A DNA stretch of 64,000 bases from Myxococcota bacterium (lineage in GTDB: Bacteria; Myxococcota; B64-G9), in the NCBI GenBank assembly GCA_022710975.1, contig JAKLGA010000007.1, positions 62,001-126,000 on the forward strand. The letters run 5' to 3'. Below, one piece after another: positions 1 to 64,000 of the stretch. The notes under the pieces were generated by a model. The model was given only the letters and a program-made list of their open reading frames with translations. It did not search any database and was not told the origin of the DNA. The number at the start of each line of letters is the position of its first letter. The first letter of the stretch is position 1. A program made the translations under genes and the position numbers.

Positions 1-1
1 G

Positions 2-2404
2 CTGGCCGGCGCCTGCACCCACACCCCGGCGGCGGACGGCGAGGCCTGCGACGATGGCCTGTTCTGCACGGTCGGGGACGCGTGCGGCGCGGGCGCCTGC
101 ACCGGCGCGGCCCGCGACTGCGGGGACGCCAGCGTGTGCACGGCCGACTCCTGCAACGAGGTCAGCGACGCCTGCGTGAACACGGCCGTGGCGAACGGGA
201 CCGCCTGCGACGACGGCCAGTTCTGCAACGTGGGCGAGGCCTGCGTGGGCGGCGTGTGTGGCGGCGGGCTGGCCCGCAACTGCTCGGACGGCAACCAGTG
301 CACCGCCGACTCGTGCGACGAGGGCGCGGACGCGTGCGCGAACGCGGACCTGCCCGATCTCAACCCCTGCGACGACGGCATGTACTGCACCCTGGGCGAG
401 ACCTGCACGGCGGGCGCCTGCGGGGGCGGCGCCGCGCGGAACTGCTCGGACGGCAACGCCTGCACCCAGGACGTGTGCAACGAGATGTCCGACAGCTGCG
501 ACCACCCGGCGGTGACCGAGGGCACCCCGTGCGACGACGGGGAGTACTGCACCCTGGCCGACGCCTGCGCCGGCGGGACCTGCACCGGCGGCGCGGCCCG
601 GGATTGCTCGGACGGCAACGCCTGCACCAACGACGTGTGCGACGAGGTCGGGAACGGGTGCGTCTCGACGGCGGTGGCGAACGGCACGAGCTGCAGCGAC
701 GGCCAGTTCTGCACCCTGGGCGAGACCTGCACGAGCGGCGTGTGCGGCGGCGGCGTGGCGCGCTCGTGCGCGGACGGGAACGCTTGCACCGCGGACTCCT
801 GCAATGACGTGAGCGACGCCTGCGTCAACACGCCCGTGGCGAACGGCACTGCCTGCGACGACGGCGCCTACTGCACCCAGGGCGAGACCTGCCAGGCCGG
901 CGCGTGCGGCAACTCCAGCAGCCGCAACTGCTCGGACGGCAACGGCTGCACCCTCGACTTCTGCGACGAGTCGGGCGACGTCTGCGCCCACGAGGGCGCG
1001 GCCATGGACGGCACGCCCTGCAACGACGGCCTGTTCTGCACCAGCGACGACGCCTGCCTGTCGGGCGCGTGCACCGGCGGCGGCGCCAGGAACTGCTCGG
1101 ACGGCGTTGCCTGCACCGTCGACAGCTGCGACGAGGTGGGCAACGCCTGCCTCCACGACGCGGCGGCCGCCAACGGCGCGGCCTGCAACGACGGCCTGTT
1201 CTGCACGCTGAACGACGCCTGCAGCAACGGCGCCTGCGCCGGCGGCGGGGCCCGGGGGTGCAGCGACGGCAACGCCTGCACCGTGGACTCGTGCGACGAC
1301 ACCAACGACGTGTGCGTCAACAACGCGGCCGCGGCCAACGGCCAGGTCTGCGACGACGGGCTCTTCTGCAACACCGGCGAGACCTGCTCGGGCGGGGTGT
1401 GCGCCGGCGGCGCTGCGCGCGTCTGCGCCGACGCCAACCAGTGCACCGCAGACTCGTGCAGCGAGGCCACCGACGCTTGCGTGTACAGCGCTCCGGCGGC
1501 CAACGGCCTGGCCTGCAACGACACGCTCTTCTGCAACACCGGCGAGACCTGTCTGAACGGCGCCTGCCAGGGCGGCGCGGCCAACACCTGCAGCGACGGC
1601 AACGTGTGCACCGTGGACTCGTGCAACGAGGCCGGCGACACGTGCGTCAACAACGCCGCCGCGGCCAACGGCACCGCCTGCAGCGACGGGCTGTACTGCA
1701 CCACGGGCGAGGTGTGCACGGCCGGCGCCTGCGGCGGCGGCCTGGCGCGGAACTGCGCCGACGCCGACCCCTGCACCAACGACACCTGCAACGAGGGCAC
1801 CGACACCTGCGCCCACGCCGCGGTCGCCAACGGCACCGCCTGCGACGACGGGGCCTGGTGCAACATCGGCGAGACCTGCACCGGTGGGGTGTGCGGCGGC
1901 GGGGTGGCGCGCACCTGCTCGGACGGCAACCAGTGCACCAGCGACAGCTGCAACGACGCCACCGACGCCTGCGTCAACACGTCCGTGGCCAACGGCACGC
2001 CCTGCGAGGACGGGCAGTACTGCATCACCGGCGAGACCTGCACCGCCGGCGTGTGCGGCGGGGGCGGGCCGCGCACCTGCACGGACGGCAACCAGTGCAC
2101 CGTGGACTCCTGCAACGAGGCCGGGGACACCTGCGCGTACGACGCCGCGGCCATGAACGGCGTGGCCTGCAACGACGGCGCCTTCTGCCTGGTGGGCGAG
2201 ACCTGCAGCTCCGGGGTGTGCGGCGGCGGGGCGCCCAGGACCTGCGACGACAGCAACCCGTGCACGGCCAACAACTGCAGCGAGGCGCTGGACCTGTGCC
2301 AGAACCCGGCGCTCGCCAACGGCACGGCCTGCGAGGACGGCCTGTTCTGCACCTCCCCTGACACCTGCCAGGCCGGCGCCTGCCAGGCCGGGCTCGGCGA
2401 TCCG
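2..2404 (+). repeat. In-frame tandem repeat, 162-165 bp units
   Basis: Fourteen units run from nt 137 to nt 2404, with part of another before nt 137. Units 6-10 and 13 are 55 codons, unit 14 is shortened to 48, the others are 54. The extra residue always falls in the AAxNG linker between the third and fourth cysteine, so the eight-Cys spacing is otherwise constant. Units are diverged from one another, which suggests old duplications rather than a recent expansion. Confidence 0.9.
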
Positions 2405-4327
2405 TGCACCGCGGATCCGTGCTCCAGCCTGTGCACCGAGGCCACCGACACCTGCGGCGGCTGCACGCCCGCCGGCACCTACTGCGCCAGCCTGGTCCAG
2501 GAGGCCACCTGCGACGGGAGCTGCAACATGACCGCGCTGACCATCTGCGGCTACGGCTGCAACCTGGGGCGCGACGAGTGCAACCAGTGCACGCCCAGCA
2601 GCGTGGAGTGCCGGGCGGACCTCGAGTACCTCTGCAACGCGGAGTTCGTTTGCGACGCCAGCGGCCTGGTGGACTCGAAGACCTGCTGCTCCTCCAACCG
2701 CTGCGACTGCGACGGCTCGATGTGCCTGGAGGACGTGTGCGCCTCGGCCACCGATCTGACCGGCGGCGGCACCCTGGCCGGGACCACCTGCGACGACGAT
2801 GACAACATCCCGGGCGACTGCTTCCCGGGCGGGCCGGCCTGCAAGGCCCCGGCCCTGGGCGGGGCGCCCGAGCAGATCTTCCAGTTCACCGTGCCCTCGT
2901 TCTCCCGCGTGACCCTGGACAGCTCCGGCTCGGCCCTGGACACCACGCTGCGGACGTCGACCATGTGCGGCAACGAGACCTTCCAGGTGCCCAACGCAGA
3001 CGTGTGCGGCCTGCCGGGCACCACGCCGGAGCAGGCCTGCCAGGAGGGCGCGGGCCCGGAGACCATGGTGCTGTGCGGCCTGCCGCCCGGCACCTACTAC
3101 GGCGCGGTGGACAGCGCGCTCGGCAGCTGCGGGCTGTACGACCTCGACGTGACCATCACCCCGGTCGACCTGGACACCGCCCCGAACGCGGGCAACATCA
3201 GCATGGGCGGCACCTTCACCGGGACCACCTGCGGGTTGGCCGACAACTTCCAGTACCCCAACCGCATCCTGTGGAGCGGCGCGACCTGCGCCAACTGCGT
3301 GGCCGACGGGGTCGACGCCGACTGCCCGGACTGCGGGGTGAACGCGGCCACGGACTGCACCCTGCCTCCCAACGGCACGGACGACAAGTGCACCTACCAC
3401 GGCGGGGGCAGCCCGGACGCGGTCTTCTACCTGGCGCTCGACACGGCCTCGGGCGTGGACATCTCCACGGCCGGCTCGGGCTTCGACACGGTGCTGTACG
3501 TCATGCAGACCGGCGTGAGCGGCGCGTCGCCTCCCGGCCTCATCCGCAAGTGCAACGACGACTGCTGGACGACCGACGGGCCGTCCCACATCCAGACCTC
3601 GCTCGAGGCCGGGCTGTACTACGTGTACCTGGACGGCGCCAACGGGGCCTGCGGCAACTACGTGCTGGACGTGCAGGTCTCGCCCGCGGCCGCCTGCCCC
3701 AACCTGAGCTGCGAGCCGCTGCACGAGAACTGCCGCACCTGCCCGTTCGACTGCCCCTGCCCCCACTGCGGGGACGGGGCGATCGACGCGGGCGAGGGCG
3801 AGGACTGCGACGACGGCAACGCGGTGGACGCGGACGGCTGCACGCGCTGCGCGGTGGACCGGGGCTACTACTGCATCGGCCAGCCGAGCGATTGCAGCCT
3901 GCCGACCTACCTGAGCGGCACGGACGTGTGCAACTGCGCCATCCCGGACTGCAGCAGGCCCGGCAGCGGCGAGTGCAACACGAGCCAGTACGGCACGCTC
4001 ACGCGCACCATCGCCATCGGCTCGGCCTGCACCGTGATGGACGTCCACGTCGACATGAACATCGCCCACACCTGGATCGGCGATCTGACCCTGGAGCTGA
4101 CCTCGCCGGGCGGCGCCTCGGTGATCTTCCTGCACAACCGCAGCGGCGCCGGCGGCGACGCGATCCTGGGCAACTACGACCTGAGCCTGCCGGTGGACGG
4201 GCCGGGCAGCCTGGCGGACTTCACCGGCGACAACGGGCAGGGCTCCTGGACGCTGACCATCCACGACTGGTACGAGCTCGACTCGGGCACGCTGAACACC
4301 TGGGCCCTCTACCTGACCTGCATCTAG
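2..4327 (+). CDS. Cys-rich tandem-repeat surface protein with C-terminal P domain (5' end outside window)
   Basis: The frame is open from the first bases, so the start lies upstream. The N-terminal part consists of 14 complete modules of 54-55 residues, each with eight cysteines (pattern CTxDSC, NGTxC, DGxFC, GExC, GxCGGG, RxCSDGN), plus a partial module at the window edge. A further Cys-rich stretch follows, then two beta-sandwich segments resembling pre-peptidase C-terminal domains (GTYYGAVD at about nt 3091 and GLYYVYLDG at about nt 3610). Next comes a myxobacterial-type Cys-rich repeat (CDDGN...DGC, about nt 3804) and a terminal proprotein-convertase P domain (TWIGDLTLEL, GSWTLTIHDW). No catalytic domain is visible. 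All cysteines suggest an oxidised extracellular or cell-surface protein. Function unknown; adhesion or matrix binding is inference. Confidence 0.9.
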   Translation: MAGACTHTPAADGEACDDGLFCTVGDACGAGACTGAARDCGDASVCTADSCNEVSDACVNTAVANGTACDDGQFCNVGEACVGGVCGGGLARNCSDGNQCTADSCDEGADACANADLPDLNPCDDGMYCTLGETCTAGACGGGAARNCSDGNACTQDVCNEMSDSCDHPAVTEGTPCDDGEYCTLADACAGGTCTGGAARDCSDGNACTNDVCDEVGNGCVSTAVANGTSCSDGQFCTLGETCTSGVCGGGVARSCADGNACTADSCNDVSDACVNTPVANGTACDDGAYCTQGETCQAGACGNSSSRNCSDGNGCTLDFCDESGDVCAHEGAAMDGTPCNDGLFCTSDDACLSGACTGGGARNCSDGVACTVDSCDEVGNACLHDAAAANGAACNDGLFCTLNDACSNGACAGGGARGCSDGNACTVDSCDDTNDVCVNNAAAANGQVCDDGLFCNTGETCSGGVCAGGAARVCADANQCTADSCSEATDACVYSAPAANGLACNDTLFCNTGETCLNGACQGGAANTCSDGNVCTVDSCNEAGDTCVNNAAAANGTACSDGLYCTTGEVCTAGACGGGLARNCADADPCTNDTCNEGTDTCAHAAVANGTACDDGAWCNIGETCTGGVCGGGVARTCSDGNQCTSDSCNDATDACVNTSVANGTPCEDGQYCITGETCTAGVCGGGGPRTCTDGNQCTVDSCNEAGDTCAYDAAAMNGVACNDGAFCLVGETCSSGVCGGGAPRTCDDSNPCTANNCSEALDLCQNPALANGTACEDGLFCTSPDTCQAGACQAGLGDPCTADPCSSLCTEATDTCGGCTPAGTYCASLVQEATCDGSCNMTALTICGYGCNLGRDECNQCTPSSVECRADLEYLCNAEFVCDASGLVDSKTCCSSNRCDCDGSMCLEDVCASATDLTGGGTLAGTTCDDDDNIPGDCFPGGPACKAPALGGAPEQIFQFTVPSFSRVTLDSSGSALDTTLRTSTMCGNETFQVPNADVCGLPGTTPEQACQEGAGPETMVLCGLPPGTYYGAVDSALGSCGLYDLDVTITPVDLDTAPNAGNISMGGTFTGTTCGLADNFQYPNRILWSGATCANCVADGVDADCPDCGVNAATDCTLPPNGTDDKCTYHGGGSPDAVFYLALDTASGVDISTAGSGFDTVLYVMQTGVSGASPPGLIRKCNDDCWTTDGPSHIQTSLEAGLYYVYLDGANGACGNYVLDVQVSPAAACPNLSCEPLHENCRTCPFDCPCPHCGDGAIDAGEGEDCDDGNAVDADGCTRCAVDRGYYCIGQPSDCSLPTYLSGTDVCNCAIPDCSRPGSGECNTSQYGTLTRTIAIGSACTVMDVHVDMNIAHTWIGDLTLELTSPGGASVIFLHNRSGAGGDAILGNYDLSLPVDGPGSLADFTGDNGQGSWTLTIHDWYELDSGTLNTWALYLTCI

Positions 4328-4335
4328 GACCGCGC

Positions 4336-5340
4336 ATGCCGAGACCCCGCCCGCACCCGCGCCCGCCGGCCCGGCGCGCCCACCCGGCCGCACTCGGCCT
4401 GCTCCTCCTGGCCGTGGGCTGCGAGGACCTAGGCCGCGAAGCCCCCCCTGGCGCGCTCGACCCGGACGCCGGCTCCCCGCAGTCGGACGGCCTGCGCCTC
4501 GAGCTCCGGGTGCGGGAGCGCTACCCGCTCGGCGCCGAGGCCTGGGCCGAGCTCCGGGTCGTCGCCCCGGAGCCCGGGGAGGCGCGGCTGCGCACCCGCA
4601 GCCTGGTGGCCGTGGTCGACGGGCAGGCGCTCCCGGCCAGGCCCTGGCCCATGGAGTGGCCGCTGCGCCGGGCCGAGCCCCGGCGGCTGGAGCTGGGGAC
4701 CCTGGCGGGCAGCGCGATCGACCAGGAGGGCGCGCACACGCTCGCGCTGCGCTTCCAGGCCGAGCTGATCGGCGAATCGACCGAGGCCGGGAGATCCACC
4801 TGGCGCGGTGAGCTCGCCAGCCCCACGGTGTCCTTCGAGCGGGCCGCCATGCGGCCCGGGGAGCTGGTCCGGCCGGAGCCCTCCCCCAGCCCGGACCCGG
4901 CGGACCTGCTCGAGATCAGCCTCCACCTGGGCGGCCGGCCGCTGGTCGTCTGGCCCCGCTCGGCCTCCCCGCGCGAGCTCCTGCTGACCGTGCGGCCGGA
5001 CCACGCCTCGCTGTGGGTGTCGTGCCGCGCGGCGTGCCTGGTGGACCTGGCCTTCGACGTCCTGGCGGACACCGGCGCGGACCCGGTCCGGGTCGGAACC
5101 CTGGCCGCGGAGGGGCGCGGCCTGGGCCCCGAGCCGGCGCCCGCCGGAGAGCTGGACCTGTCGCGGCTCCCGCCGAGCCCCGAGGGCCTCCGGCTCGACC
5201 TGCGCCTCGTGCCGTCCGCCCTCGTCGCCCAGCGTCACCCCGGCATCCTGGGCTACTGGGATCGACGCCTGGAGCTGACCCCCGTGCGGCTACCCGCGCC
5301 GGCGCCGGTCCCGGAGGGCGGCGGTCCTGGAATTCCCTGA
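4336..5340 (+). CDS. Putative lipoprotein, unknown function
   Basis: 334 residues, starting 8 nt after the preceding stop, so probably co-transcribed with the Cys-rich gene. The N-terminus is Arg/Pro-rich, followed by a hydrophobic stretch and a lipobox-like AVGC with Cys29, then a short Asp/Pro linker. The rest is a beta-rich, Arg/Leu/Glu-rich chain with no motif I recognise. Only two cysteines (WVSCRAAC) occur outside the lipobox. It may be an envelope partner of the upstream surface protein; that is inference from spacing only. Confidence 0.75.
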   Translation: MPRPRPHPRPPARRAHPAALGLLLLAVGCEDLGREAPPGALDPDAGSPQSDGLRLELRVRERYPLGAEAWAELRVVAPEPGEARLRTRSLVAVVDGQALPARPWPMEWPLRRAEPRRLELGTLAGSAIDQEGAHTLALRFQAELIGESTEAGRSTWRGELASPTVSFERAAMRPGELVRPEPSPSPDPADLLEISLHLGGRPLVVWPRSASPRELLLTVRPDHASLWVSCRAACLVDLAFDVLADTGADPVRVGTLAAEGRGLGPEPAPAGELDLSRLPPSPEGLRLDLRLVPSALVAQRHPGILGYWDRRLELTPVRLPAPAPVPEGGGPGIP

Positions 5341-5355
5341 TTTCCAGAGGTTTTC

Positions 5356-5384
5356 TTGACCCCGGGGCAGATTCGAGCTAACAC
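5356..5384 (+). promoter_or_regulatory. Candidate sigma-70-type promoter for the zinc-ribbon kinase gene
   Basis: TTGACC at 5356-5361 and TAACAC at 5379-5384 are separated by 17 bp. Transcription would begin near 5391, which argues that the ATG at 5393 is too close to be used and that translation starts at 5429. Confidence 0.45.
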
Positions 5385-5428
5385 TGGAGACGATGTCGCG
5401 CGGGCCGCGCGGCCCGCGGGGGCGCAGC

Positions 5429-7288
<1,860 letters not shown>

Positions 7289-7291
7289 AGC

Positions 7292-9361
7292 TCACTTGCC
7301 CAGGTGCCGGGTGTAGAACACCGGTCCTTGCCCCGGCCGCTTGAGCTGGAACAGCAGCAGGCTGCCCGGGGCGATGTCCGCCAGGACCTGCTCGAAGCGG
7401 CCGTCGTCGGCCACCAGGATCTCCTTGCCGTTCACGCTCACGCTGGCCCCGACCGGGGCCCGGCCACGCACCTCGATCCGTCCGTCCGCGGGGCGCTCGC
7501 CCGGGCGGGGCGCGTCGATGCGCATCAGGGTGGCGGCGTTGTCGAAGACCAGCACCAGCTTGTTCATCTGGTTGGACTTCAACAACTTGCCGCTCGCGTC
7601 CAGCGCGGCCTGGTACCAGTAGTAGGTGCCCTCGCGCAGCCGGCCCGGGGCGAGCGCCAGTTTGCGCTCGGCCGTGCGCTCCTCGATCTGCGGGGTCTCC
7701 AGATCGTCCTCGGCGTAGACGCGCACGACGTAGCCGGCCGCGCCCGGGTGCTCCTCCCACTGGAAGGTGAGCCTGGGCACCTTGCCCTGGAAGAGGATGC
7801 GGGTCTGCACCCCGGTGTCGGGCACCACGTTGTTCACGCTGGCCGCCCCGCCGGCGGTGGCCACCGGATCGGGGCTGAGCTCGAGGCTGCCCACCGGCCC
7901 GGGCAGCGGCTGGGGCTTGCCCTCCTCCGGGCGCAGCACGCGGAAGAAGGAGCGGCCGGCGCGGGCGTTCTGGGCCAGGTAGCCGCGCAGCGCGGGCTCG
8001 CGGGCCCAGACCTTGGCGAAGTCCGCCTTCGGGCCGACCTCCACGGTGGCCTGGGCGCCGTCCTCGGCCCGCGCCAGGGCGAAGGCCACCCTGGGGATCC
8101 AGCGGTCGTAGAACACCTGGGTGTGGGCGCCCTCCACGGCCACGATGCGCGGCATCGGCTCTCGCACGGGCTTGCCCAGCTTGCCCGCGGTGTCCACGCT
8201 CAGGCTCTCTCCGGCCAGGAGCGAGATGGTCTCCGAGGAGGTCTTCACCTCCGCCTCGCCGGAGCGCACCTCGACCTGGGTGCCGTCGGCCTTGCGCATC
8301 ACCGTCACGTCCGCCTGGCCGCCGCGAGCCCTGGCGGTCACCGTGGCGTACGTGGTCTCCACGGCCTGGGCCGAGCCCGCCGCGCTCCCGCGCTCCAGGC
8401 GCACCCGGGCCTGGCCGGACTCGAGCTTGAGGGTGCCCTGACGCACGCCGCCCTCGCGGAAGGCGCCGCCGAACACCACCTCGGAGCCCGGGGACAGCTC
8501 GACCTTGCCGCCGGCGCCGTCCTCCAGGCTGTAGGGCTTGGCGGAGCGCACCGTGGCGCCCGGCTCCAGCGGACCGGCCGCGGCCACCAGCTTGAAGTCT
8601 GCCTCGCCCGGCAGCTTCATGCGCAGCCCGCCCTTGACGCCCTTGACCCGGGTGGGCAGGGCCTCGCGCCGCACGACCTCCCCCTCGCCCACGCGCATCT
8701 GGAAGCTCGCGCCCTCGCGCAGCGCGGTGGTCTGCCCGCCGCGCTCGAGGGTCGCGTCTCCCATCACCATGCGGATCTGGGTGCCCGAGGCGGCCGCGCT
8801 GAGCCGGGCGTTGCCGTCGCGCGCGACCACCACGCCGCTGTCGTCCCCGAACTTCAGCCTGAAGCCCGAGGAGGCGCCCTGCGCGGCCTTGACCTCCAGA
8901 TCCCCGCCCTCCACCCGGCGCACGCGGGCCTGGCCGGACTGCAGGCGCACCACCTCGCGGGCCTCGCCGAACCGGATGCGGAACCCGCCCCCCTCGGTGG
9001 AGGAGTCCACCACCACCTCGCCGGCCTGGAGCTGGAGCTCCGCCTCGCCGCCGGACCCCGCCAGGTCGAGCTGGCTGTCCGGCTGCAGGTCGAGCTGCCG
9101 CCCGTCGCGGAACTCGACCTTGGCCGTGCCGTCCGGACCGGTGCGCAGCGAGGCGGTCTCCAGGAGCGGTACGCCCACCACGGCAGGGCGCCAGACGCCC
9201 GCGTCCGTGTCGCGGACCTCGACCTGGCCCAGGCGCTTGGTCACCCGGGCCCAGGGCTGCACCACGGCCGCGTCCTGGCCGCCCGGCTCGTCCTCCCCCC
9301 CGGGGCAGCCGGCCAGCGCGGCCAGCAGCAGGCACACGCAGCTGAGACGGATCTTTTCCAT
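7292..9361 (-). CDS. FecR-domain lipoprotein
   Basis: 689 residues. The start ATG (MEKIRL) precedes a lipoprotein signal with LAGC at Cys19. Residues about 60-130 match the FecR fold (LRTGPDGTAKVEFRDG...LDLQPDSQLDL), and the same kind of segment recurs several times (GATVRSAK, SGEAEVKTSSE), suggesting multiple FecR-like blades. The C-terminal third has Fn3/Ig-like elements (VPRLTFQWEEHPGAAGYVV, GTYYWYQAALD, VSVNGKEI). It lacks the anti-sigma helices and transmembrane segment of classical FecR, so it is more likely a periplasmic or surface scaffold than a sigma regulator. It faces and nearly touches the kinase gene (convergent). Confidence 0.85.
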   Translation of the reverse strand: MEKIRLSCVCLLLAALAGCPGGEDEPGGQDAAVVQPWARVTKRLGQVEVRDTDAGVWRPAVVGVPLLETASLRTGPDGTAKVEFRDGRQLDLQPDSQLDLAGSGGEAELQLQAGEVVVDSSTEGGGFRIRFGEAREVVRLQSGQARVRRVEGGDLEVKAAQGASSGFRLKFGDDSGVVVARDGNARLSAAASGTQIRMVMGDATLERGGQTTALREGASFQMRVGEGEVVRREALPTRVKGVKGGLRMKLPGEADFKLVAAAGPLEPGATVRSAKPYSLEDGAGGKVELSPGSEVVFGGAFREGGVRQGTLKLESGQARVRLERGSAAGSAQAVETTYATVTARARGGQADVTVMRKADGTQVEVRSGEAEVKTSSETISLLAGESLSVDTAGKLGKPVREPMPRIVAVEGAHTQVFYDRWIPRVAFALARAEDGAQATVEVGPKADFAKVWAREPALRGYLAQNARAGRSFFRVLRPEEGKPQPLPGPVGSLELSPDPVATAGGAASVNNVVPDTGVQTRILFQGKVPRLTFQWEEHPGAAGYVVRVYAEDDLETPQIEERTAERKLALAPGRLREGTYYWYQAALDASGKLLKSNQMNKLVLVFDNAATLMRIDAPRPGERPADGRIEVRGRAPVGASVSVNGKEILVADDGRFEQVLADIAPGSLLLFQLKRPGQGPVFYTRHLGK

Positions 9362-9410
9362 TGCTACGAGCCTACGGGCAGCAGGCCCACCGGTCAAGCC
9401 GGCGGCGCGC

Positions 9411-9438
9411 TTGACGGATGCAAGTCCGTGATTATACT
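9411..9438 (+). promoter_or_regulatory. Candidate promoter of grpE-dnaJ
   Basis: TTGACG at 9411-9416 and TATACT at 9433-9438 with a 16-bp spacer, about 40 bp before the grpE start. It is one of the best matches to the sigma-70 consensus in the window. No CIRCE-type inverted repeat is visible next to it. Confidence 0.55.
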
Positions 9439-9479
9439 GCGTGCGCCCACGTCTCCACGGCCCGCGGAGGTTCGCGCGC

Positions 9480-10094
9480 ATGGCCCCCGAAGAAACCCCG
9501 AAGGCCGACAAGGGGTTCACGGTCCGCGACCGGCGCACCTGGCTGCAGCCGGACGCCGACCTCGACGAGCTGGCCAAGGACGGCCAGGGCCCTCGCCGGC
9601 CCAGCGCGGTCGAGGACCTCGAGGCGCGCCTGGCCGACAAGGACCGCCAGCTCCACGAGCTCATCGTGGCCCACAAGGACGCGAGCGCCGAGATGGACCA
9701 GGTGCGCCAGCGTCTGCAGCGCGACGTGGAGCGCCGGGTGGAGCTCGAGCGCGCCCGCCTGGCCGAGCCGTTCGTGGAGGCGCTCGGGGATCTGGCCCGG
9801 CTGCTCGAGGCGGCCCGCGCGGAGCCGGTCCGCGACCCGGGCGCCGCGGCCCTGCGCGAGGGCGCCGAGCTGCTGGCCCGCAAGCTGCACGACCGGCTCC
9901 AGGCGCTCGGGCTCCGCAAGATCGAGGCCCAGGGCCAGCGCTTCGACCCGCGCACCATGGAGGCCCTGACCACCGCCCCGGCCGGGCCGGGCCAGGCCGG
10001 CCTGGTGATCCAGGTCCTCCGGCAGGGCTACCTCCTGGGCGACCAGGTGGTCAGCCCGGCCGGCGTGGTGGTGGGGGCAGAGCAGGAGGGCTGA
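9480..10094 (+). CDS. grpE: GrpE nucleotide exchange factor
   Basis: 204 residues. GrpE releases ADP from DnaK in the Hsp70 cycle in the cytoplasm. The long N-terminal helix (coiled coil, about residues 35-95) is followed by the four-helix part and the beta domain containing the family signature FDPRTMEA and GYLLGDQVVSPAGVVVG at the C-terminus. Start chosen at ATG 9480 because GGAGGT lies 7 nt upstream. dnaJ follows after 3 nt, so the pair forms an operon; dnaK is not in the window. Confidence 0.95.
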   Translation: MAPEETPKADKGFTVRDRRTWLQPDADLDELAKDGQGPRRPSAVEDLEARLADKDRQLHELIVAHKDASAEMDQVRQRLQRDVERRVELERARLAEPFVEALGDLARLLEAARAEPVRDPGAAALREGAELLARKLHDRLQALGLRKIEAQGQRFDPRTMEALTTAPAGPGQAGLVIQVLRQGYLLGDQVVSPAGVVVGAEQEG

Positions 10095-10097
10095 GCC

Positions 10098-11207
10098 TTG
10101 GCCGGCGAGAGCGACTACTATGCCATCCTGGGGCTCGAGAAGAACGCCTCGATCGACGAGATCAAGAAGGCCTACCGGCGCCTGGCGGTCAAGTACCACC
10201 CGGACCACAACCAGGGTTCGCAGGAGGCCGAGGAGCGCTTCAAGGAGATCTCCGAGGCCTACCAGGTGCTGAGCGATCCCGAGAAGCGCCAGGTGTACGA
10301 CCACTACGGCCGCGACGGGCTGCGCGGGGCCGGCGTCAACCCCGGCTTCTCCTCGGTGGACGAGATCCTGTCCTCGTTCGGCAGCATCTTCGGCGATCTC
10401 TTCGGCATGGGCGGCGGACGCGCCCGCGGGCAGCGCGGCCCCCGGCGCGGGGCCGATCTGCGCTACGACCTGGAGATCCCCTTCGCCGAGACGCTGCTGG
10501 GCGGCGAGCACGAGCTCGAGCTCGAAACGCTGGTGGGCTGCGAGAGCTGCGCAGGCACCGGCGCCAAGCCGGGCACCGGCCGGAAGGCCTGCCCGCGCTG
10601 CCGGGGCTCGGGCGCCGTGGTGCAGAACATGGGCCCGTTCACCCTGTCCAGCCCCTGCCCCGGCTGCCACGGCCAGGGTTCCCTGCTCGAGGCGCCCTGC
10701 CCCGCCTGCCGCGGCGAGGGCCGCGTGGCCAAGCCGCGCCAGCTCAGCGTGCAGATCGAGCCGGGCGTCGACGACGGCATGCGCATCCGCCTGTCCGGGG
10801 CCGGCGAGCCCGGCCCCCAGGGCGGACCGCCCGGCGACCTGTACGTGTTCGTGCACGTGCAGCCCGATCCGCGCTTCGTGCGCGAGGGCCACGACCTGCA
10901 CACCCAGGTGGAGATCGACTTCGCCCAGGCCGCCCTGGGGACCAGCGTGGAGGTGCCGCTGATCGAGGGCCCCAGGACGCTCGATGTGCCGCGCGGCAGC
11001 CAGCCGGAGGACACGCTGGTGCTGCGCGGTGCGGGGGTGCCCAGGCTGCGGGCCTACGGCCGCGGCGACGTGATCGTGCACCTCAAGGTGCTCATCCCCC
11101 GGGAGCTGGGCGAGCGCGAGGAGGAGCTGCTGCGCGAGTACGCCAGCCTGGGCGGCAAGGCGGTGGCCAAGAAGCGCAAGGGCTTCTTCCAGCGCCTCAA
11201 GAGCTGA
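10098..11207 (+). CDS. dnaJ: DnaJ chaperone (Hsp40)
   Basis: 369 residues, start TTG 10098 with AGGAGGG about 8 nt upstream inside grpE's last codons. The J domain carries the HPD motif (KYHPDH, about residues 34-39). A Gly/Phe-rich segment follows, then four zinc-binding CxxCxGxG motifs (CESCAGTG, CPRCRGSG, CPGCHGQG, CPACRGEG) and two substrate-binding beta domains. It stimulates DnaK ATPase and delivers unfolded clients. Its last 11 nt overlap the convergent gene downstream. Confidence 0.96.
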   Translation: MAGESDYYAILGLEKNASIDEIKKAYRRLAVKYHPDHNQGSQEAEERFKEISEAYQVLSDPEKRQVYDHYGRDGLRGAGVNPGFSSVDEILSSFGSIFGDLFGMGGGRARGQRGPRRGADLRYDLEIPFAETLLGGEHELELETLVGCESCAGTGAKPGTGRKACPRCRGSGAVVQNMGPFTLSSPCPGCHGQGSLLEAPCPACRGEGRVAKPRQLSVQIEPGVDDGMRIRLSGAGEPGPQGGPPGDLYVFVHVQPDPRFVREGHDLHTQVEIDFAQAALGTSVEVPLIEGPRTLDVPRGSQPEDTLVLRGAGVPRLRAYGRGDVIVHLKVLIPRELGEREEELLREYASLGGKAVAKKRKGFFQRLKS

Positions 11208-13161
11208 GCCGCCGCCGCAGGCGGGCCAGGGCCGCCAGGCCCAGGGCCAGCGCCAGGGCCTGGCCGGGCGCCTGCCCGGCCGGGCCGCAGCCGCAGCCGC
11301 GCCCGGAGTCCCCGCCGGTCTGCACGTAGGCGCGCGGGTTCAGGTTGAGGGCGTCGGCCAGGGCCACCGCGTCGGTCTGCTCACCCTGCAGCAGCCAGAA
11401 CACCCAGCGCGCCTCCGCGGCGGGATCGAGGGTCTGGTCCTCGAAGAACACCACGCCCTGGCCGATCGGGAAGGTGGCCCCGAGGTGCACCGCGCTGGTC
11501 TGCTTGATCAGCCACAGGCCCTGATCCAGGCCGAGCAGCCCGCTGGCGAGCGGCAGGGTCACCCGGCCCTCCTGGAACTCGAACTCGGTGAAGGGGTGAT
11601 ACTCCGCCTGCAGCTCGACCAGGCCTGGGGTGAGGTAGAAGCCCTCGAGCTCGAGCGGGAAGGTGACCCGCATCCGGCGCTCGCCGGCCGCGGCGGCCGA
11701 GGCGCGTACCGTCAGGCGCACCAGCCCCTCCGCCAGCCCCACCTGCTCCCACACGAGCTCCACCTGGCGGCCGGGCGCGTCCACCGCGAAGGGCGTCGTC
11801 TCGTCGAACAGGGCCTCGGCCGGCGTGGCCAGGGTGGCCGGGAGATCGTCCAGCTCGCTCACCTGCCCCAGGCCGGTGTCGATGGCCAGCACCGGCCCGC
11901 CCACCCGGGGCCCCAGCTCCATCAGGATCGTGTTGGCGCAGGCGGCCGCCTCCAGGCCGCGCTCGAGCCCGTAGCGCACCTCGCCCTCGAAGGGGTTGAT
12001 GCCCGAGGCGTCGGACACCTGGCCGAGCAGCGCGCTGCGCCAGCAGGCGTGGAGGGCCTGGTCGTAGACCCCCGCCTCGATGAGGCCCTCCTCCTCGGCG
12101 TGGGCCACCAGCGTCTCCGCGACCCGCACCCAGTGCCGGGCCTGCACGTTGCCGGTCAGCACCTGGTCGTCGCGCTCGTCGCCGTAGGCCGCGTCCAGCA
12201 GGCCCGAGGCGCCCATCCAGCGGTGCATGCTGTCGGTGGACGGCGGCTGCCAGGTGCCGTCCAGCATGGCCGGCAGCTCGGGCTGCGCCACCCCGAGCGC
12301 CTTGCAGGCGGTCACGTACTCCTGGACGGTGGCGATCCGGTAGCCCTGGGCGGCGGCCTCCTCGAGCTCGGTCTCGTAGGCCGCGACCGCGGACGGCACG
12401 TGCTCGAAGCCCGTGCCCAGGTAGGGGTTCCGGCCGTCGGTGGCCAGCAGCTCGCCGTCGTCGAAGAAGCTCCAGCGCGCCTCGACGAGCGGGTTCGTCA
12501 CCTCGCGGCCGCCCAGCACGATGTCGGCGCCGTCCTTGGTGAACAGCGGCGGGGCCGTGTCGTAGGCCGTGAGGTGCTGGTAGCGGAAGAGGTTCTTGGG
12601 CAGCACGAAGAGGGTGCGCCCGCGCGGCCGGCCGAAGGCGATCATGCCCTCCCCGAACTGCCCCTCCTGGCAGAACACCACCGGGGAGGGCTGGATGCCG
12701 ACCTCCTCCCAGATGGGCTCCATCAGCTCGTGGGACACCTCGAGATCCCGCGGCGGGTAGGCCAGAAAGAGCTGGTCGGAGTAGTGGAAGCTGACGATCT
12801 CGGCCTGGCCGAGGTCGTAGAGCTGCTTGAGCTTCCGCAGCACGCCCTGGTGGCGGGCCTGCATGGCCTCGACCATCAACCCCTGCATCTCGAGGGTCAC
12901 CTTCCAGTCCGCGTGAGCCAGGAAGAGATCCAGCACCGGCTCGAAGCTCTCGGTGATGATGAGGTCCTGGACTTGCTCGTCGTCGAGCGCGAAGGCCGGG
13001 TTGGGGTCGTCCCCGGAGGGGAAGCCCGTGGTGCCGCCCGGGACGTACTGCACGTTGAAGTGGAACATGCTGAGCGAGAAGCGCTGGGGGTCCTGGGCCC
13101 GGGCCGGGAGCCCGACCAGCACGAGACCGAGCAGCACGGGGACGAGGAGCGCGCGGCGCAC
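11197..13161 (-). CDS. Secreted glycoside hydrolase 57/38-like protein with MYXO-CTERM-like tail
   Basis: 654 residues. The GTG start at 13161 is preferred because AGGAGGT ends 5 nt upstream and the product then opens directly with a signal peptide (VRRALLVP...LPARA/Q); an in-frame ATG at 13200 exists. The mature N-terminus (SMFHFNVQY...) and alternating beta/alpha pattern (VLDLFLAHADWKVTLEMQG, EIVSFHYSDQ) resemble the (beta/alpha)7 barrel of GH57/GH38-type enzymes; catalytic residues could not be assigned. The C-terminus has GRGCGCGPAG, a hydrophobic Ala/Leu helix and an RLRRR end, the layout of MYXO-CTERM surface-sorting tails. Substrate unknown. Confidence 0.8.
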   Translation of the reverse strand: MRRALLVPVLLGLVLVGLPARAQDPQRFSLSMFHFNVQYVPGGTTGFPSGDDPNPAFALDDEQVQDLIITESFEPVLDLFLAHADWKVTLEMQGLMVEAMQARHQGVLRKLKQLYDLGQAEIVSFHYSDQLFLAYPPRDLEVSHELMEPIWEEVGIQPSPVVFCQEGQFGEGMIAFGRPRGRTLFVLPKNLFRYQHLTAYDTAPPLFTKDGADIVLGGREVTNPLVEARWSFFDDGELLATDGRNPYLGTGFEHVPSAVAAYETELEEAAAQGYRIATVQEYVTACKALGVAQPELPAMLDGTWQPPSTDSMHRWMGASGLLDAAYGDERDDQVLTGNVQARHWVRVAETLVAHAEEEGLIEAGVYDQALHACWRSALLGQVSDASGINPFEGEVRYGLERGLEAAACANTILMELGPRVGGPVLAIDTGLGQVSELDDLPATLATPAEALFDETTPFAVDAPGRQVELVWEQVGLAEGLVRLTVRASAAAAGERRMRVTFPLELEGFYLTPGLVELQAEYHPFTEFEFQEGRVTLPLASGLLGLDQGLWLIKQTSAVHLGATFPIGQGVVFFEDQTLDPAAEARWVFWLLQGEQTDAVALADALNLNPRAYVQTGGDSGRGCGCGPAGQAPGQALALALGLAALARLRRRLSS

Positions 13162-13238
13162 GAGGCACCTCCTGCCAGAGGGGACGAAAGGCCGGGCCAT
13201 ACTAGCGCCCACTGCGACCGCGCGTCCAGCCGCCACGC

Positions 13239-13266
13239 TTGCCTTTCGGGCCCGAGCCACTAGACT
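13239..13266 (+). promoter_or_regulatory. Candidate trxB promoter
   Basis: TTGCCT at 13239-13244 and TAGACT at 13261-13266, spacer 16 bp, 20 bp before the ATG. Confidence 0.4.
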
Positions 13267-13285
13267 GTCCAGCCGGAGGTGCGCG

Positions 13286-14269
13286 ATGGGTGAGGCCGAG
13301 AAGCGAGACGGGGAGCAGCCCGCGCTGCACGACGTGGCCATCCTGGGCGGCGGGGCGGCCGGGTACGCGGCGGCCATCTACGCCGGCCGGGCGCGGCTGT
13401 CCACGCTGCTCGTGGACGGCATGGGCGGCGGCGGGCAGCTCAACGTCATCGACCAGATCGAGAACTACCCCGGCTTCCCCGAGCCCATCTCCGGCCCCGA
13501 CCTCCAGGAGGCCATGCGCAAGCAGGCCGAGCGCTTCGGGGTCGCGGTGACCTTCGACCAGATCGAGAAGGTCGAGCCCTGGGAGGGCGGGGTGACGCTC
13601 GCGGGCGCCTACGGGAGCTACCGCGCCCGCGCCCTGCTGGTCGCCACCGGGGCCCACCACCGCGAGCTAGGCGTGCCCGGGGAGGAACGGCTGAAGGGGC
13701 GCGGGGTGAGCTACTGCGCGACCTGCGACGGGAACTTCTTCAAGGATCAGCGCGTGGTGGTGGTGGGCGGCGGGGACACCGCCGTCAAGGACGCCATCTA
13801 CCTCTCGCGCCTGGTCAGGAAGCTCACCCTGATCCACCGCCGCGACAAGCTGCGGGCCGAGAAGGTCATGCAGGAGAAGCTGCTGTCCCTCCCCAACGTG
13901 GAGCCCCGCTGGGACTCGGTGGTCGAGGAGGTGAGGGGCGAGGGCAAGGTGACGGGGGTGCGCTTGAAGCACGTCAAGACCGGGGCCCCGAGCGAGCTCG
14001 AGGCCGACGGGGTGTTCGTCTTCATCGGCGTGCTGCCCAACACGGCGCTGCTCCGGGGCGTGGTGGAGCTCGACCCCGCGGGTTACGTGAAGACCGACGT
14101 GGGCATGCGCACCTCGCACCCGCACATCTTCGCGGCCGGGGACGTGCGCAGCCGGTCGGTGAAGCAGATCGCCGCGGCCGTGGGCGACGGGGTGACCGCC
14201 ATGCTGAACATCCAGGAGCTGCTCGACTCCGAGACCCCGCCCCGGGAGCTGCCTGTGGTGAGAAGCTAG
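13286..14269 (+). CDS. trxB: Thioredoxin reductase
   Basis: 327 residues. A FAD/NADPH enzyme that reduces thioredoxin in the cytoplasm. FAD-binding GGGAAGYAAA near the N-terminus, redox-active CATC at Cys144-Cys147, NADPH-binding GGGDTAVKDA, HRRDKLRAEK, and the C-terminal FAD motif FAAGDV. ATG chosen because GGAGGT lies 7 nt upstream. No thioredoxin gene is adjacent. It converges on the SPFH gene across a palindrome-rich spacer. Confidence 0.96.
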   Translation: MGEAEKRDGEQPALHDVAILGGGAAGYAAAIYAGRARLSTLLVDGMGGGGQLNVIDQIENYPGFPEPISGPDLQEAMRKQAERFGVAVTFDQIEKVEPWEGGVTLAGAYGSYRARALLVATGAHHRELGVPGEERLKGRGVSYCATCDGNFFKDQRVVVVGGGDTAVKDAIYLSRLVRKLTLIHRRDKLRAEKVMQEKLLSLPNVEPRWDSVVEEVRGEGKVTGVRLKHVKTGAPSELEADGVFVFIGVLPNTALLRGVVELDPAGYVKTDVGMRTSHPHIFAAGDVRSRSVKQIAAAVGDGVTAMLNIQELLDSETPPRELPVVRS

Positions 14270-14273
14270 GTCT

Positions 14274-14339
14274 CGTGCGGCGTGCTGCGTGCGGCGAAAG
14301 GCGCGTGGCGTCGACGCCGCACGATCCTCACGCCGCACG
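14274..14339. terminator. Double inverted repeat between convergent genes (bidirectional terminator candidate)
   Basis: CGTGCGGCG(T) occurs at 14274-14283 and 14288-14296, and its complement ACGCCGCACG at 14314-14323 and 14330-14339. The inner and outer arms can nest into one long stem or form alternative hairpins. There is no U-tract on either strand, so any termination would be hairpin- or Rho-assisted. Confidence 0.5.
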
Positions 14340-14347
14340 TCGCACGA

Positions 14348-15508
14348 TCAACCCGCCTTGGTCCCGCACTCGTTGCAGAACTTGGTGCCCGGGGGGAGCT
14401 CGGCGCCGCACTTGGAGCACTTGGGCGGGCCGGCCAGGGGCTTGCCGCAGTTGGCGCAGAACTTGGCCCCGGCCGCGTTCTGGGCGCCGCACGGGCAGGC
14501 GCCCGGCACGACCACCTTCTCGCCGCAGTTGGCGCAGAACTTGGCCGTGGCCGCGTTCTGCGTGCCGCACTTGGCGCACTTGACGGTCGGCGCCGCCGGC
14601 GCGGCCGCCGCAGCCGCAGCGGCGCCGCCAGCCGCCGCCTGGGGCTGGCCTGGCACCGGCGCGTTCATCGCGCCCATGACCATGCCGGGCATCATCATGC
14701 CCATGCCCAGGCCCACGCCGGCGCCCATGCCCGCGCCCGCCACGCCGCCCGGGTTCTTGGCCGCCTCCTCCATGGCCAGCGCAGCCTTGTACTTCATGTA
14801 CTGGTCGAGGTTGCCCATGGCCGCCATACCGGTGCGCTCGTCGATCTTCTTCTGCACCTCTTCCGGCGGCGAGATGGCGTTGATCAGGAAGTCTTCCAGG
14901 TACATGCCGTACTTGGCGAAGTCGTCCTTGACCCGCGCCTTCGTGCCGGTGGCGATCTCGTCGTAGTACTTGGGCAGATCGAAGACGGTCTTCAGCGTCT
15001 CGCCCATGAAGTCGGTCAGCCGCGCGACCACGATGCCCTTGATGAAGTCCTGGATCTCGGTGCTGGAGAAGGTGCCCTTGGTGCCGACGATCTTGTTCAC
15101 GAAGAGCTGGGCGTCCTCGACCTTGAAGGACATGATGCCGAAGGCCCGCAGGCGCACCATGGCCAGCTCGGTGTCGCGGAACAGGATCGGCTCCTTGGTG
15201 CCCCACTTCACGTTGGTGAACACCTTGTGGTTGACGAAGATCACCTCGGCCTTGAAGGGGGTGTCCCCGCCGAAGGGGATCTTCATGAACCCCACGAGCA
15301 GCGGGATGTTGCCCGTGGTCAGGGTGTGCCGGCCCGCGCCGAAGGTGTCGAGGGCCTTGCCGCCGCGGTAGAAGACCGCGCTCTGGCTCTCGCGCACGAT
15401 CACCTGCGCGCCCATCTTGAGATCCGCCTCCCCGCTGGCCGGGAACCGGCTGCAGATGAGCTCCCCCGTGTTGTCCAGGCTCTGGACGACTTCGATGCCG
15501 AGACCCAT
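14348..15508 (-). CDS. SPFH/Band-7 protein with C-terminal zinc ribbons (YdjI/virion-core-like)
   Basis: 386 residues. Residues about 25-215 form an SPFH domain (VIVRESQSAVFYRGG, FINHK-like strand, then the coiled helices around KIDERTGMAAMG). A Gly/Met/Ala-rich linker follows (GMGAGVGLGMGMMMPG) and then three zinc-ribbon units (CAKCGTQN...CANCG; CPCGAQN...CANCG; CSKCGAEL...CNECG). There is no signal peptide or membrane segment. Related proteins scaffold membrane microdomains or stress assemblies. GGGAGG lies just before the start. Last gene of a three-gene minus-strand operon. Confidence 0.88.
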   Translation of the reverse strand: MGLGIEVVQSLDNTGELICSRFPASGEADLKMGAQVIVRESQSAVFYRGGKALDTFGAGRHTLTTGNIPLLVGFMKIPFGGDTPFKAEVIFVNHKVFTNVKWGTKEPILFRDTELAMVRLRAFGIMSFKVEDAQLFVNKIVGTKGTFSSTEIQDFIKGIVVARLTDFMGETLKTVFDLPKYYDEIATGTKARVKDDFAKYGMYLEDFLINAISPPEEVQKKIDERTGMAAMGNLDQYMKYKAALAMEEAAKNPGGVAGAGMGAGVGLGMGMMMPGMVMGAMNAPVPGQPQAAAGGAAAAAAAAPAAPTVKCAKCGTQNAATAKFCANCGEKVVVPGACPCGAQNAAGAKFCANCGKPLAGPPKCSKCGAELPPGTKFCNECGTKAG

Positions 15509-15527
15509 GATTCGCCTCCCTCGCGCT

Positions 15528-16025
15528 CTACTTCTCGAGCGCCGCGCCGCCGAACGTACGCAGGATCTGCTCGCGCTCGTTCAATCCGTCGTCCACCTTG
15601 CGGATGAGATCCTGCAGCCCCTTCAAGGCGGTCTTCATCTCGCCCTGGTCCGACAGGCCCTCGAGGGCCCTGGTGGCCTTGTCGATCTCGTCGATGGTGG
15701 TGGCGAGCTGCTTGTCGTGCTCGTGCACCTTGTCGAGCTCGGTCGCCCCGATCTTGTCGCCGCCGAACCACTTGCCGGTGAACCCGTAGTTGGCGTAGCG
15801 CAGCCGATCGGTGATGCGGCTCAGGGTCGAGGTGACCTTCTCCGCGGGGGTGAGCAGGTCGAGGGCGCCCTGACGGGTCAGCTCGACCTTGAAGTCGTCG
15901 AACCGGCCGCGGGCCTCGCGGAGCCGGCTGGCCAGGAACTCGCGCAGCAGCTTGTCGGTGTTGCGGCCCTCCTCGCGCTCCTTGTAGCCCTTGTAGCCCG
16001 GCAACACTTTTTCCCAGAAGCTCAT
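15528..16025 (-). CDS. Hypothetical cytosolic helical protein, partner of the SPFH gene
   Basis: 165 residues, charged and mostly alpha-helical, beginning MSFWEKVLPGYKGYKEREEG and rich in Lys/Asp/Glu/Leu heptads (coiled coil likely around 60-150). No cysteines or membrane segments. AGGAGG precedes the ATG. It sits 19 nt upstream of the SPFH gene, so a common assembly is probable. I do not recognise the family. Confidence 0.8.
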   Translation of the reverse strand: MSFWEKVLPGYKGYKEREEGRNTDKLLREFLASRLREARGRFDDFKVELTRQGALDLLTPAEKVTSTLSRITDRLRYANYGFTGKWFGGDKIGATELDKVHEHDKQLATTIDEIDKATRALEGLSDQGEMKTALKGLQDLIRKVDDGLNEREQILRTFGGAALEK

Positions 16026-16040
16026 GATCTCCTCCTCGGA

Positions 16041-16067
16041 AGCGTTCGGAGCGTTCGGAGCGTTCGC
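16041..16067. repeat. Three copies of a 9-bp tandem repeat
   Basis: AGCGTTCGG is repeated at 16041 and 16050, with AGCGTTCGC at 16059, in the 49-bp gap between two co-oriented genes. It may reflect slippage; no function is visible. Confidence 0.6.
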
Positions 16068-16074
16068 GGCGCGC

Positions 16075-16419
16075 TCAGGCGGCCGGCTTCCCGGCGGTCC
16101 GGTTGCGCGCGCGCAGGTAGCCGACCACCACCAAGATCACCACCCAGATCAGGGTGAACGGCCAGCTCCTGGAGAACTCGGGCAGCACGCCCAGGTTGGC
16201 CAGCAGCCACAGCAGGAACACGCCCATCACGCCCAGCCCGAGCTCCAGGAAGCCCCAGAAGATCATGCTCAGCCCCAGCGCCGCGCCCACCCCGGGCCAC
16301 AGCGCCCCGAAGGTGTGCGACTCGCTGAAGTTGGCGACCAGGGCCACGGTGGCCACGGCGCCGAGCATCACCACCGCGGTCAGGACGATGGCAGGCATGT
16401 CGGGCTTGGACTGGGTCAT
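16075..16419 (-). CDS. Small membrane protein, three to four TM helices
   Basis: 114 residues from ATG 16419 (GGAGGG 7 nt upstream). Hydrophobic segments: MPAIVLTAVVMLGAVATVAL, the stretch around WPGVGAALGLSMIFWGFLEL, the adjoining GVMGVFLLWLLANLGV, and FTLIWVVILVVVGYL, ending in a short basic tail. First gene of the operon with the 165-residue protein and the SPFH protein, so it may be the membrane anchor of that assembly (inference). Confidence 0.75.
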   Translation of the reverse strand: MTQSKPDMPAIVLTAVVMLGAVATVALVANFSESHTFGALWPGVGAALGLSMIFWGFLELGLGVMGVFLLWLLANLGVLPEFSRSWPFTLIWVVILVVVGYLRARNRTAGKPAA

Positions 16420-16633
16420 GGGTTTCCCTCCGCTTCGCCGGTCAGAGTAGCAACCGCAGGCCGGCCGAGTCAATGGCCGTCCGGGCGGGCGCGAGCGTGA
16501 TCCGCATCACCGCGCACGGCCCGGGCTCCGGAGGATCGTGCGGACTCGCACGCGCGGCGCCGGACTTGCCAACCGGTCCAGTCCGCGGTAGGCGTTGGGA
16601 GCCCCGTCGGGCGAACCATCCGGGAGGGTCTCG

Positions 16634-17470
16634 TTGGGCCTGGATCCGCGCAACGCGTTCTACCTCCGCTGCTGGGGCACCCGTGGCTCCCTGCCCGCCG
16701 CCCGGCCGAGCACCAACCGGTACGGCGGCAACACCCCCTGCGTGGAGGTCCGCGTCGAGGGCCGGCTGTTCATCTTCGACGCCGGCTCGGGCATCCGCAC
16801 GCTGGGCGAGAGCCTGCGGCGCGAGAAGGGGCGGATCGAGGCCGACGTCTTCTTCACCCACTACCACTGGGACCACATCCACGGCTTCCCCTTCTTCGCC
16901 CCGGCCTACGCGCCCCAGAACCTCTTCCGCGTGTGGGGCGAGCGGCGCGGCCGGACCTCGGTCAAGGAAATCCTGGCCGGGCAGATGGCCATGCCCTACT
17001 TCCCAGTGCCGCTCTCGGCCATGCGGGCCAGGATCGAGGTCCGGGACGTCGGCCCCGGCCAGACCCTCGAGCTCGGCCCGGCCACCATCCGCACCCAGGC
17101 CCTCAACCACCCCGGCAAGGCGCTGTCCTACCGCATCGAGCACGCCGGCCACGCCATCGTGTACGCCACGGACACCGAGCACGGCGCCCGGCTGGACGAG
17201 CGCCTGGTGCGCCACGCGGCCGGCGCGGACATCCTGATCTACGACGCGGCCTACACCGACCACGAGATCCGCCACGGCCGCAAGGGCTGGGGCCACTCCA
17301 CCTGGCGCGAGGCGACCAAGGTGGCGCGGGCGGCCGGGGTGCGTACGCTGCTGCTGTTCCACCACGAGCCCAACCGCAACGATGACGAGATCGGCCGGAT
17401 GGAGCGCGCGGCCCGGCGGCTGTTCCGCCGCACCTGGGCAGCGCGCGAGGGCCGCATCTACCGACCCTAG
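16634..17470 (+). CDS. Metallo-beta-lactamase-fold hydrolase
   Basis: 278 residues from TTG 16634, chosen because GGGAGGG ends 5 nt upstream; an in-frame TTG at 16595 lacks such a site. Metal ligands are visible: HYHWDH (first motif), NHPGKALSYR, TDTEH and the late LLLFHHEP. The N-terminal WGTRGSLP...RYGGNTPCVEV is the hallmark of the phosphodiesterase-like MBL subgroup (PhnP / cAMP-phosphodiesterase type). A cytosolic phosphodiesterase role is likely; the substrate is unknown. Confidence 0.88.
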   Translation: MGLDPRNAFYLRCWGTRGSLPAARPSTNRYGGNTPCVEVRVEGRLFIFDAGSGIRTLGESLRREKGRIEADVFFTHYHWDHIHGFPFFAPAYAPQNLFRVWGERRGRTSVKEILAGQMAMPYFPVPLSAMRARIEVRDVGPGQTLELGPATIRTQALNHPGKALSYRIEHAGHAIVYATDTEHGARLDERLVRHAAGADILIYDAAYTDHEIRHGRKGWGHSTWREATKVARAAGVRTLLLFHHEPNRNDDEIGRMERAARRLFRRTWAAREGRIYRP

Positions 17471-17480
17471 CCGCGGAAGC

Positions 17481-17577
17481 CCGGTTCGCTTCGCTCACCG
17501 GACAAGACAGGACTTTCAGCGCGCCTTCGGCGCTAGAAAGTCCAGTCTTCGCGCGGGGAGGCGCGCTCGAGTTTCTA
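17481..17577. repeat. Post-stop hairpin repeat, copy A (between convergent genes)
   Basis: CCGGT/ACCGG (17481-17485, 17497-17501) flanks a GCGAAGC-type loop. GGACTTTC/GAAAGTCC (17510-17517, 17536-17543) encloses an inner AGCGC/GCGCT stem. GAGTTTCTA (17569-17577) includes the sigma-factor stop codon. It shares sequence with the elements at 38325 and 58148. Probable terminator for the minus-strand sigma gene. Confidence 0.65.
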
Positions 17578-18600
17578 GTCTATCCGCCCGCCGGGATCGG
17601 GCAGGTCCTTCTGCAGGAACTCCTGGAAACGCAGCTTCAGGCGCTGCTCCACCTGCTGCACGCGCTGGCGGGTGATGCCGTGCTTGTCGCCCAGCTCCTG
17701 GAAGGTGGCCGGGTTCTCGGCGGCGATGCGCGCGTCCCAGATGGCCGCCTCGCGCTCGTCGAGGGTCGCGCGGAAGTCCTGCATGGCCTGGCGCACGTGC
17801 TCGCGCAGCTCCTCGTCGGCCACCAGCTCCTCCGGGCTCAGGCCCGGGATGGCCAGGGTGTCCAGCATGGAGCGCTCGGTCACCGGATGGGTGGCGTCCA
17901 GCGAGGCCTCCGGCCCAGCCAGTCGCTTCTCCATCTCGGTCACGTCCTTTTCGGAGACGTCGATACGCTCGGCCAGCAGCTTGGTGTCCGGGTCGTAGCC
18001 CTCGCGCATCAGGCGCTCCTTCTCCTTCTTCAGGCGGAAGAAGAGCTTGCGCTGGGCCTGGGTCGTGCCGATCTTGACCAGGCTGAAGTTCTCCAGGATG
18101 AACTTGAGGATGTAGGCGTGGATCCAGAACTGGGCGTAGGTCGGCAGGCGCACGCCGCGGTAGGGGTCGAAACGCTTCACCGCCTGCATCAGCCCGATGT
18201 TGCCCTCCTGGATGAGGTCGAGCAGGTTCTGGTAGTAGCTGCGGTGCTCGAGGGCGATCTTGACCACCAGGCGCAGGTTGGCGGTGACCAGCCGGTAGGC
18301 GTACTGCGGATCGCCCGAGTCCTGGAGCTTGATGGCCAACTCGCGCTCCTGCTCGGGGGTGAGCAGCTCGAACCTGCCGATCTCGTTGAGGTATCTCTGG
18401 AGCGCGTCGAGGGGGGCGAGCCGGCCGGAATCGGACCGGGCCAGCGCCCGGCTGGCGACCGCCGAGGCGCCGGCCTCGGCCCGGGCCTCGGTCTCGGCCT
18501 CGGCTGCAGCCTCCGCCTCGGCCTCTGCCTCGGCTGCAGCGTCCGCCTCGGCCTCGGCCTCCAGGTCGTGCTCAGCCCTGTCGTCGTCCACGCACACCAC
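17575..18600 (-). CDS. rpoH: RpoH-family sigma factor with Glu/Ala-rich N-terminus
   Basis: 341 residues, GTG start. After an unusual low-complexity Glu/Ala segment (about residues 12-45) come region 1.2 (LQRYLNEIGRFELLTPEQE), region 2 (NLRLVVKIA, DLIQEGNIGLMQAVKRFDP, YAQFWIHAYILKF), the RpoH box (QRKLFFRLKKEK), region 3, and region 4 with a helix-turn-helix (TFQELGDKHGITRQRVQQVEQ). The RpoH box supports the heat-shock/alternative sigma group; myxobacteria have several developmental members. Its regulon is unknown. The acidic extension is encoded by near-perfect GCC/GAG hexamer repeats (about 18480-18565). Confidence 0.9.
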   Translation of the reverse strand: MVCVDDDRAEHDLEAEAEADAAAEAEAEAEAAAEAETEARAEAGASAVASRALARSDSGRLAPLDALQRYLNEIGRFELLTPEQERELAIKLQDSGDPQYAYRLVTANLRLVVKIALEHRSYYQNLLDLIQEGNIGLMQAVKRFDPYRGVRLPTYAQFWIHAYILKFILENFSLVKIGTTQAQRKLFFRLKKEKERLMREGYDPDTKLLAERIDVSEKDVTEMEKRLAGPEASLDATHPVTERSMLDTLAIPGLSPEELVADEELREHVRQAMQDFRATLDEREAAIWDARIAAENPATFQELGDKHGITRQRVQQVEQRLKLRFQEFLQKDLPDPGGRID

Positions 18601-18671
18601 CTCGCGGGTCCGCGGCTCCCTGCCGGGCGCGGCATGTTACACGCCGGCGGCGCGGGGATCAACCGCGCGAA

Positions 18672-18700
18672 TTGACTTCCGCCATCCCAGCCGCTAGGCT
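18672..18700 (+). promoter_or_regulatory. Candidate promoter of the 18.7-kb lipoprotein
   Basis: TTGACT at 18672-18677 and TAGGCT at 18695-18700, 17-bp spacer, 27 bp before the start codon. Confidence 0.5.
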
Positions 18701-18727
18701 GAAGCTCCATCGCGCCGGAGGATGTCC

Positions 18728-19348
18728 ATGATCTCGAAGCGTTACCACTGGGGTGTGGCCCCTCTCGCCTTCGCAGCGCTGGCCGTCCTGGCCCTGGGCT
18801 GCGGCACCAAGGAAGCGTGCGTGCCCTGCACGGGGGACGATCCAGAAACCGTGGACGTGGAGCCGGGCACCGGCTGCCCCGACTTTGGCGGGGACTACGT
18901 GGGGACGTTCTCCGGCTCCAGCTCGAGCTGCACCGACGAGCCCGTCCTCCAGGGGGACGTGATGGTGGAAGTGACCACCGACGGCACCGCCGGCAAGCTC
19001 AGCACGGCCGGGGTCTCCATGCGGATGACCGACCAGGAGGGCAACTGGACCCGGTTCGAGGGCACAGCCCAGGTGTGCGCGGAGAACGAGACCCTGGCGG
19101 CCAACCCGAACGCGGACCCGGGCGTGCGCACCTACCGGTTCGCGGTGCAGTACAGCCAGGTCGATGGGACCCAGCGGGTGACGAGCCGGCTGTTCGGCCT
19201 GCCCGCGGTGGTGGTGGACGAGAACGGCACCGTGACCGCGCGGAGCTTCACGGCCTCCTACTCGGCGACCAAGACCGACACCGAGGATCCGGCCCAGAAC
19301 TGCCAGCTCCGCGCCACCCTGACCGCCAGCGGAGACACCAGCCCCTGA
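18728..19348 (+). CDS. Small lipoprotein, unknown function
   Basis: 206 residues from ATG 18728 (GGAGG ends 6 nt upstream; the earlier ATG at 18722 sits inside the ribosome site). Lipobox LALGC, then a short Cys pair (CVPC) and a beta-rich domain (YVGTFSGSSSSC, VMVEVTTDGTAGKLS, FTASYSATKTD) with several cysteines likely in disulfides. No family recognised. The next gene begins 64 nt later on the same strand. Confidence 0.8.
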   Translation: MISKRYHWGVAPLAFAALAVLALGCGTKEACVPCTGDDPETVDVEPGTGCPDFGGDYVGTFSGSSSSCTDEPVLQGDVMVEVTTDGTAGKLSTAGVSMRMTDQEGNWTRFEGTAQVCAENETLAANPNADPGVRTYRFAVQYSQVDGTQRVTSRLFGLPAVVVDENGTVTARSFTASYSATKTDTEDPAQNCQLRATLTASGDTSP

Positions 19349-19412
19349 AGCACGCTCCCCCGTCACCCGCGCGCCGCAGCGGCGCCGCTGGCGCCGCCGA
19401 GGACCAGCCCGC

Positions 19413-22400
19413 GTGACCACCTGGCTCAACAAGATCGCCGGCGTCCGCCCCGAGGAGGGCCGCCGCACCCTGCTGGCCACCCTGTTCTACTTCTTCTTCG
19501 TGGCCCAGGTGGTGATGGTCAAGTCGGCGTCCAACGCGCTCTTCCTCAGCCGCCACAACCCCCGGCACCTGCCCTACCTGTACATCGGCGTGGCCCTGGC
19601 CGTGGCCATCGCGGTGGCCTTCGCCTCGCGCACCCTGGCGGACCCGCGCCGCCGCTCGCTGCGGCTGTGGAGCCTGGGCGCGGTGGCCCTGATCCAGCTC
19701 GCCTGCTGGGTGCTGCTGCGGTTCGACCTGCTGCCGCTCAGCCCCTTCGTGTACCTGTTCGGCGAGGTGGCCTCCACGGCGCTGAGCATCCAGTTCTGGA
19801 GCGTGGCCGGCGACATCTTCGACCCGCAGGAGGGCAAGCGCGTCTTCGGCGTGCTGGCCGGCGGCGGCATGAGCGGCTCCATCTTCGGCGGCCTGTTCGT
19901 CCACCACCTGGGGCCGCCGCTCGGCACGGTGCAGCTGCTGCTGGCCGCGGCGCTGAGCCTGGGCGTGTGCCTGGTGCTGGCCTGGCTGCTGACCAAGCAG
20001 CGCGGGCGGACGGACGGGCTGCGCGAGGTCCCCACCCCCTCGCTGGCCGCGGGCGTCAAGCACGTGGCCAGCCACAGCTACGCCCGCACCTTCGGCTTGC
20101 TCATGCTGCTCAGCATGGTGCTGACGTCCTTCGTGGACTACTTCTTCCGCACCTCGGCCCGCACCTTCCTGGGCGAGGATCAGCTCGCGGTGCTGTTCGG
20201 CGACCTCAACACCTACGTGGGTGTCATCTCGGTCGCCTTCCTGTTCCTGGTCTCCTCGCGCATCCTCAAGCGCATCGGCATCTTCTACTACCTCATGCTG
20301 GTGCCCGCCGGGTTGATCGCCGTGGCCGGGGTGAGCGTGCTGGTGCCCGCCTTCTGGGCCATCTACGCCATGAAGATCGTGGAGAACGCGGGCAGCCTGT
20401 CGATCAACCAGGCCGGCCTGCAGCTGCTCTACAACCCCGTGCCGGCGGTGCTGCGCGCGCCGGTGCGCGGGGTGGTGGACGGGCTGATGCGCAAGCTGGG
20501 CTACGCGGTGGGCGGGGCCCTGCTGCTGGTGCTGGCCCCGCTGCTCGCGCCGCCCGCCTGGCAGCTCATCATCGCGGGCCTGGTGGTCGCCTACGTGGCC
20601 CTGCTGGTCAGGCTCAAGGTCCTGTACGTGAGCGCACTGGACGAGCGCCTGCGGGTGGGCGCGCGCGGCCCGGTCGAGCTGCGGGTGGAGGACAAGAGCG
20701 CGCGGCAGGCGCTGGAGCGGGCCCTCGGATCGGCCGACGAGGCGGTGGTGCTGACCGCGCTGCAGCTCGTGGCGGACGCACCCGCGGTGGATCTGCGCGC
20801 CCAGCTCAAGGGCCTGCTGTCCCACCCGTCGGAGGCCGTGCGCCTGGCGGCCGTGGAGGCCGTGGGCAAGCGCGGCTACCAGGAGTTCCTGTTCGAGCTC
20901 CTGGCGATGATCAACGCCGGCACCCGCCGCTGCCGGGTGGCCGCCATCCGGGCCATCGTGGCCATCGACCCGGAGCGCTCGAGCGGGGCGCTGGCGCCGT
21001 ACCTGCGCGCCGACGAGCCCGGGCTGGTCTCGGCGGCCATCGCGCAGCTGGTATCTCTGCGCGGCTACGGCGCCGACAACCCGGCCGTGCCCGTGCTGGA
21101 GCACCTGCTGGAGCTGGGGGTCGAGGCCAGCCCGGCCCAGCGCCGGGAGACCGCCAAGCTGCTGGGGACGCTGGGCGACGGGCGCTACACCCTCCACCTG
21201 GGCGCCTACCTCGAGGATCCGGACCCGTCGGTGCGCCGTCTGGCCGCGCAGGCCTGCGGCCGGCTCAAGCGGCCCGAGTTCGTCGAGCGGCTACTGATTC
21301 TATTGTCCGACCGCGACGCGCGTCAGGCCGCCAGCCAGGCCCTGGCCGCCTACGGCGACCAGGTGATCGACGTGCTGCGCGCCTGGCTCGACGACCGCTC
21401 CCGGCCACTGGCCGTGCGCCTGCGGCTCCCGCGGGTCATCCGCACGATCGGCACCCAGGCGGCCAGCGAGACGCTGCTGTTCTCCAACATCCAGGACGAC
21501 GCCTTCCTGCGCTACCGCATCGCGCTGGCCCTGTCCGGCATCCGCCTGCAGCACCCCGAGGTGCAGTTCGACCGCAAGTGGGCCCTGGAGGCTGTCGATC
21601 GCCGGGCGGAGTCCTACCGCTTCTACGGCGCGCTGTACGAGCGGGTGGCCCGTCACCTGCCGCCCAAGGCGCTGGTGCTGCGGGCGCTGCGCGACCGCCT
21701 GGTCCAGAACCTCGAGGTCGCCTTCCGCGTGCTGGGGCTGACCTACCCGCATCGCACCATCATGTCGGTCCACGCCCGCTTCCGCAGCGCGTCGCGCGAC
21801 AGCCAGTCCGACGCGCTGGAGCTGCTGGACAACGTCCTCGACCGCGAGAGCCGCGAGCGCCTCATGCCGCTGCTGGAGCGGCACCACGCCGTGCTGGCGG
21901 TCGAGCCGCTGCGGCCCGAGGACATCGGCCTGGAGCGCGTGGCCAGCGAGCTGGTGACGCTCAGCCAGTCCAAGGATCCGCTGCTGCACGCCACCGCGGT
22001 GCACACCCGCTGCCGCCTGGGCGACGGCTGCTCCCAGGAGTACCGCGCGCTCTACGAGGGGGTCTCCACCATGGAGATCATGGACAAGGTGCTGTTCCTC
22101 GAGTCGGTCGACATCTTCCAGAACAACAACCTGGACGACCTCACGGCGCTGGCCGCCATCGCCCGGCCGGTGCGCTTCAAGGCCGGCGACCACGTCCTCA
22201 AGGAGGGCGAGCCGGGCGACGCGCTGTACATCATCACCCAGGGCCAGGTGGACATCGTGCGCGGCACGCGCAAGCTGCTCTGCCTGGGCGAGCGCAAGAG
22301 CCTGGGCGGGGTGTCACTGCTCGACCAGAAGCCGCACGCCGCCAGCGCGGTGTGCGCCACCGACTGCGAGGCGCTGGTCATCGAGCGGCCCGACTTCCTC

Positions 22401-22541
22401 GACCTGCTGTCCGACCGGGTGGAGCTGCTGCACGGGATCTTCCTGGCGCTGACCGATCGCCTGCGGGCGCTCCTGGCGGTCACCGAGACCAGCGGGCTGG
22501 CCGACGAGCAGTACGACGACGGGCCGACGAACCCCGTGTGA
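19413..22541 (+). CDS. Npt/TlcC-like transporter fused to HEAT repeats and a degenerate cNMP-binding domain
   Basis: 1,042 residues, GTG start. The first about 400 residues form 10-12 membrane helices of the MFS/ATP:ADP-translocase-like type (WLNKIAGVRPEEGRR, SGSIFGGLFV, NQAGLQLLYNPVP). Residues about 430-800 are HEAT-like repeats (SEAVRLAAVEAVGKRGY, DPSVRRLAAQACGRLK). The C-terminal about 130 residues have the cyclic-nucleotide-binding fold (FKAGDHVLKEGEPGDALYIITQG), but the phosphate cassette reads SLGGVSLLDQKPHAAS instead of the usual GE...PRxA, so cAMP binding is doubtful. Likely an inner-membrane transporter or sensor. It ends 1 nt from the convergent gene. Confidence 0.88.
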   Translation: MTTWLNKIAGVRPEEGRRTLLATLFYFFFVAQVVMVKSASNALFLSRHNPRHLPYLYIGVALAVAIAVAFASRTLADPRRRSLRLWSLGAVALIQLACWVLLRFDLLPLSPFVYLFGEVASTALSIQFWSVAGDIFDPQEGKRVFGVLAGGGMSGSIFGGLFVHHLGPPLGTVQLLLAAALSLGVCLVLAWLLTKQRGRTDGLREVPTPSLAAGVKHVASHSYARTFGLLMLLSMVLTSFVDYFFRTSARTFLGEDQLAVLFGDLNTYVGVISVAFLFLVSSRILKRIGIFYYLMLVPAGLIAVAGVSVLVPAFWAIYAMKIVENAGSLSINQAGLQLLYNPVPAVLRAPVRGVVDGLMRKLGYAVGGALLLVLAPLLAPPAWQLIIAGLVVAYVALLVRLKVLYVSALDERLRVGARGPVELRVEDKSARQALERALGSADEAVVLTALQLVADAPAVDLRAQLKGLLSHPSEAVRLAAVEAVGKRGYQEFLFELLAMINAGTRRCRVAAIRAIVAIDPERSSGALAPYLRADEPGLVSAAIAQLVSLRGYGADNPAVPVLEHLLELGVEASPAQRRETAKLLGTLGDGRYTLHLGAYLEDPDPSVRRLAAQACGRLKRPEFVERLLILLSDRDARQAASQALAAYGDQVIDVLRAWLDDRSRPLAVRLRLPRVIRTIGTQAASETLLFSNIQDDAFLRYRIALALSGIRLQHPEVQFDRKWALEAVDRRAESYRFYGALYERVARHLPPKALVLRALRDRLVQNLEVAFRVLGLTYPHRTIMSVHARFRSASRDSQSDALELLDNVLDRESRERLMPLLERHHAVLAVEPLRPEDIGLERVASELVTLSQSKDPLLHATAVHTRCRLGDGCSQEYRALYEGVSTMEIMDKVLFLESVDIFQNNNLDDLTALAAIARPVRFKAGDHVLKEGEPGDALYIITQGQVDIVRGTRKLLCLGERKSLGGVSLLDQKPHAASAVCATDCEALVIERPDFLDLLSDRVELLHGIFLALTDRLRALLAVTETSGLADEQYDDGPTNPV

Positions 22542-22542
22542 C

Positions 22543-25500
22543 CTACATGCCGTCGCGGCGCTCGAGCAGCACGTAGAACTTCTCCACCCCGCGCGTCTCG
22601 TCGAACAGGTAGTCGACCACCTGGCCGAGCGCCTCCGTGTAGTCGGCCCCGGACAGCTGGCCGGTCTGGGCGGGCTCCAGGCGGTGGATGCGCCCGACCA
22701 GCTCGAGCACGTCGTCCAGGGCGTCGACGGGCTGGGGCGGCCCGTCCGCAGCGGCCACGCGCCCCGGGTGCGGCCTGAGCGCGTTCGCCAGGAGATCCAC
22801 GGTCACCGCGCGGTTCGCGCCGCCGTCCGCGGCGGGCACCGTCAGCACCAGCAGATCGTGCACCAGGGCCAGGGTCGCGGACAGGTAGCGCAGGTTCGGC
22901 AGGCGCTGATGGTTGTCGTCCTCGGCCGAGGCCTCGTCGGTGTGCACCACGCTGGCGCAGCCCGCGCCGGGCACCAGCCGGAAGCGGGGCGCGCGGGGAT
23001 CGAGGCGCCGGCCCAGGGCGCGCGCCACCGGCGCGGTCACCCGGTCCACCCGCAGGTGCTGCAGCGCCCAGCCGGCCAGCCGCCGCAGCTCGAGCAACCT
23101 CGACGGGTCTTCGCGCTCGAGCAGCTCGAGGGTCAGCCCGTCCAGGCGGGCCGGCAGGCTGGGGTGGTCGGAGACGAGCCCCCAGGCCTCGAGCACACGC
23201 GGCAGCACCCGGCCGGTGACCAGCGTGCGCACGTCCTCCTCGAGCTCCGCCATCCGCGCGCCGAGCTGGCCCTCGGCGCGCAGCGCGGCGCTGCGATCGC
23301 GCAGGAACACCAGCAGGTCGAGCAGCGCGTACCAGGCGCGCCGGTTGCGGAACCGCCACCGGCCGCTGCCGGGGTCCTGCTCCACCTCCAAGAGCTGGTC
23401 CCAGGCCAGGTCGGCCACCCGCCCCCAGGCGTCCTCGGCCGCGGGCGTGGCCGCGGCGGTGTCGTCGGTGAAGCGCAGCGCGTCCAGCGCCAGGTACAGC
23501 CGGTTCATGGGGAAGACCGGGGTGACGCCGTCGCCGCCCAGCACGCTGGTCGCGCCGTCGTGGCGGCGCAGGGCCGGATCGTCCCGCAGCAGGAAGCCCA
23601 CGAAGCGATCCAGCTCCTCGGGCACGGAGGCGCCCGTGGGCGCGCTCAGCCCGCGGGCGGCGGTCAGCAGCTCGAGCACCGAGCCCAGGGCGTCCGTGCT
23701 GTCGAGGATCTCGAGCAGCAGGGGCTCGAGCGGGCGCACGTCGGCGCAGGCCGAGGCGGCGCCCGGGGTGCGGCAGGAGTAGTGCGGGTGCACCGCCGCC
23801 AGCAGCTCGGCCAGCACCCGGGTGCCCGGGCGCGGTTCGCCGCGGGCCCGGGTGGCGAAGGCCGTCCAGGCCGGACGCATCCCCTCGAGCGCGCCCGAGA
23901 GCTCCATGCCCAGCAGGGCGTCCGCGTTGAAGGCGCGCAGCTCCTGGCCCGCGTTGCCCACGGGGTTGCCGAGCACGCTGTGGTCGTGGACCATGAACCG
24001 GTTCACCTCCTCCGCCGGGGGGGTGGTGGAGGTGAACTCGCTGACCGCCGTGTCCACGGCCCAGTCCACCTCGGACAGGCCGTAGCTCGAGTCGCCCGAG
24101 GCGGAGTCGATGTAGAAGCCGAGCATGTCGGGGATGGTCCACCAGCCGAACAGATCGATGCTGGCGCTGTAGACCGACAGGTTGGTGTCGTAGATCAGGT
24201 GCATGCCGCGCTGCAGGTTGGAGCGGCCGGCGTAGTCCTCGTCGCTCCGGCTCCAGTCGGTGGGCGAACGGAAGACCATGTCCGCGTCGCTGAGCTGATC
24301 GCGGTAGCGGATCATGTCGGCCAGCCCGGCCTCCAGCCGGCTCCAGCGCGCGTCGTCGAAGGAGTCGAGCAGCGGCCGCAGCATGCCGCGCTCGGAGGCC
24401 TCCTGCAGGTGCGGCATCAGATCGTCCAGCAGCCGGTTGTGCGCCCGCAGCGCCAGCTCCGGGTACAGGTCCGCGATCTGCCCGGCGTCGTCCAGCTCGT
24501 GCACCAGCCTGGCCAGGCTCGGCTCGGCGGCGTCCGCCAGGACCAGCACGCTGTCCAGGAGCTCCGGCAGCCGGTCGTAGTCCGCCAGCGCGGCCAGCAG
24601 GTGCGCGAGCGCAAAAAGCGGCGCGTCCTCGGCCCGGTAGCCCGCGTAGATGCCCTGCCCGTCGGCGTTGGCCGCGAGCGGCCCGAGCAGGGCCGGGGCC
24701 GCGCGGGGCAGGTCCCACAGCACGCCGTCCTCGACCAGCGGCCGGAGCTGATCGAGCAGCGCGGCCAGCGGGCTCACGCGCAGATCGACGTAGCGCCACA
24801 CCAGCCGGCCGTCGAGGACCGGTCGCGCGCCCGCGGCGTCGAAGGGCGGCGGCACCGCCAGGGCCTGGCCGTCCGCCCCCAGGTACGACCGGCCGCTCGG
24901 GTCCAGGTCGGCCAGCCCGTCCAGGTCGAGATCGGCGAACGGCGCCCGCAGCGCCTGGGTGTCCGGATCGAGGGCGGGCCAGGCCCGGCCGCGCGGGTCG
25001 ACGCGCAGCAGCCACTGGGGCTCGGCGCCGCCGTCGAGCAGCCGCGCGTCCTCCTGGAGCAGGAAGTCGAGCAGCCGCGAGTAGCCCGAGGCGGGGTCCG
25101 GCGCGCTCTCCTGGCGCTCCACGAGCCAGCCGCTGAGGTCGGACAGCAGGGCGGCGAAGGTGTCGTCCTCCGCCGCGGGCGCGAAGGCGAGATCCAGGCC
25201 GTCGTGCTCCAGGTAGAGCCGGACGAGCTCCGTCAGCAGCGGCCCGAGATCGGGCCGGGCCCCCAGCCGCTCGGCGAGCGGCAGCACCACCCGATCGTCG
25301 CCCAGCCCCGCGGGGGCGCGCTGGAAGGCGAGCGCCTCCCACAGCGCCGCGTCCGCGGCCAACTCCTGGAGCAGGCACCCCCCGGGGCGCAGCGCCGCCT
25401 GCACCCGCCCCTGGTCGTAGAGCGGCAGCATGGCCTCGGCCCAGGACTGTAGGTCGTCCAGCAGGGCCTCCGGCATGAGGCCGTCCACCGCGCGCACGAA

Positions 25501-25701
25501 GCGCTCGCGCTCCTCGCCCAGGGCCACCCCCTCGGCCGGAGAGCGCCGGTCCAGATCCTTCTTCAGGATGCGGTGGACCTCCTCGCCGAAGGTGCCGCGC
25601 GCCTCGGGGTGGCGGGTGGTGTCGATCTCGTAGCCGCAGCCCGCGCCGGCCAGGGCGAGCAGGGTCGCGACCCCCGTAAGCATGTGCCGGACCGGACTCA
25701 T
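22543..25701 (-). CDS. Large putative lipoprotein, unknown function
   Basis: 1,051 residues. The signal MLTGVATLLALAGAGC carries an AGAGC lipobox; the in-frame ATG seven codons upstream is used as the start. The mature chain is alpha-helical, Leu/Asp/Arg-rich, with many DLL/LLD segments and few cysteines (CRTPGAASAC, GAGCAS). It looks like a helical-repeat scaffold. No enzymatic motif was seen. It is divergent from the PEGA kinase gene 92 bp away, so a shared regulatory gap is possible. Confidence 0.8.
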   Translation of the reverse strand: MSPVRHMLTGVATLLALAGAGCGYEIDTTRHPEARGTFGEEVHRILKKDLDRRSPAEGVALGEERERFVRAVDGLMPEALLDDLQSWAEAMLPLYDQGRVQAALRPGGCLLQELAADAALWEALAFQRAPAGLGDDRVVLPLAERLGARPDLGPLLTELVRLYLEHDGLDLAFAPAAEDDTFAALLSDLSGWLVERQESAPDPASGYSRLLDFLLQEDARLLDGGAEPQWLLRVDPRGRAWPALDPDTQALRAPFADLDLDGLADLDPSGRSYLGADGQALAVPPPFDAAGARPVLDGRLVWRYVDLRVSPLAALLDQLRPLVEDGVLWDLPRAAPALLGPLAANADGQGIYAGYRAEDAPLFALAHLLAALADYDRLPELLDSVLVLADAAEPSLARLVHELDDAGQIADLYPELALRAHNRLLDDLMPHLQEASERGMLRPLLDSFDDARWSRLEAGLADMIRYRDQLSDADMVFRSPTDWSRSDEDYAGRSNLQRGMHLIYDTNLSVYSASIDLFGWWTIPDMLGFYIDSASGDSSYGLSEVDWAVDTAVSEFTSTTPPAEEVNRFMVHDHSVLGNPVGNAGQELRAFNADALLGMELSGALEGMRPAWTAFATRARGEPRPGTRVLAELLAAVHPHYSCRTPGAASACADVRPLEPLLLEILDSTDALGSVLELLTAARGLSAPTGASVPEELDRFVGFLLRDDPALRRHDGATSVLGGDGVTPVFPMNRLYLALDALRFTDDTAAATPAAEDAWGRVADLAWDQLLEVEQDPGSGRWRFRNRRAWYALLDLLVFLRDRSAALRAEGQLGARMAELEEDVRTLVTGRVLPRVLEAWGLVSDHPSLPARLDGLTLELLEREDPSRLLELRRLAGWALQHLRVDRVTAPVARALGRRLDPRAPRFRLVPGAGCASVVHTDEASAEDDNHQRLPNLRYLSATLALVHDLLVLTVPAADGGANRAVTVDLLANALRPHPGRVAAADGPPQPVDALDDVLELVGRIHRLEPAQTGQLSGADYTEALGQVVDYLFDETRGVEKFYVLLERRDGM

Positions 25702-25793
25702 TCCGGCAGTGTACCCCAGCCGGGGGAGCGCGGGAAGGCTCGAAATAGTTGCGGCAGCATGGGCTTCCTGGTACACCGCAGCCTGGGAGGGTC

Positions 25794-27359
<1,566 letters not shown>

Positions 27360-27393
27360 GCCTGCCCCCCGGAAAGAGCGGACAGGAGAGATA

Positions 27394-27458
27394 GGGTTCA
27401 TCGAGTGAGGGAGGACCCGAAGGGGCGTTCCCCGCAGGGCCGAGGACTGTCTGAACCC
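27394..27458. repeat. Intergenic palindrome with dispersed element, copy 1
   Basis: An outer pair GGGTTCA (27394-27400) / TGAACCC (27452-27458) encloses AGGGGCGTTCCCCGCAGGGC (27421-27440). Related cores lie at 28922 and 30155. It sits after the PEGA kinase gene, so it could help to end its transcript. Confidence 0.6.
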
Positions 27459-27481
27459 ACCCCAATCCACGCGAGGAGGCG

Positions 27482-27586
27482 ATGGCAGCCGATCGGACGC
27501 GCAGGTTCCAGGACCTCCTGTCCCAGCCAGGGTCGTCCGCCGCGACTCCGGAAGTCAAACCCGCCCGAGGCCCGTCCGCCCGATGA
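27482..27586 (+). CDS. Possible small ORF (34 aa)
   Basis: ATG 27482 is preceded by GAGGAGG at close range and encodes MAADRTRRFQDLLSQPGS..., with TGA at 27584-27586 overlapping the first base pairs of the CCTAGG palindrome array. The peptide is basic and Ser/Pro-rich with no recognised motif. The strong ribosome site is the only support. Confidence 0.3.
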   Translation: MAADRTRRFQDLLSQPGSSAATPEVKPARGPSAR

Positions 27587-27636
27587 CCTAGGTCTTTCGA
27601 CCTAGGTCTTTCGACCTAGGTCTTTCGACCTAGGTC
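27585..27636. repeat. Four tandem 10-bp palindromes (GACCTAGGTC) spaced by TTTC
   Basis: GACCTAGGTC at 27585-27594, 27599-27608, 27613-27622 and 27627-27636, each separated by TTTC (14-bp period), all identical. Each unit is a perfect palindrome on its own. The array follows directly on the small ORF's stop. Possible roles: protein-binding array or terminator. Confidence 0.9.
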
Positions 27637-27681
27637 CGCCGGCCGATGCGCGCGGCAGGACGCGCGTGCGAGCCTGGCCCC

Positions 27682-28194
27682 ATGCGAGCCAGGCTGAAGC
27701 GAGATCCGTTCTGCGCGCGCAGCCACCACCCGCTGGCGCATGCGCTCGCCTGCGGCCCGGCCGCGCTGCTGCTGGCGCTCTTCCTGTGGGTCGAGCTGTG
27801 GCCGGACCCCCTGGGTGGGCCCTTCTGCGAGCCTGTCGGCGACCGCCACCAGGTCTGGCCCGACCGCGTCTACCGCACGCCCCGCGCCACGAACACGATG
27901 TACCTGGCCCTGTGCGGGGACGGCACCTACGGGCTGATCGCCCGCGAGCACATGGCGACCTTCGTCCTCGAGCGCGGGGAGTGGGCGCCGGCCGGTGAGG
28001 AGCGGGTGGCCCTGCGCAGGCGCCTGCGTGGAGCGCTGACCGCCCCCCGCGAGCTCTCGCTCGAAGGCCGCACCCCGATGCCAGCGGGGCAGTTCGAGGC
28101 CGAGTGGCGCTCCCCTCAGCCCTTCCTCTTCCATCCCGAGATGAACGCCCGGAGATCCCGGGCCTACCCGGTGGTAGACGGTAGCGGCAGCTAG
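27682..28194 (+). CDS. Hypothetical membrane-anchored protein
   Basis: 170 residues from ATG 27682; an in-frame ATG at 27646 is an alternative, and neither has a good ribosome site. A basic N-terminus is followed by one hydrophobic helix (ALACGPAALLLALFLWVELW) and a soluble domain with the strands MYLALCGDGTYGLIAREHM and FVLERGEWAP. No family recognised. It is bounded by palindromic elements on its 5' side. Confidence 0.55.
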   Translation: MRARLKRDPFCARSHHPLAHALACGPAALLLALFLWVELWPDPLGGPFCEPVGDRHQVWPDRVYRTPRATNTMYLALCGDGTYGLIAREHMATFVLERGEWAPAGEERVALRRRLRGALTAPRELSLEGRTPMPAGQFEAEWRSPQPFLFHPEMNARRSRAYPVVDGSGS

Positions 28195-28236
28195 AGGCCC
28201 CAGTTGTGCTCGGGCCAGGCCGGGTGGGCGCTGCCC

Positions 28237-28869
28237 CTAGCCCCAATCATGCTCCGGCTTGGCGGAGTGCGTGCTGCCGGGGTAGCCGGCCAGCGACACG
28301 GGCCGCGGCGGCAGGCCGAGCTCCGCGGCGCGCGCCGCCAGGTGGTGCAGCACCAGGGCCAGGTCGCGCTGCAGGGCGCCCGCCCGCGGCGCGCGGTTCG
28401 AGAGCGTGCCGGCCACGGTCACGCAGGCGGTGTTGCCGTCCAGGAGCAGGCGCACGTCCTCGGACAGCAGCTCCAGCACGGCCGCGCGCAGCCCCGGGCT
28501 CCCCAGCGCGGCGGCCACGTCCTCGCGGGTGCGGGTGTCGATGTACACCGCCGGGTCGAAGTCGGGGTCTCCGGTCTGCACCTCGCGCTTGAAGACCTTG
28601 GCCAGCTTGTGGGCCAGGCCCTCGCCGCACAGCTCCGCCTGGAGCTCCAGGCGGAAGGGCACCCCGCCGCACAGCTCGATCACGTAGACCGTCCGCTGGT
28701 GCTCGCCGCGGTCCTCGATCCAGCGCCGCTCACGGAGCACGAGCCCCCGCGGGGCGAGCCGGCCCTTGAGCCGGCCCGCGTGGCACTCCGCGCACAGCCT
28801 GAGTCCCGCGATCTCCAGTTCCCCGGGGGCGATCGGCGCCTGCCCACACAGCCCGCACGTCTCCGGCAT
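28237..28869 (-). CDS. Hypothetical protein with N-terminal zinc-binding motif
   Basis: 210 residues; GGGAGGG upstream supports the start. The N-terminus CGLCGQAP...LCAECHAGR looks like a treble-clef or zinc-ribbon knuckle (two CxxC pairs). The remainder is alpha/beta (VYVIELCGGVPFRLELQ, DPAVYIDTRTREDVAAAL, LLLDGNTACVTVAGTLSNR). Cytosolic. Function unknown. Confidence 0.7.
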   Translation of the reverse strand: MPETCGLCGQAPIAPGELEIAGLRLCAECHAGRLKGRLAPRGLVLRERRWIEDRGEHQRTVYVIELCGGVPFRLELQAELCGEGLAHKLAKVFKREVQTGDPDFDPAVYIDTRTREDVAAALGSPGLRAAVLELLSEDVRLLLDGNTACVTVAGTLSNRAPRAGALQRDLALVLHHLAARAAELGLPPRPVSLAGYPGSTHSAKPEHDWG

Positions 28870-28921
28870 GTTTCCTGCCCTCCCGCGCCCGACTCTACCG
28901 CGCAGGCATGCTTCAGGTGAA

Positions 28922-28949
28922 GGCCCTCAGGGGTGTTCCCCGCAGGGCC
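28922..28949. repeat. Dispersed palindromic element, copy 2
   Basis: GGCCCT (28922-28927) and AGGGCC (28944-28949) enclose CAGGGGTGTTCCCCGC, which itself pairs GGGG with CCCC. Same core as at 27421 and 30158. It lies upstream of one minus-strand gene and downstream of another. Confidence 0.6.
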
Positions 28950-28981
28950 CTACCAGGAAACAGAACCGAGCGGGGTTGCGG

Positions 28982-29593
28982 TCAGGGCGCGGCGGGCGCG
29001 GGGGCGTCCGCGGGCGGGGCGCCCATGGCGTCTCCCCAGCCGCCCTCGGCCATCATCTTGTACACCCACTTGCCGTCCTTCTTGATGACCATGGAGGCGT
29101 TCTTGAAGCTGGCCTTCTTCTTGCCCATCTTCATGGTGATCTTGGTGACCACCACCGCGAGCGAGTCGGTGATCACGGTGACGTCGTACTTGGCGCTCAT
29201 CTTGAACCCCTTGGGCGGTGGGGTCTCCATGAAGGGCTTCATGGAGGCGATGTACTCGTCGCGGGTCATCATCACGCCCGAGCCCTGGCCCTTGGCGTCA
29301 TCGCTGATCATCAGCACCGGGTAGTCCACCCCGGCCCAGCAGGCCTCCAGATCGCCCTTGTGCATGGCCGCCTCCTGGGCCTTAAAGAACGCGGCCAGCT
29401 CCTTCTTGACCAGCTTCTCCTGCTTGATGGGCCGGGAGGCCCCGCCCAGGGCTGTCATGTCCATGGCGGGCGCGGGCGCGGCCGCGGGCGCGGCGGCGGG
29501 TTCGGCCGCGGGCGCCGCGGTGTCCTGCGCCAGGGCGGGCAAGCACAGGCCGACCAGCGCGATCGAAACCAGCACGAGCATGAGCTTCTTCAT
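28982..29593 (-). CDS. Secreted NTF2/SnoaL-like protein
   Basis: 203 residues from ATG 29593 (GGAGGG 4 nt upstream). A signal peptide (MKKLMLVLVSIALVGLCLPALA) is followed by an Ala/Pro/Glu linker and an NTF2-like fold: helix LVKKELAAFFKAQEAAMHKGD, then strands VDYPVLMISDDAKGQG, FKMSAKYDVTVITDSLAVVV, ASMVIKKDGKWVYKMMAEGGW. This layout matches the DUF4440/SnoaL-like group. Periplasmic; ligand unknown. Confidence 0.82.
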   Translation of the reverse strand: MKKLMLVLVSIALVGLCLPALAQDTAAPAAEPAAAPAAAPAPAMDMTALGGASRPIKQEKLVKKELAAFFKAQEAAMHKGDLEACWAGVDYPVLMISDDAKGQGSGVMMTRDEYIASMKPFMETPPPKGFKMSAKYDVTVITDSLAVVVTKITMKMGKKKASFKNASMVIKKDGKWVYKMMAEGGWGDAMGAPPADAPAPAAP

Positions 29594-29672
29594 GGTTCCC
29601 TCCACGACTCTGCCGATTGTGGGTTGAGATCCGGCCTATCGGGGGCAGGGTATGCCCCCGCCTGCCCGGGCG

Positions 29673-30077
29673 TCAATGGGTCGGGCCAGACGGAGCGACC
29701 TTGCGGCCGCGGAAGGCGACCACCAGGAGGATGGCCGCCAGGAGTACGGTCAGGCCGAGGAAGATCCAGGCGCCGAGCACCAGGGTCCTGCCGCAGTCCC
29801 CCGCCCGCGCGCTCCACCACCAGGCCGGATCGAGGGCCACGGGCAGGGCAGCCCAGCGCAGGCGCTTGAAGCTCCAGCCCAGGCGCCGCAACCCGAGCAT
29901 CGCCAGCCCGGCCACCAGGGCCGCGGCGCCGAACAGGATCCAGCCGAGCGAGGTGGCGCGCTCGATCGCCTCGGCCGCGCCTGGCCCCGAGCAGGCCCAA
30001 GCCAGCCCGGCCCAGAGGAAGCACACCCCGAAGGCCTGGAGCCTGCTCCGACCCGCAGCACGCACGCACCTTCGCAT
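29673..30077 (-). CDS. Small membrane protein
   Basis: 134 residues with three hydrophobic helices (FGVCFLWAGLAWAC, LGWILFGAAALVAGLAMLGL, TLVLGAWIFLGLTVLLAAILLVV) and basic loops. The 79-bp gap to the gene downstream makes an operon possible. Function unknown. Confidence 0.6.
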   Translation of the reverse strand: MRRCVRAAGRSRLQAFGVCFLWAGLAWACSGPGAAEAIERATSLGWILFGAAALVAGLAMLGLRRLGWSFKRLRWAALPVALDPAWWWSARAGDCGRTLVLGAWIFLGLTVLLAAILLVVAFRGRKVAPSGPTH

Positions 30078-30154
30078 GCCTCAGTCTACCTCAAGGAGAT
30101 CAACCGTCCCAAAGGCAAATAGAGGCCAGGGGGACCAAGAGGCCGGGAAGCAGT

Positions 30155-30199
30155 CCTCAGGGGTGTCCACCGCAGGGCCGAGGAGGGACACCCCTGAGG
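30155..30199. repeat. Perfect 14-bp inverted repeat, dispersed element copy 3
   Basis: CCTCAGGGGTGTCC (30155-30168) pairs exactly with GGACACCCCTGAGG (30186-30199) around a 17-nt loop containing GCAGGGCCGAGG. The loop and left arm match the elements at 27421 and 28928. Here it lies between divergent genes, so it is not simply a terminator. Confidence 0.75.
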
Positions 30200-30268
30200 G
30201 CGCCAGGCGCTCGACAGCCTCGAGCCCGCGTGGCATGCTGGCCACAACTTCCCTCCGAGGGGCGAGCC

Positions 30269-30640
30269 TTGGCGAAGAGAGACTGGCAGAACGGGGTCAT
30301 CCTCGGGTGCGTGATCGGCCTGCTCCTGGGCGGCGTGGGGGTCGGCCTCCTGGTCCGCGCCTGCGAGCGGTCCGAGATCGAGCAGGTGAAGGCTGGCTGG
30401 ACGCTGGTGCCGGTGCTCGTCTTCAGCCTGGACCTCCAGGCCGGCGTGGCCGTCGACTACGACCACGTGGCCAAGATGCAGGTGCCCGAGCTGTTCGTCA
30501 CCCCGAGCGTGATCAGGCCGCGCGAGCTCGAGCAGTTCATCGGGCGGAAGCTCCGTTACCCCGTCAGCCGCGGGGACCTGATCGTCCTCGGGGTGTTCGA
30601 GCCCCGGGCCGCGCCGGCCGGGGCCCCAGGGTCGCCCTAG
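30269..30640 (+). CDS. SAF-domain membrane protein (CpaB-like fragment)
   Basis: 123 residues from TTG 30269 (GAGGGG upstream). One N-terminal membrane helix (VILGCVIGLLLGGVGVGLLV), then a SAF-type domain: VPVLVFSLDLQAGVAVDYDHV, MQVPELFVTP, ELEQFIGRKLRYPVSRGDLIVLGVF. This is the fold of CpaB/FlgA pilus and flagellar assembly proteins, but no pilus genes are near and the protein is much shorter than CpaB. Function unknown. Confidence 0.7.
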   Translation: MAKRDWQNGVILGCVIGLLLGGVGVGLLVRACERSEIEQVKAGWTLVPVLVFSLDLQAGVAVDYDHVAKMQVPELFVTPSVIRPRELEQFIGRKLRYPVSRGDLIVLGVFEPRAAPAGAPGSP

Positions 30641-30644
30641 CCGC

Positions 30645-31199
30645 TCACTCGCCCAGCTCGGCCCGGCGGGCGTGCAGGCACAGCACCTCGGCCCGGGAGG
30701 TGTCCAGTTCCGGGATGCGCACCCCCTCGGGCCAGGCGCCCGGCGGCGGGACGCCCATGGGGAAGTCCACCGCGCCGAGGTCGAGCTCCGAGCGGCGGCA
30801 GGCGCGCGCGAGCTCCAGGCAGCGCCCGGGGAGACCCCCGTGGCCGAAGAGCCTCTCGCAGGTCACTTGATCATGGCTGGCGAGCGACTCGAGCCGGTCC
30901 ACGGCCAGCCAGCGCCCGGCCAGGCAACCCGCGCCGATCGCCGCGGCCCACAGGATCGGCAGGACGACGGCGGCCGCCCGCGCGAGCCAGCTCGAGGCGG
31001 CGGCCCTGCGCAGGTCGCGCCAGGCCGCGAACCCGATGGCCAGGACGACCAGCGGCAGCCCGCCGTAGATGGCGATCCCCAGCCAGTCGCCGCCGTCCAG
31101 CGGCTCCCCGGCCACCAGGGCGTGGATCGCCATCCAGGCGCAGACCGCGATGAGGAAAGGCGCCAGCAGCATACCGCCCAGCGCGATCAGCTTCGCCAT
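30645..31199 (-). CDS. Hypothetical membrane protein
   Basis: 184 residues from ATG 31199 (GGGAGGA upstream). Three membrane helices (LIALGGMLLAPFLIAVCAWM, WLGIAIYGGLPLVVLAIGFA, AAAVVLPILWAAAIGAGCL), then a soluble C-terminal domain with five cysteines (CERLFG, GRCLELARACRR, VLCLHARR) that may form disulfides in the periplasm. It converges on the SAF gene with a 4-nt gap. Confidence 0.7.
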   Translation of the reverse strand: MAKLIALGGMLLAPFLIAVCAWMAIHALVAGEPLDGGDWLGIAIYGGLPLVVLAIGFAAWRDLRRAAASSWLARAAAVVLPILWAAAIGAGCLAGRWLAVDRLESLASHDQVTCERLFGHGGLPGRCLELARACRRSELDLGAVDFPMGVPPPGAWPEGVRIPELDTSRAEVLCLHARRAELGE

Positions 31200-31262
31200 G
31201 CCCGATTCCTCCCAGCGGCCATGGTACGGCGACACGGTGCGATATTCCAACCGCCGCCCCTC

Positions 31263-31284
31263 GGAAATCCACCTCGGGATTTCC
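31263..31284. promoter_or_regulatory. Perfect 8-bp inverted repeat, activator-site candidate
   Basis: GGAAATCC (31263-31270), a 6-bp spacer, then GGATTTCC (31277-31284). It lies about 80-100 bp upstream of the sigma-54-like promoter, the usual position of an enhancer-binding protein site; it could also serve the divergent membrane gene. Confidence 0.45.
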
Positions 31285-31361
31285 CTGATCGGGCCCGCAC
31301 CAGGTTCGCGAGCACACCCGCAGCCGATGCGCTTCCGGGCAGTTCGCGCTCTGGCCGCGGC

Positions 31362-31377
31362 TGGAACGAGAGTTGCA
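31362..31377 (+). promoter_or_regulatory. Candidate sigma-54 promoter
   Basis: TGGAACGAGAGTTGCA matches the -24/-12 consensus TGGCACG-N4-TTGCW with one mismatch, and GG and GC are exactly 10 bp apart. Transcription would begin near 31388, giving a leader of about 58 nt before the ATG at 31447. Confidence 0.6.
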
Positions 31378-31446
31378 TCATCACCTCGCCTGGAGCTCTC
31401 CCGGGGGAACCCGGGGGCCGATTCACCTTTCCGAGGAGGTCCCGCG

Positions 31447-31920
31447 ATGCAAGAGAGTGTCATCCGCTCCCCGAAGATCCTCGCCCGCGCGCTCCGGGCC
31501 GCGCTCGGAGCCTGGTTGTTGCTCGCCCTGGTCGGCTGCGGCGACTCACCCGAGCGGGATCTGCTGGAGCAGTCCCGGGATCTGTGGCACAGCCAGGCCC
31601 CCACGGGCTACCGCTACGACTTCACCTGGAACTGCTTCTGCGAGCCCGGCTTCACCGGGCCGGTCGTGGTGCACGTGCAGGCGGGCGCAGTGACCTCGGT
31701 GACCTACCAGGCGGACGGCGCCGCGGCGGACCCGACCGACTACCGGACGATCGAGGGGCTGTTCGAGCTGATCGGGGACGCCATCGACCGGGACGCCCAC
31801 GAGGTCCGCGTCACCTACGACGCCACGCGGGGCTACCCCACCAGCGCCTACCTCGACTACGAGGAGTTCGCCGTGGACGAGGAGATGGGCTTCTCCGCCT
31901 CCAACCTGACCGCGGAGTGA
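31447..31920 (+). CDS. DUF6174-type lipoprotein
   Basis: 157 residues from ATG 31447 (AGGAGGT 6 nt upstream). Lipobox LALVGC. The mature part follows the DUF6174 pattern: W-rich start, YRYDFTWNCFC, VVVHVQAGAVTSV, TIEGLFELIGDAID, VRVTYDATRGYPTSAYLDYE, DEEMGFS. Biochemical role unknown. A sigma-54-type promoter with an upstream inverted repeat suggests signal-dependent expression. Confidence 0.85.
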   Translation: MQESVIRSPKILARALRAALGAWLLLALVGCGDSPERDLLEQSRDLWHSQAPTGYRYDFTWNCFCEPGFTGPVVVHVQAGAVTSVTYQADGAAADPTDYRTIEGLFELIGDAIDRDAHEVRVTYDATRGYPTSAYLDYEEFAVDEEMGFSASNLTAE

Positions 31921-31936
31921 GCCGGGGGCACCCAGC

Positions 31937-32536
31937 CTACATGTCGAGGCCGGGCCTGAGGCCAGCGCGGGCGCGGGCGAGGACGGTGCGAACGCGCCGG
32001 GCGCGGGTGTCAGGGCGCCTGGCCGCGGCCACCCAGCGCGCGTACAGGCGCCGGTAGGAGGGCGCCAGCGCCTCGAACCCGGCGCGCGCGCGGTCATCGC
32101 CGGCCAGGGCCGCCGCGAGCTCGGCGGGCAGGCCCTGGATGGGCCGCGCCCCCTCGGGCACCTCGTCCCACAGCCCGCGCTCCTTGGCCGCCTCCACCAG
32201 GGCGAGCCCTGCGCGGGTCATGCGCCGGGCCGCCAGCAGGCGCGCGACGCGCTCCTTGTTCGAGGCCGACCACACGCTGTCCGGCCGCCGGGGGGTGAAG
32301 CGCTGCTGGTAGCGCAGGCCATCCAGGGCTCGCTTCAGCCCGTCGATCCAGCCGAAGCACAGCGCCTCCTCCACGGCCTGGTCGTAGGTGACCGTGGGGA
32401 CGCCGGAGCCCTGCTTGTAGATCACCAGCCAGACCACCCGCGCGCTGGCGTGGTGCTGGCGCAGCCAGGCGCGCCAGGCGGCCCGGTCCCTCGCCTCGAC
32501 CCTCGGCTCGTCCTGCCCGATCGCTGGCCTCTTCAT
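31937..32536 (-). CDS. YdeI/OmpD-associated family protein
   Basis: 199 residues from ATG 32536 (CAGGAGGG upstream). N-terminal half: AWRAWLRQHHASARVVWLVIYKQGS, YDQAVEEALCFGWIDGLKRAL, RRPDSVWSASNKERVARL, which is the YdeI core. The C-terminal half (GLPAELAAALAGDDRARAGFEAL, YARWVAAARRPDTRARRV) is the usual C-terminal helical part. Cytosolic; function poorly known. It converges on the DUF6174 gene. Confidence 0.88.
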   Translation of the reverse strand: MKRPAIGQDEPRVEARDRAAWRAWLRQHHASARVVWLVIYKQGSGVPTVTYDQAVEEALCFGWIDGLKRALDGLRYQQRFTPRRPDSVWSASNKERVARLLAARRMTRAGLALVEAAKERGLWDEVPEGARPIQGLPAELAAALAGDDRARAGFEALAPSYRRLYARWVAAARRPDTRARRVRTVLARARAGLRPGLDM

Positions 32537-32577
32537 GTAGCCCTCCTGTCCGCGCCACAAGCCGCCATCGGTTGACC

Positions 32578-32773
32578 CTGGTGCCGCAGGCCGGATCGAA
32601 GCACAACGGCGGGAGGTGCGCCACGACCCAGGAACCAGGACGCAGAACTGCCAGCCCCCGTCCTACGGGGACCTCGGCTCCTGATGTGCGTGCGCCAGGC
32701 CTGCGACTCCCCGATGCGCGACGGACGCTCGCCAGGCCCGCCTCGCCCGTCGCACCTCGAAGGGATCCTCAGG
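32578..32773. repeat. Direct repeats Y1 (32578-32612) and X1 (32681-32773)
   Basis: Y1 carries GGCCGGATCGAAGCACAA and matches 34410-34444. X1, from about 32681 and best conserved from GCGACTCCCCGATGCGC at 32703 to TCCTCAGG at 32773, matches 34321-34409 at roughly 80%. In the other copy X and Y are contiguous; here Y precedes X with about 70 bp between. The last codons and stop of the DUF1016 gene overlap the end of X1. A small CCCCGT/ACGGGG hairpin lies at 32656-32670. Confidence 0.7.
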
Positions 32774-33986
32774 GCGGAGTAGATCTTGATCGCTTCCTCT
32801 CGCGATGGGCGCTGCTCCGGCCAGGTTGCAGTAACCTGCGTTGCATCAGAAGCGCCCGAGTCCGCTCGATCTCCGCGGCCAGCTCCTGCTCGCCGGGCAG
32901 CGCGGTCCGGTACTCGGCGGCCAGGACCTTGCTCGGCAAGCCTTCGATCGCGTAGCGCGCCACGGCCTCGTCCTTGTGCGCGCACAGGATGATCCCCACT
33001 GGCGGGTTCTCACCCTCGCGCACCCAATGCTCGCGGGCGTAGTTGAGATAGAGGTGCATCTGGCCGGCGTCCGCGTGGGTGAACTTGCCGAGCTTCAGGT
33101 CGATGATCACCATACAACGCAGTCGGCGGTGGAAGAACACGAGATCCACGCGGTACCACTCGTCGCCCACGCGCAGGCGCCTCTGCCGACCGACGAAGCA
33201 GAAGTCGCCGCCGAGCTCCAGCAGAAACGACTCCAGGTGGTAGATCAGCGCCTCTTCGAGGTCGCTCTCCGAGTACTCGTCCTTGAGGCCCAGGAACTCG
33301 AGCACCAGAGGATCCTTGATCTCCTGCTCGGGCAGCACCCGGTCCTCCGGTTCTGCGAGCCCGCCCTTGCGCAGCATCGCTGCCTTGTCCCGGGATAGGG
33401 CGGTTCGTTCGTAGAACTGCGCGTCGATCTGGCGGGCGAGCTGGCGCACGGTCCAGCCCCCACGCAGGGCCTCGGCCTCATAGAAGCGGCGGGCATCCGG
33501 CGAACGGCTGCGCCGCACAAGGAGCACGTAGTGTGACCACGAGAGCGGAAAGACGTCGGCCAGCGCCGAGAGGCTCGACGTCGCCTTCGCCGCAGAGGAT
33601 TCTCCGGACGCCGTCTGGAGAATTCGCGGCGCAGGAAGCGGCTGGGCGGATCTTCCAGGCAGTTCTTGGAAGCAGTCGGAGTAGGCCTGATAGAAGGAAC
33701 GCATCTCGAAGAGGTTGCTCTTGCCGAACCCACGCCCGAAGCGCGCGCCGAGATCCGCAGCGAGTCGGTCGATCAGCGCCTCGCCGTAATCCGCCCGTTC
33801 TTCTCCCCGCTGCTCCTGCTCGACGATGCGACGTCCGACCATCCAGTAGGTGGCCGTCATCACCGCGTTGACGGCGCGGGTCGCTGAGCCGCGCGCCAAC
33901 TGGATTAACCCCGCGATGTCGCGCAGGGTCTCCAGGTAATCGCCCGTATCGAAAGGATCGAGGGCGGTCGGTCGACGCCTGGTCAT
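32769..33986 (-). CDS. DUF1016 (YhcG-type) PD-(D/E)XK nuclease
   Basis: 405 residues from ATG 33986; further in-frame ATGs upstream exist, but the family's N-terminal helix (YLETLRDIAGLIQLARG...AVNAVMTATYWMVGRRIVEQEQRG) begins just after this one. Then DYGEALIDRLAADL, FGRGFGKSNLFEMRSFYQAY, and the C-terminal nuclease fold with VDLVFFHRRLRCMVIIDLKLG, where Asp and the IDLK acid/Lys pair are the expected catalytic residues. Family members are linked to restriction and anti-phage loci. The flanking X/Y direct repeats suggest an acquired or duplicated segment. Confidence 0.88.
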   Translation of the reverse strand: MTRRRPTALDPFDTGDYLETLRDIAGLIQLARGSATRAVNAVMTATYWMVGRRIVEQEQRGEERADYGEALIDRLAADLGARFGRGFGKSNLFEMRSFYQAYSDCFQELPGRSAQPLPAPRILQTASGESSAAKATSSLSALADVFPLSWSHYVLLVRRSRSPDARRFYEAEALRGGWTVRQLARQIDAQFYERTALSRDKAAMLRKGGLAEPEDRVLPEQEIKDPLVLEFLGLKDEYSESDLEEALIYHLESFLLELGGDFCFVGRQRRLRVGDEWYRVDLVFFHRRLRCMVIIDLKLGKFTHADAGQMHLYLNYAREHWVREGENPPVGIILCAHKDEAVARYAIEGLPSKVLAAEYRTALPGEQELAAEIERTRALLMQRRLLQPGRSSAHRERKRSRSTPP

Positions 33987-34445
33987 TGGAACACCGGTGC
34001 GAACAAGGATCTCCTCCTTGCCAGGGCCTCCAGGGCTCCTGGCCATGCGTGTCTCCCCGAACTGGCGAACCGTGTCCAGGCCGCCGGGTGGCCAGAGCAA
34101 CTGCTGTGCCAACCGACCAAGCTCGCACGCAGGCGTCGGCCGCGGGGTCGATCTTCCGCAGAGATTCCCTGCGGCTATCCTGCTCGGCGCTCCCGCTCCA
34201 CGAGTCCCGGCGACGCGTCACCGGCCCAGGTGCTGGCCCCAACCGTGACCGATTTCCGGACACCCCACCGGCACCCCCTAACCAGCTGGGCAGCGCCCCC
34301 CGCGAGCCGCCTCAGCTCCAGATCGGCGCGTGCAGGGCCGCGACTCCCCGATGCGCCAGGTCCATGCCAGACCCGCCTCGCCCATCGCCTTCTCGAAGAG
34401 TTCCTCAGGCTGGTACGCCTGGCCGGATCGAAGCACAATGGCGGC
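33987..34445. other. 459-bp non-coding gap with repeat copy XY2
   Basis: No credible gene on either strand. The right quarter is the X2-Y2 repeat. Read on the minus strand, that repeat is open and gives a protein-like stretch (SGQAYQPEELFEKAMGEAG), so it may be a remnant of a lost gene. No transposase or terminal inverted repeats were identified. Confidence 0.5.
34321..34444. repeat. Direct repeat XY2 (contiguous X and Y)
   Basis: X2 spans 34321-34409 and Y2 34410-34444, same orientation as X1 and Y1 at 32.6 kb. Y2 ends at the start codon region of the next small gene. Confidence 0.7.
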
Positions 34446-34706
34446 ATGGTCGCCATCGGCCAGCGGGTGAAGGGCGAGGTCCGCGGGCGCAAGCGCCCCT
34501 GGCGCTGGTGGCTGCTGAGCCTCGGGCTGGCGTGCCTGGTGGCGGGGGCTATCCTGATCCTCGTGCCGGTGGCCGACTCCGAGAAGCCGCACCAGCTCCT
34601 GGTGGCCGGCCACTGGCTGGACGTGCCCTGGGAGCTGGGCCTGCCCGCGCTCGTCCTGGGCGGCGCGCTCCTTCTCGCGGGCCTGTGGCGCGCCCTCCGC
34701 CATTAG
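34446..34706 (+). CDS. Small membrane protein (86 aa)
   Basis: Basic N-terminus (RVKGEVRGRKRPWRW) followed by two membrane helices (LLSLGLACLVAGAILILVPV and ELGLPALVLGGALLLAGLWRAL). The first codons lie right after the Y2 repeat. No clear ribosome site. Function unknown. Confidence 0.55.
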   Translation: MVAIGQRVKGEVRGRKRPWRWWLLSLGLACLVAGAILILVPVADSEKPHQLLVAGHWLDVPWELGLPALVLGGALLLAGLWRALRH

Positions 34707-34785
34707 CGGTTGCTACCCGCCAAGGCCTGGCCACAGACCCTTGAATGTCAGGGCGGTGGTCGATACTCTTTGCATGGGGAGATGC

Positions 34786-35427
34786 ATGGAACAAACGAGC
34801 AAAGGGGCGACGAGGATCCAGCCGCCAGGAGTGCGCCCGGTTGCGGGGAATGGCGGTCAAGCCCTGTTCGCATTCTTGCTGGATACGCTGAAGGGGCAGG
34901 GCGATACGGTGACCCATTCAGTTGCAACCAAAGGCCAGCACCTGCCGTTTGTTCTGGGAGTACAAACGCCCTCAGGCGAGCGGCTGGGTCTAGCCATCTA
35001 CGCATTTCCGATCTCCATGGAACCTGGTCCCCGCTTCGCCTTCCTGGCTGATCTTGGAGGCGAGCGCTGCGGAACAGAGTCGCTCTGGAAAGATCCCTAT
35101 GGAGTGATGCAAACGCATCTTGTTGGAATCGACATCGAGCAGGGCGTGATCGTGGGTGCGGATGCGGTATACAACGATCCCCTCACCTCTCCGACCCGCT
35201 TCGCGTTCAGCAACAACGAGATGGATGCCATCCGCAGTCGAGGCTGGCACGCCTGGGAACACGAGCCCGACGATGCAACGCCGGGGCTGGAACCACCGAT
35301 CGAGATCTTGGTTGGCTTCCGTGCGCAGCACCTGTTGAACTACCTGCGTTATGAGCGGGAGGCCCAGGGAGAAGATCCCGGCCACCGCCATCTGCTGGCG
35401 GAACGGTTTGCGCCAACTCAATTATAG
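34786..35427 (+). CDS. Unknown first gene of the McrBC-like operon
   Basis: 213 residues from ATG 34786 (GGGGAG upstream). One alpha/beta domain: a helix around FAFLLDTLKGQGDTVTHSV, strands LPFVLGVQTPSGERLGLAIY and RFAFLADLGG, a central LWKDPYGV, HLVGIDIEQGVIVGADAVY, FAFSNNEMDAIRSRGWHAWEHE, and a C-terminal helix ILVGFRAQHLLNYLRYERE. No enzyme motif is certain. It ends 12 nt before the McrB-like gene, so it is probably part of the system, perhaps a target-recognition or regulatory subunit. Lower GC and relaxed codon use (more CAT, GAT, TTG) than flanking genes. Confidence 0.75.
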   Translation: MEQTSKGATRIQPPGVRPVAGNGGQALFAFLLDTLKGQGDTVTHSVATKGQHLPFVLGVQTPSGERLGLAIYAFPISMEPGPRFAFLADLGGERCGTESLWKDPYGVMQTHLVGIDIEQGVIVGADAVYNDPLTSPTRFAFSNNEMDAIRSRGWHAWEHEPDDATPGLEPPIEILVGFRAQHLLNYLRYEREAQGEDPGHRHLLAERFAPTQL

Positions 35428-35439
35428 CGAGGCATTGGA

Positions 35440-36903
35440 ATGACAGCCTTCGAGGAACTGCTTCGGGGAATGGCCGCAGGTAGGTCCTGGGAGTTGATGG
35501 GCAACGCGGATACTGCACGCGACCTGATGCATCGGGTCTACGAGGAGCGCTACCACGGCGCTGCCCACTTCAAGGACCGATTTCAGCTACGCGTGAATCT
35601 CCAGAAGAAAGACGATGCGGCCTCCTACGCTGGCTGGATCACGGCAGAGAACCCGACTTCGGGCCCGTACCAGGGCACATCCTTCGTCTGGTTCCCCGGT
35701 GAGAAAGGCAGCGTAGCAGTGCTGGTCATCGGCACCGACGGGTTCGGTGCGGACACGTCCATCCTCGGGCGACCCGGCCATGGCCGCAGGCTTCGCGCGC
35801 TCTCGCGTATTCACCGGGGCAAGGTTTGGGTCAAACCAGATCTCCTGGAAATCGCCGGCGAGGTCCCCTCTCCCATCACGGAAGTCTGGCCCGAGATCCA
35901 GCCTGCGCTGAAGGCCTACTCGAGGGTCATCTATGCTGCCGTCCCCGTTCGGGGATCGAAGGACGCCGAACCAGTGCAGGACCTGCTTGACCTCTTCTTC
36001 GAGGAGCACAAGATCCCGCTGACCGGCAAGGCCAAGGATCGCTGGGCTGAGAGGAAGAACGCCATCGCAGGTGCTGTCTTCCCTCATCTCAGTGAAGTGG
36101 ATGTCCTTGCTCACCTGAAGGAGCGACGCTTCGTCGTGCTCGAGGGACCACCGGGCACGGGCAAGACCCGGCTGGCCTACCGCATTGCTGACAAGATCGG
36201 TTCGGCGACCAAGGTGCAGTTCCATGCGGCCCGAACCTATGAGGACTTCGTGGTGGGCCTCTTCCCTCGCCCCACGGTCCAAGGTCTTGCCTTCGAGGTG
36301 CGCCCCGGTGACCTGCTGGCAGCCAACCGAAAAGCACAGGGAGCGCCGCACCTCTTGGTGTTGGACGAAATCAATCGGGCCGACTTGGCGCGGGTGCTGG
36401 GCGAGGCGGTGGTTCTTTTCGAGCCAGGAGAGACCGATCGCAGCGTCAAGCTCGCCCACGCTCCCGAAGGTCAGCCGCAGGAGTTCAAGCTCTCGCCAAA
36501 CCTCATGGTCCTCGGCACTCGCAACACAGCGGATCGAACCATCGCGCGGATCGATATCGCCATTCGCCGCCGCTTCGCCTTCCTGGAAATGTGGCCCGAC
36601 TTGAGCGCGGTTTCGTCCGAGGGCGTGAAGCTGGCCGAGGACCTGTTCGCAGACGCCATCTCCACCTTCGTCGAGTATGCCGACGAGGACACCATGCGCC
36701 TGGTGCCCGGCCACGCCTATTTCCTCGACCCGCGCAAAGACTTGAGCACCGAGCAGCGCGAGGCACGGGTCGCCAGACGGATCCAGTTCGAACTCCTGCC
36801 CCTCCTCCGGGACTACCTCACCGAGAAACTCTGCGGCGGTGCCAGCGAAGCAATCGCGGGCCTGGCCGACCGGATCCAGGCGCGGCTCTTGGGGCGTGAA
36901 TGA
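35440..36903 (+). CDS. McrB-like AAA+ NTPase
   Basis: 487 residues. The N-terminal about 200 residues have no recognised DNA-reading domain (GPYQGTSFVWFPGEKG, VLVIGTDGFGADTSILGRPGHG). The motor domain has Walker A GPPGTGKT at 236-243, Walker B LLVLDEINRA with Asp309-Glu310, and the McrB-type signature RNTADRTIARID around Asn362 followed by arginine fingers (IRRRFAF). McrB proteins translocate and activate the McrC nuclease at modified DNA. It overlaps the next gene by 4 nt (ATGA). Lower GC than the genome average supports horizontal transfer. Confidence 0.9.
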   Translation: MTAFEELLRGMAAGRSWELMGNADTARDLMHRVYEERYHGAAHFKDRFQLRVNLQKKDDAASYAGWITAENPTSGPYQGTSFVWFPGEKGSVAVLVIGTDGFGADTSILGRPGHGRRLRALSRIHRGKVWVKPDLLEIAGEVPSPITEVWPEIQPALKAYSRVIYAAVPVRGSKDAEPVQDLLDLFFEEHKIPLTGKAKDRWAERKNAIAGAVFPHLSEVDVLAHLKERRFVVLEGPPGTGKTRLAYRIADKIGSATKVQFHAARTYEDFVVGLFPRPTVQGLAFEVRPGDLLAANRKAQGAPHLLVLDEINRADLARVLGEAVVLFEPGETDRSVKLAHAPEGQPQEFKLSPNLMVLGTRNTADRTIARIDIAIRRRFAFLEMWPDLSAVSSEGVKLAEDLFADAISTFVEYADEDTMRLVPGHAYFLDPRKDLSTEQREARVARRIQFELLPLLRDYLTEKLCGGASEAIAGLADRIQARLLGRE

Positions 36904-38303
36904 ACCGGGGCCGCACTCAGAAGGGGCGACTGCGCCCTGGGAACCTGGTCTCGACGGAAACCCCATCCCGCCAGCTTCTTCGCACGACCGATCATGGTGA
37001 TCCGATCATCGTTCGAGAGAAGGACCTGGGGTTGACCGGGGATCGCTGGGTCGAACCCTTCCTCGATGCGAACCGTTCAACCCTGGCCAGGCTGTCTTTG
37101 CGCCCCGAGGTGCGTGTGGATCCCAGGCCCAGCGTCCTACTGCATCCAGGTCCCAAGGTCGGTGCAATTCCGCTGCTGAATCCCTCGACCCGAAGAGTCG
37201 CGGCCGGGCTGCTGGTGGAGCCACGTTTTCGCTGGGTCGCACTCGGGTCGGTGTTCAACGCCATCGGGTTCTCGGTGGAACCCTCTCTCGGCGGTGGTGC
37301 GTTGGTCCCGGGATCCGCCAGGGAGGTCCCACCTTGGATCCTGGCGGGGCCCGTGTTGCAGCGCCTCGCGGCCCTGCTCAACCACCGCAGACGAGGTTTC
37401 ATCGAACGGAGCGAATCCCGCGCAAGTCCGCGAGGACGGGTCGACTGGACGCGCTGGGCTTCGCTCGACGTCCCTCACGGACGCTGGACGACATTTCCGT
37501 GCACCTTCTCGGATCCGGATGACGATCCAAGTCTCATGGCGGCCGTGCGCTGGACACTGGCCCGCATCGGTGATGAGCTGGCCGCGATCCCCTGGTCGCT
37601 GCCAGCGCGCACCCTTCTCGAACGCACAGCCGAGCTCCAAGTCCTTGCAGGAACTGGAGTGGCACTGCGGCCCTCACCGTTCTGGTCACCCCTCGCTGAG
37701 TCCGACTGGGTCCTGTCGGCAGTCGAGGCCATGGGCTGGGTCGCAGAGGAACGCGGGCTGGGGGGCTCCCGGACCCTGGATGGTTTGGCCTGGGATCTCT
37801 CGATCGATGAGGTCTGGGAGGCATGGGTGGCTGCATTCGCCGCGGATCTCGCGAGGCAGCTGGGCATGACCGCCAGCACGTTCAAGAGCGTCCGCCGCCC
37901 GCTGCGCTGGAGCGGCCCGGTTAGATCCATGGGCTCGCTGGCCCCGGACATCGAGCTTCGCAACCCGGAGCGGGTGATCTGGATCGACGCAAAGTACAAG
38001 GCGCACCTGGAGCTGCTTGGCAGGCATGGCTGGGAAGGTCTCAAGGAGGAGGTCCGGGAGCAGCACCGGGCCGACCTACACCAGGCTCTGGCCTACGCCT
38101 CTCTGGCCGACGCCCCGCTCGTGGACACGGTGCTCATCTATCCTCAAATCGGCGACCAGACGCAGCGCACTACCACAATTGCATCCGTCACCTCGGGCCG
38201 CCGCCGTGTGAGGATCTTCCTCGCTTCGCTGCCGTTCGGATACCGGCACCCGGAGCACCGGACCGCCTGCCTGAGTTCGTTCAGCGAACTCTACTCTGCT
38301 TAG
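36900..38303 (+). CDS. McrC-like PD-(D/E)XK nuclease subunit
   Basis: 467 residues, start ATG overlapping the McrB-like stop. The N-terminal half is a beta-rich adaptor (PEVRVDPRPSVLLHPGPKVG, LVEPRFRWVALGS); the C-terminal half is the nuclease with PDIELRN (Asp350) and WIDAKYK (Asp363, Lys365), the expected metal-binding acid and catalytic acid/Lys. The same layout is seen in McrC and LlaJI-type second subunits. Partner of the NTPase just upstream. The gene ends with a convergent hairpin repeat. Confidence 0.88.
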   Translation: MNRGRTQKGRLRPGNLVSTETPSRQLLRTTDHGDPIIVREKDLGLTGDRWVEPFLDANRSTLARLSLRPEVRVDPRPSVLLHPGPKVGAIPLLNPSTRRVAAGLLVEPRFRWVALGSVFNAIGFSVEPSLGGGALVPGSAREVPPWILAGPVLQRLAALLNHRRRGFIERSESRASPRGRVDWTRWASLDVPHGRWTTFPCTFSDPDDDPSLMAAVRWTLARIGDELAAIPWSLPARTLLERTAELQVLAGTGVALRPSPFWSPLAESDWVLSAVEAMGWVAEERGLGGSRTLDGLAWDLSIDEVWEAWVAAFAADLARQLGMTASTFKSVRRPLRWSGPVRSMGSLAPDIELRNPERVIWIDAKYKAHLELLGRHGWEGLKEEVREQHRADLHQALAYASLADAPLVDTVLIYPQIGDQTQRTTTIASVTSGRRRVRIFLASLPFGYRHPEHRTACLSSFSELYSA

Positions 38304-38324
38304 TACCGAAGGCAGTAGGCTCAG

Positions 38325-38389
38325 CCCCGTGTCGCTTCGCGCCACGGGGTAAGAAACTCATCGCGCGGAGAACAGTGCTCGAGTTTCTA
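38325..38389. repeat. Post-stop hairpin repeat, copy B
   Basis: CCCCGTG (38325-38331) / CACGGGG (38343-38349) around TCGCTTCGCGC, then AGAAACTC (38352-38359) / GAGTTTCT (38381-38388), the latter covering the stop codon of the FadL-like gene. The arrangement and sequence match copy A at 17481 (same GAGTTTCTA over a stop codon, same CGCGCGG segment). Confidence 0.7.
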
Positions 38390-39835
38390 AAACCAGTCAC
38401 TGACCCGGACCAGGATGCTCAGGCCGAACACGTCGTAGCTGGACGAATAGCTGCCGGCGTTCACGTAGGTCGAGGCCTCGGGGTTGGAGGGGTTGACCTG
38501 GGTCAGGCGCGCCTCCTCCACCGACACGTCCACCGGCATCTGGAAGACATGCAGGTAGCCCGCGTCCAGCTCCCAGGCCCCGATCCTGAAGCCCACCCCG
38601 AGTGCCACCCCGACCTTGTCCGCGTCGGAGGAGGCCACGCTGTAGTAGGCGTCCGGCGCCGCGCCCGTCTCCCAGTACGCGCCCAGCCGGATGGTCAGCC
38701 ACTCGAGCGGGCTGTACTGCCCGCCCAGGCGGAGCGACCAGGTGTCCCGCCACTTGCGCTCCAGCACCAGCGGTAGCACCAGGTAGTCGCCCACCGTGGG
38801 CACGTCCCGGTAGTAGGCCGGCCCGATGGTCTCCACCACCAGGGTGTCGAACACCGACCAGCCCTCCCACACGAAGTCCAGCTCCACGTCGAACAGCGAG
38901 CGCCTGGCCCCCGGTGAGGCGGCCGCGGCACCCCCGGCCTCGGGCTCGACCGCCTCGGCGGCGATCTCGTGGTTGTAGCGCACGCCCGCCCGCACCACCC
39001 AGGGGAAGTCGAAGGAGGTCTTCACCGGCGGCTCGGCCGGGTCGAGGGTGACCCCGTCGTAGTAGTAGTGGTCCGGGAGCCGCGAGCGCAGCTTGCCCTC
39101 GGCCGCGAAGTGCATCTGTGGCATGAAGGAGAGTGCCAGCTCGACCCCGGCCAGCGCGTCCACCCAGGCGCCCGGCGCCAGCCACACCCCCACCACTCCG
39201 GTCGGCACCCAGGCGGCCTCCGCGATGTACTGCACCAGCCCGTCCTGATCGCGATCCTCGGGCCCGCCGAAGATGCCCGGGAACGAGGAGGCCACCATGG
39301 TGTTGTTGATCTTCAGCGTCGCCAGGGCGAAGCCCGCCCCGATCCTGAAGCCCGGTGTCGCCTCCCAGGCCGCGGCCGCCTCGAGGAAGTAGCCGAAGTT
39401 GTCGGAGCGCACCAGCGCGTAGCGCTCCGGGCCGAGCTCGGGGTAGCGGCACAGCCCGGTGTAGGGCCCGTAGGCCCCGAGCGCGAACACGAAGTCCTCG
39501 AGCCCGAAGTCCGAGGACAGGCTGAGCGACGGGTCGGGCAGCACCGGCGCGTCGTTCTCGATGGCCGGGTAGGCCTCGCCGATCTCCGGGAGGGTGGTGC
39601 GCTGGTGCTCGAGGCTGAAGTCGATGATGGCCCCGTCCAGGTGGATGCGCGTGCCCGGCTGGCCAGCCAGCGCGGCCGGGTTGTACCACAGGGCCGACAG
39701 ATCGTCGGCCCCGACCAGGAAGGCGCCGCCGCGCGAGAAGGCCCGCACCCCGCGGTCGGGCAGGTAGTAGCCCCCGGCCAGCGCCGGGAGCGGCAGCAGC
39801 GCGAGCAGGACCAGGCTGAGCGTCCGGCCGCTCAT
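38387..39835 (-). CDS. FadL/TodX-family outer-membrane channel
   Basis: 482 residues. Signal peptide (MSGRTLSLVLLALLPLPALA), then the FadL N-terminal hatch signature GVRAFSRGGAFLVGADDLSA and WYNPAALAG. The rest alternates amphipathic strands and ends in VRVSDWF with a terminal Phe, the outer-membrane insertion signal. FadL proteins take up hydrophobic substrates. The start overlaps the adenine deaminase stop by 4 nt (ATGA), so the two are translationally coupled; the link to purine metabolism is unexplained. Confidence 0.9.
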   Translation of the reverse strand: MSGRTLSLVLLALLPLPALAGGYYLPDRGVRAFSRGGAFLVGADDLSALWYNPAALAGQPGTRIHLDGAIIDFSLEHQRTTLPEIGEAYPAIENDAPVLPDPSLSLSSDFGLEDFVFALGAYGPYTGLCRYPELGPERYALVRSDNFGYFLEAAAAWEATPGFRIGAGFALATLKINNTMVASSFPGIFGGPEDRDQDGLVQYIAEAAWVPTGVVGVWLAPGAWVDALAGVELALSFMPQMHFAAEGKLRSRLPDHYYYDGVTLDPAEPPVKTSFDFPWVVRAGVRYNHEIAAEAVEPEAGGAAAASPGARRSLFDVELDFVWEGWSVFDTLVVETIGPAYYRDVPTVGDYLVLPLVLERKWRDTWSLRLGGQYSPLEWLTIRLGAYWETGAAPDAYYSVASSDADKVGVALGVGFRIGAWELDAGYLHVFQMPVDVSVEEARLTQVNPSNPEASTYVNAGSYSSSYDVFGLSILVRVSDWF

Positions 39836-41556
39836 GTGCGCCTGTCCAGGAAGAGGTCCACGAACTCGAAGCGCTCCACGTCCACCAGGCCCCGGTCGGT
39901 GATCTTCAGGCTGGGGATGACCGGCAGGCACAGGAAGGACAGCGCCATGAACGGGTCGGGCAGGGTGCAGCCGAGCGCCGCGGCCGCCTCCTGCAGCCCC
40001 CTGAGGGTGTCGGCCACCTCCTGCAGCGGCAGATCCGACATGAGCCCGGCGATCGGGCAGCGCAGCTGGGCCTTCACCTCGCCGCCCTCGACCACCACCA
40101 GCCCGCCGTTCTGCTTCACGATGCGCACGGCCGCCTCGAACATGTCGCGGTCGTCCGCGCCCACCACCACGATGTTGTGCGCGTCGTGGGCCACGGACGA
40201 GGCGATCGCCCCGCGCTTCAGCCCGAAGCCGCGCACGAAGCCCATCGAGGTGTTGCCCGAGCCGCGGTGGCGCTCGACCACGGCGATCTTCAGCATGTCG
40301 CGCGCGGGGTCGCTCAGCGCCCGCCCGCCGGCCACCCTGACCGAGTCCTCGCCGGCGCGGGTGACGATCTGCCCGGGCACCACCTCGATCAGCCGGGCCC
40401 GGGTCCCGTTGGCCGGCAGGTAGAAGTCCTCGGGCTCGATCCAGCGCACGTTGATCGAGCCGCGCAGGTAGATCTTGGGCGGCGCCTCGAGGTTGAGCGC
40501 CCGGCCACCCTCGGCCACCAGGCGCCCGCGCTTGTACACCCGGCGGATGTCCATGCGCTCGAGGCTGCCGACCACGATGAGATCGGCCAGGTAGCCCGGG
40601 GCCACGGCCCCGCGATCGCGCAGCCCGAAGTACTCGGCCGTGTTCAGCGTGGCGAGCTGCACGGCGGTCATGGGCGGCAGGCCGCTGGCGATGGCCCGGC
40701 GCACCGAGTCCGACAGGTGCAACCCGCGCACCAGGTCCAGCGGGTTGCGATCGTCGGAGACGAAGAAGCAACGCCGGGCGTTCTCGGGGCTCACCGCCGG
40801 CAGCAGCGCGTCCAGGTTCCGCTCGGTGGTGCCCTCGCGGATCATGAGGTGCAGGCCCTTCCTGAGCTTCTCGCGGGCCTCCTCGAGCTGGGTGCTCTCG
40901 TGGTCGGAGGCGATCCCGGCCGCGGCGTAGGCGTTGAGCCGGAGACCCCCGAGCAGCGGGGCGTGGCCGTCGACGCGCTTGCCCCGGGAGGCGGAGAGCT
41001 TCTGCAGCACGCCCGGATCGCGCCCCAGCACCCCGGGGAAGTTCATCACCTCGCCCAGCCCCAGCACCCAGGGCTCCTGCAGCAGCGGGGCGATGTCCTC
41101 GGCGGTGAGCGTGGCCCCGGCCGTCTCCATGTGGCTGGAGGGCACGCACGAGGGCAGCATGGCGAAGAAGTCCACCGGCAGCCCCTGGCTCACACGGTGC
41201 AGGTAGGTGATGCCCTCCAGCCCCAGCACGTTGGCGACCTCGTGCGGGTCGTACACCACGGTGGTGCAGCCGAGCGGCAGGAGCGCCCGGGCCAGCTCCA
41301 CCGGTCGCACCATGGCCGACTCCAGGTGGATGTGGCCCTCGACGAGCCCGGGCAGCAGGAAGGCGCCGTCGAGATCGAGCTCCTCGGCCCCGCGGTACTG
41401 GCCGGGCGCGCCGAAGCCCGCAACCAGCCCACCGGCCACGGCCACGTCGGACACGTGGATCTCGCCGGAGAGCACGTTGACCACCCGGGCGTTCTTCAGC
41501 AGCAGGTCGGCCGGCTTCTCGCCCAGCGCGTGGCTGATGATCTCCTGGATCTCCAC
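39832..41556 (-). CDS. ade: Adenine deaminase
   Basis: 574 residues, typical for the Ade family of amidohydrolases, which convert adenine to hypoxanthine plus ammonia. Metal-binding GHIHLES near residue 100, DPHEVANV, LGEVMN, DGHAPLL, GIASDHES and FVSDDR are all present in order, followed by the C-terminal domain (SSVAHDAHNIVVVGADD, GGLVVV). Purine salvage in the cytoplasm. Divergent from the esterase-like gene. Confidence 0.95.
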   Translation of the reverse strand: MEIQEIISHALGEKPADLLLKNARVVNVLSGEIHVSDVAVAGGLVAGFGAPGQYRGAEELDLDGAFLLPGLVEGHIHLESAMVRPVELARALLPLGCTTVVYDPHEVANVLGLEGITYLHRVSQGLPVDFFAMLPSCVPSSHMETAGATLTAEDIAPLLQEPWVLGLGEVMNFPGVLGRDPGVLQKLSASRGKRVDGHAPLLGGLRLNAYAAAGIASDHESTQLEEAREKLRKGLHLMIREGTTERNLDALLPAVSPENARRCFFVSDDRNPLDLVRGLHLSDSVRRAIASGLPPMTAVQLATLNTAEYFGLRDRGAVAPGYLADLIVVGSLERMDIRRVYKRGRLVAEGGRALNLEAPPKIYLRGSINVRWIEPEDFYLPANGTRARLIEVVPGQIVTRAGEDSVRVAGGRALSDPARDMLKIAVVERHRGSGNTSMGFVRGFGLKRGAIASSVAHDAHNIVVVGADDRDMFEAAVRIVKQNGGLVVVEGGEVKAQLRCPIAGLMSDLPLQEVADTLRGLQEAAAALGCTLPDPFMALSFLCLPVIPSLKITDRGLVDVERFEFVDLFLDRRT

Positions 41557-41669
41557 CCTGCCTCCTCCGCCTCTGGCAGCGCAGCGCGGATTTCGGGCGA
41601 AGATAGCACGGGAGCATGGAAATGGGGTAGATTCAGCCCAGGAACAGCCCCAGCCCTGGAGGCCGCAGC

Positions 41670-43487
41670 ATGATCACCCGCGTCCTCGGCGCCCTGCTGG
41701 CCGCGAGCCTGCTCCTGGGCGCCTGCTCGGAGGAGTCGAGGCCAGCGCGCGTCCGCCACTACGAGTTCCGCGCCATCGGCGGCTTCTCCATGGGCTCGGC
41801 CACGGCCGCGCTGCTCGGCCTCAAGCACCGGCAGCTCTTCGACATCATCGCCCCCATGGGCGGCCCCATCGACATGGGCTACTACATGCGCGTGCTCAAG
41901 GAGGAGGTGTTCTCCGGCTTCTGCGAGCCGCCCGTGGTGGGCCAGATGTGCCCGGCCCCGGACGCGCGCCAGCACTACGAGCACCTCGACTGCGGCGGGC
42001 CGGCCTCGGGGCTGACCAACCGCACCAGCGCGCTCGAGGCCTACAAGGACGCCGCCATCGCCATGGGCAACTTCATGTCCTACAACCCCGCGCACCCCTA
42101 CCTGCCGCCCGGGGTGCCGCTCGAGTGGCTGCAGCAGTCGCAGCGCGAGATGTGCGCGAACCCCGTGCGCCTGCCCGCCTTCTACGACTGGCGGTACAAC
42201 CCCGAGGGCCTCTACCCGGCCATCACCTACTGCGACGCGAACAACCAGGAGACCGCGGACTGCGACTTCGACCCGGCCCGCGAGCAGACCTTCGCCCAGG
42301 AGATCGCCCTGGCCATCGATCTGAACGACAACGGCCGGCGCGACTCGGGCGAGCCGATCCTGTTCTGGGGCTCCGAGCGCTTCGACGACTTCGGCGAGGA
42401 CGGCGTGCCCTCGCACGAGGAGCCCGGCTACGACGCGGCCTCGAACCCGGACCCGGCCGGCGACGACTTCGACACCTGGGAGAACGCGCTGGGCAGCGAG
42501 GGCAACCACCGCCACGACGAGGGCGAGCCCTACCTGGACCACGGCCTGGACGGGGTCGCCGGGACCCGGGACTCGCCCTGGGACTTCGGCGAGGGGAACG
42601 GCGTCTTCGACTACAACCCCAACATCAAGCTCATGTCCGCCGAGGGCGACCCGGCCTACATCCTGAGGGAGGCGCCGCTGGCCGACCTGGCGCGGCTGGA
42701 CTTCTACCTGGACGCCGGCATCCGCGACCACCTGCGCTTCCACGAGACCACCGAGAGCTTCGCCGGCATCCTGCGCGCGCGCGGCCGGGAGGTCGACCGC
42801 CGCTCGCGCTTCGAGTCGCTGCTGCCCGAGGGCTACCCCGAGGGCGAGCCTTACAAGCCCGAGGCGGTCGACTGGTCCACGCTCGGCCGCGACGTCTTCC
42901 TGACGTACGGCAAGGCGGACGCCAGCGAGTACGAGATCCTGCACGGCGACGGCGGGCACGTGGGCAACGGCACCGAGGTGATCAACCGCTTCACCACCTC
43001 GGCGGCCTACGTGTCCGGGCGCTGGCCGGACGGGGACTTCGAGCGCTTGACCCCCAGCGCCTCGCAACTCAGGGTGCTGGACGAGACCTACCCCAGCCAG
43101 ATCCTCGGGGAGGACAAGCAGTACTACATCCTGCTGCCCCCGGGCTACGACGACTTCCCCGACAAGCGCTACCCGGTGCTGTACCTGATCCACGGCATCG
43201 GCATGTCGGCCGACGTGATGACGGTCTCGGCGGCCTTCGTCGACTGGCCCATGCGCGAGGGCCTGATGCAGAAGTTCATCATGGTCTTCCCGGACGCCGA
43301 GTGCCGCAACGGCGACTGCTTCGACGGCAACTTCCTGGCCAACCAGAAGGGCCGGGATCGGCCGCCCAAGCGCTTCGAGGACTCCTTCGTCCAGGAGCTC
43401 ATCCAGCACGTCGACGACACCTACCGCACGCGTCCCCCCGCGGACCTCGAAGTGCCCGCGGCGATGCTCGCCCCCCTGGATCTCTGA
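41670..43487 (+). CDS. Esterase-like lipoprotein with apparently permuted alpha/beta-hydrolase halves
   Basis: 605 residues, LGAC lipobox at Cys19. Right after the linker comes a nucleophile elbow AIGGFSMGSATAA (Ser40) and IIAPMGGPIDM, the sequence that normally forms the second half of an esterase-D-type domain. The first half (YYILLPPGYDD, YPVLYLIHGIG at His508, KFIMVFPDAECR, FEDSFVQELIQHVDDTYRT) sits at the C-terminus. Between lie Ca-binding-like Asp/Gly repeats (DLNDNGRRDSGEP, FDDFGEDG, GEGNGVFDYNPN). LHGDGGHVG may hold the catalytic His. Surface or periplasmic. The order looks like circular permutation; a lost second domain is the alternative. Confidence 0.82.
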   Translation: MITRVLGALLAASLLLGACSEESRPARVRHYEFRAIGGFSMGSATAALLGLKHRQLFDIIAPMGGPIDMGYYMRVLKEEVFSGFCEPPVVGQMCPAPDARQHYEHLDCGGPASGLTNRTSALEAYKDAAIAMGNFMSYNPAHPYLPPGVPLEWLQQSQREMCANPVRLPAFYDWRYNPEGLYPAITYCDANNQETADCDFDPAREQTFAQEIALAIDLNDNGRRDSGEPILFWGSERFDDFGEDGVPSHEEPGYDAASNPDPAGDDFDTWENALGSEGNHRHDEGEPYLDHGLDGVAGTRDSPWDFGEGNGVFDYNPNIKLMSAEGDPAYILREAPLADLARLDFYLDAGIRDHLRFHETTESFAGILRARGREVDRRSRFESLLPEGYPEGEPYKPEAVDWSTLGRDVFLTYGKADASEYEILHGDGGHVGNGTEVINRFTTSAAYVSGRWPDGDFERLTPSASQLRVLDETYPSQILGEDKQYYILLPPGYDDFPDKRYPVLYLIHGIGMSADVMTVSAAFVDWPMREGLMQKFIMVFPDAECRNGDCFDGNFLANQKGRDRPPKRFEDSFVQELIQHVDDTYRTRPPADLEVPAAMLAPLDL

Positions 43488-43588
43488 GGCCTCTCGCGGC
43501 CCCGTGCCTGGGGGCCCCGCTGAAAGGCGCCGCCTCCTCCTGCCGACAGACCCACGAGACCCGGCCCCGGCCGGAGGGAGGAACGACC

Positions 43589-44146
43589 ATGAGCAAGCTG
43601 GGATCCCTGGCGCTCACCGCCGCCCTGGCGCTGGCCGTCCAGGCCCGCGCCGCGGACAGCTACGAGATCGATCCGGTCCACTCGTCGGTGCTGTGGAAGG
43701 TGCAGCACATGGGCGCGGGCCACGTGTGGGGACGCTTCACCGACTTCTCGGGCTCGCTCCGCCTGGACGCCGCGGCGCCTGCCGGGAGCGCGGTGGAGGT
43801 GACGGTCAAGGCCGGGAGCGTGCTGACCGACAACGAGAAGCGCGACCAGCACCTGCGCTCCCCGGACTTCTTCAACGCCCGCCAGTTCCCGCTGATCACC
43901 TTCAAGAGCAGCGCGGTGAAGCCGACCGGCCCGGACAGCGCCGAGGTGACGGGCGAGCTCACCCTCAAGGGTGTCGCGCGGCCGGTCACCGCCCGGGTGA
44001 CCCGCACCGGGGCCCAGGGCGACCTGGTCGGCCTGGAGGCCACGCTGAGCATCAAGCGCAGCGAGTTCGGCTTGGGCTTCGGCGTGGGCCAGGGGCTGGG
44101 CGACGAGGTGCAGCTGGTGATCTCCGTCGAGGCCAAGAAGAAGTGA
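43589..44146 (+). CDS. YceI-family periplasmic protein
   Basis: 185 residues from ATG 43589 with GGAGGGAGG upstream. Signal peptide ending in ARAA, then the lipocalin-like YceI fold: YEIDPVHSSVLWKVQHMG, WGRFTDFSGSLRLD, NEKRDQHLRSPDFFNARQFPL, VTGELTLKGVARPVTA, IKRSEFGLGFG. YceI proteins bind isoprenoid-like lipids; the exact ligand here is unknown. Its stop overlaps the next start (GTGA), so the pair is coupled. Confidence 0.94.
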   Translation: MSKLGSLALTAALALAVQARAADSYEIDPVHSSVLWKVQHMGAGHVWGRFTDFSGSLRLDAAAPAGSAVEVTVKAGSVLTDNEKRDQHLRSPDFFNARQFPLITFKSSAVKPTGPDSAEVTGELTLKGVARPVTARVTRTGAQGDLVGLEATLSIKRSEFGLGFGVGQGLGDEVQLVISVEAKKK

Positions 44147-45024
44147 GCAGCGCGGCGCTCCACTTCCTGCTGTCCGGGCTCGCGGCCCCGGCGGCCGCCG
44201 CGGGCCTGCCGCTGCTGGCCGGCTGGCGGCCGTGGCGGCGCGCGCGGCCGGCGGACGGCCGCTGGCCGGACGGGAGCTGGGCCGAGGCCCTGGCGCCGCC
44301 CTTGGCCTACGCCGCGGTCTACCTGGCCACGCGCGGCCTGCCGCCCTGGCCCCCGCTCGAGGCCGCCGACTGGCTGCTCGGGCTCGGGCTGATGGCCGGG
44401 CTGCTCGGGGCGCTCGACCAGGCGCTCGCGCCCCCGGGCTGGCTGCGCGCCGGCCTCGCGCTGCCCGCGCTCCTGGCCGTGCCCCTCCTGGTGCTCTGGC
44501 CGATCGCGCTGAACGAGTGGAGCGCGCCCGAGGCCGCGGGCTGGGTGGCCGGGCTCGGGCTGGCCGTCGTGGGGCTGTGGCAGGGGCTCGAGCGGCTCGC
44601 CCGGAGGGCGCCGGGCCCGGCCGTGCCCCTGGGGCTGGCGCTGGCCGCGGGCGGGGGCGCGCTCTCGCTGGCGCTCTCGGGCACAGCCACCTGGGGGCTG
44701 CTCGGCGGCGCGCTGGGGGTGGCCCTGGGGCTCTCGTTCCTGCTGGCGCTGCTGAGACCCGGGAGCCAGGCCGGGCGCGGGGCCAGCCTGCCCTTCGCCG
44801 TCCTGCTGGGCGGGCTGGGGATCGCCGGCGCCTTCTACGCCTCGCTCTCGTGGGTCAGCCTGGCTCTCCTGCTGCTCGCCCCGCTGGCGGGCTGGATCGT
44901 GCCCCTGGTGCGCGGGGCGCGCCGGGCCGGGCCGGTCTGGACGCTCGTGCGCACCACCCCCGTGCTCCTGCTCGTGCTGGCGGCGGTGGCCTGGTCGTGG
45001 CTGGAGTCCCCGCCCTTCGGCTGA
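44143..45024 (+). CDS. Polytopic membrane protein
   Basis: 293 residues, GTG start overlapping the YceI stop by 3 nt. About eight hydrophobic helices, Leu/Ala/Gly-rich, with no charged catalytic motif. Hydrophobic segments include LHFLLSGLAAPAAAAGLPLL, LLGLGLMAGLLGALD and VSLALLLLAPLAGWIVPLV. Possibly acts with YceI in lipid or quinone handling (context only). It converges on apgM with a 4-nt gap. Confidence 0.7.
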   Translation: MSSAALHFLLSGLAAPAAAAGLPLLAGWRPWRRARPADGRWPDGSWAEALAPPLAYAAVYLATRGLPPWPPLEAADWLLGLGLMAGLLGALDQALAPPGWLRAGLALPALLAVPLLVLWPIALNEWSAPEAAGWVAGLGLAVVGLWQGLERLARRAPGPAVPLGLALAAGGGALSLALSGTATWGLLGGALGVALGLSFLLALLRPGSQAGRGASLPFAVLLGGLGIAGAFYASLSWVSLALLLLAPLAGWIVPLVRGARRAGPVWTLVRTTPVLLLVLAAVAWSWLESPPFG

Positions 45025-45028
45025 GGGG

Positions 45029-46267
45029 CTAGGCGAGCACCAGGCGGATGAAGCCGTCGCCCTCGAGCAGCCCGAGCGAGCCCCCGAGCGCCTGCTCCTC
45101 GTCGTAGCCCTGCACCGCGTCGGGGGCCTGGCCCGGCCGGCGGATGGCCACGGGCACCGGGTCGCGCCCGTGCTGGCCGCTCTCGACCGGGGTGGGGTGG
45201 TCCGGCAGGATGGCCACCGTGGCGGCGACGCCCCGCGCCTCGAGCCCCTCGAGGATGGGCCGCACCAGGCGCTGGTCGAGGTACTCGATGCAGCGGATCT
45301 TGAGATCGAGGTCGCGGGCGTGGGCCGCCTCGTCGGAGGCCTCCACGTGCACGTAGACGAAGTCGTGGTCCGCCAGCGCGTCGAGGGCCGCCTGGGCCTT
45401 GCCCTCGTAGTTGGTGTCGTGCAGCCCCGTCGCGCCGGGCACCTGGATCACCTCCAGGCCGGCGTACACCCCGAGCCCGCGGATCAGATCGACCGCCGAG
45501 ATGACCGCGCCGCGCACGCCGAAGCGCGCCTGCATGGTCTCGATCTTCGGCCGGCGGCCGGGCGACCAGGTCCAGATCGAGTCGGCCAGGTCCTTGCCCG
45601 CCTGCCGGCGCCCGGCGTTGACCGGGTGAGCGGCCAGGAGCTCCGCGGCCCGCCGGTGCAGCTCGAGCAGCCGCCCGACGGTGCGCGCGCTGGCGGGATC
45701 GCCCCCGGCGGACCGGGGCAGCAGCTCGGACACGAGCCCGCCGACGTGGTCGTGCGGCGGCGCGCACTCGAGCGCCGTGGACGCCCAGCCGCCGGACAGC
45801 ACCAGCAGGTGCCGGTAGCTGACCCCGGGGTGGAACTTGACCGGCAGCGGTCCGCGCGCGCCGCCAAGCTCCTCGTCCAGCCGGGCGACGAGCGCGCAGG
45901 CCTCCTCGTTCGAGATGTGGCCGGCCGAGTGGTTCTTGATGCGGCGGGCCTCCGGCGGCCCCTCGAGGCTGATCAGGTTGCAGCGCATGGCCACGTCGCC
46001 CGGGCCGATGTCCACGCCCATGCTGGCCGCCTCGAGCACCGCGCGGCCCTCCTTGCTCACCGAGCGGTCGTAGCCCAGGACGGCCAGGTTGGCCACCGCC
46101 GAGTCGGCCGGGCCGGTCTCGCCGACCGTGCGCAGCCGGCCGACCCGCCCCTCGCGGGCGAGGCGATCGATGTGCGGCTTGCGGGCGACCATGAGCGGGG
46201 TCTTGCCACCCAGGCGGGCGACGGGCCGATCGCTCATGCCGTCTCCGATGACGACGATGGCCTTCAC
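45029..46267 (-). CDS. apgM: ApgM-family phosphoglycerate mutase-like protein (candidate homoserine kinase)
   Basis: 412 residues, GTG start overlapping the thrC stop. Alkaline-phosphatase fold metalloenzyme with VIGDGMSDRP (first metal site and nucleophile region), TPLMVARKPHIDRLA, GPADSAVANLAVLGYD, and C-terminal metal ligands VYVHVEASDEAAHARD and AILPDHPTP. The family is annotated as cofactor-independent phosphoglycerate mutase, but members next to threonine genes have been proposed as non-orthologous homoserine kinases. No classical thrB is in the window, and this is the last gene of the lrp-PLP-thrC operon, so the latter role is a serious option. Confidence 0.88.
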   Translation of the reverse strand: MKAIVVIGDGMSDRPVARLGGKTPLMVARKPHIDRLAREGRVGRLRTVGETGPADSAVANLAVLGYDRSVSKEGRAVLEAASMGVDIGPGDVAMRCNLISLEGPPEARRIKNHSAGHISNEEACALVARLDEELGGARGPLPVKFHPGVSYRHLLVLSGGWASTALECAPPHDHVGGLVSELLPRSAGGDPASARTVGRLLELHRRAAELLAAHPVNAGRRQAGKDLADSIWTWSPGRRPKIETMQARFGVRGAVISAVDLIRGLGVYAGLEVIQVPGATGLHDTNYEGKAQAALDALADHDFVYVHVEASDEAAHARDLDLKIRCIEYLDQRLVRPILEGLEARGVAATVAILPDHPTPVESGQHGRDPVPVAIRRPGQAPDAVQGYDEEQALGGSLGLLEGDGFIRLVLA

Positions 46268-47625
46268 AGGCGGTACTCCGCGAGCAGGAAGGCCTTGAAG
46301 GCCGCGTAGTCGGCCGGCAGCTCGCGCTGGTGCTCCGGGAGCGCGTCCAGGCCCCGCAGGCTGTCGGGCAGCTCGGGGTCGATCCCGATGAGCGCGCGGA
46401 TCTCCTCCGGGAACTTGGCCGGGTGGGCGGTCTCCAGGGAGACCGCGGGCCTGCCGGCGAGCTCCGGGTGGGCGGCCAGGAAGTCCTCGAGCCCCACCCA
46501 GCCGACCGCCCCGTGGGGCTCGAGCAGCGCGCCGGTCCGCGCGTAGGTGTCGGCGATGGCGCGCCGGGTGCGGGCGTCGTCGACGCTGACGGCGTGGAGA
46601 TCGCGGCGCATGCGGTCCAGGTCGGGCGGCTCCGCGAGGTTGCCCCGCTCGTCCATCCAGCCGCCGTAGAGATCGACGATGCGGGCCAGGTTCGAGGGGT
46701 GCCCGACGTTCATGGCGTTGGAGATGCACTTCTTCGAGGGGACGATCTTCTGGTAGCGCCCGCTCGCCAGGAAGCGCGGCACCTCGTCGTTGGCGTTGGT
46801 AGCCACCACGAAGCGGGCCACCGGCAGGCCCATGTGCCGGGCCAGCAGCCCGCCCATCAGATCGCCGAAGTTGCCCGACGGCACGCTGAAGACCACCTGC
46901 TCGCCGCCGGCCACGTCCGCCAGCCTGGCCGCGGCGTGCACGTAGTAGACCGACTGCGGCAGCAGGCGGCCGATGTTGATCGAGTTGGCCGAGGTCAGGC
47001 TGAGATCGGCGAGCTCCGGATCGCTGAAGGCAGCCTTCACCAGGGCCTGGCAATCGTCGAACTTGGCGTCCAGCGCCAGCGTGGCGATGTTCCCGCCCAG
47101 GGTGGTCATCTGCCGGCGCTGGCGAGCGGACACCTCGTCGCGGGGGAACAGCACCACGACCCGGATGTTCTCGACCCCCAGGAAGGCGTGGGCGATGGCC
47201 GAGCCCGTGTCGCCCGAGGTGGCGGTGAGCACCAGCAGCTCGCCCCCGCGCTGGCGCACCAGGCGCCCCAGGGCCCGCCCCATGAAGCGGGCGGCGAAGT
47301 CCTTGAACGAGGCGGTCGGGCCGCGGTCCAGCCGCAGCAGGTGGCGGTTGCCCTCCACCCGCTCGACCGGGACCGGGAAGTCGTAGGCGTCCCGGCAGAT
47401 CGCCTGCAGGTCGTCCTCGGAGAAGACGCCCCCGGCGAACAGGCCGAGGATCCGGGCGGCCAGCTCGGGGTAGGCCAGGTCGCGCGCCCGGGCCAGCAGC
47501 TCGCGCTCGAGGCGCGGCAGCGGGCGCGGCAGGTACAGGCCCTTGTCGCCGGCCTGGCCCTGCATGAGCGCCTGGGCGAGGTCCACCTCGGGCGCCCTGC
47601 GGTTGGTGCTGTAGTAGCGGATCAT
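46264..47625 (-). CDS. thrC: Threonine synthase
   Basis: 453 residues. Converts O-phosphohomoserine to threonine using PLP. N-terminal MIRYYSTN, PLP Lys in TASFKDFAARF, TATSGDTGSA phosphate-binding loop, SANSINIGRLLPQ, PSGNFGDLMGG and the SNAMNVGHPSN region are all typical of the longer (E. coli-type) class. It starts 3 nt after the upstream PLP-enzyme stop and overlaps apgM. Confidence 0.95.
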   Translation of the reverse strand: MIRYYSTNRRAPEVDLAQALMQGQAGDKGLYLPRPLPRLERELLARARDLAYPELAARILGLFAGGVFSEDDLQAICRDAYDFPVPVERVEGNRHLLRLDRGPTASFKDFAARFMGRALGRLVRQRGGELLVLTATSGDTGSAIAHAFLGVENIRVVVLFPRDEVSARQRRQMTTLGGNIATLALDAKFDDCQALVKAAFSDPELADLSLTSANSINIGRLLPQSVYYVHAAARLADVAGGEQVVFSVPSGNFGDLMGGLLARHMGLPVARFVVATNANDEVPRFLASGRYQKIVPSKKCISNAMNVGHPSNLARIVDLYGGWMDERGNLAEPPDLDRMRRDLHAVSVDDARTRRAIADTYARTGALLEPHGAVGWVGLEDFLAAHPELAGRPAVSLETAHPAKFPEEIRALIGIDPELPDSLRGLDALPEHQRELPADYAAFKAFLLAEYRL

Positions 47626-47628
47626 GGC

Positions 47629-49107
47629 TCAGCGCCCGGGTTGCTCGCGGGAAGCGCCGCCCGCGGAGAAGGCCGCCGGCACGGCGCGCTGCACCTTGCC
47701 GTCGATCGCGCGCAGGGCCTGGTCGAGATCGGCGATGATGTCGTCGGGGTGCTCGCCGCCGACGCACAGCCGGATGAGGTTGGAGGGGATGCCGGCCAGG
47801 CAGCGCCCCTCCTCGCCCTGCTGGGAGTGGGTCGAGATGGCCGGGATGGTCGCCACCGACTTGATGCGCCCCAGATCGGTGGCCCGCCAGATGCGCTGCA
47901 TGGCGTCGAAGACCTTGCGGGTGGGCGCCGGGCCGCCCTTGACGCGGAACGACATGAGGTGGCCGTAGCGGTTCACCGGCTGGCCGTACTGGGCGTCGTG
48001 CTCGGCGTCGACCAGGAACAGGTAGCGCGAGGCGAGCGCGTGCAGCGGGTGGCTCGGCAGGCCGAGGTAGTCGACCCCCTCGATCACCGGCTGCCGCTCC
48101 AGCCAGGCGGCGACCTGCATGGTCGAGCGGCTCAGCAGATCCATCTTCGAGCGCAGGGTGCGCAGGTCGTTCAACGACAGGATCGCGTTCATCGGAGACA
48201 GGTTCGGGCCCAGATCCCGGTTGGGCAGCAGCTTGAGGTAGCCCGCGAAGTTCGCCCGGAGCTCGTCGCCGCCGAAGCGGCTGGTCAACCCGTGGCGCGC
48301 GATGACCGCGCCGCAGATGCCGAACCCCGAGGAGGTCATGCTCTTGGTGACCGACTGCACCACCACGTCGGCCCCGTGGCACAGCGGCCGGAGCAGGGCG
48401 GGCGAGGCCACGGTGCTGTCGACGATGAGCGGTAGCCCGTGGGCGTGGGCCAGCCTGGCGACGGCCGCCAGATCGAAGAAGGCCTGGCCGGGGTTGGAGG
48501 GCATCTCCCCGTAGAGGAAGCGCGTGTTCTCGTCGATCTTCGAGGCCCACTCGTCGAGATCGGCCGAGTTCCTGATCCAGCGACACTCGACGCCCCGCTC
48601 CTGCATGTAGCGCACGTTGAAGAGCTGGAAGGTGCCCCCGTAGACCTGGCAGGTGGCCACGAAGTTGAGCCTGGCGCCCGGGCGCTTCGGGTCAACGGCC
48701 AGGAACGGCTCGGTGGCGGTGTGGATGGCCGCCATGCCCGAGGAGGTCGCGCAGCAGGACGTCTCGCCCTGGAAGCCGTAGCCATCGAGGAGCGCCAGCG
48801 TGTTCTCGAGGTAGTAGGTGGAGGGGTTGGCGATGCGCGAGTAGCACCAGGTGGGGATCCTGTAGGACAGCGCGGCCTCCATCTCATCCGAGTCGCGGTA
48901 GGCCTGCGAGGTGCTCATGAAGATGGGCTCGATGATCGAGCCCTGGTTGAAGTCGAGCGCCTCCTGCATGGTGTACAGGCCGTGCACGGCGAGGGTGTCG
49001 AAGCGGCAGCGGCGCATGGCCGCCAGATCCGCGGCGCGGCGCGCGGTGGCGCGCTCGGCGGCGGCGACGTAGCGACCGACTCCCGCGCTGGAGCTCGTGT
49101 CCGGCAT
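47629..49107 (-). CDS. Cys/Met-metabolism PLP-dependent enzyme
   Basis: 492 residues. Fold type I PLP enzyme of the cystathionine-gamma-synthase / O-acylhomoserine sulfhydrylase / methionine-gamma-lyase class: FNQGSIIEPIFMSTSQAY, YSRIANPSTYYLENTLA, ATSSGMAAIHTATEPFL, Asp in LIVDSTVA, PLP Lys in VVQSVTKSMTSSG, SVGGEHPDD-like C-terminus (LCVGGEHPDDIIADLDQAL). It is longer than usual by an N-terminal extension of about 40 residues. Exact reaction unresolved; with thrC and apgM nearby a homoserine-derived substrate is likely. Confidence 0.9.
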   Translation of the reverse strand: MPDTSSSAGVGRYVAAAERATARRAADLAAMRRCRFDTLAVHGLYTMQEALDFNQGSIIEPIFMSTSQAYRDSDEMEAALSYRIPTWCYSRIANPSTYYLENTLALLDGYGFQGETSCCATSSGMAAIHTATEPFLAVDPKRPGARLNFVATCQVYGGTFQLFNVRYMQERGVECRWIRNSADLDEWASKIDENTRFLYGEMPSNPGQAFFDLAAVARLAHAHGLPLIVDSTVASPALLRPLCHGADVVVQSVTKSMTSSGFGICGAVIARHGLTSRFGGDELRANFAGYLKLLPNRDLGPNLSPMNAILSLNDLRTLRSKMDLLSRSTMQVAAWLERQPVIEGVDYLGLPSHPLHALASRYLFLVDAEHDAQYGQPVNRYGHLMSFRVKGGPAPTRKVFDAMQRIWRATDLGRIKSVATIPAISTHSQQGEEGRCLAGIPSNLIRLCVGGEHPDDIIADLDQALRAIDGKVQRAVPAAFSAGGASREQPGR

Positions 49108-49110
49108 GGC

Positions 49111-49656
49111 TCAATCCTCCTGGTTTGAGGTTCTCGACGCTCGGGTCCGGCGGCGCGCGGCGCGCCGCCCGGCGCGCTCCGCCCGCAGGGCGATGCCCTG
49201 GTCTTCCTTGGCGCTGGCGAGCACCAGGAAGGTCTCCTGCTTCTGCACGCCGCCGATGGCGGCCAGCTCGTGGGACACCAGCCGGCGCAGGTGCTCGATG
49301 TCGCGCACCACCACGTGCAGCAGGTAGTCGTAGCGGCCGGTCACGTTCAGGCAGAGCTTCACCTCGGGCAGGGCCCGCACCTGGGCCTCGAACGAGTCGA
49401 TCGACCGGGCCTGGTGGCCGGTGAGGTTGATCATCACCACGGCCTGCGCGTGGTAGCCGAGCCCCTGGGGATCGAGCACGGCCCGGTAGCCGCGGATCAG
49501 CCCGCGCTCCTCCAGGCGCCGCACGCGCTCGAGGGTGGTCGAGGGCGCCAGCCCGACGTGGCGCGCCAGCTCGGCGTTCGGGCGCCGGGCGTTCTCCTGC
49601 AGGGCGGCCAGCAGCCTCAGATCGATGTCGTCCACGGGCGGGAGGTTACCAGCCAT
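49111..49656 (-). CDS. Lrp/AsnC-family transcriptional regulator
   Basis: 181 residues. N-terminal helix-turn-helix (DIDLRLLAALQENARRPNAELARHVGLAPSTTLERVRRLEERGLI) and a C-terminal RAM ligand-binding domain (VVMINLTGH, PEVKLCLNVTGRYDYLLHVVVRDIEHL). The C-terminus has an added Arg-rich tail ([15 protein letters not shown]). It starts the four-gene amino-acid operon 3 nt before the PLP enzyme and probably controls it in response to an amino acid. Confidence 0.93.
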   Translation of the reverse strand: MAGNLPPVDDIDLRLLAALQENARRPNAELARHVGLAPSTTLERVRRLEERGLIRGYRAVLDPQGLGYHAQAVVMINLTGHQARSIDSFEAQVRALPEVKLCLNVTGRYDYLLHVVVRDIEHLRRLVSHELAAIGGVQKQETFLVLASAKEDQGIALRAERAGRRAARRRTRASRTSNQED

Positions 49657-49679
49657 CGGTCTGCAAGTAAAGCCATCTT

Positions 49680-49694
49680 CCGGAGATCATCCGG
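49680..49694. promoter_or_regulatory. Short palindrome upstream of lrp, possible operator
   Basis: CCGGA (49680-49684) and TCCGG (49690-49694) around GATCA, 24 bp before the lrp start codon. Position suits autoregulation, but a single 15-bp palindrome is weak evidence. Confidence 0.25.
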
Positions 49695-49771
49695 CCGAAC
49701 CAGGCTCCGTCAGCAGATTGTTCTGCGTTGCCCGCCATCCATAGAACGGAGCGGGGCGGGCGGAGGGGGGC

Positions 49772-51364
49772 TCACCAGACGAGCGCGGCCCAGGCCAGCA
49801 CCCGGGCCGAGGTGCCCGGGCGGCTGCCGTCGGGCCGCTCGAAGGCGGAGCCGGGGAAGAACCAGCCGGCCTCGATGCTCATGCTGAGCTTCAGGCGCTC
49901 CCAGAAGGGCTGCTCGAAGCTCAGGCCGAGATCCACCTCCCAGCCGAGCTCCCGGCCGGCGTGCGGCTTGCCGTAGGCGTTGGTCGGCACGCCGCCGTTG
50001 AGGAAGGTCTGGTAGGACTGGCTGAAGTCCACCGCCGACCAGGCCCCCAGCAGCCCCAGGCGCAGGCGCATGTTCTCGAGCGGCCGCAGGCTCAGGGTGG
50101 GGAAGAGGTACACCGCGTTGGACACGCGGCCCGCGCTGGCGAGCTGGTCCACGCCCGGCAGCGGCTCGGCCACCCGCGCGGGGTCGGCCGCCTCGGCCGC
50201 GGCCATGGCGCTCATCTGGCGCAGCACGTGGTCGAACAGCACCAGCCCCACCCGCAGGTTCGGGTCGAAGCTGAACTGGGTCATCCGGCCGTCGCGCGGG
50301 TCCGGGTCGCCCGTGGCGTAGCCCACCTCCAGCACCGGCTCGATCTCCCAGGTGACGAAGCGCCAGCCGGCCCGGGCCACGCCGCCGGAGGCCAGCACCT
50401 CCACGCCGTCGAGGTGCTCGGCCTGCACCACGCGGCTGGTGTGCCCGACCAGCAGCGCCGCCTCGGCCGCCAGCAGCGGCCCGCCCTGCCCGGCCTCGGG
50501 CTCCCAGCGCGCCGCGAGGTCGAGGGCCACCACGTCCAGGCGGTCCCCGTCCTCATCGTCCTGGAAGCGGCCGGCCATGTAGAACCCGGCGAACAACCCC
50601 GCCTCGCGGTAGAAGATGGACAGCAGCGCCTCGGCGCCCACGTCCCCCTCGCGCAGGTCGGCGTTCTCGTCCCGGTAGACCACGCCGCCGCCGAGCGCCA
50701 CCACCAGCCTGGAGGCCCAGCTGTCGGGCATGAGGGTGGCGAAGGGCCGGGTGGCCAGCACCAGCCGGTCGGACAGATCGCCGCCGCTGGCGTGCCCGAA
50801 ACGCTCGGGCGTGTCCCGGCCGTCGTGGGCCAGCAGCCCCAGCCCGAAGTGGCTCGACATCTGCCCGGCGCGCAGCTCGAACCAGGGCGCCCGCCAGGTG
50901 ATGGCGAAGCGCCGCAGCTCGGCGTTCTTCAGATCCCAGCCGCGGAGCTGCTCGCGCTCGTCCGGCCGCAGCCCGGCCGCCAGGTGATCGAAGTCCCCGG
51001 CCACCTGCCCGGCCAGCAGCTCGAGCTCCCCCTCGAAGCGCAGGATCCCGTCCACCTCCTGGTCCAGGCCCAGGCGCAGGCGCTGGTCCAGGGTCCAGCC
51101 CAGGCCGGACAGCTCGCCGGCCGCGTCGAGCGGAAAGGCCTCGGCCCGCGACAGCGCCCAGCGCCACTCGGCATGGAAGTCGGTCTCGCGCACGTCCCGG
51201 GCCGCCTCCGGCCCGGCCTCGGCTTCGACCTCGGCTTCGGCCTCGGCTCCCGCCTCGCCGGGGGTCTCCTCGTCCGCCTCGTCCGACTCGTCCGCCCCGG
51301 CCGCCCAGGCCGGTCCGGCCAGCAGGCAGGACAGCCCGAGCGCCAGCAGCTTCAGGGTATCCAT
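49772..51364 (-). CDS. Outer-membrane beta-barrel protein
   Basis: 530 residues. Signal peptide ([19 protein letters not shown]), then an acidic Glu/Ala stretch (about 25-55), then many amphipathic strands (WRWALSRAEAF, LRFEGELELLAG, WFELRAGQMSSHFGLGLLAHDG, WEIEPVLEVGYATGDPDP, MRLRLGLLGAWSAVDFSQSYQ) and a C-terminal VLAWAALVW aromatic end. Resembles alginate-export/porin-like barrels. Its start overlaps the upstream lipoprotein gene by 13 nt, so the two are likely made together. Confidence 0.82.
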   Translation of the reverse strand: MDTLKLLALGLSCLLAGPAWAAGADESDEADEETPGEAGAEAEAEVEAEAGPEAARDVRETDFHAEWRWALSRAEAFPLDAAGELSGLGWTLDQRLRLGLDQEVDGILRFEGELELLAGQVAGDFDHLAAGLRPDEREQLRGWDLKNAELRRFAITWRAPWFELRAGQMSSHFGLGLLAHDGRDTPERFGHASGGDLSDRLVLATRPFATLMPDSWASRLVVALGGGVVYRDENADLREGDVGAEALLSIFYREAGLFAGFYMAGRFQDDEDGDRLDVVALDLAARWEPEAGQGGPLLAAEAALLVGHTSRVVQAEHLDGVEVLASGGVARAGWRFVTWEIEPVLEVGYATGDPDPRDGRMTQFSFDPNLRVGLVLFDHVLRQMSAMAAAEAADPARVAEPLPGVDQLASAGRVSNAVYLFPTLSLRPLENMRLRLGLLGAWSAVDFSQSYQTFLNGGVPTNAYGKPHAGRELGWEVDLGLSFEQPFWERLKLSMSIEAGWFFPGSAFERPDGSRPGTSARVLAWAALVW

Positions 51365-54267
51365 GCGCAGCTCCCGTCACCCAGGCAGGTGTCGTCGATC
51401 CACTCCCGGCCCGCGGTCTGGAAGAACCGGGCCACGGCCAGGATGGCGTGCAGGTTCACGTCGTAGGCCTCGGAGGGATCGCTCGGCATGATGCCGTGCG
51501 CGCCGCGCGGGCGCGGGTAGAGGATGCGCAGCACCGCCCGCCGCCCGTCCGCGAGCTCCCGCCCGAGCCTGAGCGGCGGGTCGAGCCGCGGGGCGTCGAA
51601 ACCGTCCAGCCCCTGGGACAGATCGTCCGGGTCGAGCAGGATCTCGCGCGGGTCGTTCCAGGGCGGCCCGGCGAAGCGCCGCAGCCGCTCCAGCCCCTCG
51701 GCCACGTGGTGGTCCAGGAGCACCCGGTGCGGGCTGCGCCCGTAGCGCGCGTCCTCCTGGCCGGGCGCGAAGGGCAGCAGCCCGGCCGCCCGGGCCAGGG
51801 TCAGCCCGGTGGAGATGGGCACGTTCATGTCCCCGGCGCTCAAGAGCAGCGCCAGCGCCTTGGCGCGGTGGACCCCCGGGTAGTCCTGGTACAGCTCGAG
51901 GTCCTGGTAGTAGGCGGCGTAGTTGGCGGGGTCGCCCGGGTCGAGCGCCGTCTGGGCCACCTGCACGAAACGCCGCAGCTCGGGCGTCTGCCGGAGCGCG
52001 CCGTGGCCCGAGGCCAGCGCGCGCAGCGAGCTGCCCGCGGGGTAGACCGCCCCCTCCCAGGTCACCTCGCGGTCGAAGGCGGTGAAGGCGCCGTTCGGCA
52101 CGCCGGGCAGCGAGACCTGGAGCCGATCGCCGAGGTCGCAGGCCACGGCGAAGCGGAAGCCGCCCTGCCCGTCCACCTGGGCCTCGGCCGACTCGCCGTT
52201 GTCGAGGTTCTCGAGCCGCACCCGCGCGCCGGGCGCGAGCGCCGGCATCGAGAGCACCGGCACCTCCACCTCGTTGAAGCTGGAGGGCAGGTAGAACTCG
52301 AGCTCGGTGCCGCCCTCCACGGGCCGGCCGATGAGCAGCGGGCCGAGCATGGGCAGCATGACCAGCTCCGGCACGCCCTGCTGCAGCGAGCGCACGGCCA
52401 CGTCCGAGAGCCCCCCGCCAGGGGAGATGGGCGCGGCGGCGACGAAGGCGGGCTCGAGCGGCGCGGCCAGGCTGGTGACGATGCCGCCCAGCGAGATGCC
52501 CCACAGGAAGTAGGGGCCGTCCGGGCCGGCCAGATCCACCTGCCCGTCGCCGTCGAAGTCGCCGGCCAGCCCCTCGAGCTCGGGCTGACCGTCGCCGTCC
52601 GCGTCCTGGCTCCAGCGCCGCTGGCCGTCGAAGCCGCGCAGCAGCTGCACCAGCCGCAGCACGTCCAGCGCGCCCTGGCGTACGGTGTCGCGGGTGCGGA
52701 AGGTGTGGAACGACCAGAAGTTGCCGGCCAGATCGGGCCAGCCATCGGCGGTCACGTCCACGGCCCGGCTGTCCACCAGCCGATCGATGAAGCCGCCCAG
52801 GTTGTAGCCGGCGAACAGCAGCCGGTAGAAGTCGATCTCGTCCGGCTGCAGCACCAGCCCGTGCATGACCACCTCGAGGCCGACCGTGGCGATGCCCAGC
52901 CGCGCCATGTGGCCGGCGAACCCGAGCGCCTCCATGCGCGAGCCGCCCGTGCCGTGCACGTAGATGGCCACCGGGTAGGGCGGGCCGATGCCCTCCTCCG
53001 GACGCGCCCGGGGGATGGCCACCAGCCAGGGCAGGTCCTCGTCGACCACCTCGGCCTGGCCCGCGTCGGAGTCCAGCTGCCAGCCGCCCGTGAGCCCGCG
53101 CAGCAGCAGCGGCGTCTGCGCCCGCGCGAGCACGAGGTAGTCGATGTGCTCGAAGGACTCGAGCAGCGCCGTGGCCAGCGCCCCCTGGCCGAACAGGCCC
53201 TCGGCGAACAGGCGCACCGCCCCGGACAGCTCCCGCATGGGCAGCAGGAAGGGGTTGTGGTCGAGCGTCCGCGTGTCGTCCCAGGCCACCTCGAGCCGCG
53301 TCTCGGGCGGGAAGCGCCCGGCCAGCCAGGCGAACGGGCCCTGCCCGTAGAGCCCCATGCGCAGCGCCTCGAGATCCCGGGTGGTGGACTGGGTGGTGAA
53401 GGTCCAGGCGAAGGCCACCTGGCCGCGGCCGAGGCCGAGCCCGGGCAGGTGGTCGACGAGCGGGCGCAGCGCCTCGGTCTGGTCGGCGTGGTTCACGCCC
53501 TCGAAGGGCGAGCGCACCGGCTGCCCATCCAGGCCCGTGAGCCGCGAGGAGAGCACCACGGCGTAGGTGCGCTCGGGCCGGAGCGGCACCAGCGGCCGGA
53601 GCACCAGCGTGTCCGTCTCGCGCTCGTAGAAGGTCAGCAGCTCGTCGTCCGGGTCGCCGCCCGGGCGGAGGGTGTTGGGGTGGTCGAGCACCCCGTCGGC
53701 GTCCGTGTCCTCGCCCCGGTCGAGCTGGCCGTCGCCGTCGAGATCCTCCTCCACGGTCTCGAACAGGAGGTTCGTGCCCGTGCCGCGCGGGTCGTGGGGG
53801 AAGTAGCGCGCGGGCCGCTCCAGGGTGAGCGGGTAGGCGCCGTCGCCCACGTCGAGCAGCACGGGCTCGCCCGTCTCCAGATCCACGACGTACACCGCGT
53901 CGTCCGCGAGATCGAGGTCGGCCCCGTGCCGGGCGAGCAGCCCCTCCACGTCGAGCGGCGCCTCGAAGCGCACCGAGATGGGCGCGATCGTGGAGAAGCC
54001 CGCCAGCCGGTCCACCTCCTCGCGCACCTCGGCCTCGAGCAGCGTCGGGGCGACCAGGCTCACGTTGAGCCGCCGCCCCGTGGGCGAGGAGGGGTCCGGG
54101 CGGGTGGCCACGTCGTTGGGGAAGGGGATCTCCGGGAAGGGGCGGGCGTCGAGATCCCAGGCGATGCGCGGGCCGGTCCCGGGCGGGGTCAGCGCCAGGG
54201 CGGCGGGCTCCTCGCCGCAGGCGGCGAGCCCCAGGGCGGCCAGGCAGACGAGCGCAGCGAGCCTCAT
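51352..54267 (-). CDS. VolA/Pla-1-like lipoprotein lipase or esterase
   Basis: 971 residues from ATG 54267 (GAGGAGGT upstream), lipobox LAAC at Cys17. The N-terminal domain ([37 protein letters not shown]) resembles the bacterial virulence-factor lipase N-terminal domain. Two Ca-binding-like stretches occur ([31 protein letters not shown]...[12 protein letters not shown]). The alpha/beta-hydrolase part has [14 protein letters not shown] (oxyanion HG) and nucleophile GISLGG. VolA proteins are surface-exposed lysophospholipases; the substrate here is unknown. Confidence 0.82.
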
Positions 54268-54410
54268 CGGACCTCCTCGGGTGGGATGGCCAAGACCAGC
54301 ACGGAGCCTGGCCGGGGTCAAGCGGGTGCTGGCCTGTGCCCGCCCGCGGCAGAGAGAGGCTGCGCCTGGCCACGCGATCGGCTAACATGCCCCCGGATCG
54401 GGAGGTGCGC

Positions 54411-56369
54411 GTGGCCGAGGCGCTGTTCCACCGCCGCAGGCACTGGGCCTGGAAGCTGCTGCCGGCCCCGGTGCTGCCCATGAGCCAGGCGGAGCTCGGC
54501 GAGCTGCGCTGGGACGCCTGCGACGTCGTGCTGATCACCGGCGACGCCTACGTGGATCACCCCTCCTTCGGCGCGGCGCTCATCGGCCGGGTGCTGGAGG
54601 CCCAGGGCTTCCGCGTGGGGGTGATCGCCCAGCCCGACTGGCGCGACGCCCGGGCCTTCCGCGCGCTGGGCCGACCCAGGGTCATGTTCGGGGTGACCAG
54701 CGGCAACATGGACTCCATGGTCAACCGCTACACGGCCGACGGCCGCAGGCGCTCGGACGACGCCTACTCGCCGGACGACCTGCCCGACCTCCGCCCCGAC
54801 CGGGCCGCCCTGGTGTACGCCCAGCGCTGCCGCGAGGCCTTCCCCGACGTGCCCGTGGTGCTGGGCGGGCTGGAGGCCTCGCTGCGCCGGCAGGCGCACT
54901 TCGACGTGTGGTCGGACAGCGTGCGGCGCTCGATCCTGGTGGACTCCAAGGCGGAGCTGCTGGTGTACGGCCCGGGGGAGCGGCAGGTGCTGGCGATCGC
55001 CTGCCGCCTGGCCGCGGGCGAGCCGCCGGAGGCGCTCGACGACATCGCCGGCACGGCCTGCGTGCGGAAGGCCGGCGCGGCGCCCGCCGGGGGCCCGGGC
55101 TGGGTCGAGCTGCCCTCCTTCGAGGAGGTCGCGCGCGACCCGCGCGCCTTCGCCCGGGCGGACCGGCTGGCCCACCGGGCGGCGCTCGGCCGCGGGGGCG
55201 AGACGCTGGTGCAGCGGCACGGGGAGCGCGAGGTGTGGATCCGGCCGCCGGCCGCGCCGCTGTCCACGGCCGACCTCGACCGGGTGTACGAGCTGCCCTA
55301 CACCCGCCTGCCCCACCCCGCCTACCAGGGCCGGCGCCTCAAGGCCTGGGAGATGATCGCCGCCTCGGTGACCATCGTGCGCGGCTGCTTCGGCGGCTGC
55401 GCCTTCTGCGCGCTCGGGCTGCACGCGGGCCGCTGCATCCAGAGCCGCTCCGAGGACAGCGTGCTGCGGGAGATCGCCCGGGTGCGGGACGTCCACCCCC
55501 AGTGGAGCGGGCACGTGTCCGATCTCGGCGGGCCGACCGCCAACATGTACCGCATGGGCTGCCGGCGGCCCGAGGCGCCCTGCGCGCGGCTGTCCTGCCT
55601 GTACCCGAGCATCTGCCCGCAGCTCGAGACCGATCACCGGCCGCTGGTCGAGCTGTACCGCCGGGCCCGCCAGGTGGCGGGGGTGAAGAAGGTGCTGATC
55701 GGCTCGGGCGTGCGCCTCGATCTGGCCGCGCGCGCGCCCGAGTACGTGCGCGAGCTGGCCCGGCACCACGTGGGCGGCTACCTCAAGGTGGCCCCCGAGC
55801 ACATCTCGCCCGGCCCGCTCGCGGCCATGCAGAAACCCGGCCCGGAGGTGTACGAGCGCTTCCGGGTCCTGTTCGAGCGGGCCTCGGCCGAGGCGGGCCT
55901 CGAGCAGTACCTGGTGCCCTACCTGGTCGCCGGGCACCCCGGCACCCGGGACGAGGACATGCTGGAGCTCGCGCTGTGGCTGAAGCGCCACGACCTCCGG
56001 CCGGAGCAGGTGCAGACCTTCCTGCCCACGCCCATGACGCTCAGCACCAGCATGTACCACACCGGCCTCGACCCGCGGGTGGCCGCGGCCGAGGGGGAGC
56101 CCGCGCCGGCGCTGCCCGTGCCGAAGGGGCTCAGGACCCGGCGGCTGCACAAGGCCTTCCTGCGCTACCACGACCCGCAGAACTGGCCGCTGCTGCGCGC
56201 GGCGCTGCGCGCCATGGGGCGCGCGGAGCTGATCGGCCGGGGCAAGCACTGCCTGGTGCCGGACCTCCAGCCGGCCGGCGCGGGCGCCGGCGCGAAGCCC
56301 GGGCCGCCGCGCGGGCCGCGGGCGGAGGGCGGACGACGGGCCGCGCGCAAGCGGCGCGGACGCGGTTGA
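54411..56369 (+). CDS. ygiQ: YgiQ-family radical SAM protein
   Basis: 652 residues from GTG 54411, chosen because GGAGGT ends 4 nt upstream; ATG 54387 is an in-frame alternative. Signature segments: [58 protein letters not shown]. The [4Fe-4S] SAM cluster site is C326xxxC330xxC333 (GCFGGCAFC). C-terminal Arg/Gly/Lys-rich tail ([11 protein letters not shown]). Biochemical role of the family unknown. A candidate promoter of the next gene lies at its very end. Confidence 0.95.
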
Positions 56370-56394
56370 CCCCCTGCCAGGCGCATGTTTTACT
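56366..56394 (+). promoter_or_regulatory. Candidate promoter of the LamG/TolB-like gene
   Basis: TTGACC at 56366-56371 and TTTACT at 56389-56394, 17-bp spacer, 21 bp before ATG 56416; the -35 overlaps the ygiQ stop codon. Confidence 0.5.
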
Positions 56395-56415
56395 GGCACG
56401 CCGAACGAGGTACAC

Positions 56416-58140
56416 ATGCGGATCAAGAACTCCCTGGCCATCTCCCTCGCGCTGCTGCTGTCCCCCGCCGCCGCCCTGGCCGGCGAGCTGGTGGTGCTCG
56501 ACGATCGCTTCGACGACAACGCGGGCGGCTGGTGGCTGGGCGACGACGGCAACGACGCCGCCTCCATCCAGGCGGGCCGCATGCGCCTGACGCGGCGCGT
56601 CTCCGGCGGCTGGGCCACCTGGCGCGGCGCCCGCGTCCACCAGGAGGAGAGCTACCGCATCGAGACCACGGTGACCATCACCGAGGACCAGGACAACTAC
56701 GGCTGCGGCCTGTGGTTCGGCTCCCGGGACGGCAACAACGGCTTCGTGTTCGAGGTGGGCGACGAGGGTCAGTACCGCTTCTTCCACTACGACAACGGCA
56801 CCTGGGTGGACGAGACCTCCTGGCAATCGAGCTCGGCCGTGCGCAAGGGCATCGGCTCCCCCAACACGCTGTCGGTGGTCAAGCAGGGCGCCCAGTGGGC
56901 CCTGTACATCAACGGGCAGTACGTCAACCAGGTGCCCGCCCGCCCCTTCTACGGCCAGAACGTGGGCTTCCGCATCGAGGCCCGCATGACCTGCGAGGTC
57001 GATCGCCTGCTGGTGCTGGAGGAGGAGGGCCCGCGGGCGCCCGGCGCCATCGCCGTCGGCGCCTACCCGGGCCCGGGTGAGCGGCTGGTGCTGGACGAGC
57101 CCTTCGACACGAACGCCCTCGGCTGGGCCCTGGCCGCCGACGAGAGCGGCAGCCTGGGCATGCAGATGGGCAAGCTCATGGTGCGCCACCTGACCACCGG
57201 CGGCTACGTGCAGACGATCGCGCCGGTGCTCGACATGTTCGGCGACTACCGCATCGAGATGTCGCTGCGGGTGCTCGAGGACCAGGACAACTACGGCTGC
57301 GGCCTGTTCTTCGGGGCGAGCGACGTGAACAACGGCTACTCCTTCGAGGTGAGCGACGACGGGTTCTACCGCCAGATCCGCTTCGAGGCCGGCGTGTACA
57401 AGGACGAGACCTCCTGGCAGAAGCACCCGGCCGTGCGCACCGGCCTGGGCTCCCAGAACCACCTCAGCCTGGTCAAGTCGCTCGAGCGCTGGTTCCTGTA
57501 CGTGAACGGGACCCTGGTCGATCGCGTCCCGGCGCGGCCACTGTTCGGCGCCCGGATCGGGCTGCGCCTCGAGGGCCGCATGGCCTGCGAGGTGGACCAC
57601 CTGCGCGTCGTCGCCCTCGGGCCGCGGCTGCAGCCCGAGGCGCCCGTGGCCAACGTGTTCGGCCCGGCCGGCCTGGTCGCGCCGCCCCCGCGGGAGGAGC
57701 CCGCCCCCGAGCGGCCGGCGCCGATCGAGCCGGCGGCCCCGGCGCCCAGGGTGGTGGCCGTGTTCGAGGTGCTGGACTCCTCGAACCGCCTCAGCAAGCA
57801 GGAGCGCAGCGACCTCACCGAGTACCTGATGGCGCGCCTGACCGCCCAGGGCGGCTACGCCGTGGTGCCGACGGACACCCTCAAGCAGTCGCTGACCGAC
57901 ACCAAGAAGGAGAGCTACAAGGACTGCTACGACACCTCGTGCCAGATCGCGTTGGGCAAGGCCGTGGCCGCCGAGCTGGTGCTGACCACGAAGCTCCTGC
58001 GGGTGGCCGGCGAGTGCGCCATCACCGCCACCCTGTTCGACGTGAAGAAGGAGGCCACCATCAAGGCCGCCACGCTGGACACGGCCTGCGAGATGAAGGG
58101 CTTGCTGAACGCGCTCAAGGAGCTGGTGAAGCAGCTCTAG
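56416..58140 (+). CDS. Secreted protein: two LamG-like domains plus TolB/CsgG-like domain
   Basis: 574 residues. Signal peptide (SLAISLALLLSPAAALAG). Two concanavalin-like beta-sandwich repeats (about 25-205 and 225-410), each with DxxFDxN at the start, DNYGCGL, NNGF/YSFEV, ETSWQ, and FEVGDEGQYRFFHYDNGTW-type strands. A Pro/Glu/Ala linker leads to a C-terminal alpha/beta domain (VVAVFEVLDSSNRLSKQERSDLTEYL, DCYDTSCQIALGKAVAAELVL, SCEM-type Cys) similar to the TolB/CsgG-like domain in myxobacterial secreted proteins. Paralogue of the next gene. Confidence 0.85.
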   Translation: MRIKNSLAISLALLLSPAAALAGELVVLDDRFDDNAGGWWLGDDGNDAASIQAGRMRLTRRVSGGWATWRGARVHQEESYRIETTVTITEDQDNYGCGLWFGSRDGNNGFVFEVGDEGQYRFFHYDNGTWVDETSWQSSSAVRKGIGSPNTLSVVKQGAQWALYINGQYVNQVPARPFYGQNVGFRIEARMTCEVDRLLVLEEEGPRAPGAIAVGAYPGPGERLVLDEPFDTNALGWALAADESGSLGMQMGKLMVRHLTTGGYVQTIAPVLDMFGDYRIEMSLRVLEDQDNYGCGLFFGASDVNNGYSFEVSDDGFYRQIRFEAGVYKDETSWQKHPAVRTGLGSQNHLSLVKSLERWFLYVNGTLVDRVPARPLFGARIGLRLEGRMACEVDHLRVVALGPRLQPEAPVANVFGPAGLVAPPPREEPAPERPAPIEPAAPAPRVVAVFEVLDSSNRLSKQERSDLTEYLMARLTAQGGYAVVPTDTLKQSLTDTKKESYKDCYDTSCQIALGKAVAAELVLTTKLLRVAGECAITATLFDVKKEATIKAATLDTACEMKGLLNALKELVKQL

Positions 58141-58147
58141 GCTTTCG

Positions 58148-58201
58148 AGCGCCGAAGGCGCGCTGAGAGTCTCACCCCGCGAAGCATGCGGGGCTGGAGA
58201 C
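58148..58201. repeat. Post-stop hairpin repeat, copy C
   Basis: AGCGCCGAAGGCGCGCTGA begins 8 nt after the stop codon and matches, on the opposite strand, the inner part of copy A at 17510. Then GTCTC (58169-58173) and GAGAC (58197-58201) enclose CCCCGC (58175-58180) / GCGGGG (58188-58193) around GAAGCAT. Probable terminator between two co-directional paralogues. Confidence 0.65.
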
Positions 58202-58241
58202 CGACGTTGCGCACCCCACCGGGGTGCGGGGAGGAGGCCAC

Positions 58242-59288
58242 GTGAGACGAACCCTGAGCGTGGGAGCCGCGCTGCTGCTCCTCGCCTCGTCGGCCCTGGC
58301 CGCCGAGGAGCTGGTCGTGGTCGACGAGCGCTTCGACAACAACCGCCGCGCCTGGTGGGTGGGCGACGAGGAGTACGGCGCGGCCGAGGTGGCCAAGGGC
58401 CGCATGCTCGTCACCCGCAAGATCTCGGGCGGCTGGGCGACCTGGACGGACGCGCGCATCCACCAGGAGGACGACTACCGCATCGAGGTCAACCTGCGCA
58501 TCGTCACGGACAAGGACAACTACGGCTGCGGCCTGTGGTTCGGCGCCAAGGGCGGCGACAACGGCTACGTCTTCGAGGTGGGCGACGAGGGCCAGTACCG
58601 CTTCTTCCACTACGACGCCGGCAACTGGGTGGACGAGACCGGCTGGCAGTCGAGCGACGCCGTGCGCCCGGGGCTGGGCGCGCGCAACACGCTCACCGTG
58701 CGCAAGCAGGGTGAGCGCTGGCTGCTGTACATCAACGGGCAGTACGTGGACCGGGTGGCCGCCCGGCCGTTCTACGGCACCGGCCTGGGGACGCGCATCG
58801 AGGGCCAGATGGCCTGCGAGGTGGACGACCTGCGGGTGGTCGAGCTCGTGCCGTCCGAGCTGGTGCGCTCCATCGGCGGCAAGGGGGTCGAGGCCCGCGG
58901 CGTGCCCGGCAGGCTCAAGCTGCTGGTGCTGTCGATCGACGACGGGACGGCGCTGCTGAAGCAGGAGGACCTCGAGCCGCTGGCTGAGTACCTGGCCGGC
59001 TGCCTGGCGGCCACGGGCGCCTACACCCCGTTCAGCCGCTGGAAGCTGAAGCGCTCGCAGCTCGAGGCCTGCCGCGACACCGCCTGCCAGGCCCGGCTGG
59101 CCCGCGGGGCCGGGGCGGAGGCCTTCGTGACCGCCAGGCTGCTGAAGCTGGCGGACGTGTGCGCGGTCACCGTGACGATCATCGACGCCAAGCGCGAGAC
59201 CTCCCTCGGCGGCGGCGTGGCCGACTCCTCCTCCTGCAGCGTGCAGGCCGTCCTGGAGGCCCTGCGCGAGATCTCCGAGCAGTTGTAG
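58242..59288 (+). CDS. Secreted protein: one LamG-like domain plus TolB/CsgG-like domain
   Basis: 348 residues from GTG 58242 (GGGGAGGAGG just upstream); GTG 58224 is upstream of that site and less likely. Signal peptide, one concanavalin-like repeat closely matching the first repeat of its neighbour (RFDNNRRAWWVGDEE, SGGWATW, DNYGCGLWFGAKGGDNGY, VGDEGQYRFFHYD), then a C-terminal TolB/CsgG-like domain (LKLLVLSIDDGTALLKQEDLEPL, ACRDTACQARLARGAGAEAFV). It arose by tandem duplication, with loss of one sandwich domain here or gain in the neighbour. Confidence 0.85.
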   Translation: MRRTLSVGAALLLLASSALAAEELVVVDERFDNNRRAWWVGDEEYGAAEVAKGRMLVTRKISGGWATWTDARIHQEDDYRIEVNLRIVTDKDNYGCGLWFGAKGGDNGYVFEVGDEGQYRFFHYDAGNWVDETGWQSSDAVRPGLGARNTLTVRKQGERWLLYINGQYVDRVAARPFYGTGLGTRIEGQMACEVDDLRVVELVPSELVRSIGGKGVEARGVPGRLKLLVLSIDDGTALLKQEDLEPLAEYLAGCLAATGAYTPFSRWKLKRSQLEACRDTACQARLARGAGAEAFVTARLLKLADVCAVTVTIIDAKRETSLGGGVADSSSCSVQAVLEALREISEQL

Positions 59289-59295
59289 GTCGGGC

Positions 59296-61131
59296 TCAGG
59301 GCAGGTCGTCGGCCGTCCGGCCGTCGAAGTACACGGGATCGAAGACCGAGTCCGGGCCGGCGGCGCGCCGGCCGCCCATGACGTAGTGGGTGGGCAGCCA
59401 GTAGTCCGGGTGGTACAGCACGCCCGTGTTCAGGTAGAGCTGGTCGGTCGAGTAGATCACGTTCAGATCCCGCAGGTAGGGCATGCTCGGGGAGCCGTAC
59501 TCGGAGAAGACCGCGTAGCGGTAGTCCATCCCGCCGGTGTCGTAGCCGCCCTGGGAGGAGAAGTACTTGAAGCCCACCACCCGGTCGTTCCAGGTCGCGT
59601 ACTCGGTCCCGTCGAGGTCGATGAAGGCCAGGAACACGACCGCGTGGCCCGTGCCGGTGGTGCGGTTCAGGTTGATGAACGAGCCCGGCTCGAGAGACTC
59701 GAAGGGCACGGTCATGCCCATGCCGAAGTGCCTGAGCGCGTGCCCGCTACCCTCCGCGTTGATGTCGAAGTTGACCCACAGGTGCGCCTTGAGGTTGCCG
59801 GCCCCCAGGCTCTCGTAGGAGGACTCCGGCAGGTAGGCGTACACCGAGGTGTCCCCGGTCTCGGCCGCGTAGAGCTGCAGGGCCACCAAGATGACCTCCA
59901 TGACCGCGGCCACGCACATGGTCCGGGGCGGCTTGGTGGCGGAGATCCAGCCCGCGGCGCCGTAGGGCACGTCGTGGGTCAGCACGGCCGAGTCGTACCC
60001 CAGCCGGCCGTAGTTCGCGTCGATCCACTCCACCGCCCGCAGCACCCACTCGTTGAAGCGCTGCTCGGGCGGCGCCACCAGCGGCCGGACGCTGAGATCC
60101 AGCGTGTAGGGCCCCGCCAGCCCGGCGTAGGAGTCGAGCACTGCCCAGTACTTGCCGGCCGGCAGCTCCGCGTACAGGTCGTAGTTGCCCCGGGCGACGA
60201 GCACGGGCGGCTCCAGGGAGGACAGCAGGTGCACGTCGATGTCCACGCCGTCGGGCTCGGGCGCCTCGACCTCCACGGTCACCCGGACCGGCTCGGCCAC
60301 CCGGAAGGCGTACACGAACTCGGGCCCGGACTCGTCCGCCGCGCTGGGCGGATAGCTGTCGAAGCGATCCGACGAGGCGTCCGCGGTGCTGCGCGCGTCC
60401 ACGAACACGAACGGCACGGGCAGCGGCTCGTCCTCGCCCTGGTCCAGCGGGATGGAGTCCTCGACCGTGCCCGCGTGCTGCACCTGGGCGAGGAAGTTCA
60501 GGCTGTAGGGGCCGGGCAGCGGGGTGCCGCTGTCCACGTAGGTGTCGGCCACCAGGAAGTAGGTGCCCGGCCCGAGCTCGCCCGCCACCTCCAGGTTGCC
60601 GCGGGCGACGAGATCGACGGGCTCGAGCGAGCGGCACAGGTGCAGATCGACGTCCACGCCGGCCGGCTCCGCCCCCAGCCAGGCGGTCACCCGGGTGGGG
60701 CGTTCGAGCACGAAGTAGTAGATGAACTCGGGCCCGCTCTCGTCCAGCGCGTTGGGCGGGTAGCTGTCGAGCGCGTCGGACACGGCCTGGGTGGTGTCCC
60801 GGGCGTCGCTGTAGTAGTAGCGCTCGCCGCGGACCGGGATCAGGATGGGGTGCGCGAGCGTGCCGTCCTCGACCGGCCCGCCCTCGTCCCCGTCCGGTCC
60901 GCCGTCATCCTCCGGCAGCCCACCGTCGTCCTCCGGCAGCCCACCGTCGTCCTCCGGCAGCCCGCCGTCACCATCCACCTCCTGTGGTTCGCTGCCGTCG
61001 TCTGCCTGTCCTCCGTCGCCGTCCCCGACGGCGGCGTCCGCGGCGTCGAGATCCACCTGCCCGCCGCCGCAGGCGGCCCAGGCCATGGCCAGCAGGCCGA
61101 TCGCCAGCAACCCGTGGGAACCGCTGCGCAT
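59296..61131 (-). CDS. Lipoprotein with two PPC-like domains and a possible papain-like cysteine-peptidase domain
   Basis: 611 residues. Signal ends in AWAAC (Cys21; Trp at -3 is unusual). A low-complexity Asp/Gly linker contains three GLPEDDG repeats. Two PPC-like beta-sandwich repeats follow (YSDARDTTQAVSDALDSYPP...GTYFLVADTY and DARSTADASSDRFDSYPP...GKYWAVLDSY). The C-terminal about 260 residues include RTMCVAAVMEVIL (Cys at a helix start), TGTGHAVVFLAF (His on a strand) and TWNDRVVGF (Asn), the order of a papain/CHAP-like triad. Peptidase or amidase function is inference; it could be inactive. Confidence 0.8.
   Translation of the reverse strand: MRSGSHGLLAIGLLAMAWAACGGGQVDLDAADAAVGDGDGGQADDGSEPQEVDGDGGLPEDDGGLPEDDGGLPEDDGGPDGDEGGPVEDGTLAHPILIPVRGERYYYSDARDTTQAVSDALDSYPPNALDESGPEFIYYFVLERPTRVTAWLGAEPAGVDVDLHLCRSLEPVDLVARGNLEVAGELGPGTYFLVADTYVDSGTPLPGPYSLNFLAQVQHAGTVEDSIPLDQGEDEPLPVPFVFVDARSTADASSDRFDSYPPSAADESGPEFVYAFRVAEPVRVTVEVEAPEPDGVDIDVHLLSSLEPPVLVARGNYDLYAELPAGKYWAVLDSYAGLAGPYTLDLSVRPLVAPPEQRFNEWVLRAVEWIDANYGRLGYDSAVLTHDVPYGAAGWISATKPPRTMCVAAVMEVILVALQLYAAETGDTSVYAYLPESSYESLGAGNLKAHLWVNFDINAEGSGHALRHFGMGMTVPFESLEPGSFINLNRTTGTGHAVVFLAFIDLDGTEYATWNDRVVGFKYFSSQGGYDTGGMDYRYAVFSEYGSPSMPYLRDLNVIYSTDQLYLNTGVLYHPDYWLPTHYVMGGRRAAGPDSVFDPVYFDGRTADDLP
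60908..60970 (-). repeat. 21-bp tandem repeat in the lipoprotein linker
   Basis: Three units of TCCTCCGGCAGCCCACCGTC plus one base at 60908, 60929 and 60950; the first two are identical and the third has two changes. It encodes GLPEDDG repeats. Copy number may vary among strains. Confidence 0.85.
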
Positions 61132-61166
61132 GCCTGCCTCCTGGCGACATTCTACCCCAGCGGGGT

Positions 61167-61201
61167 AAAAAAAATCCGGCCCCCTCGACGAGGGGGCCGG
61201 A
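61167..61201 (-). terminator. Rho-independent terminator
   Basis: On the minus strand a 12-13 bp GC stem (CCGGCCCCCTCG / CGAGGGGGCCGG, 61176-61200) is followed by eight T's (A-run at 61167-61174). It ends the transcript of the 61.2-kb membrane gene. The clearest intrinsic terminator in the window. Confidence 0.92.
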
Positions 61202-61226
61202 CGTCAGGGCGAAGCCTGAACCGCGA

Positions 61227-61703
61227 TCAGGCCGCGGCCGGGGCCGCCGGCGCGTCCTTGCCGATGCTCATCGCACCGAGGACGGCCAGCACGCCAGCCA
61301 CCAAGCCGATGATGTTGGTCCAGCCGAAGGCGATCATCACGATGCCACCGATCTCGGCGCCGATGCTCAGCACGCCGACGATGATGATGAACATCTTGCC
61401 CTTCTTCACGAAGCACAGGATGCCGCCGACGATCTGGAGCACGAACATGAGGAACAGGAAGTAGCCGAAGTACAGCAGGCCGGCGCCCATGGTGCCGACC
61501 TCGCCCAGCGCCGCCTTGGCCTCCTCGACCGACTTGGCGGCCTCGGCGGAGTCGGTGCCGGAAGCCTTGACGGCCTCATCGCCCATCTTGGCCAGGGCCT
61601 CGGAGCCGTACGACGCCGCGGCGCCGCCCAGGGCGTAGCCCGCACCCGCGATCACGTTGAAAATCGACGCGACGATCAGCAGTACACCAGCAGCGATCCT
61701 CAT
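61227..61703 (-). CDS. Small membrane protein
   Basis: 158 residues. Four hydrophobic helices (AAGVLLIVASIFNVIAGAGYAL; LYFGYFLFLMFVLQIVGGILCFV; FIIIVGVLSIGAEIGGIVMIAFG; IIGLVAGVLAVLGAM) with a charged Lys/Glu/Ala loop (ALAKMGDEAVKASG) between the first two. Short Ala/Pro C-terminus. Good promoter and intrinsic terminator suggest strong monocistronic expression. Function unknown. Confidence 0.8.
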   Translation of the reverse strand: MRIAAGVLLIVASIFNVIAGAGYALGGAAASYGSEALAKMGDEAVKASGTDSAEAAKSVEEAKAALGEVGTMGAGLLYFGYFLFLMFVLQIVGGILCFVKKGKMFIIIVGVLSIGAEIGGIVMIAFGWTNIIGLVAGVLAVLGAMSIGKDAPAAPAAA

Positions 61704-61780
61704 GATTCCTCCTCTTCCCTTTCCCTTGTAGGGTTACCCGGGTTAGAACCCAAGACCGTTTTTCAAAAGAACGCACCTCT

Positions 61781-61808
61781 CGTATCACCAAGCTTCGTGG
61801 GTTGTCAA
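61781..61808 (-). promoter_or_regulatory. Candidate promoter of the small membrane-protein gene
   Basis: On the minus strand TTGACA (61803-61808), 16-bp spacer, GATACG (61781-61786). A leader of about 70 nt follows, containing GGGTT/AACCC half-sites (61736-61751), in one of the most AT-rich gaps of the window. Confidence 0.5.
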
Positions 61809-61908
61809 AACAAAAAAGCATCCCCCGGCTGGGGGGCGGCGGCCCTTCCGTCCGCCGCTGCAAGGTATACGGAGGACCTCCGGGCTTTCCCCGATCTTTT
61901 TCGCCGGG

Positions 61909-61938
61909 TTGACAGTTCGTGCGGGGAGGGCGTAACTT
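61909..61938 (+). promoter_or_regulatory. Candidate promoter of the 62-kb secreted-protein gene
   Basis: TTGACA at 61909-61914 and TAACTT at 61933-61938, spacer 18 bp; the leader is about 53 nt. The -35 is a perfect match. Confidence 0.55.
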
Positions 61939-61997
61939 CCGAGCCGCGAATCAAAGGTCAGCCGGACCCGTCGAAGACGGTGGCAGGGAGGTGGTCC

Positions 61998-62471
61998 ATG
62001 AACTCGACCCCGCGCAAGGCCGCGCTCGCGCTGTCCGTCCTGGTGTGCCTGGCGCTCGGAGGCGCCGCGGCCCAGGCCCAGGGCTTCCCGGCCTCGCTCA
62101 AGGGCAAGATCATCACCTCGAACCAGGCCGTGGAGGTGCCCGCGACCCAGGGCCCGAAGTTCCTCAAGCAGCTCCAGAAGCAGGACCGCAAGGTCTTCAA
62201 CAAGGACGAGGGCGGCAAGTGGGTGGTGCACTTCTGCGCCTTCTTCAACAAGGCGCTGCCCGGCGAGGCCATGGGGATCGTGGTGCTGGACGAGAAGAAG
62301 GAGCCCGTGGCGTCGGCCGAGGTCTCGGGGCAGAAGGGCCAGACCACCCTGTCGGCGGACATCGTGGTGGACTCGACCGAGTTCCCCGGCAAGGAGCACA
62401 AGCTCCAGATCTACTACCCCAAGGGCGGCAAGCCCGTGGTCCTGGCCGAGAAGAAGATCCTCTTGAAGTAG
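61998..62471 (+). CDS. Small secreted protein, unknown function
   Basis: 157 residues from ATG 61998 (GGGAGGT upstream). Signal peptide with ALALSVLVCLALGGAAAQAQ, then a single Lys-rich beta domain (FPASLKGKIITSNQAVEVP, WVVHFCAFFNKALPGEAMGIVVLDEKKEPVAS, HKLQIYYPKGGKPVVLAEKKILLK), probably an Ig-like sandwich. One cysteine in the mature part. The gene has its own promoter and converges on pyrI. Confidence 0.82.
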   Translation: MNSTPRKAALALSVLVCLALGGAAAQAQGFPASLKGKIITSNQAVEVPATQGPKFLKQLQKQDRKVFNKDEGGKWVVHFCAFFNKALPGEAMGIVVLDEKKEPVASAEVSGQKGQTTLSADIVVDSTEFPGKEHKLQIYYPKGGKPVVLAEKKILLK

Positions 62472-62508
62472 GGGCGGCGAGGACGCCGCCTCGGCCCGCC
62501 CTGACGGC

Positions 62509-63962
<1,454 letters not shown>

Positions 63963-64000
63963 TCACCGGCGCGCGTAGGGCGCGGGGTCGGTCAGGCCCG
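63963..64000 (-). CDS. Possible 3' end of a gene beyond the window
   Basis: Read on the minus strand the last bases give GLTDPAPYARR and a stop at 63963-63965, which looks like a natural C-terminus. Only 12 codons are visible, so this is tentative. Confidence 0.25.
   Translation of the reverse strand, partial: GLTDPAPYARR

Follow-up and report, generated by a model that had tools for sequence, protein, structure and literature searches.

A McrBC-like gene pair of a distinct subfamily with a diverged, probably captured MTaX1 gene in front

Within the 64-kb stretch of DNA analysed here (the window), three genes lie in tandem on one strand (Table 1), gene 1 being separated from mcrB by 12 nt and the start of mcrC overlapping the mcrB stop by 4 nt (ATGA), so that the gene coordinates, the 12-nt gap and the overlapping McrC gene given in the initial annotation are all borne out. 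An SD-like GGGGAG precedes the gene 1 ATG, an alternative start is offered by an in-frame ATG at 34774, and the gene 1 frame is uninterrupted, with conserved residues spanning 200 aa. As homologues of all three frames are present in other genomes, chance open reading frames are excluded. GC3 amounts to 0.66 in gene 1, 0.77 in mcrB and 0.76 in mcrC, against a window background of 0.97 (sd 0.013; n=30 other window genes), and this distance from the background gives good support to the foreign origin previously proposed from atypical codon use. The GC3 of gene 1 also departs from that of mcrB and mcrC (Fisher p = 0.002), suggesting that its donor may have been a different one. Elsewhere in the window (32769-34112, minus strand), a YhcG/DUF1016 PDDEXK nuclease gene, a PADLOC candidate (PDC-S02), likewise features foreign codon use (GC3 0.81); it lies between two copies of a 22-base sequence (32591 and 34423) that is unique to these sites genome-wide, and further short repeats around it differ in order between its two sides.

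Table 1. Positions of the genes, predicted domains and motifs of the locus, numbered within the window
Feature	Position	Strand	Size or remarks
Gene 1, predicted diverged stand-alone MTaX1-domain protein	34786-35427	+	213 aa
MTaX1 Pfam match in gene 1	35080-35346	+	PF20296; residues 99-187
Gene 2, McrB-like AAA+ NTPase	35440-36903	+	487 aa
McrB N-terminal domain	35440-36039	+	residues 1-200; conserved in subfamily
Walker A GPPGTGKT	36145-36168	+	McrB residues 236-243; 236-242 invariant in alignment A3
NTAD, NxxD GTPase signature	36523-36534	+	McrB residues 362-365; N362 and D365 invariant in alignment A3
Gene 3, McrC-like nuclease	36900-38303	+	467 aa
McrC PD-(D/E)xK site, D350...D363-A-K365	37947-37994	+	PD...DxK arrangement

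By sequence, genes 2 and 3 are a McrB/McrC pair of a distinct subfamily. The gene 2 product carries an AAA_5 match as well as conserved Walker A/B and NxxD motifs, is aligned by phmmer to E. coli McrB structures (6e-26), and matches the NCBIfam McrB model with an E-value of 1e-23, a score under that model's curated cutoff. The gene 3 product matches Pfam PF10117 (McrBC) at 25.3 bits, above the cutoff of 23.9, over its C-terminal part only (profile positions 216-318), the match not extending to the N-terminal part in which McrBC systems have the McrB-activating DUF2357 domain. In the putative active site, D363 and K365 are unchanged in all 9 sequences compared and D350 in 8 of them, which upholds the earlier assignment of gene 3 as a McrC-like nuclease. 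McrB and McrC are adjacent, and their identities to the window proteins rank in nearly the same order across loci, indicating that the pair is inherited together. The survey took in 195 host-phylum genomes, 297 from a second phylum, and collections of viral, phage and plasmid sequences; one scan of genome contigs, for close relatives only, extended it to other phyla. McrC relatives, some of them distant or partial, were found in 9 other host-phylum genomes and in 5 of the second phylum (Acidobacteriota MAG L001 and 4 more), and the plasmid collection returned no McrC match. A pair of the subfamily is also found on viral contig L054, where the two-gene McrBC (5854-8846) comes directly after a lysozyme-like gene. 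In two genomes of one genus, McrBC members of the subfamily (L026, 6814-8383; L030, 6063-9260) share a neighbourhood of tRNA-Pro(GGG) and an HU-like gene, a site that is a probable mobile-defence hotspot.

The N-terminal domain of McrB features a subfamily pattern, SGxYxGxSxVxxP...GT...LxRxGHxR...WxKxD, and the earlier view that these 200 residues contain no known reader holds at the level of Pfam families: none of 8 subfamily members has a Pfam match here, in a scan that recognises the E. coli McrB domain (PF12102), and no solved relative was retrieved by profile search. Profile comparison was negative for MTaX1, the domain family discussed below, and not significant with E. coli McrB-N and a DUF3578 protein, so that neither MTaX1 nor, by sequence, ADAM was retained as an identity for the domain. 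When its fold was checked, as had been suggested, a moderately confident AlphaFold model was obtained (pTM 0.79, pLDDT 75), but the Foldseek match to E. coli McrB-N (3sse), which has the highest target-normalised TM-score among the 50 PDB matches listed (0.50), is not significant (E 1.8, probability 0.16), and a small phage protein in the viral library scores 0.51. The strand/helix pattern of the model resembles that of E. coli McrB-N by eye, which we take as a lead. McrB N-terminal readers other than the E. coli-type ADAM/MrcB_N occur in the McrBC family, and we consider the domain a candidate for a reader of modified DNA, either new or strongly diverged. Found in two phyla and on a viral contig, the McrBC subfamily has at the McrB N-terminus a conserved domain to which no family is assigned.

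Gene 1 had initially been described as a component of no recognised family. This description has to be revised, as its product matches Pfam MTaX1 (PF20296) at 28.4 bits, above the cutoff of 25 (profile positions 32-111), a match that rules out a new family. With the N-terminal half of MTaX1-PD-(D/E)xK proteins it shares 35-37% identity across some 200 aa, the nearest relatives being two host-phylum proteins, L034 (37%) and L033 (35%), each aligned over about 200 aa; no close relative was found in the surveyed genomes and collections, and the plasmid and phage collections gave no match. The RPxxE...Q motif present in most other MTaX1 members compared (L037 excepted) is missing from gene 1, and its terminal branch in the tree measures 1.59, as compared with 0.17-0.65 in the four remaining rows of the group. 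The protein stops close to the point at which MTaX1 gives way to the nuclease in its fused relatives, the nuclease half being absent, and its structure model (pLDDT 46) is too poor for use. We classify gene 1 as a diverged orphan MTaX1. The domain is named from its gene neighbourhoods, and the MTaX1 half ancestral to gene 1 was probably DNA-recognising.

A DNA methyltransferase is present at all 11 other MTaX1 loci examined. The L034 and L033 genes encode proteins of ~390 aa, with an N-terminal MTaX1 and a C-terminal PD...ECK nuclease-like part, beside a C5 methyltransferase; L035 resembles them and also adjoins a C5 methyltransferase. The same architecture recurs in L048, from the phylum of L001, and in viral contig L055, and in both a Vsr gene or Vsr-like frame lies close by. 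On L055 (3430-6777) the Vsr-like frame and a C5 methyltransferase are found together with the MTaX1-nuclease gene, which seems to carry a frameshift close to its end. At L036 the MTaX1 and nuclease halves are encoded by two neighbouring genes, with a C5 methyltransferase after them. At L039 and L049 MTaX1 is a stand-alone gene that overlaps one for a PLD-SF2 helicase and lies downstream of a D12-type or N6/N4 methyltransferase. At L037 (7446-14391) MTaX1 lies within a GHKL-ATPase protein, followed by Z1, DUF4420 PD-(D/E)xK and C5 methyltransferase genes; L038 has gene sizes as in L037 and a C5 methyltransferase match that is 60% identical, and L032 has an N6/N4 methyltransferase gene upstream. 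The effectors that are fused to MTaX1 or lie directly downstream of it are thus of PD-(D/E)xK, PLD-SF2 helicase and GHKL ATPase type.

Work with several effector types, fused or placed directly downstream, is one of the observations that favour MTaX1 as an obligatory third subunit of the window system, which would recognise DNA by its sequence or modification state and deliver it to McrB/McrC, with McrBC replacing the PD-(D/E)xK or helicase-nuclease effectors that MTaX1 serves elsewhere; the tight operon and the discrimination of modified DNA proposed for MTaX1 (PMC10853773) point the same way. However, MTaX1 is not conserved with McrBC, the usual RPxxE...Q motif is lost in gene 1 and McrB retains its own conserved N-terminal domain, and we judge an obligatory role for gene 1 unlikely. 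The initial annotation described a three-gene operon whose first gene, with the McrB N-terminal domain, may define a new recognition mode or an extra effector, and had itself named non-conservation of the first gene as a finding that would count against this. MTaX1 proved absent upstream of the subfamily McrBC at all 11 other loci with readable upstream sequence: 4 kb was examined at 10 pairs (L001, L025-L029, L031, L050, L051 and L054) and the whole fetched stretch around L030, leaving out L052, where only 149 bases precede McrB. The pairing of MTaX1 with McrBC was met only at the window locus among the surveyed genomes and collections, and with no second MTaX1-McrB-McrC locus the trio is rejected as a conserved system in the sampled phyla; nor did we find a description of MTaX1 with McrBC in the searchable literature. 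In L001 the place that MTaX1 holds in the window is taken by an HNH-domain gene (6749-7981; weak Pfam match), directly upstream of a 70%-identical McrB. A usual McrB partner of this kind was considered and discarded: an HNH gene stands in front of McrB at both L001 and L028, yet the two HNH genes are unrelated.

The reported absence of an accompanying methyltransferase is confirmed, both by tblastn with C5, N6/N4 and D12 probes, which found none in the 64-kb window, and by the lack of any PF00145 match to a C5-cytosine methyltransferase genome-wide in the host, in a search whose positive controls match in 10 of 14 reference genomes. The single N6/N4 methyltransferase of the host genome lies on another contig. 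These results bear on a Type II mode of action, in which the McrBC-like subunits would cut unmethylated sites and be paired with C5 methyltransferases. There is a precedent in LlaJI, which is McrBC-like and acts as a Type II enzyme together with two 5mC methyltransferases (PMC1459862), and MTaX1 is itself methylase-associated; the lack of a methyltransferase in the window and of PF00145 in the genome nevertheless contradicts such a system for C5 enzymes, the location of the sole N6/N4 enzyme also speaks against it, and we regard it as highly improbable.

Our preferred reading, held with some reserve, is that a two-gene restriction system of McrBC type was acquired horizontally and has a captured MTaX1 gene ahead of it. 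We count in its favour the conserved McrBC motifs, the absence of MTaX1 at 11 loci and the methyltransferase at 11/11 MTaX1 loci, as well as the lost RPxxE...Q, the long branch, the deviating GC3 and the lack of a C5 methyltransferase in the genome. Against it count the intact frame of gene 1, on the same strand and 12 nt before mcrB, and the stand-alone MTaX1 genes of L036, L039 and L049, which lie directly upstream of or overlap a restriction effector gene, a layout expected of a working adaptor. On a survey of two phyla and of the viral, phage and plasmid sequences, capture with an optional or no function for gene 1 is rated above an obligatory third subunit, and McrBC probably suffices by itself, since its subfamily relatives do without gene 1. 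Gene 1 could also be what remains, without function, of a restriction-modification system that lost its methylase and nuclease half either before McrBC arrived or at that time. That it stops near the MTaX1/nuclease boundary of fused relatives, its long branch, motif loss and deviating GC3, the missing C5 methyltransferase and the lack of trio conservation are all consistent with a relic, while the uninterrupted frame with residues conserved across 200 aa and the SD-like GGGGAG ahead of its ATG count against one; we consider a relic possible but distinctly less probable than capture, noting that our confidences in the two overlap, because capture includes a vestigial gene 1.

Under the preferred reading of capture, the McrB N-terminal domain would bind the target DNA, probably modified or otherwise foreign, the AAA+ ring of McrB would hydrolyse NTP (GTP, as predicted from NxxD) and translocate, and McrC would cut the DNA through its PD...DxK site, all by analogy with E. 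coli McrBC. Gene 1 would derive from the N-terminal half of methyltransferase-linked MTaX1 restriction enzymes; instead of being an obligatory subunit, it would be either an optional DNA-discrimination add-on of the same operon or a remnant in decay. It is doubtful that MTaX1 has been recruited as a stand-alone recognition subunit of a McrBC engine; if true, the outcome would be a restriction system of three components and no methylase, in which an AAA+ translocating nuclease is steered by a module that elsewhere belongs to methylase-linked restriction enzymes. MTaX1 beside a methylase-free nuclease offers a clean setting for testing what MTaX1 reads.

Among known systems, gene 1 relates the locus to the MTaX1 (PF20296) restriction-modification systems, exceeding the family cutoff and aligning across about 200 aa, whereas the window is devoid of their nuclease half, methyltransferase and RPxxE...Q, and the partner is McrBC. 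LlaJI shares with the window McrB-like and McrC-like subunits and a unique N-terminal specificity region, but has two 5mC methyltransferases where the window has none. McrBC systems are very common and come with many specificity domains and neighbours, methyltransferases included (PMC11090510). The methyltransferase-associated McrBC branch and the CoCoNuTs described there resemble the window locus in combining McrBC with varied specificity domains and neighbours; the former differs in its methyltransferase, and the latter carry NxD where the window McrB has NxxD (NTAD). With respect to E. coli McrBC, the window system has an extra upstream MTaX1 gene, a McrB N-terminal domain not recognised as MrcB_N/ADAM, and a McrC of 467 rather than 348 aa to which PF10117 matches in the C-terminal part only, but it has in common with it the gene order, the overlapping genes, an AAA+ module with NxxD and the PD...DxK nuclease of McrC.
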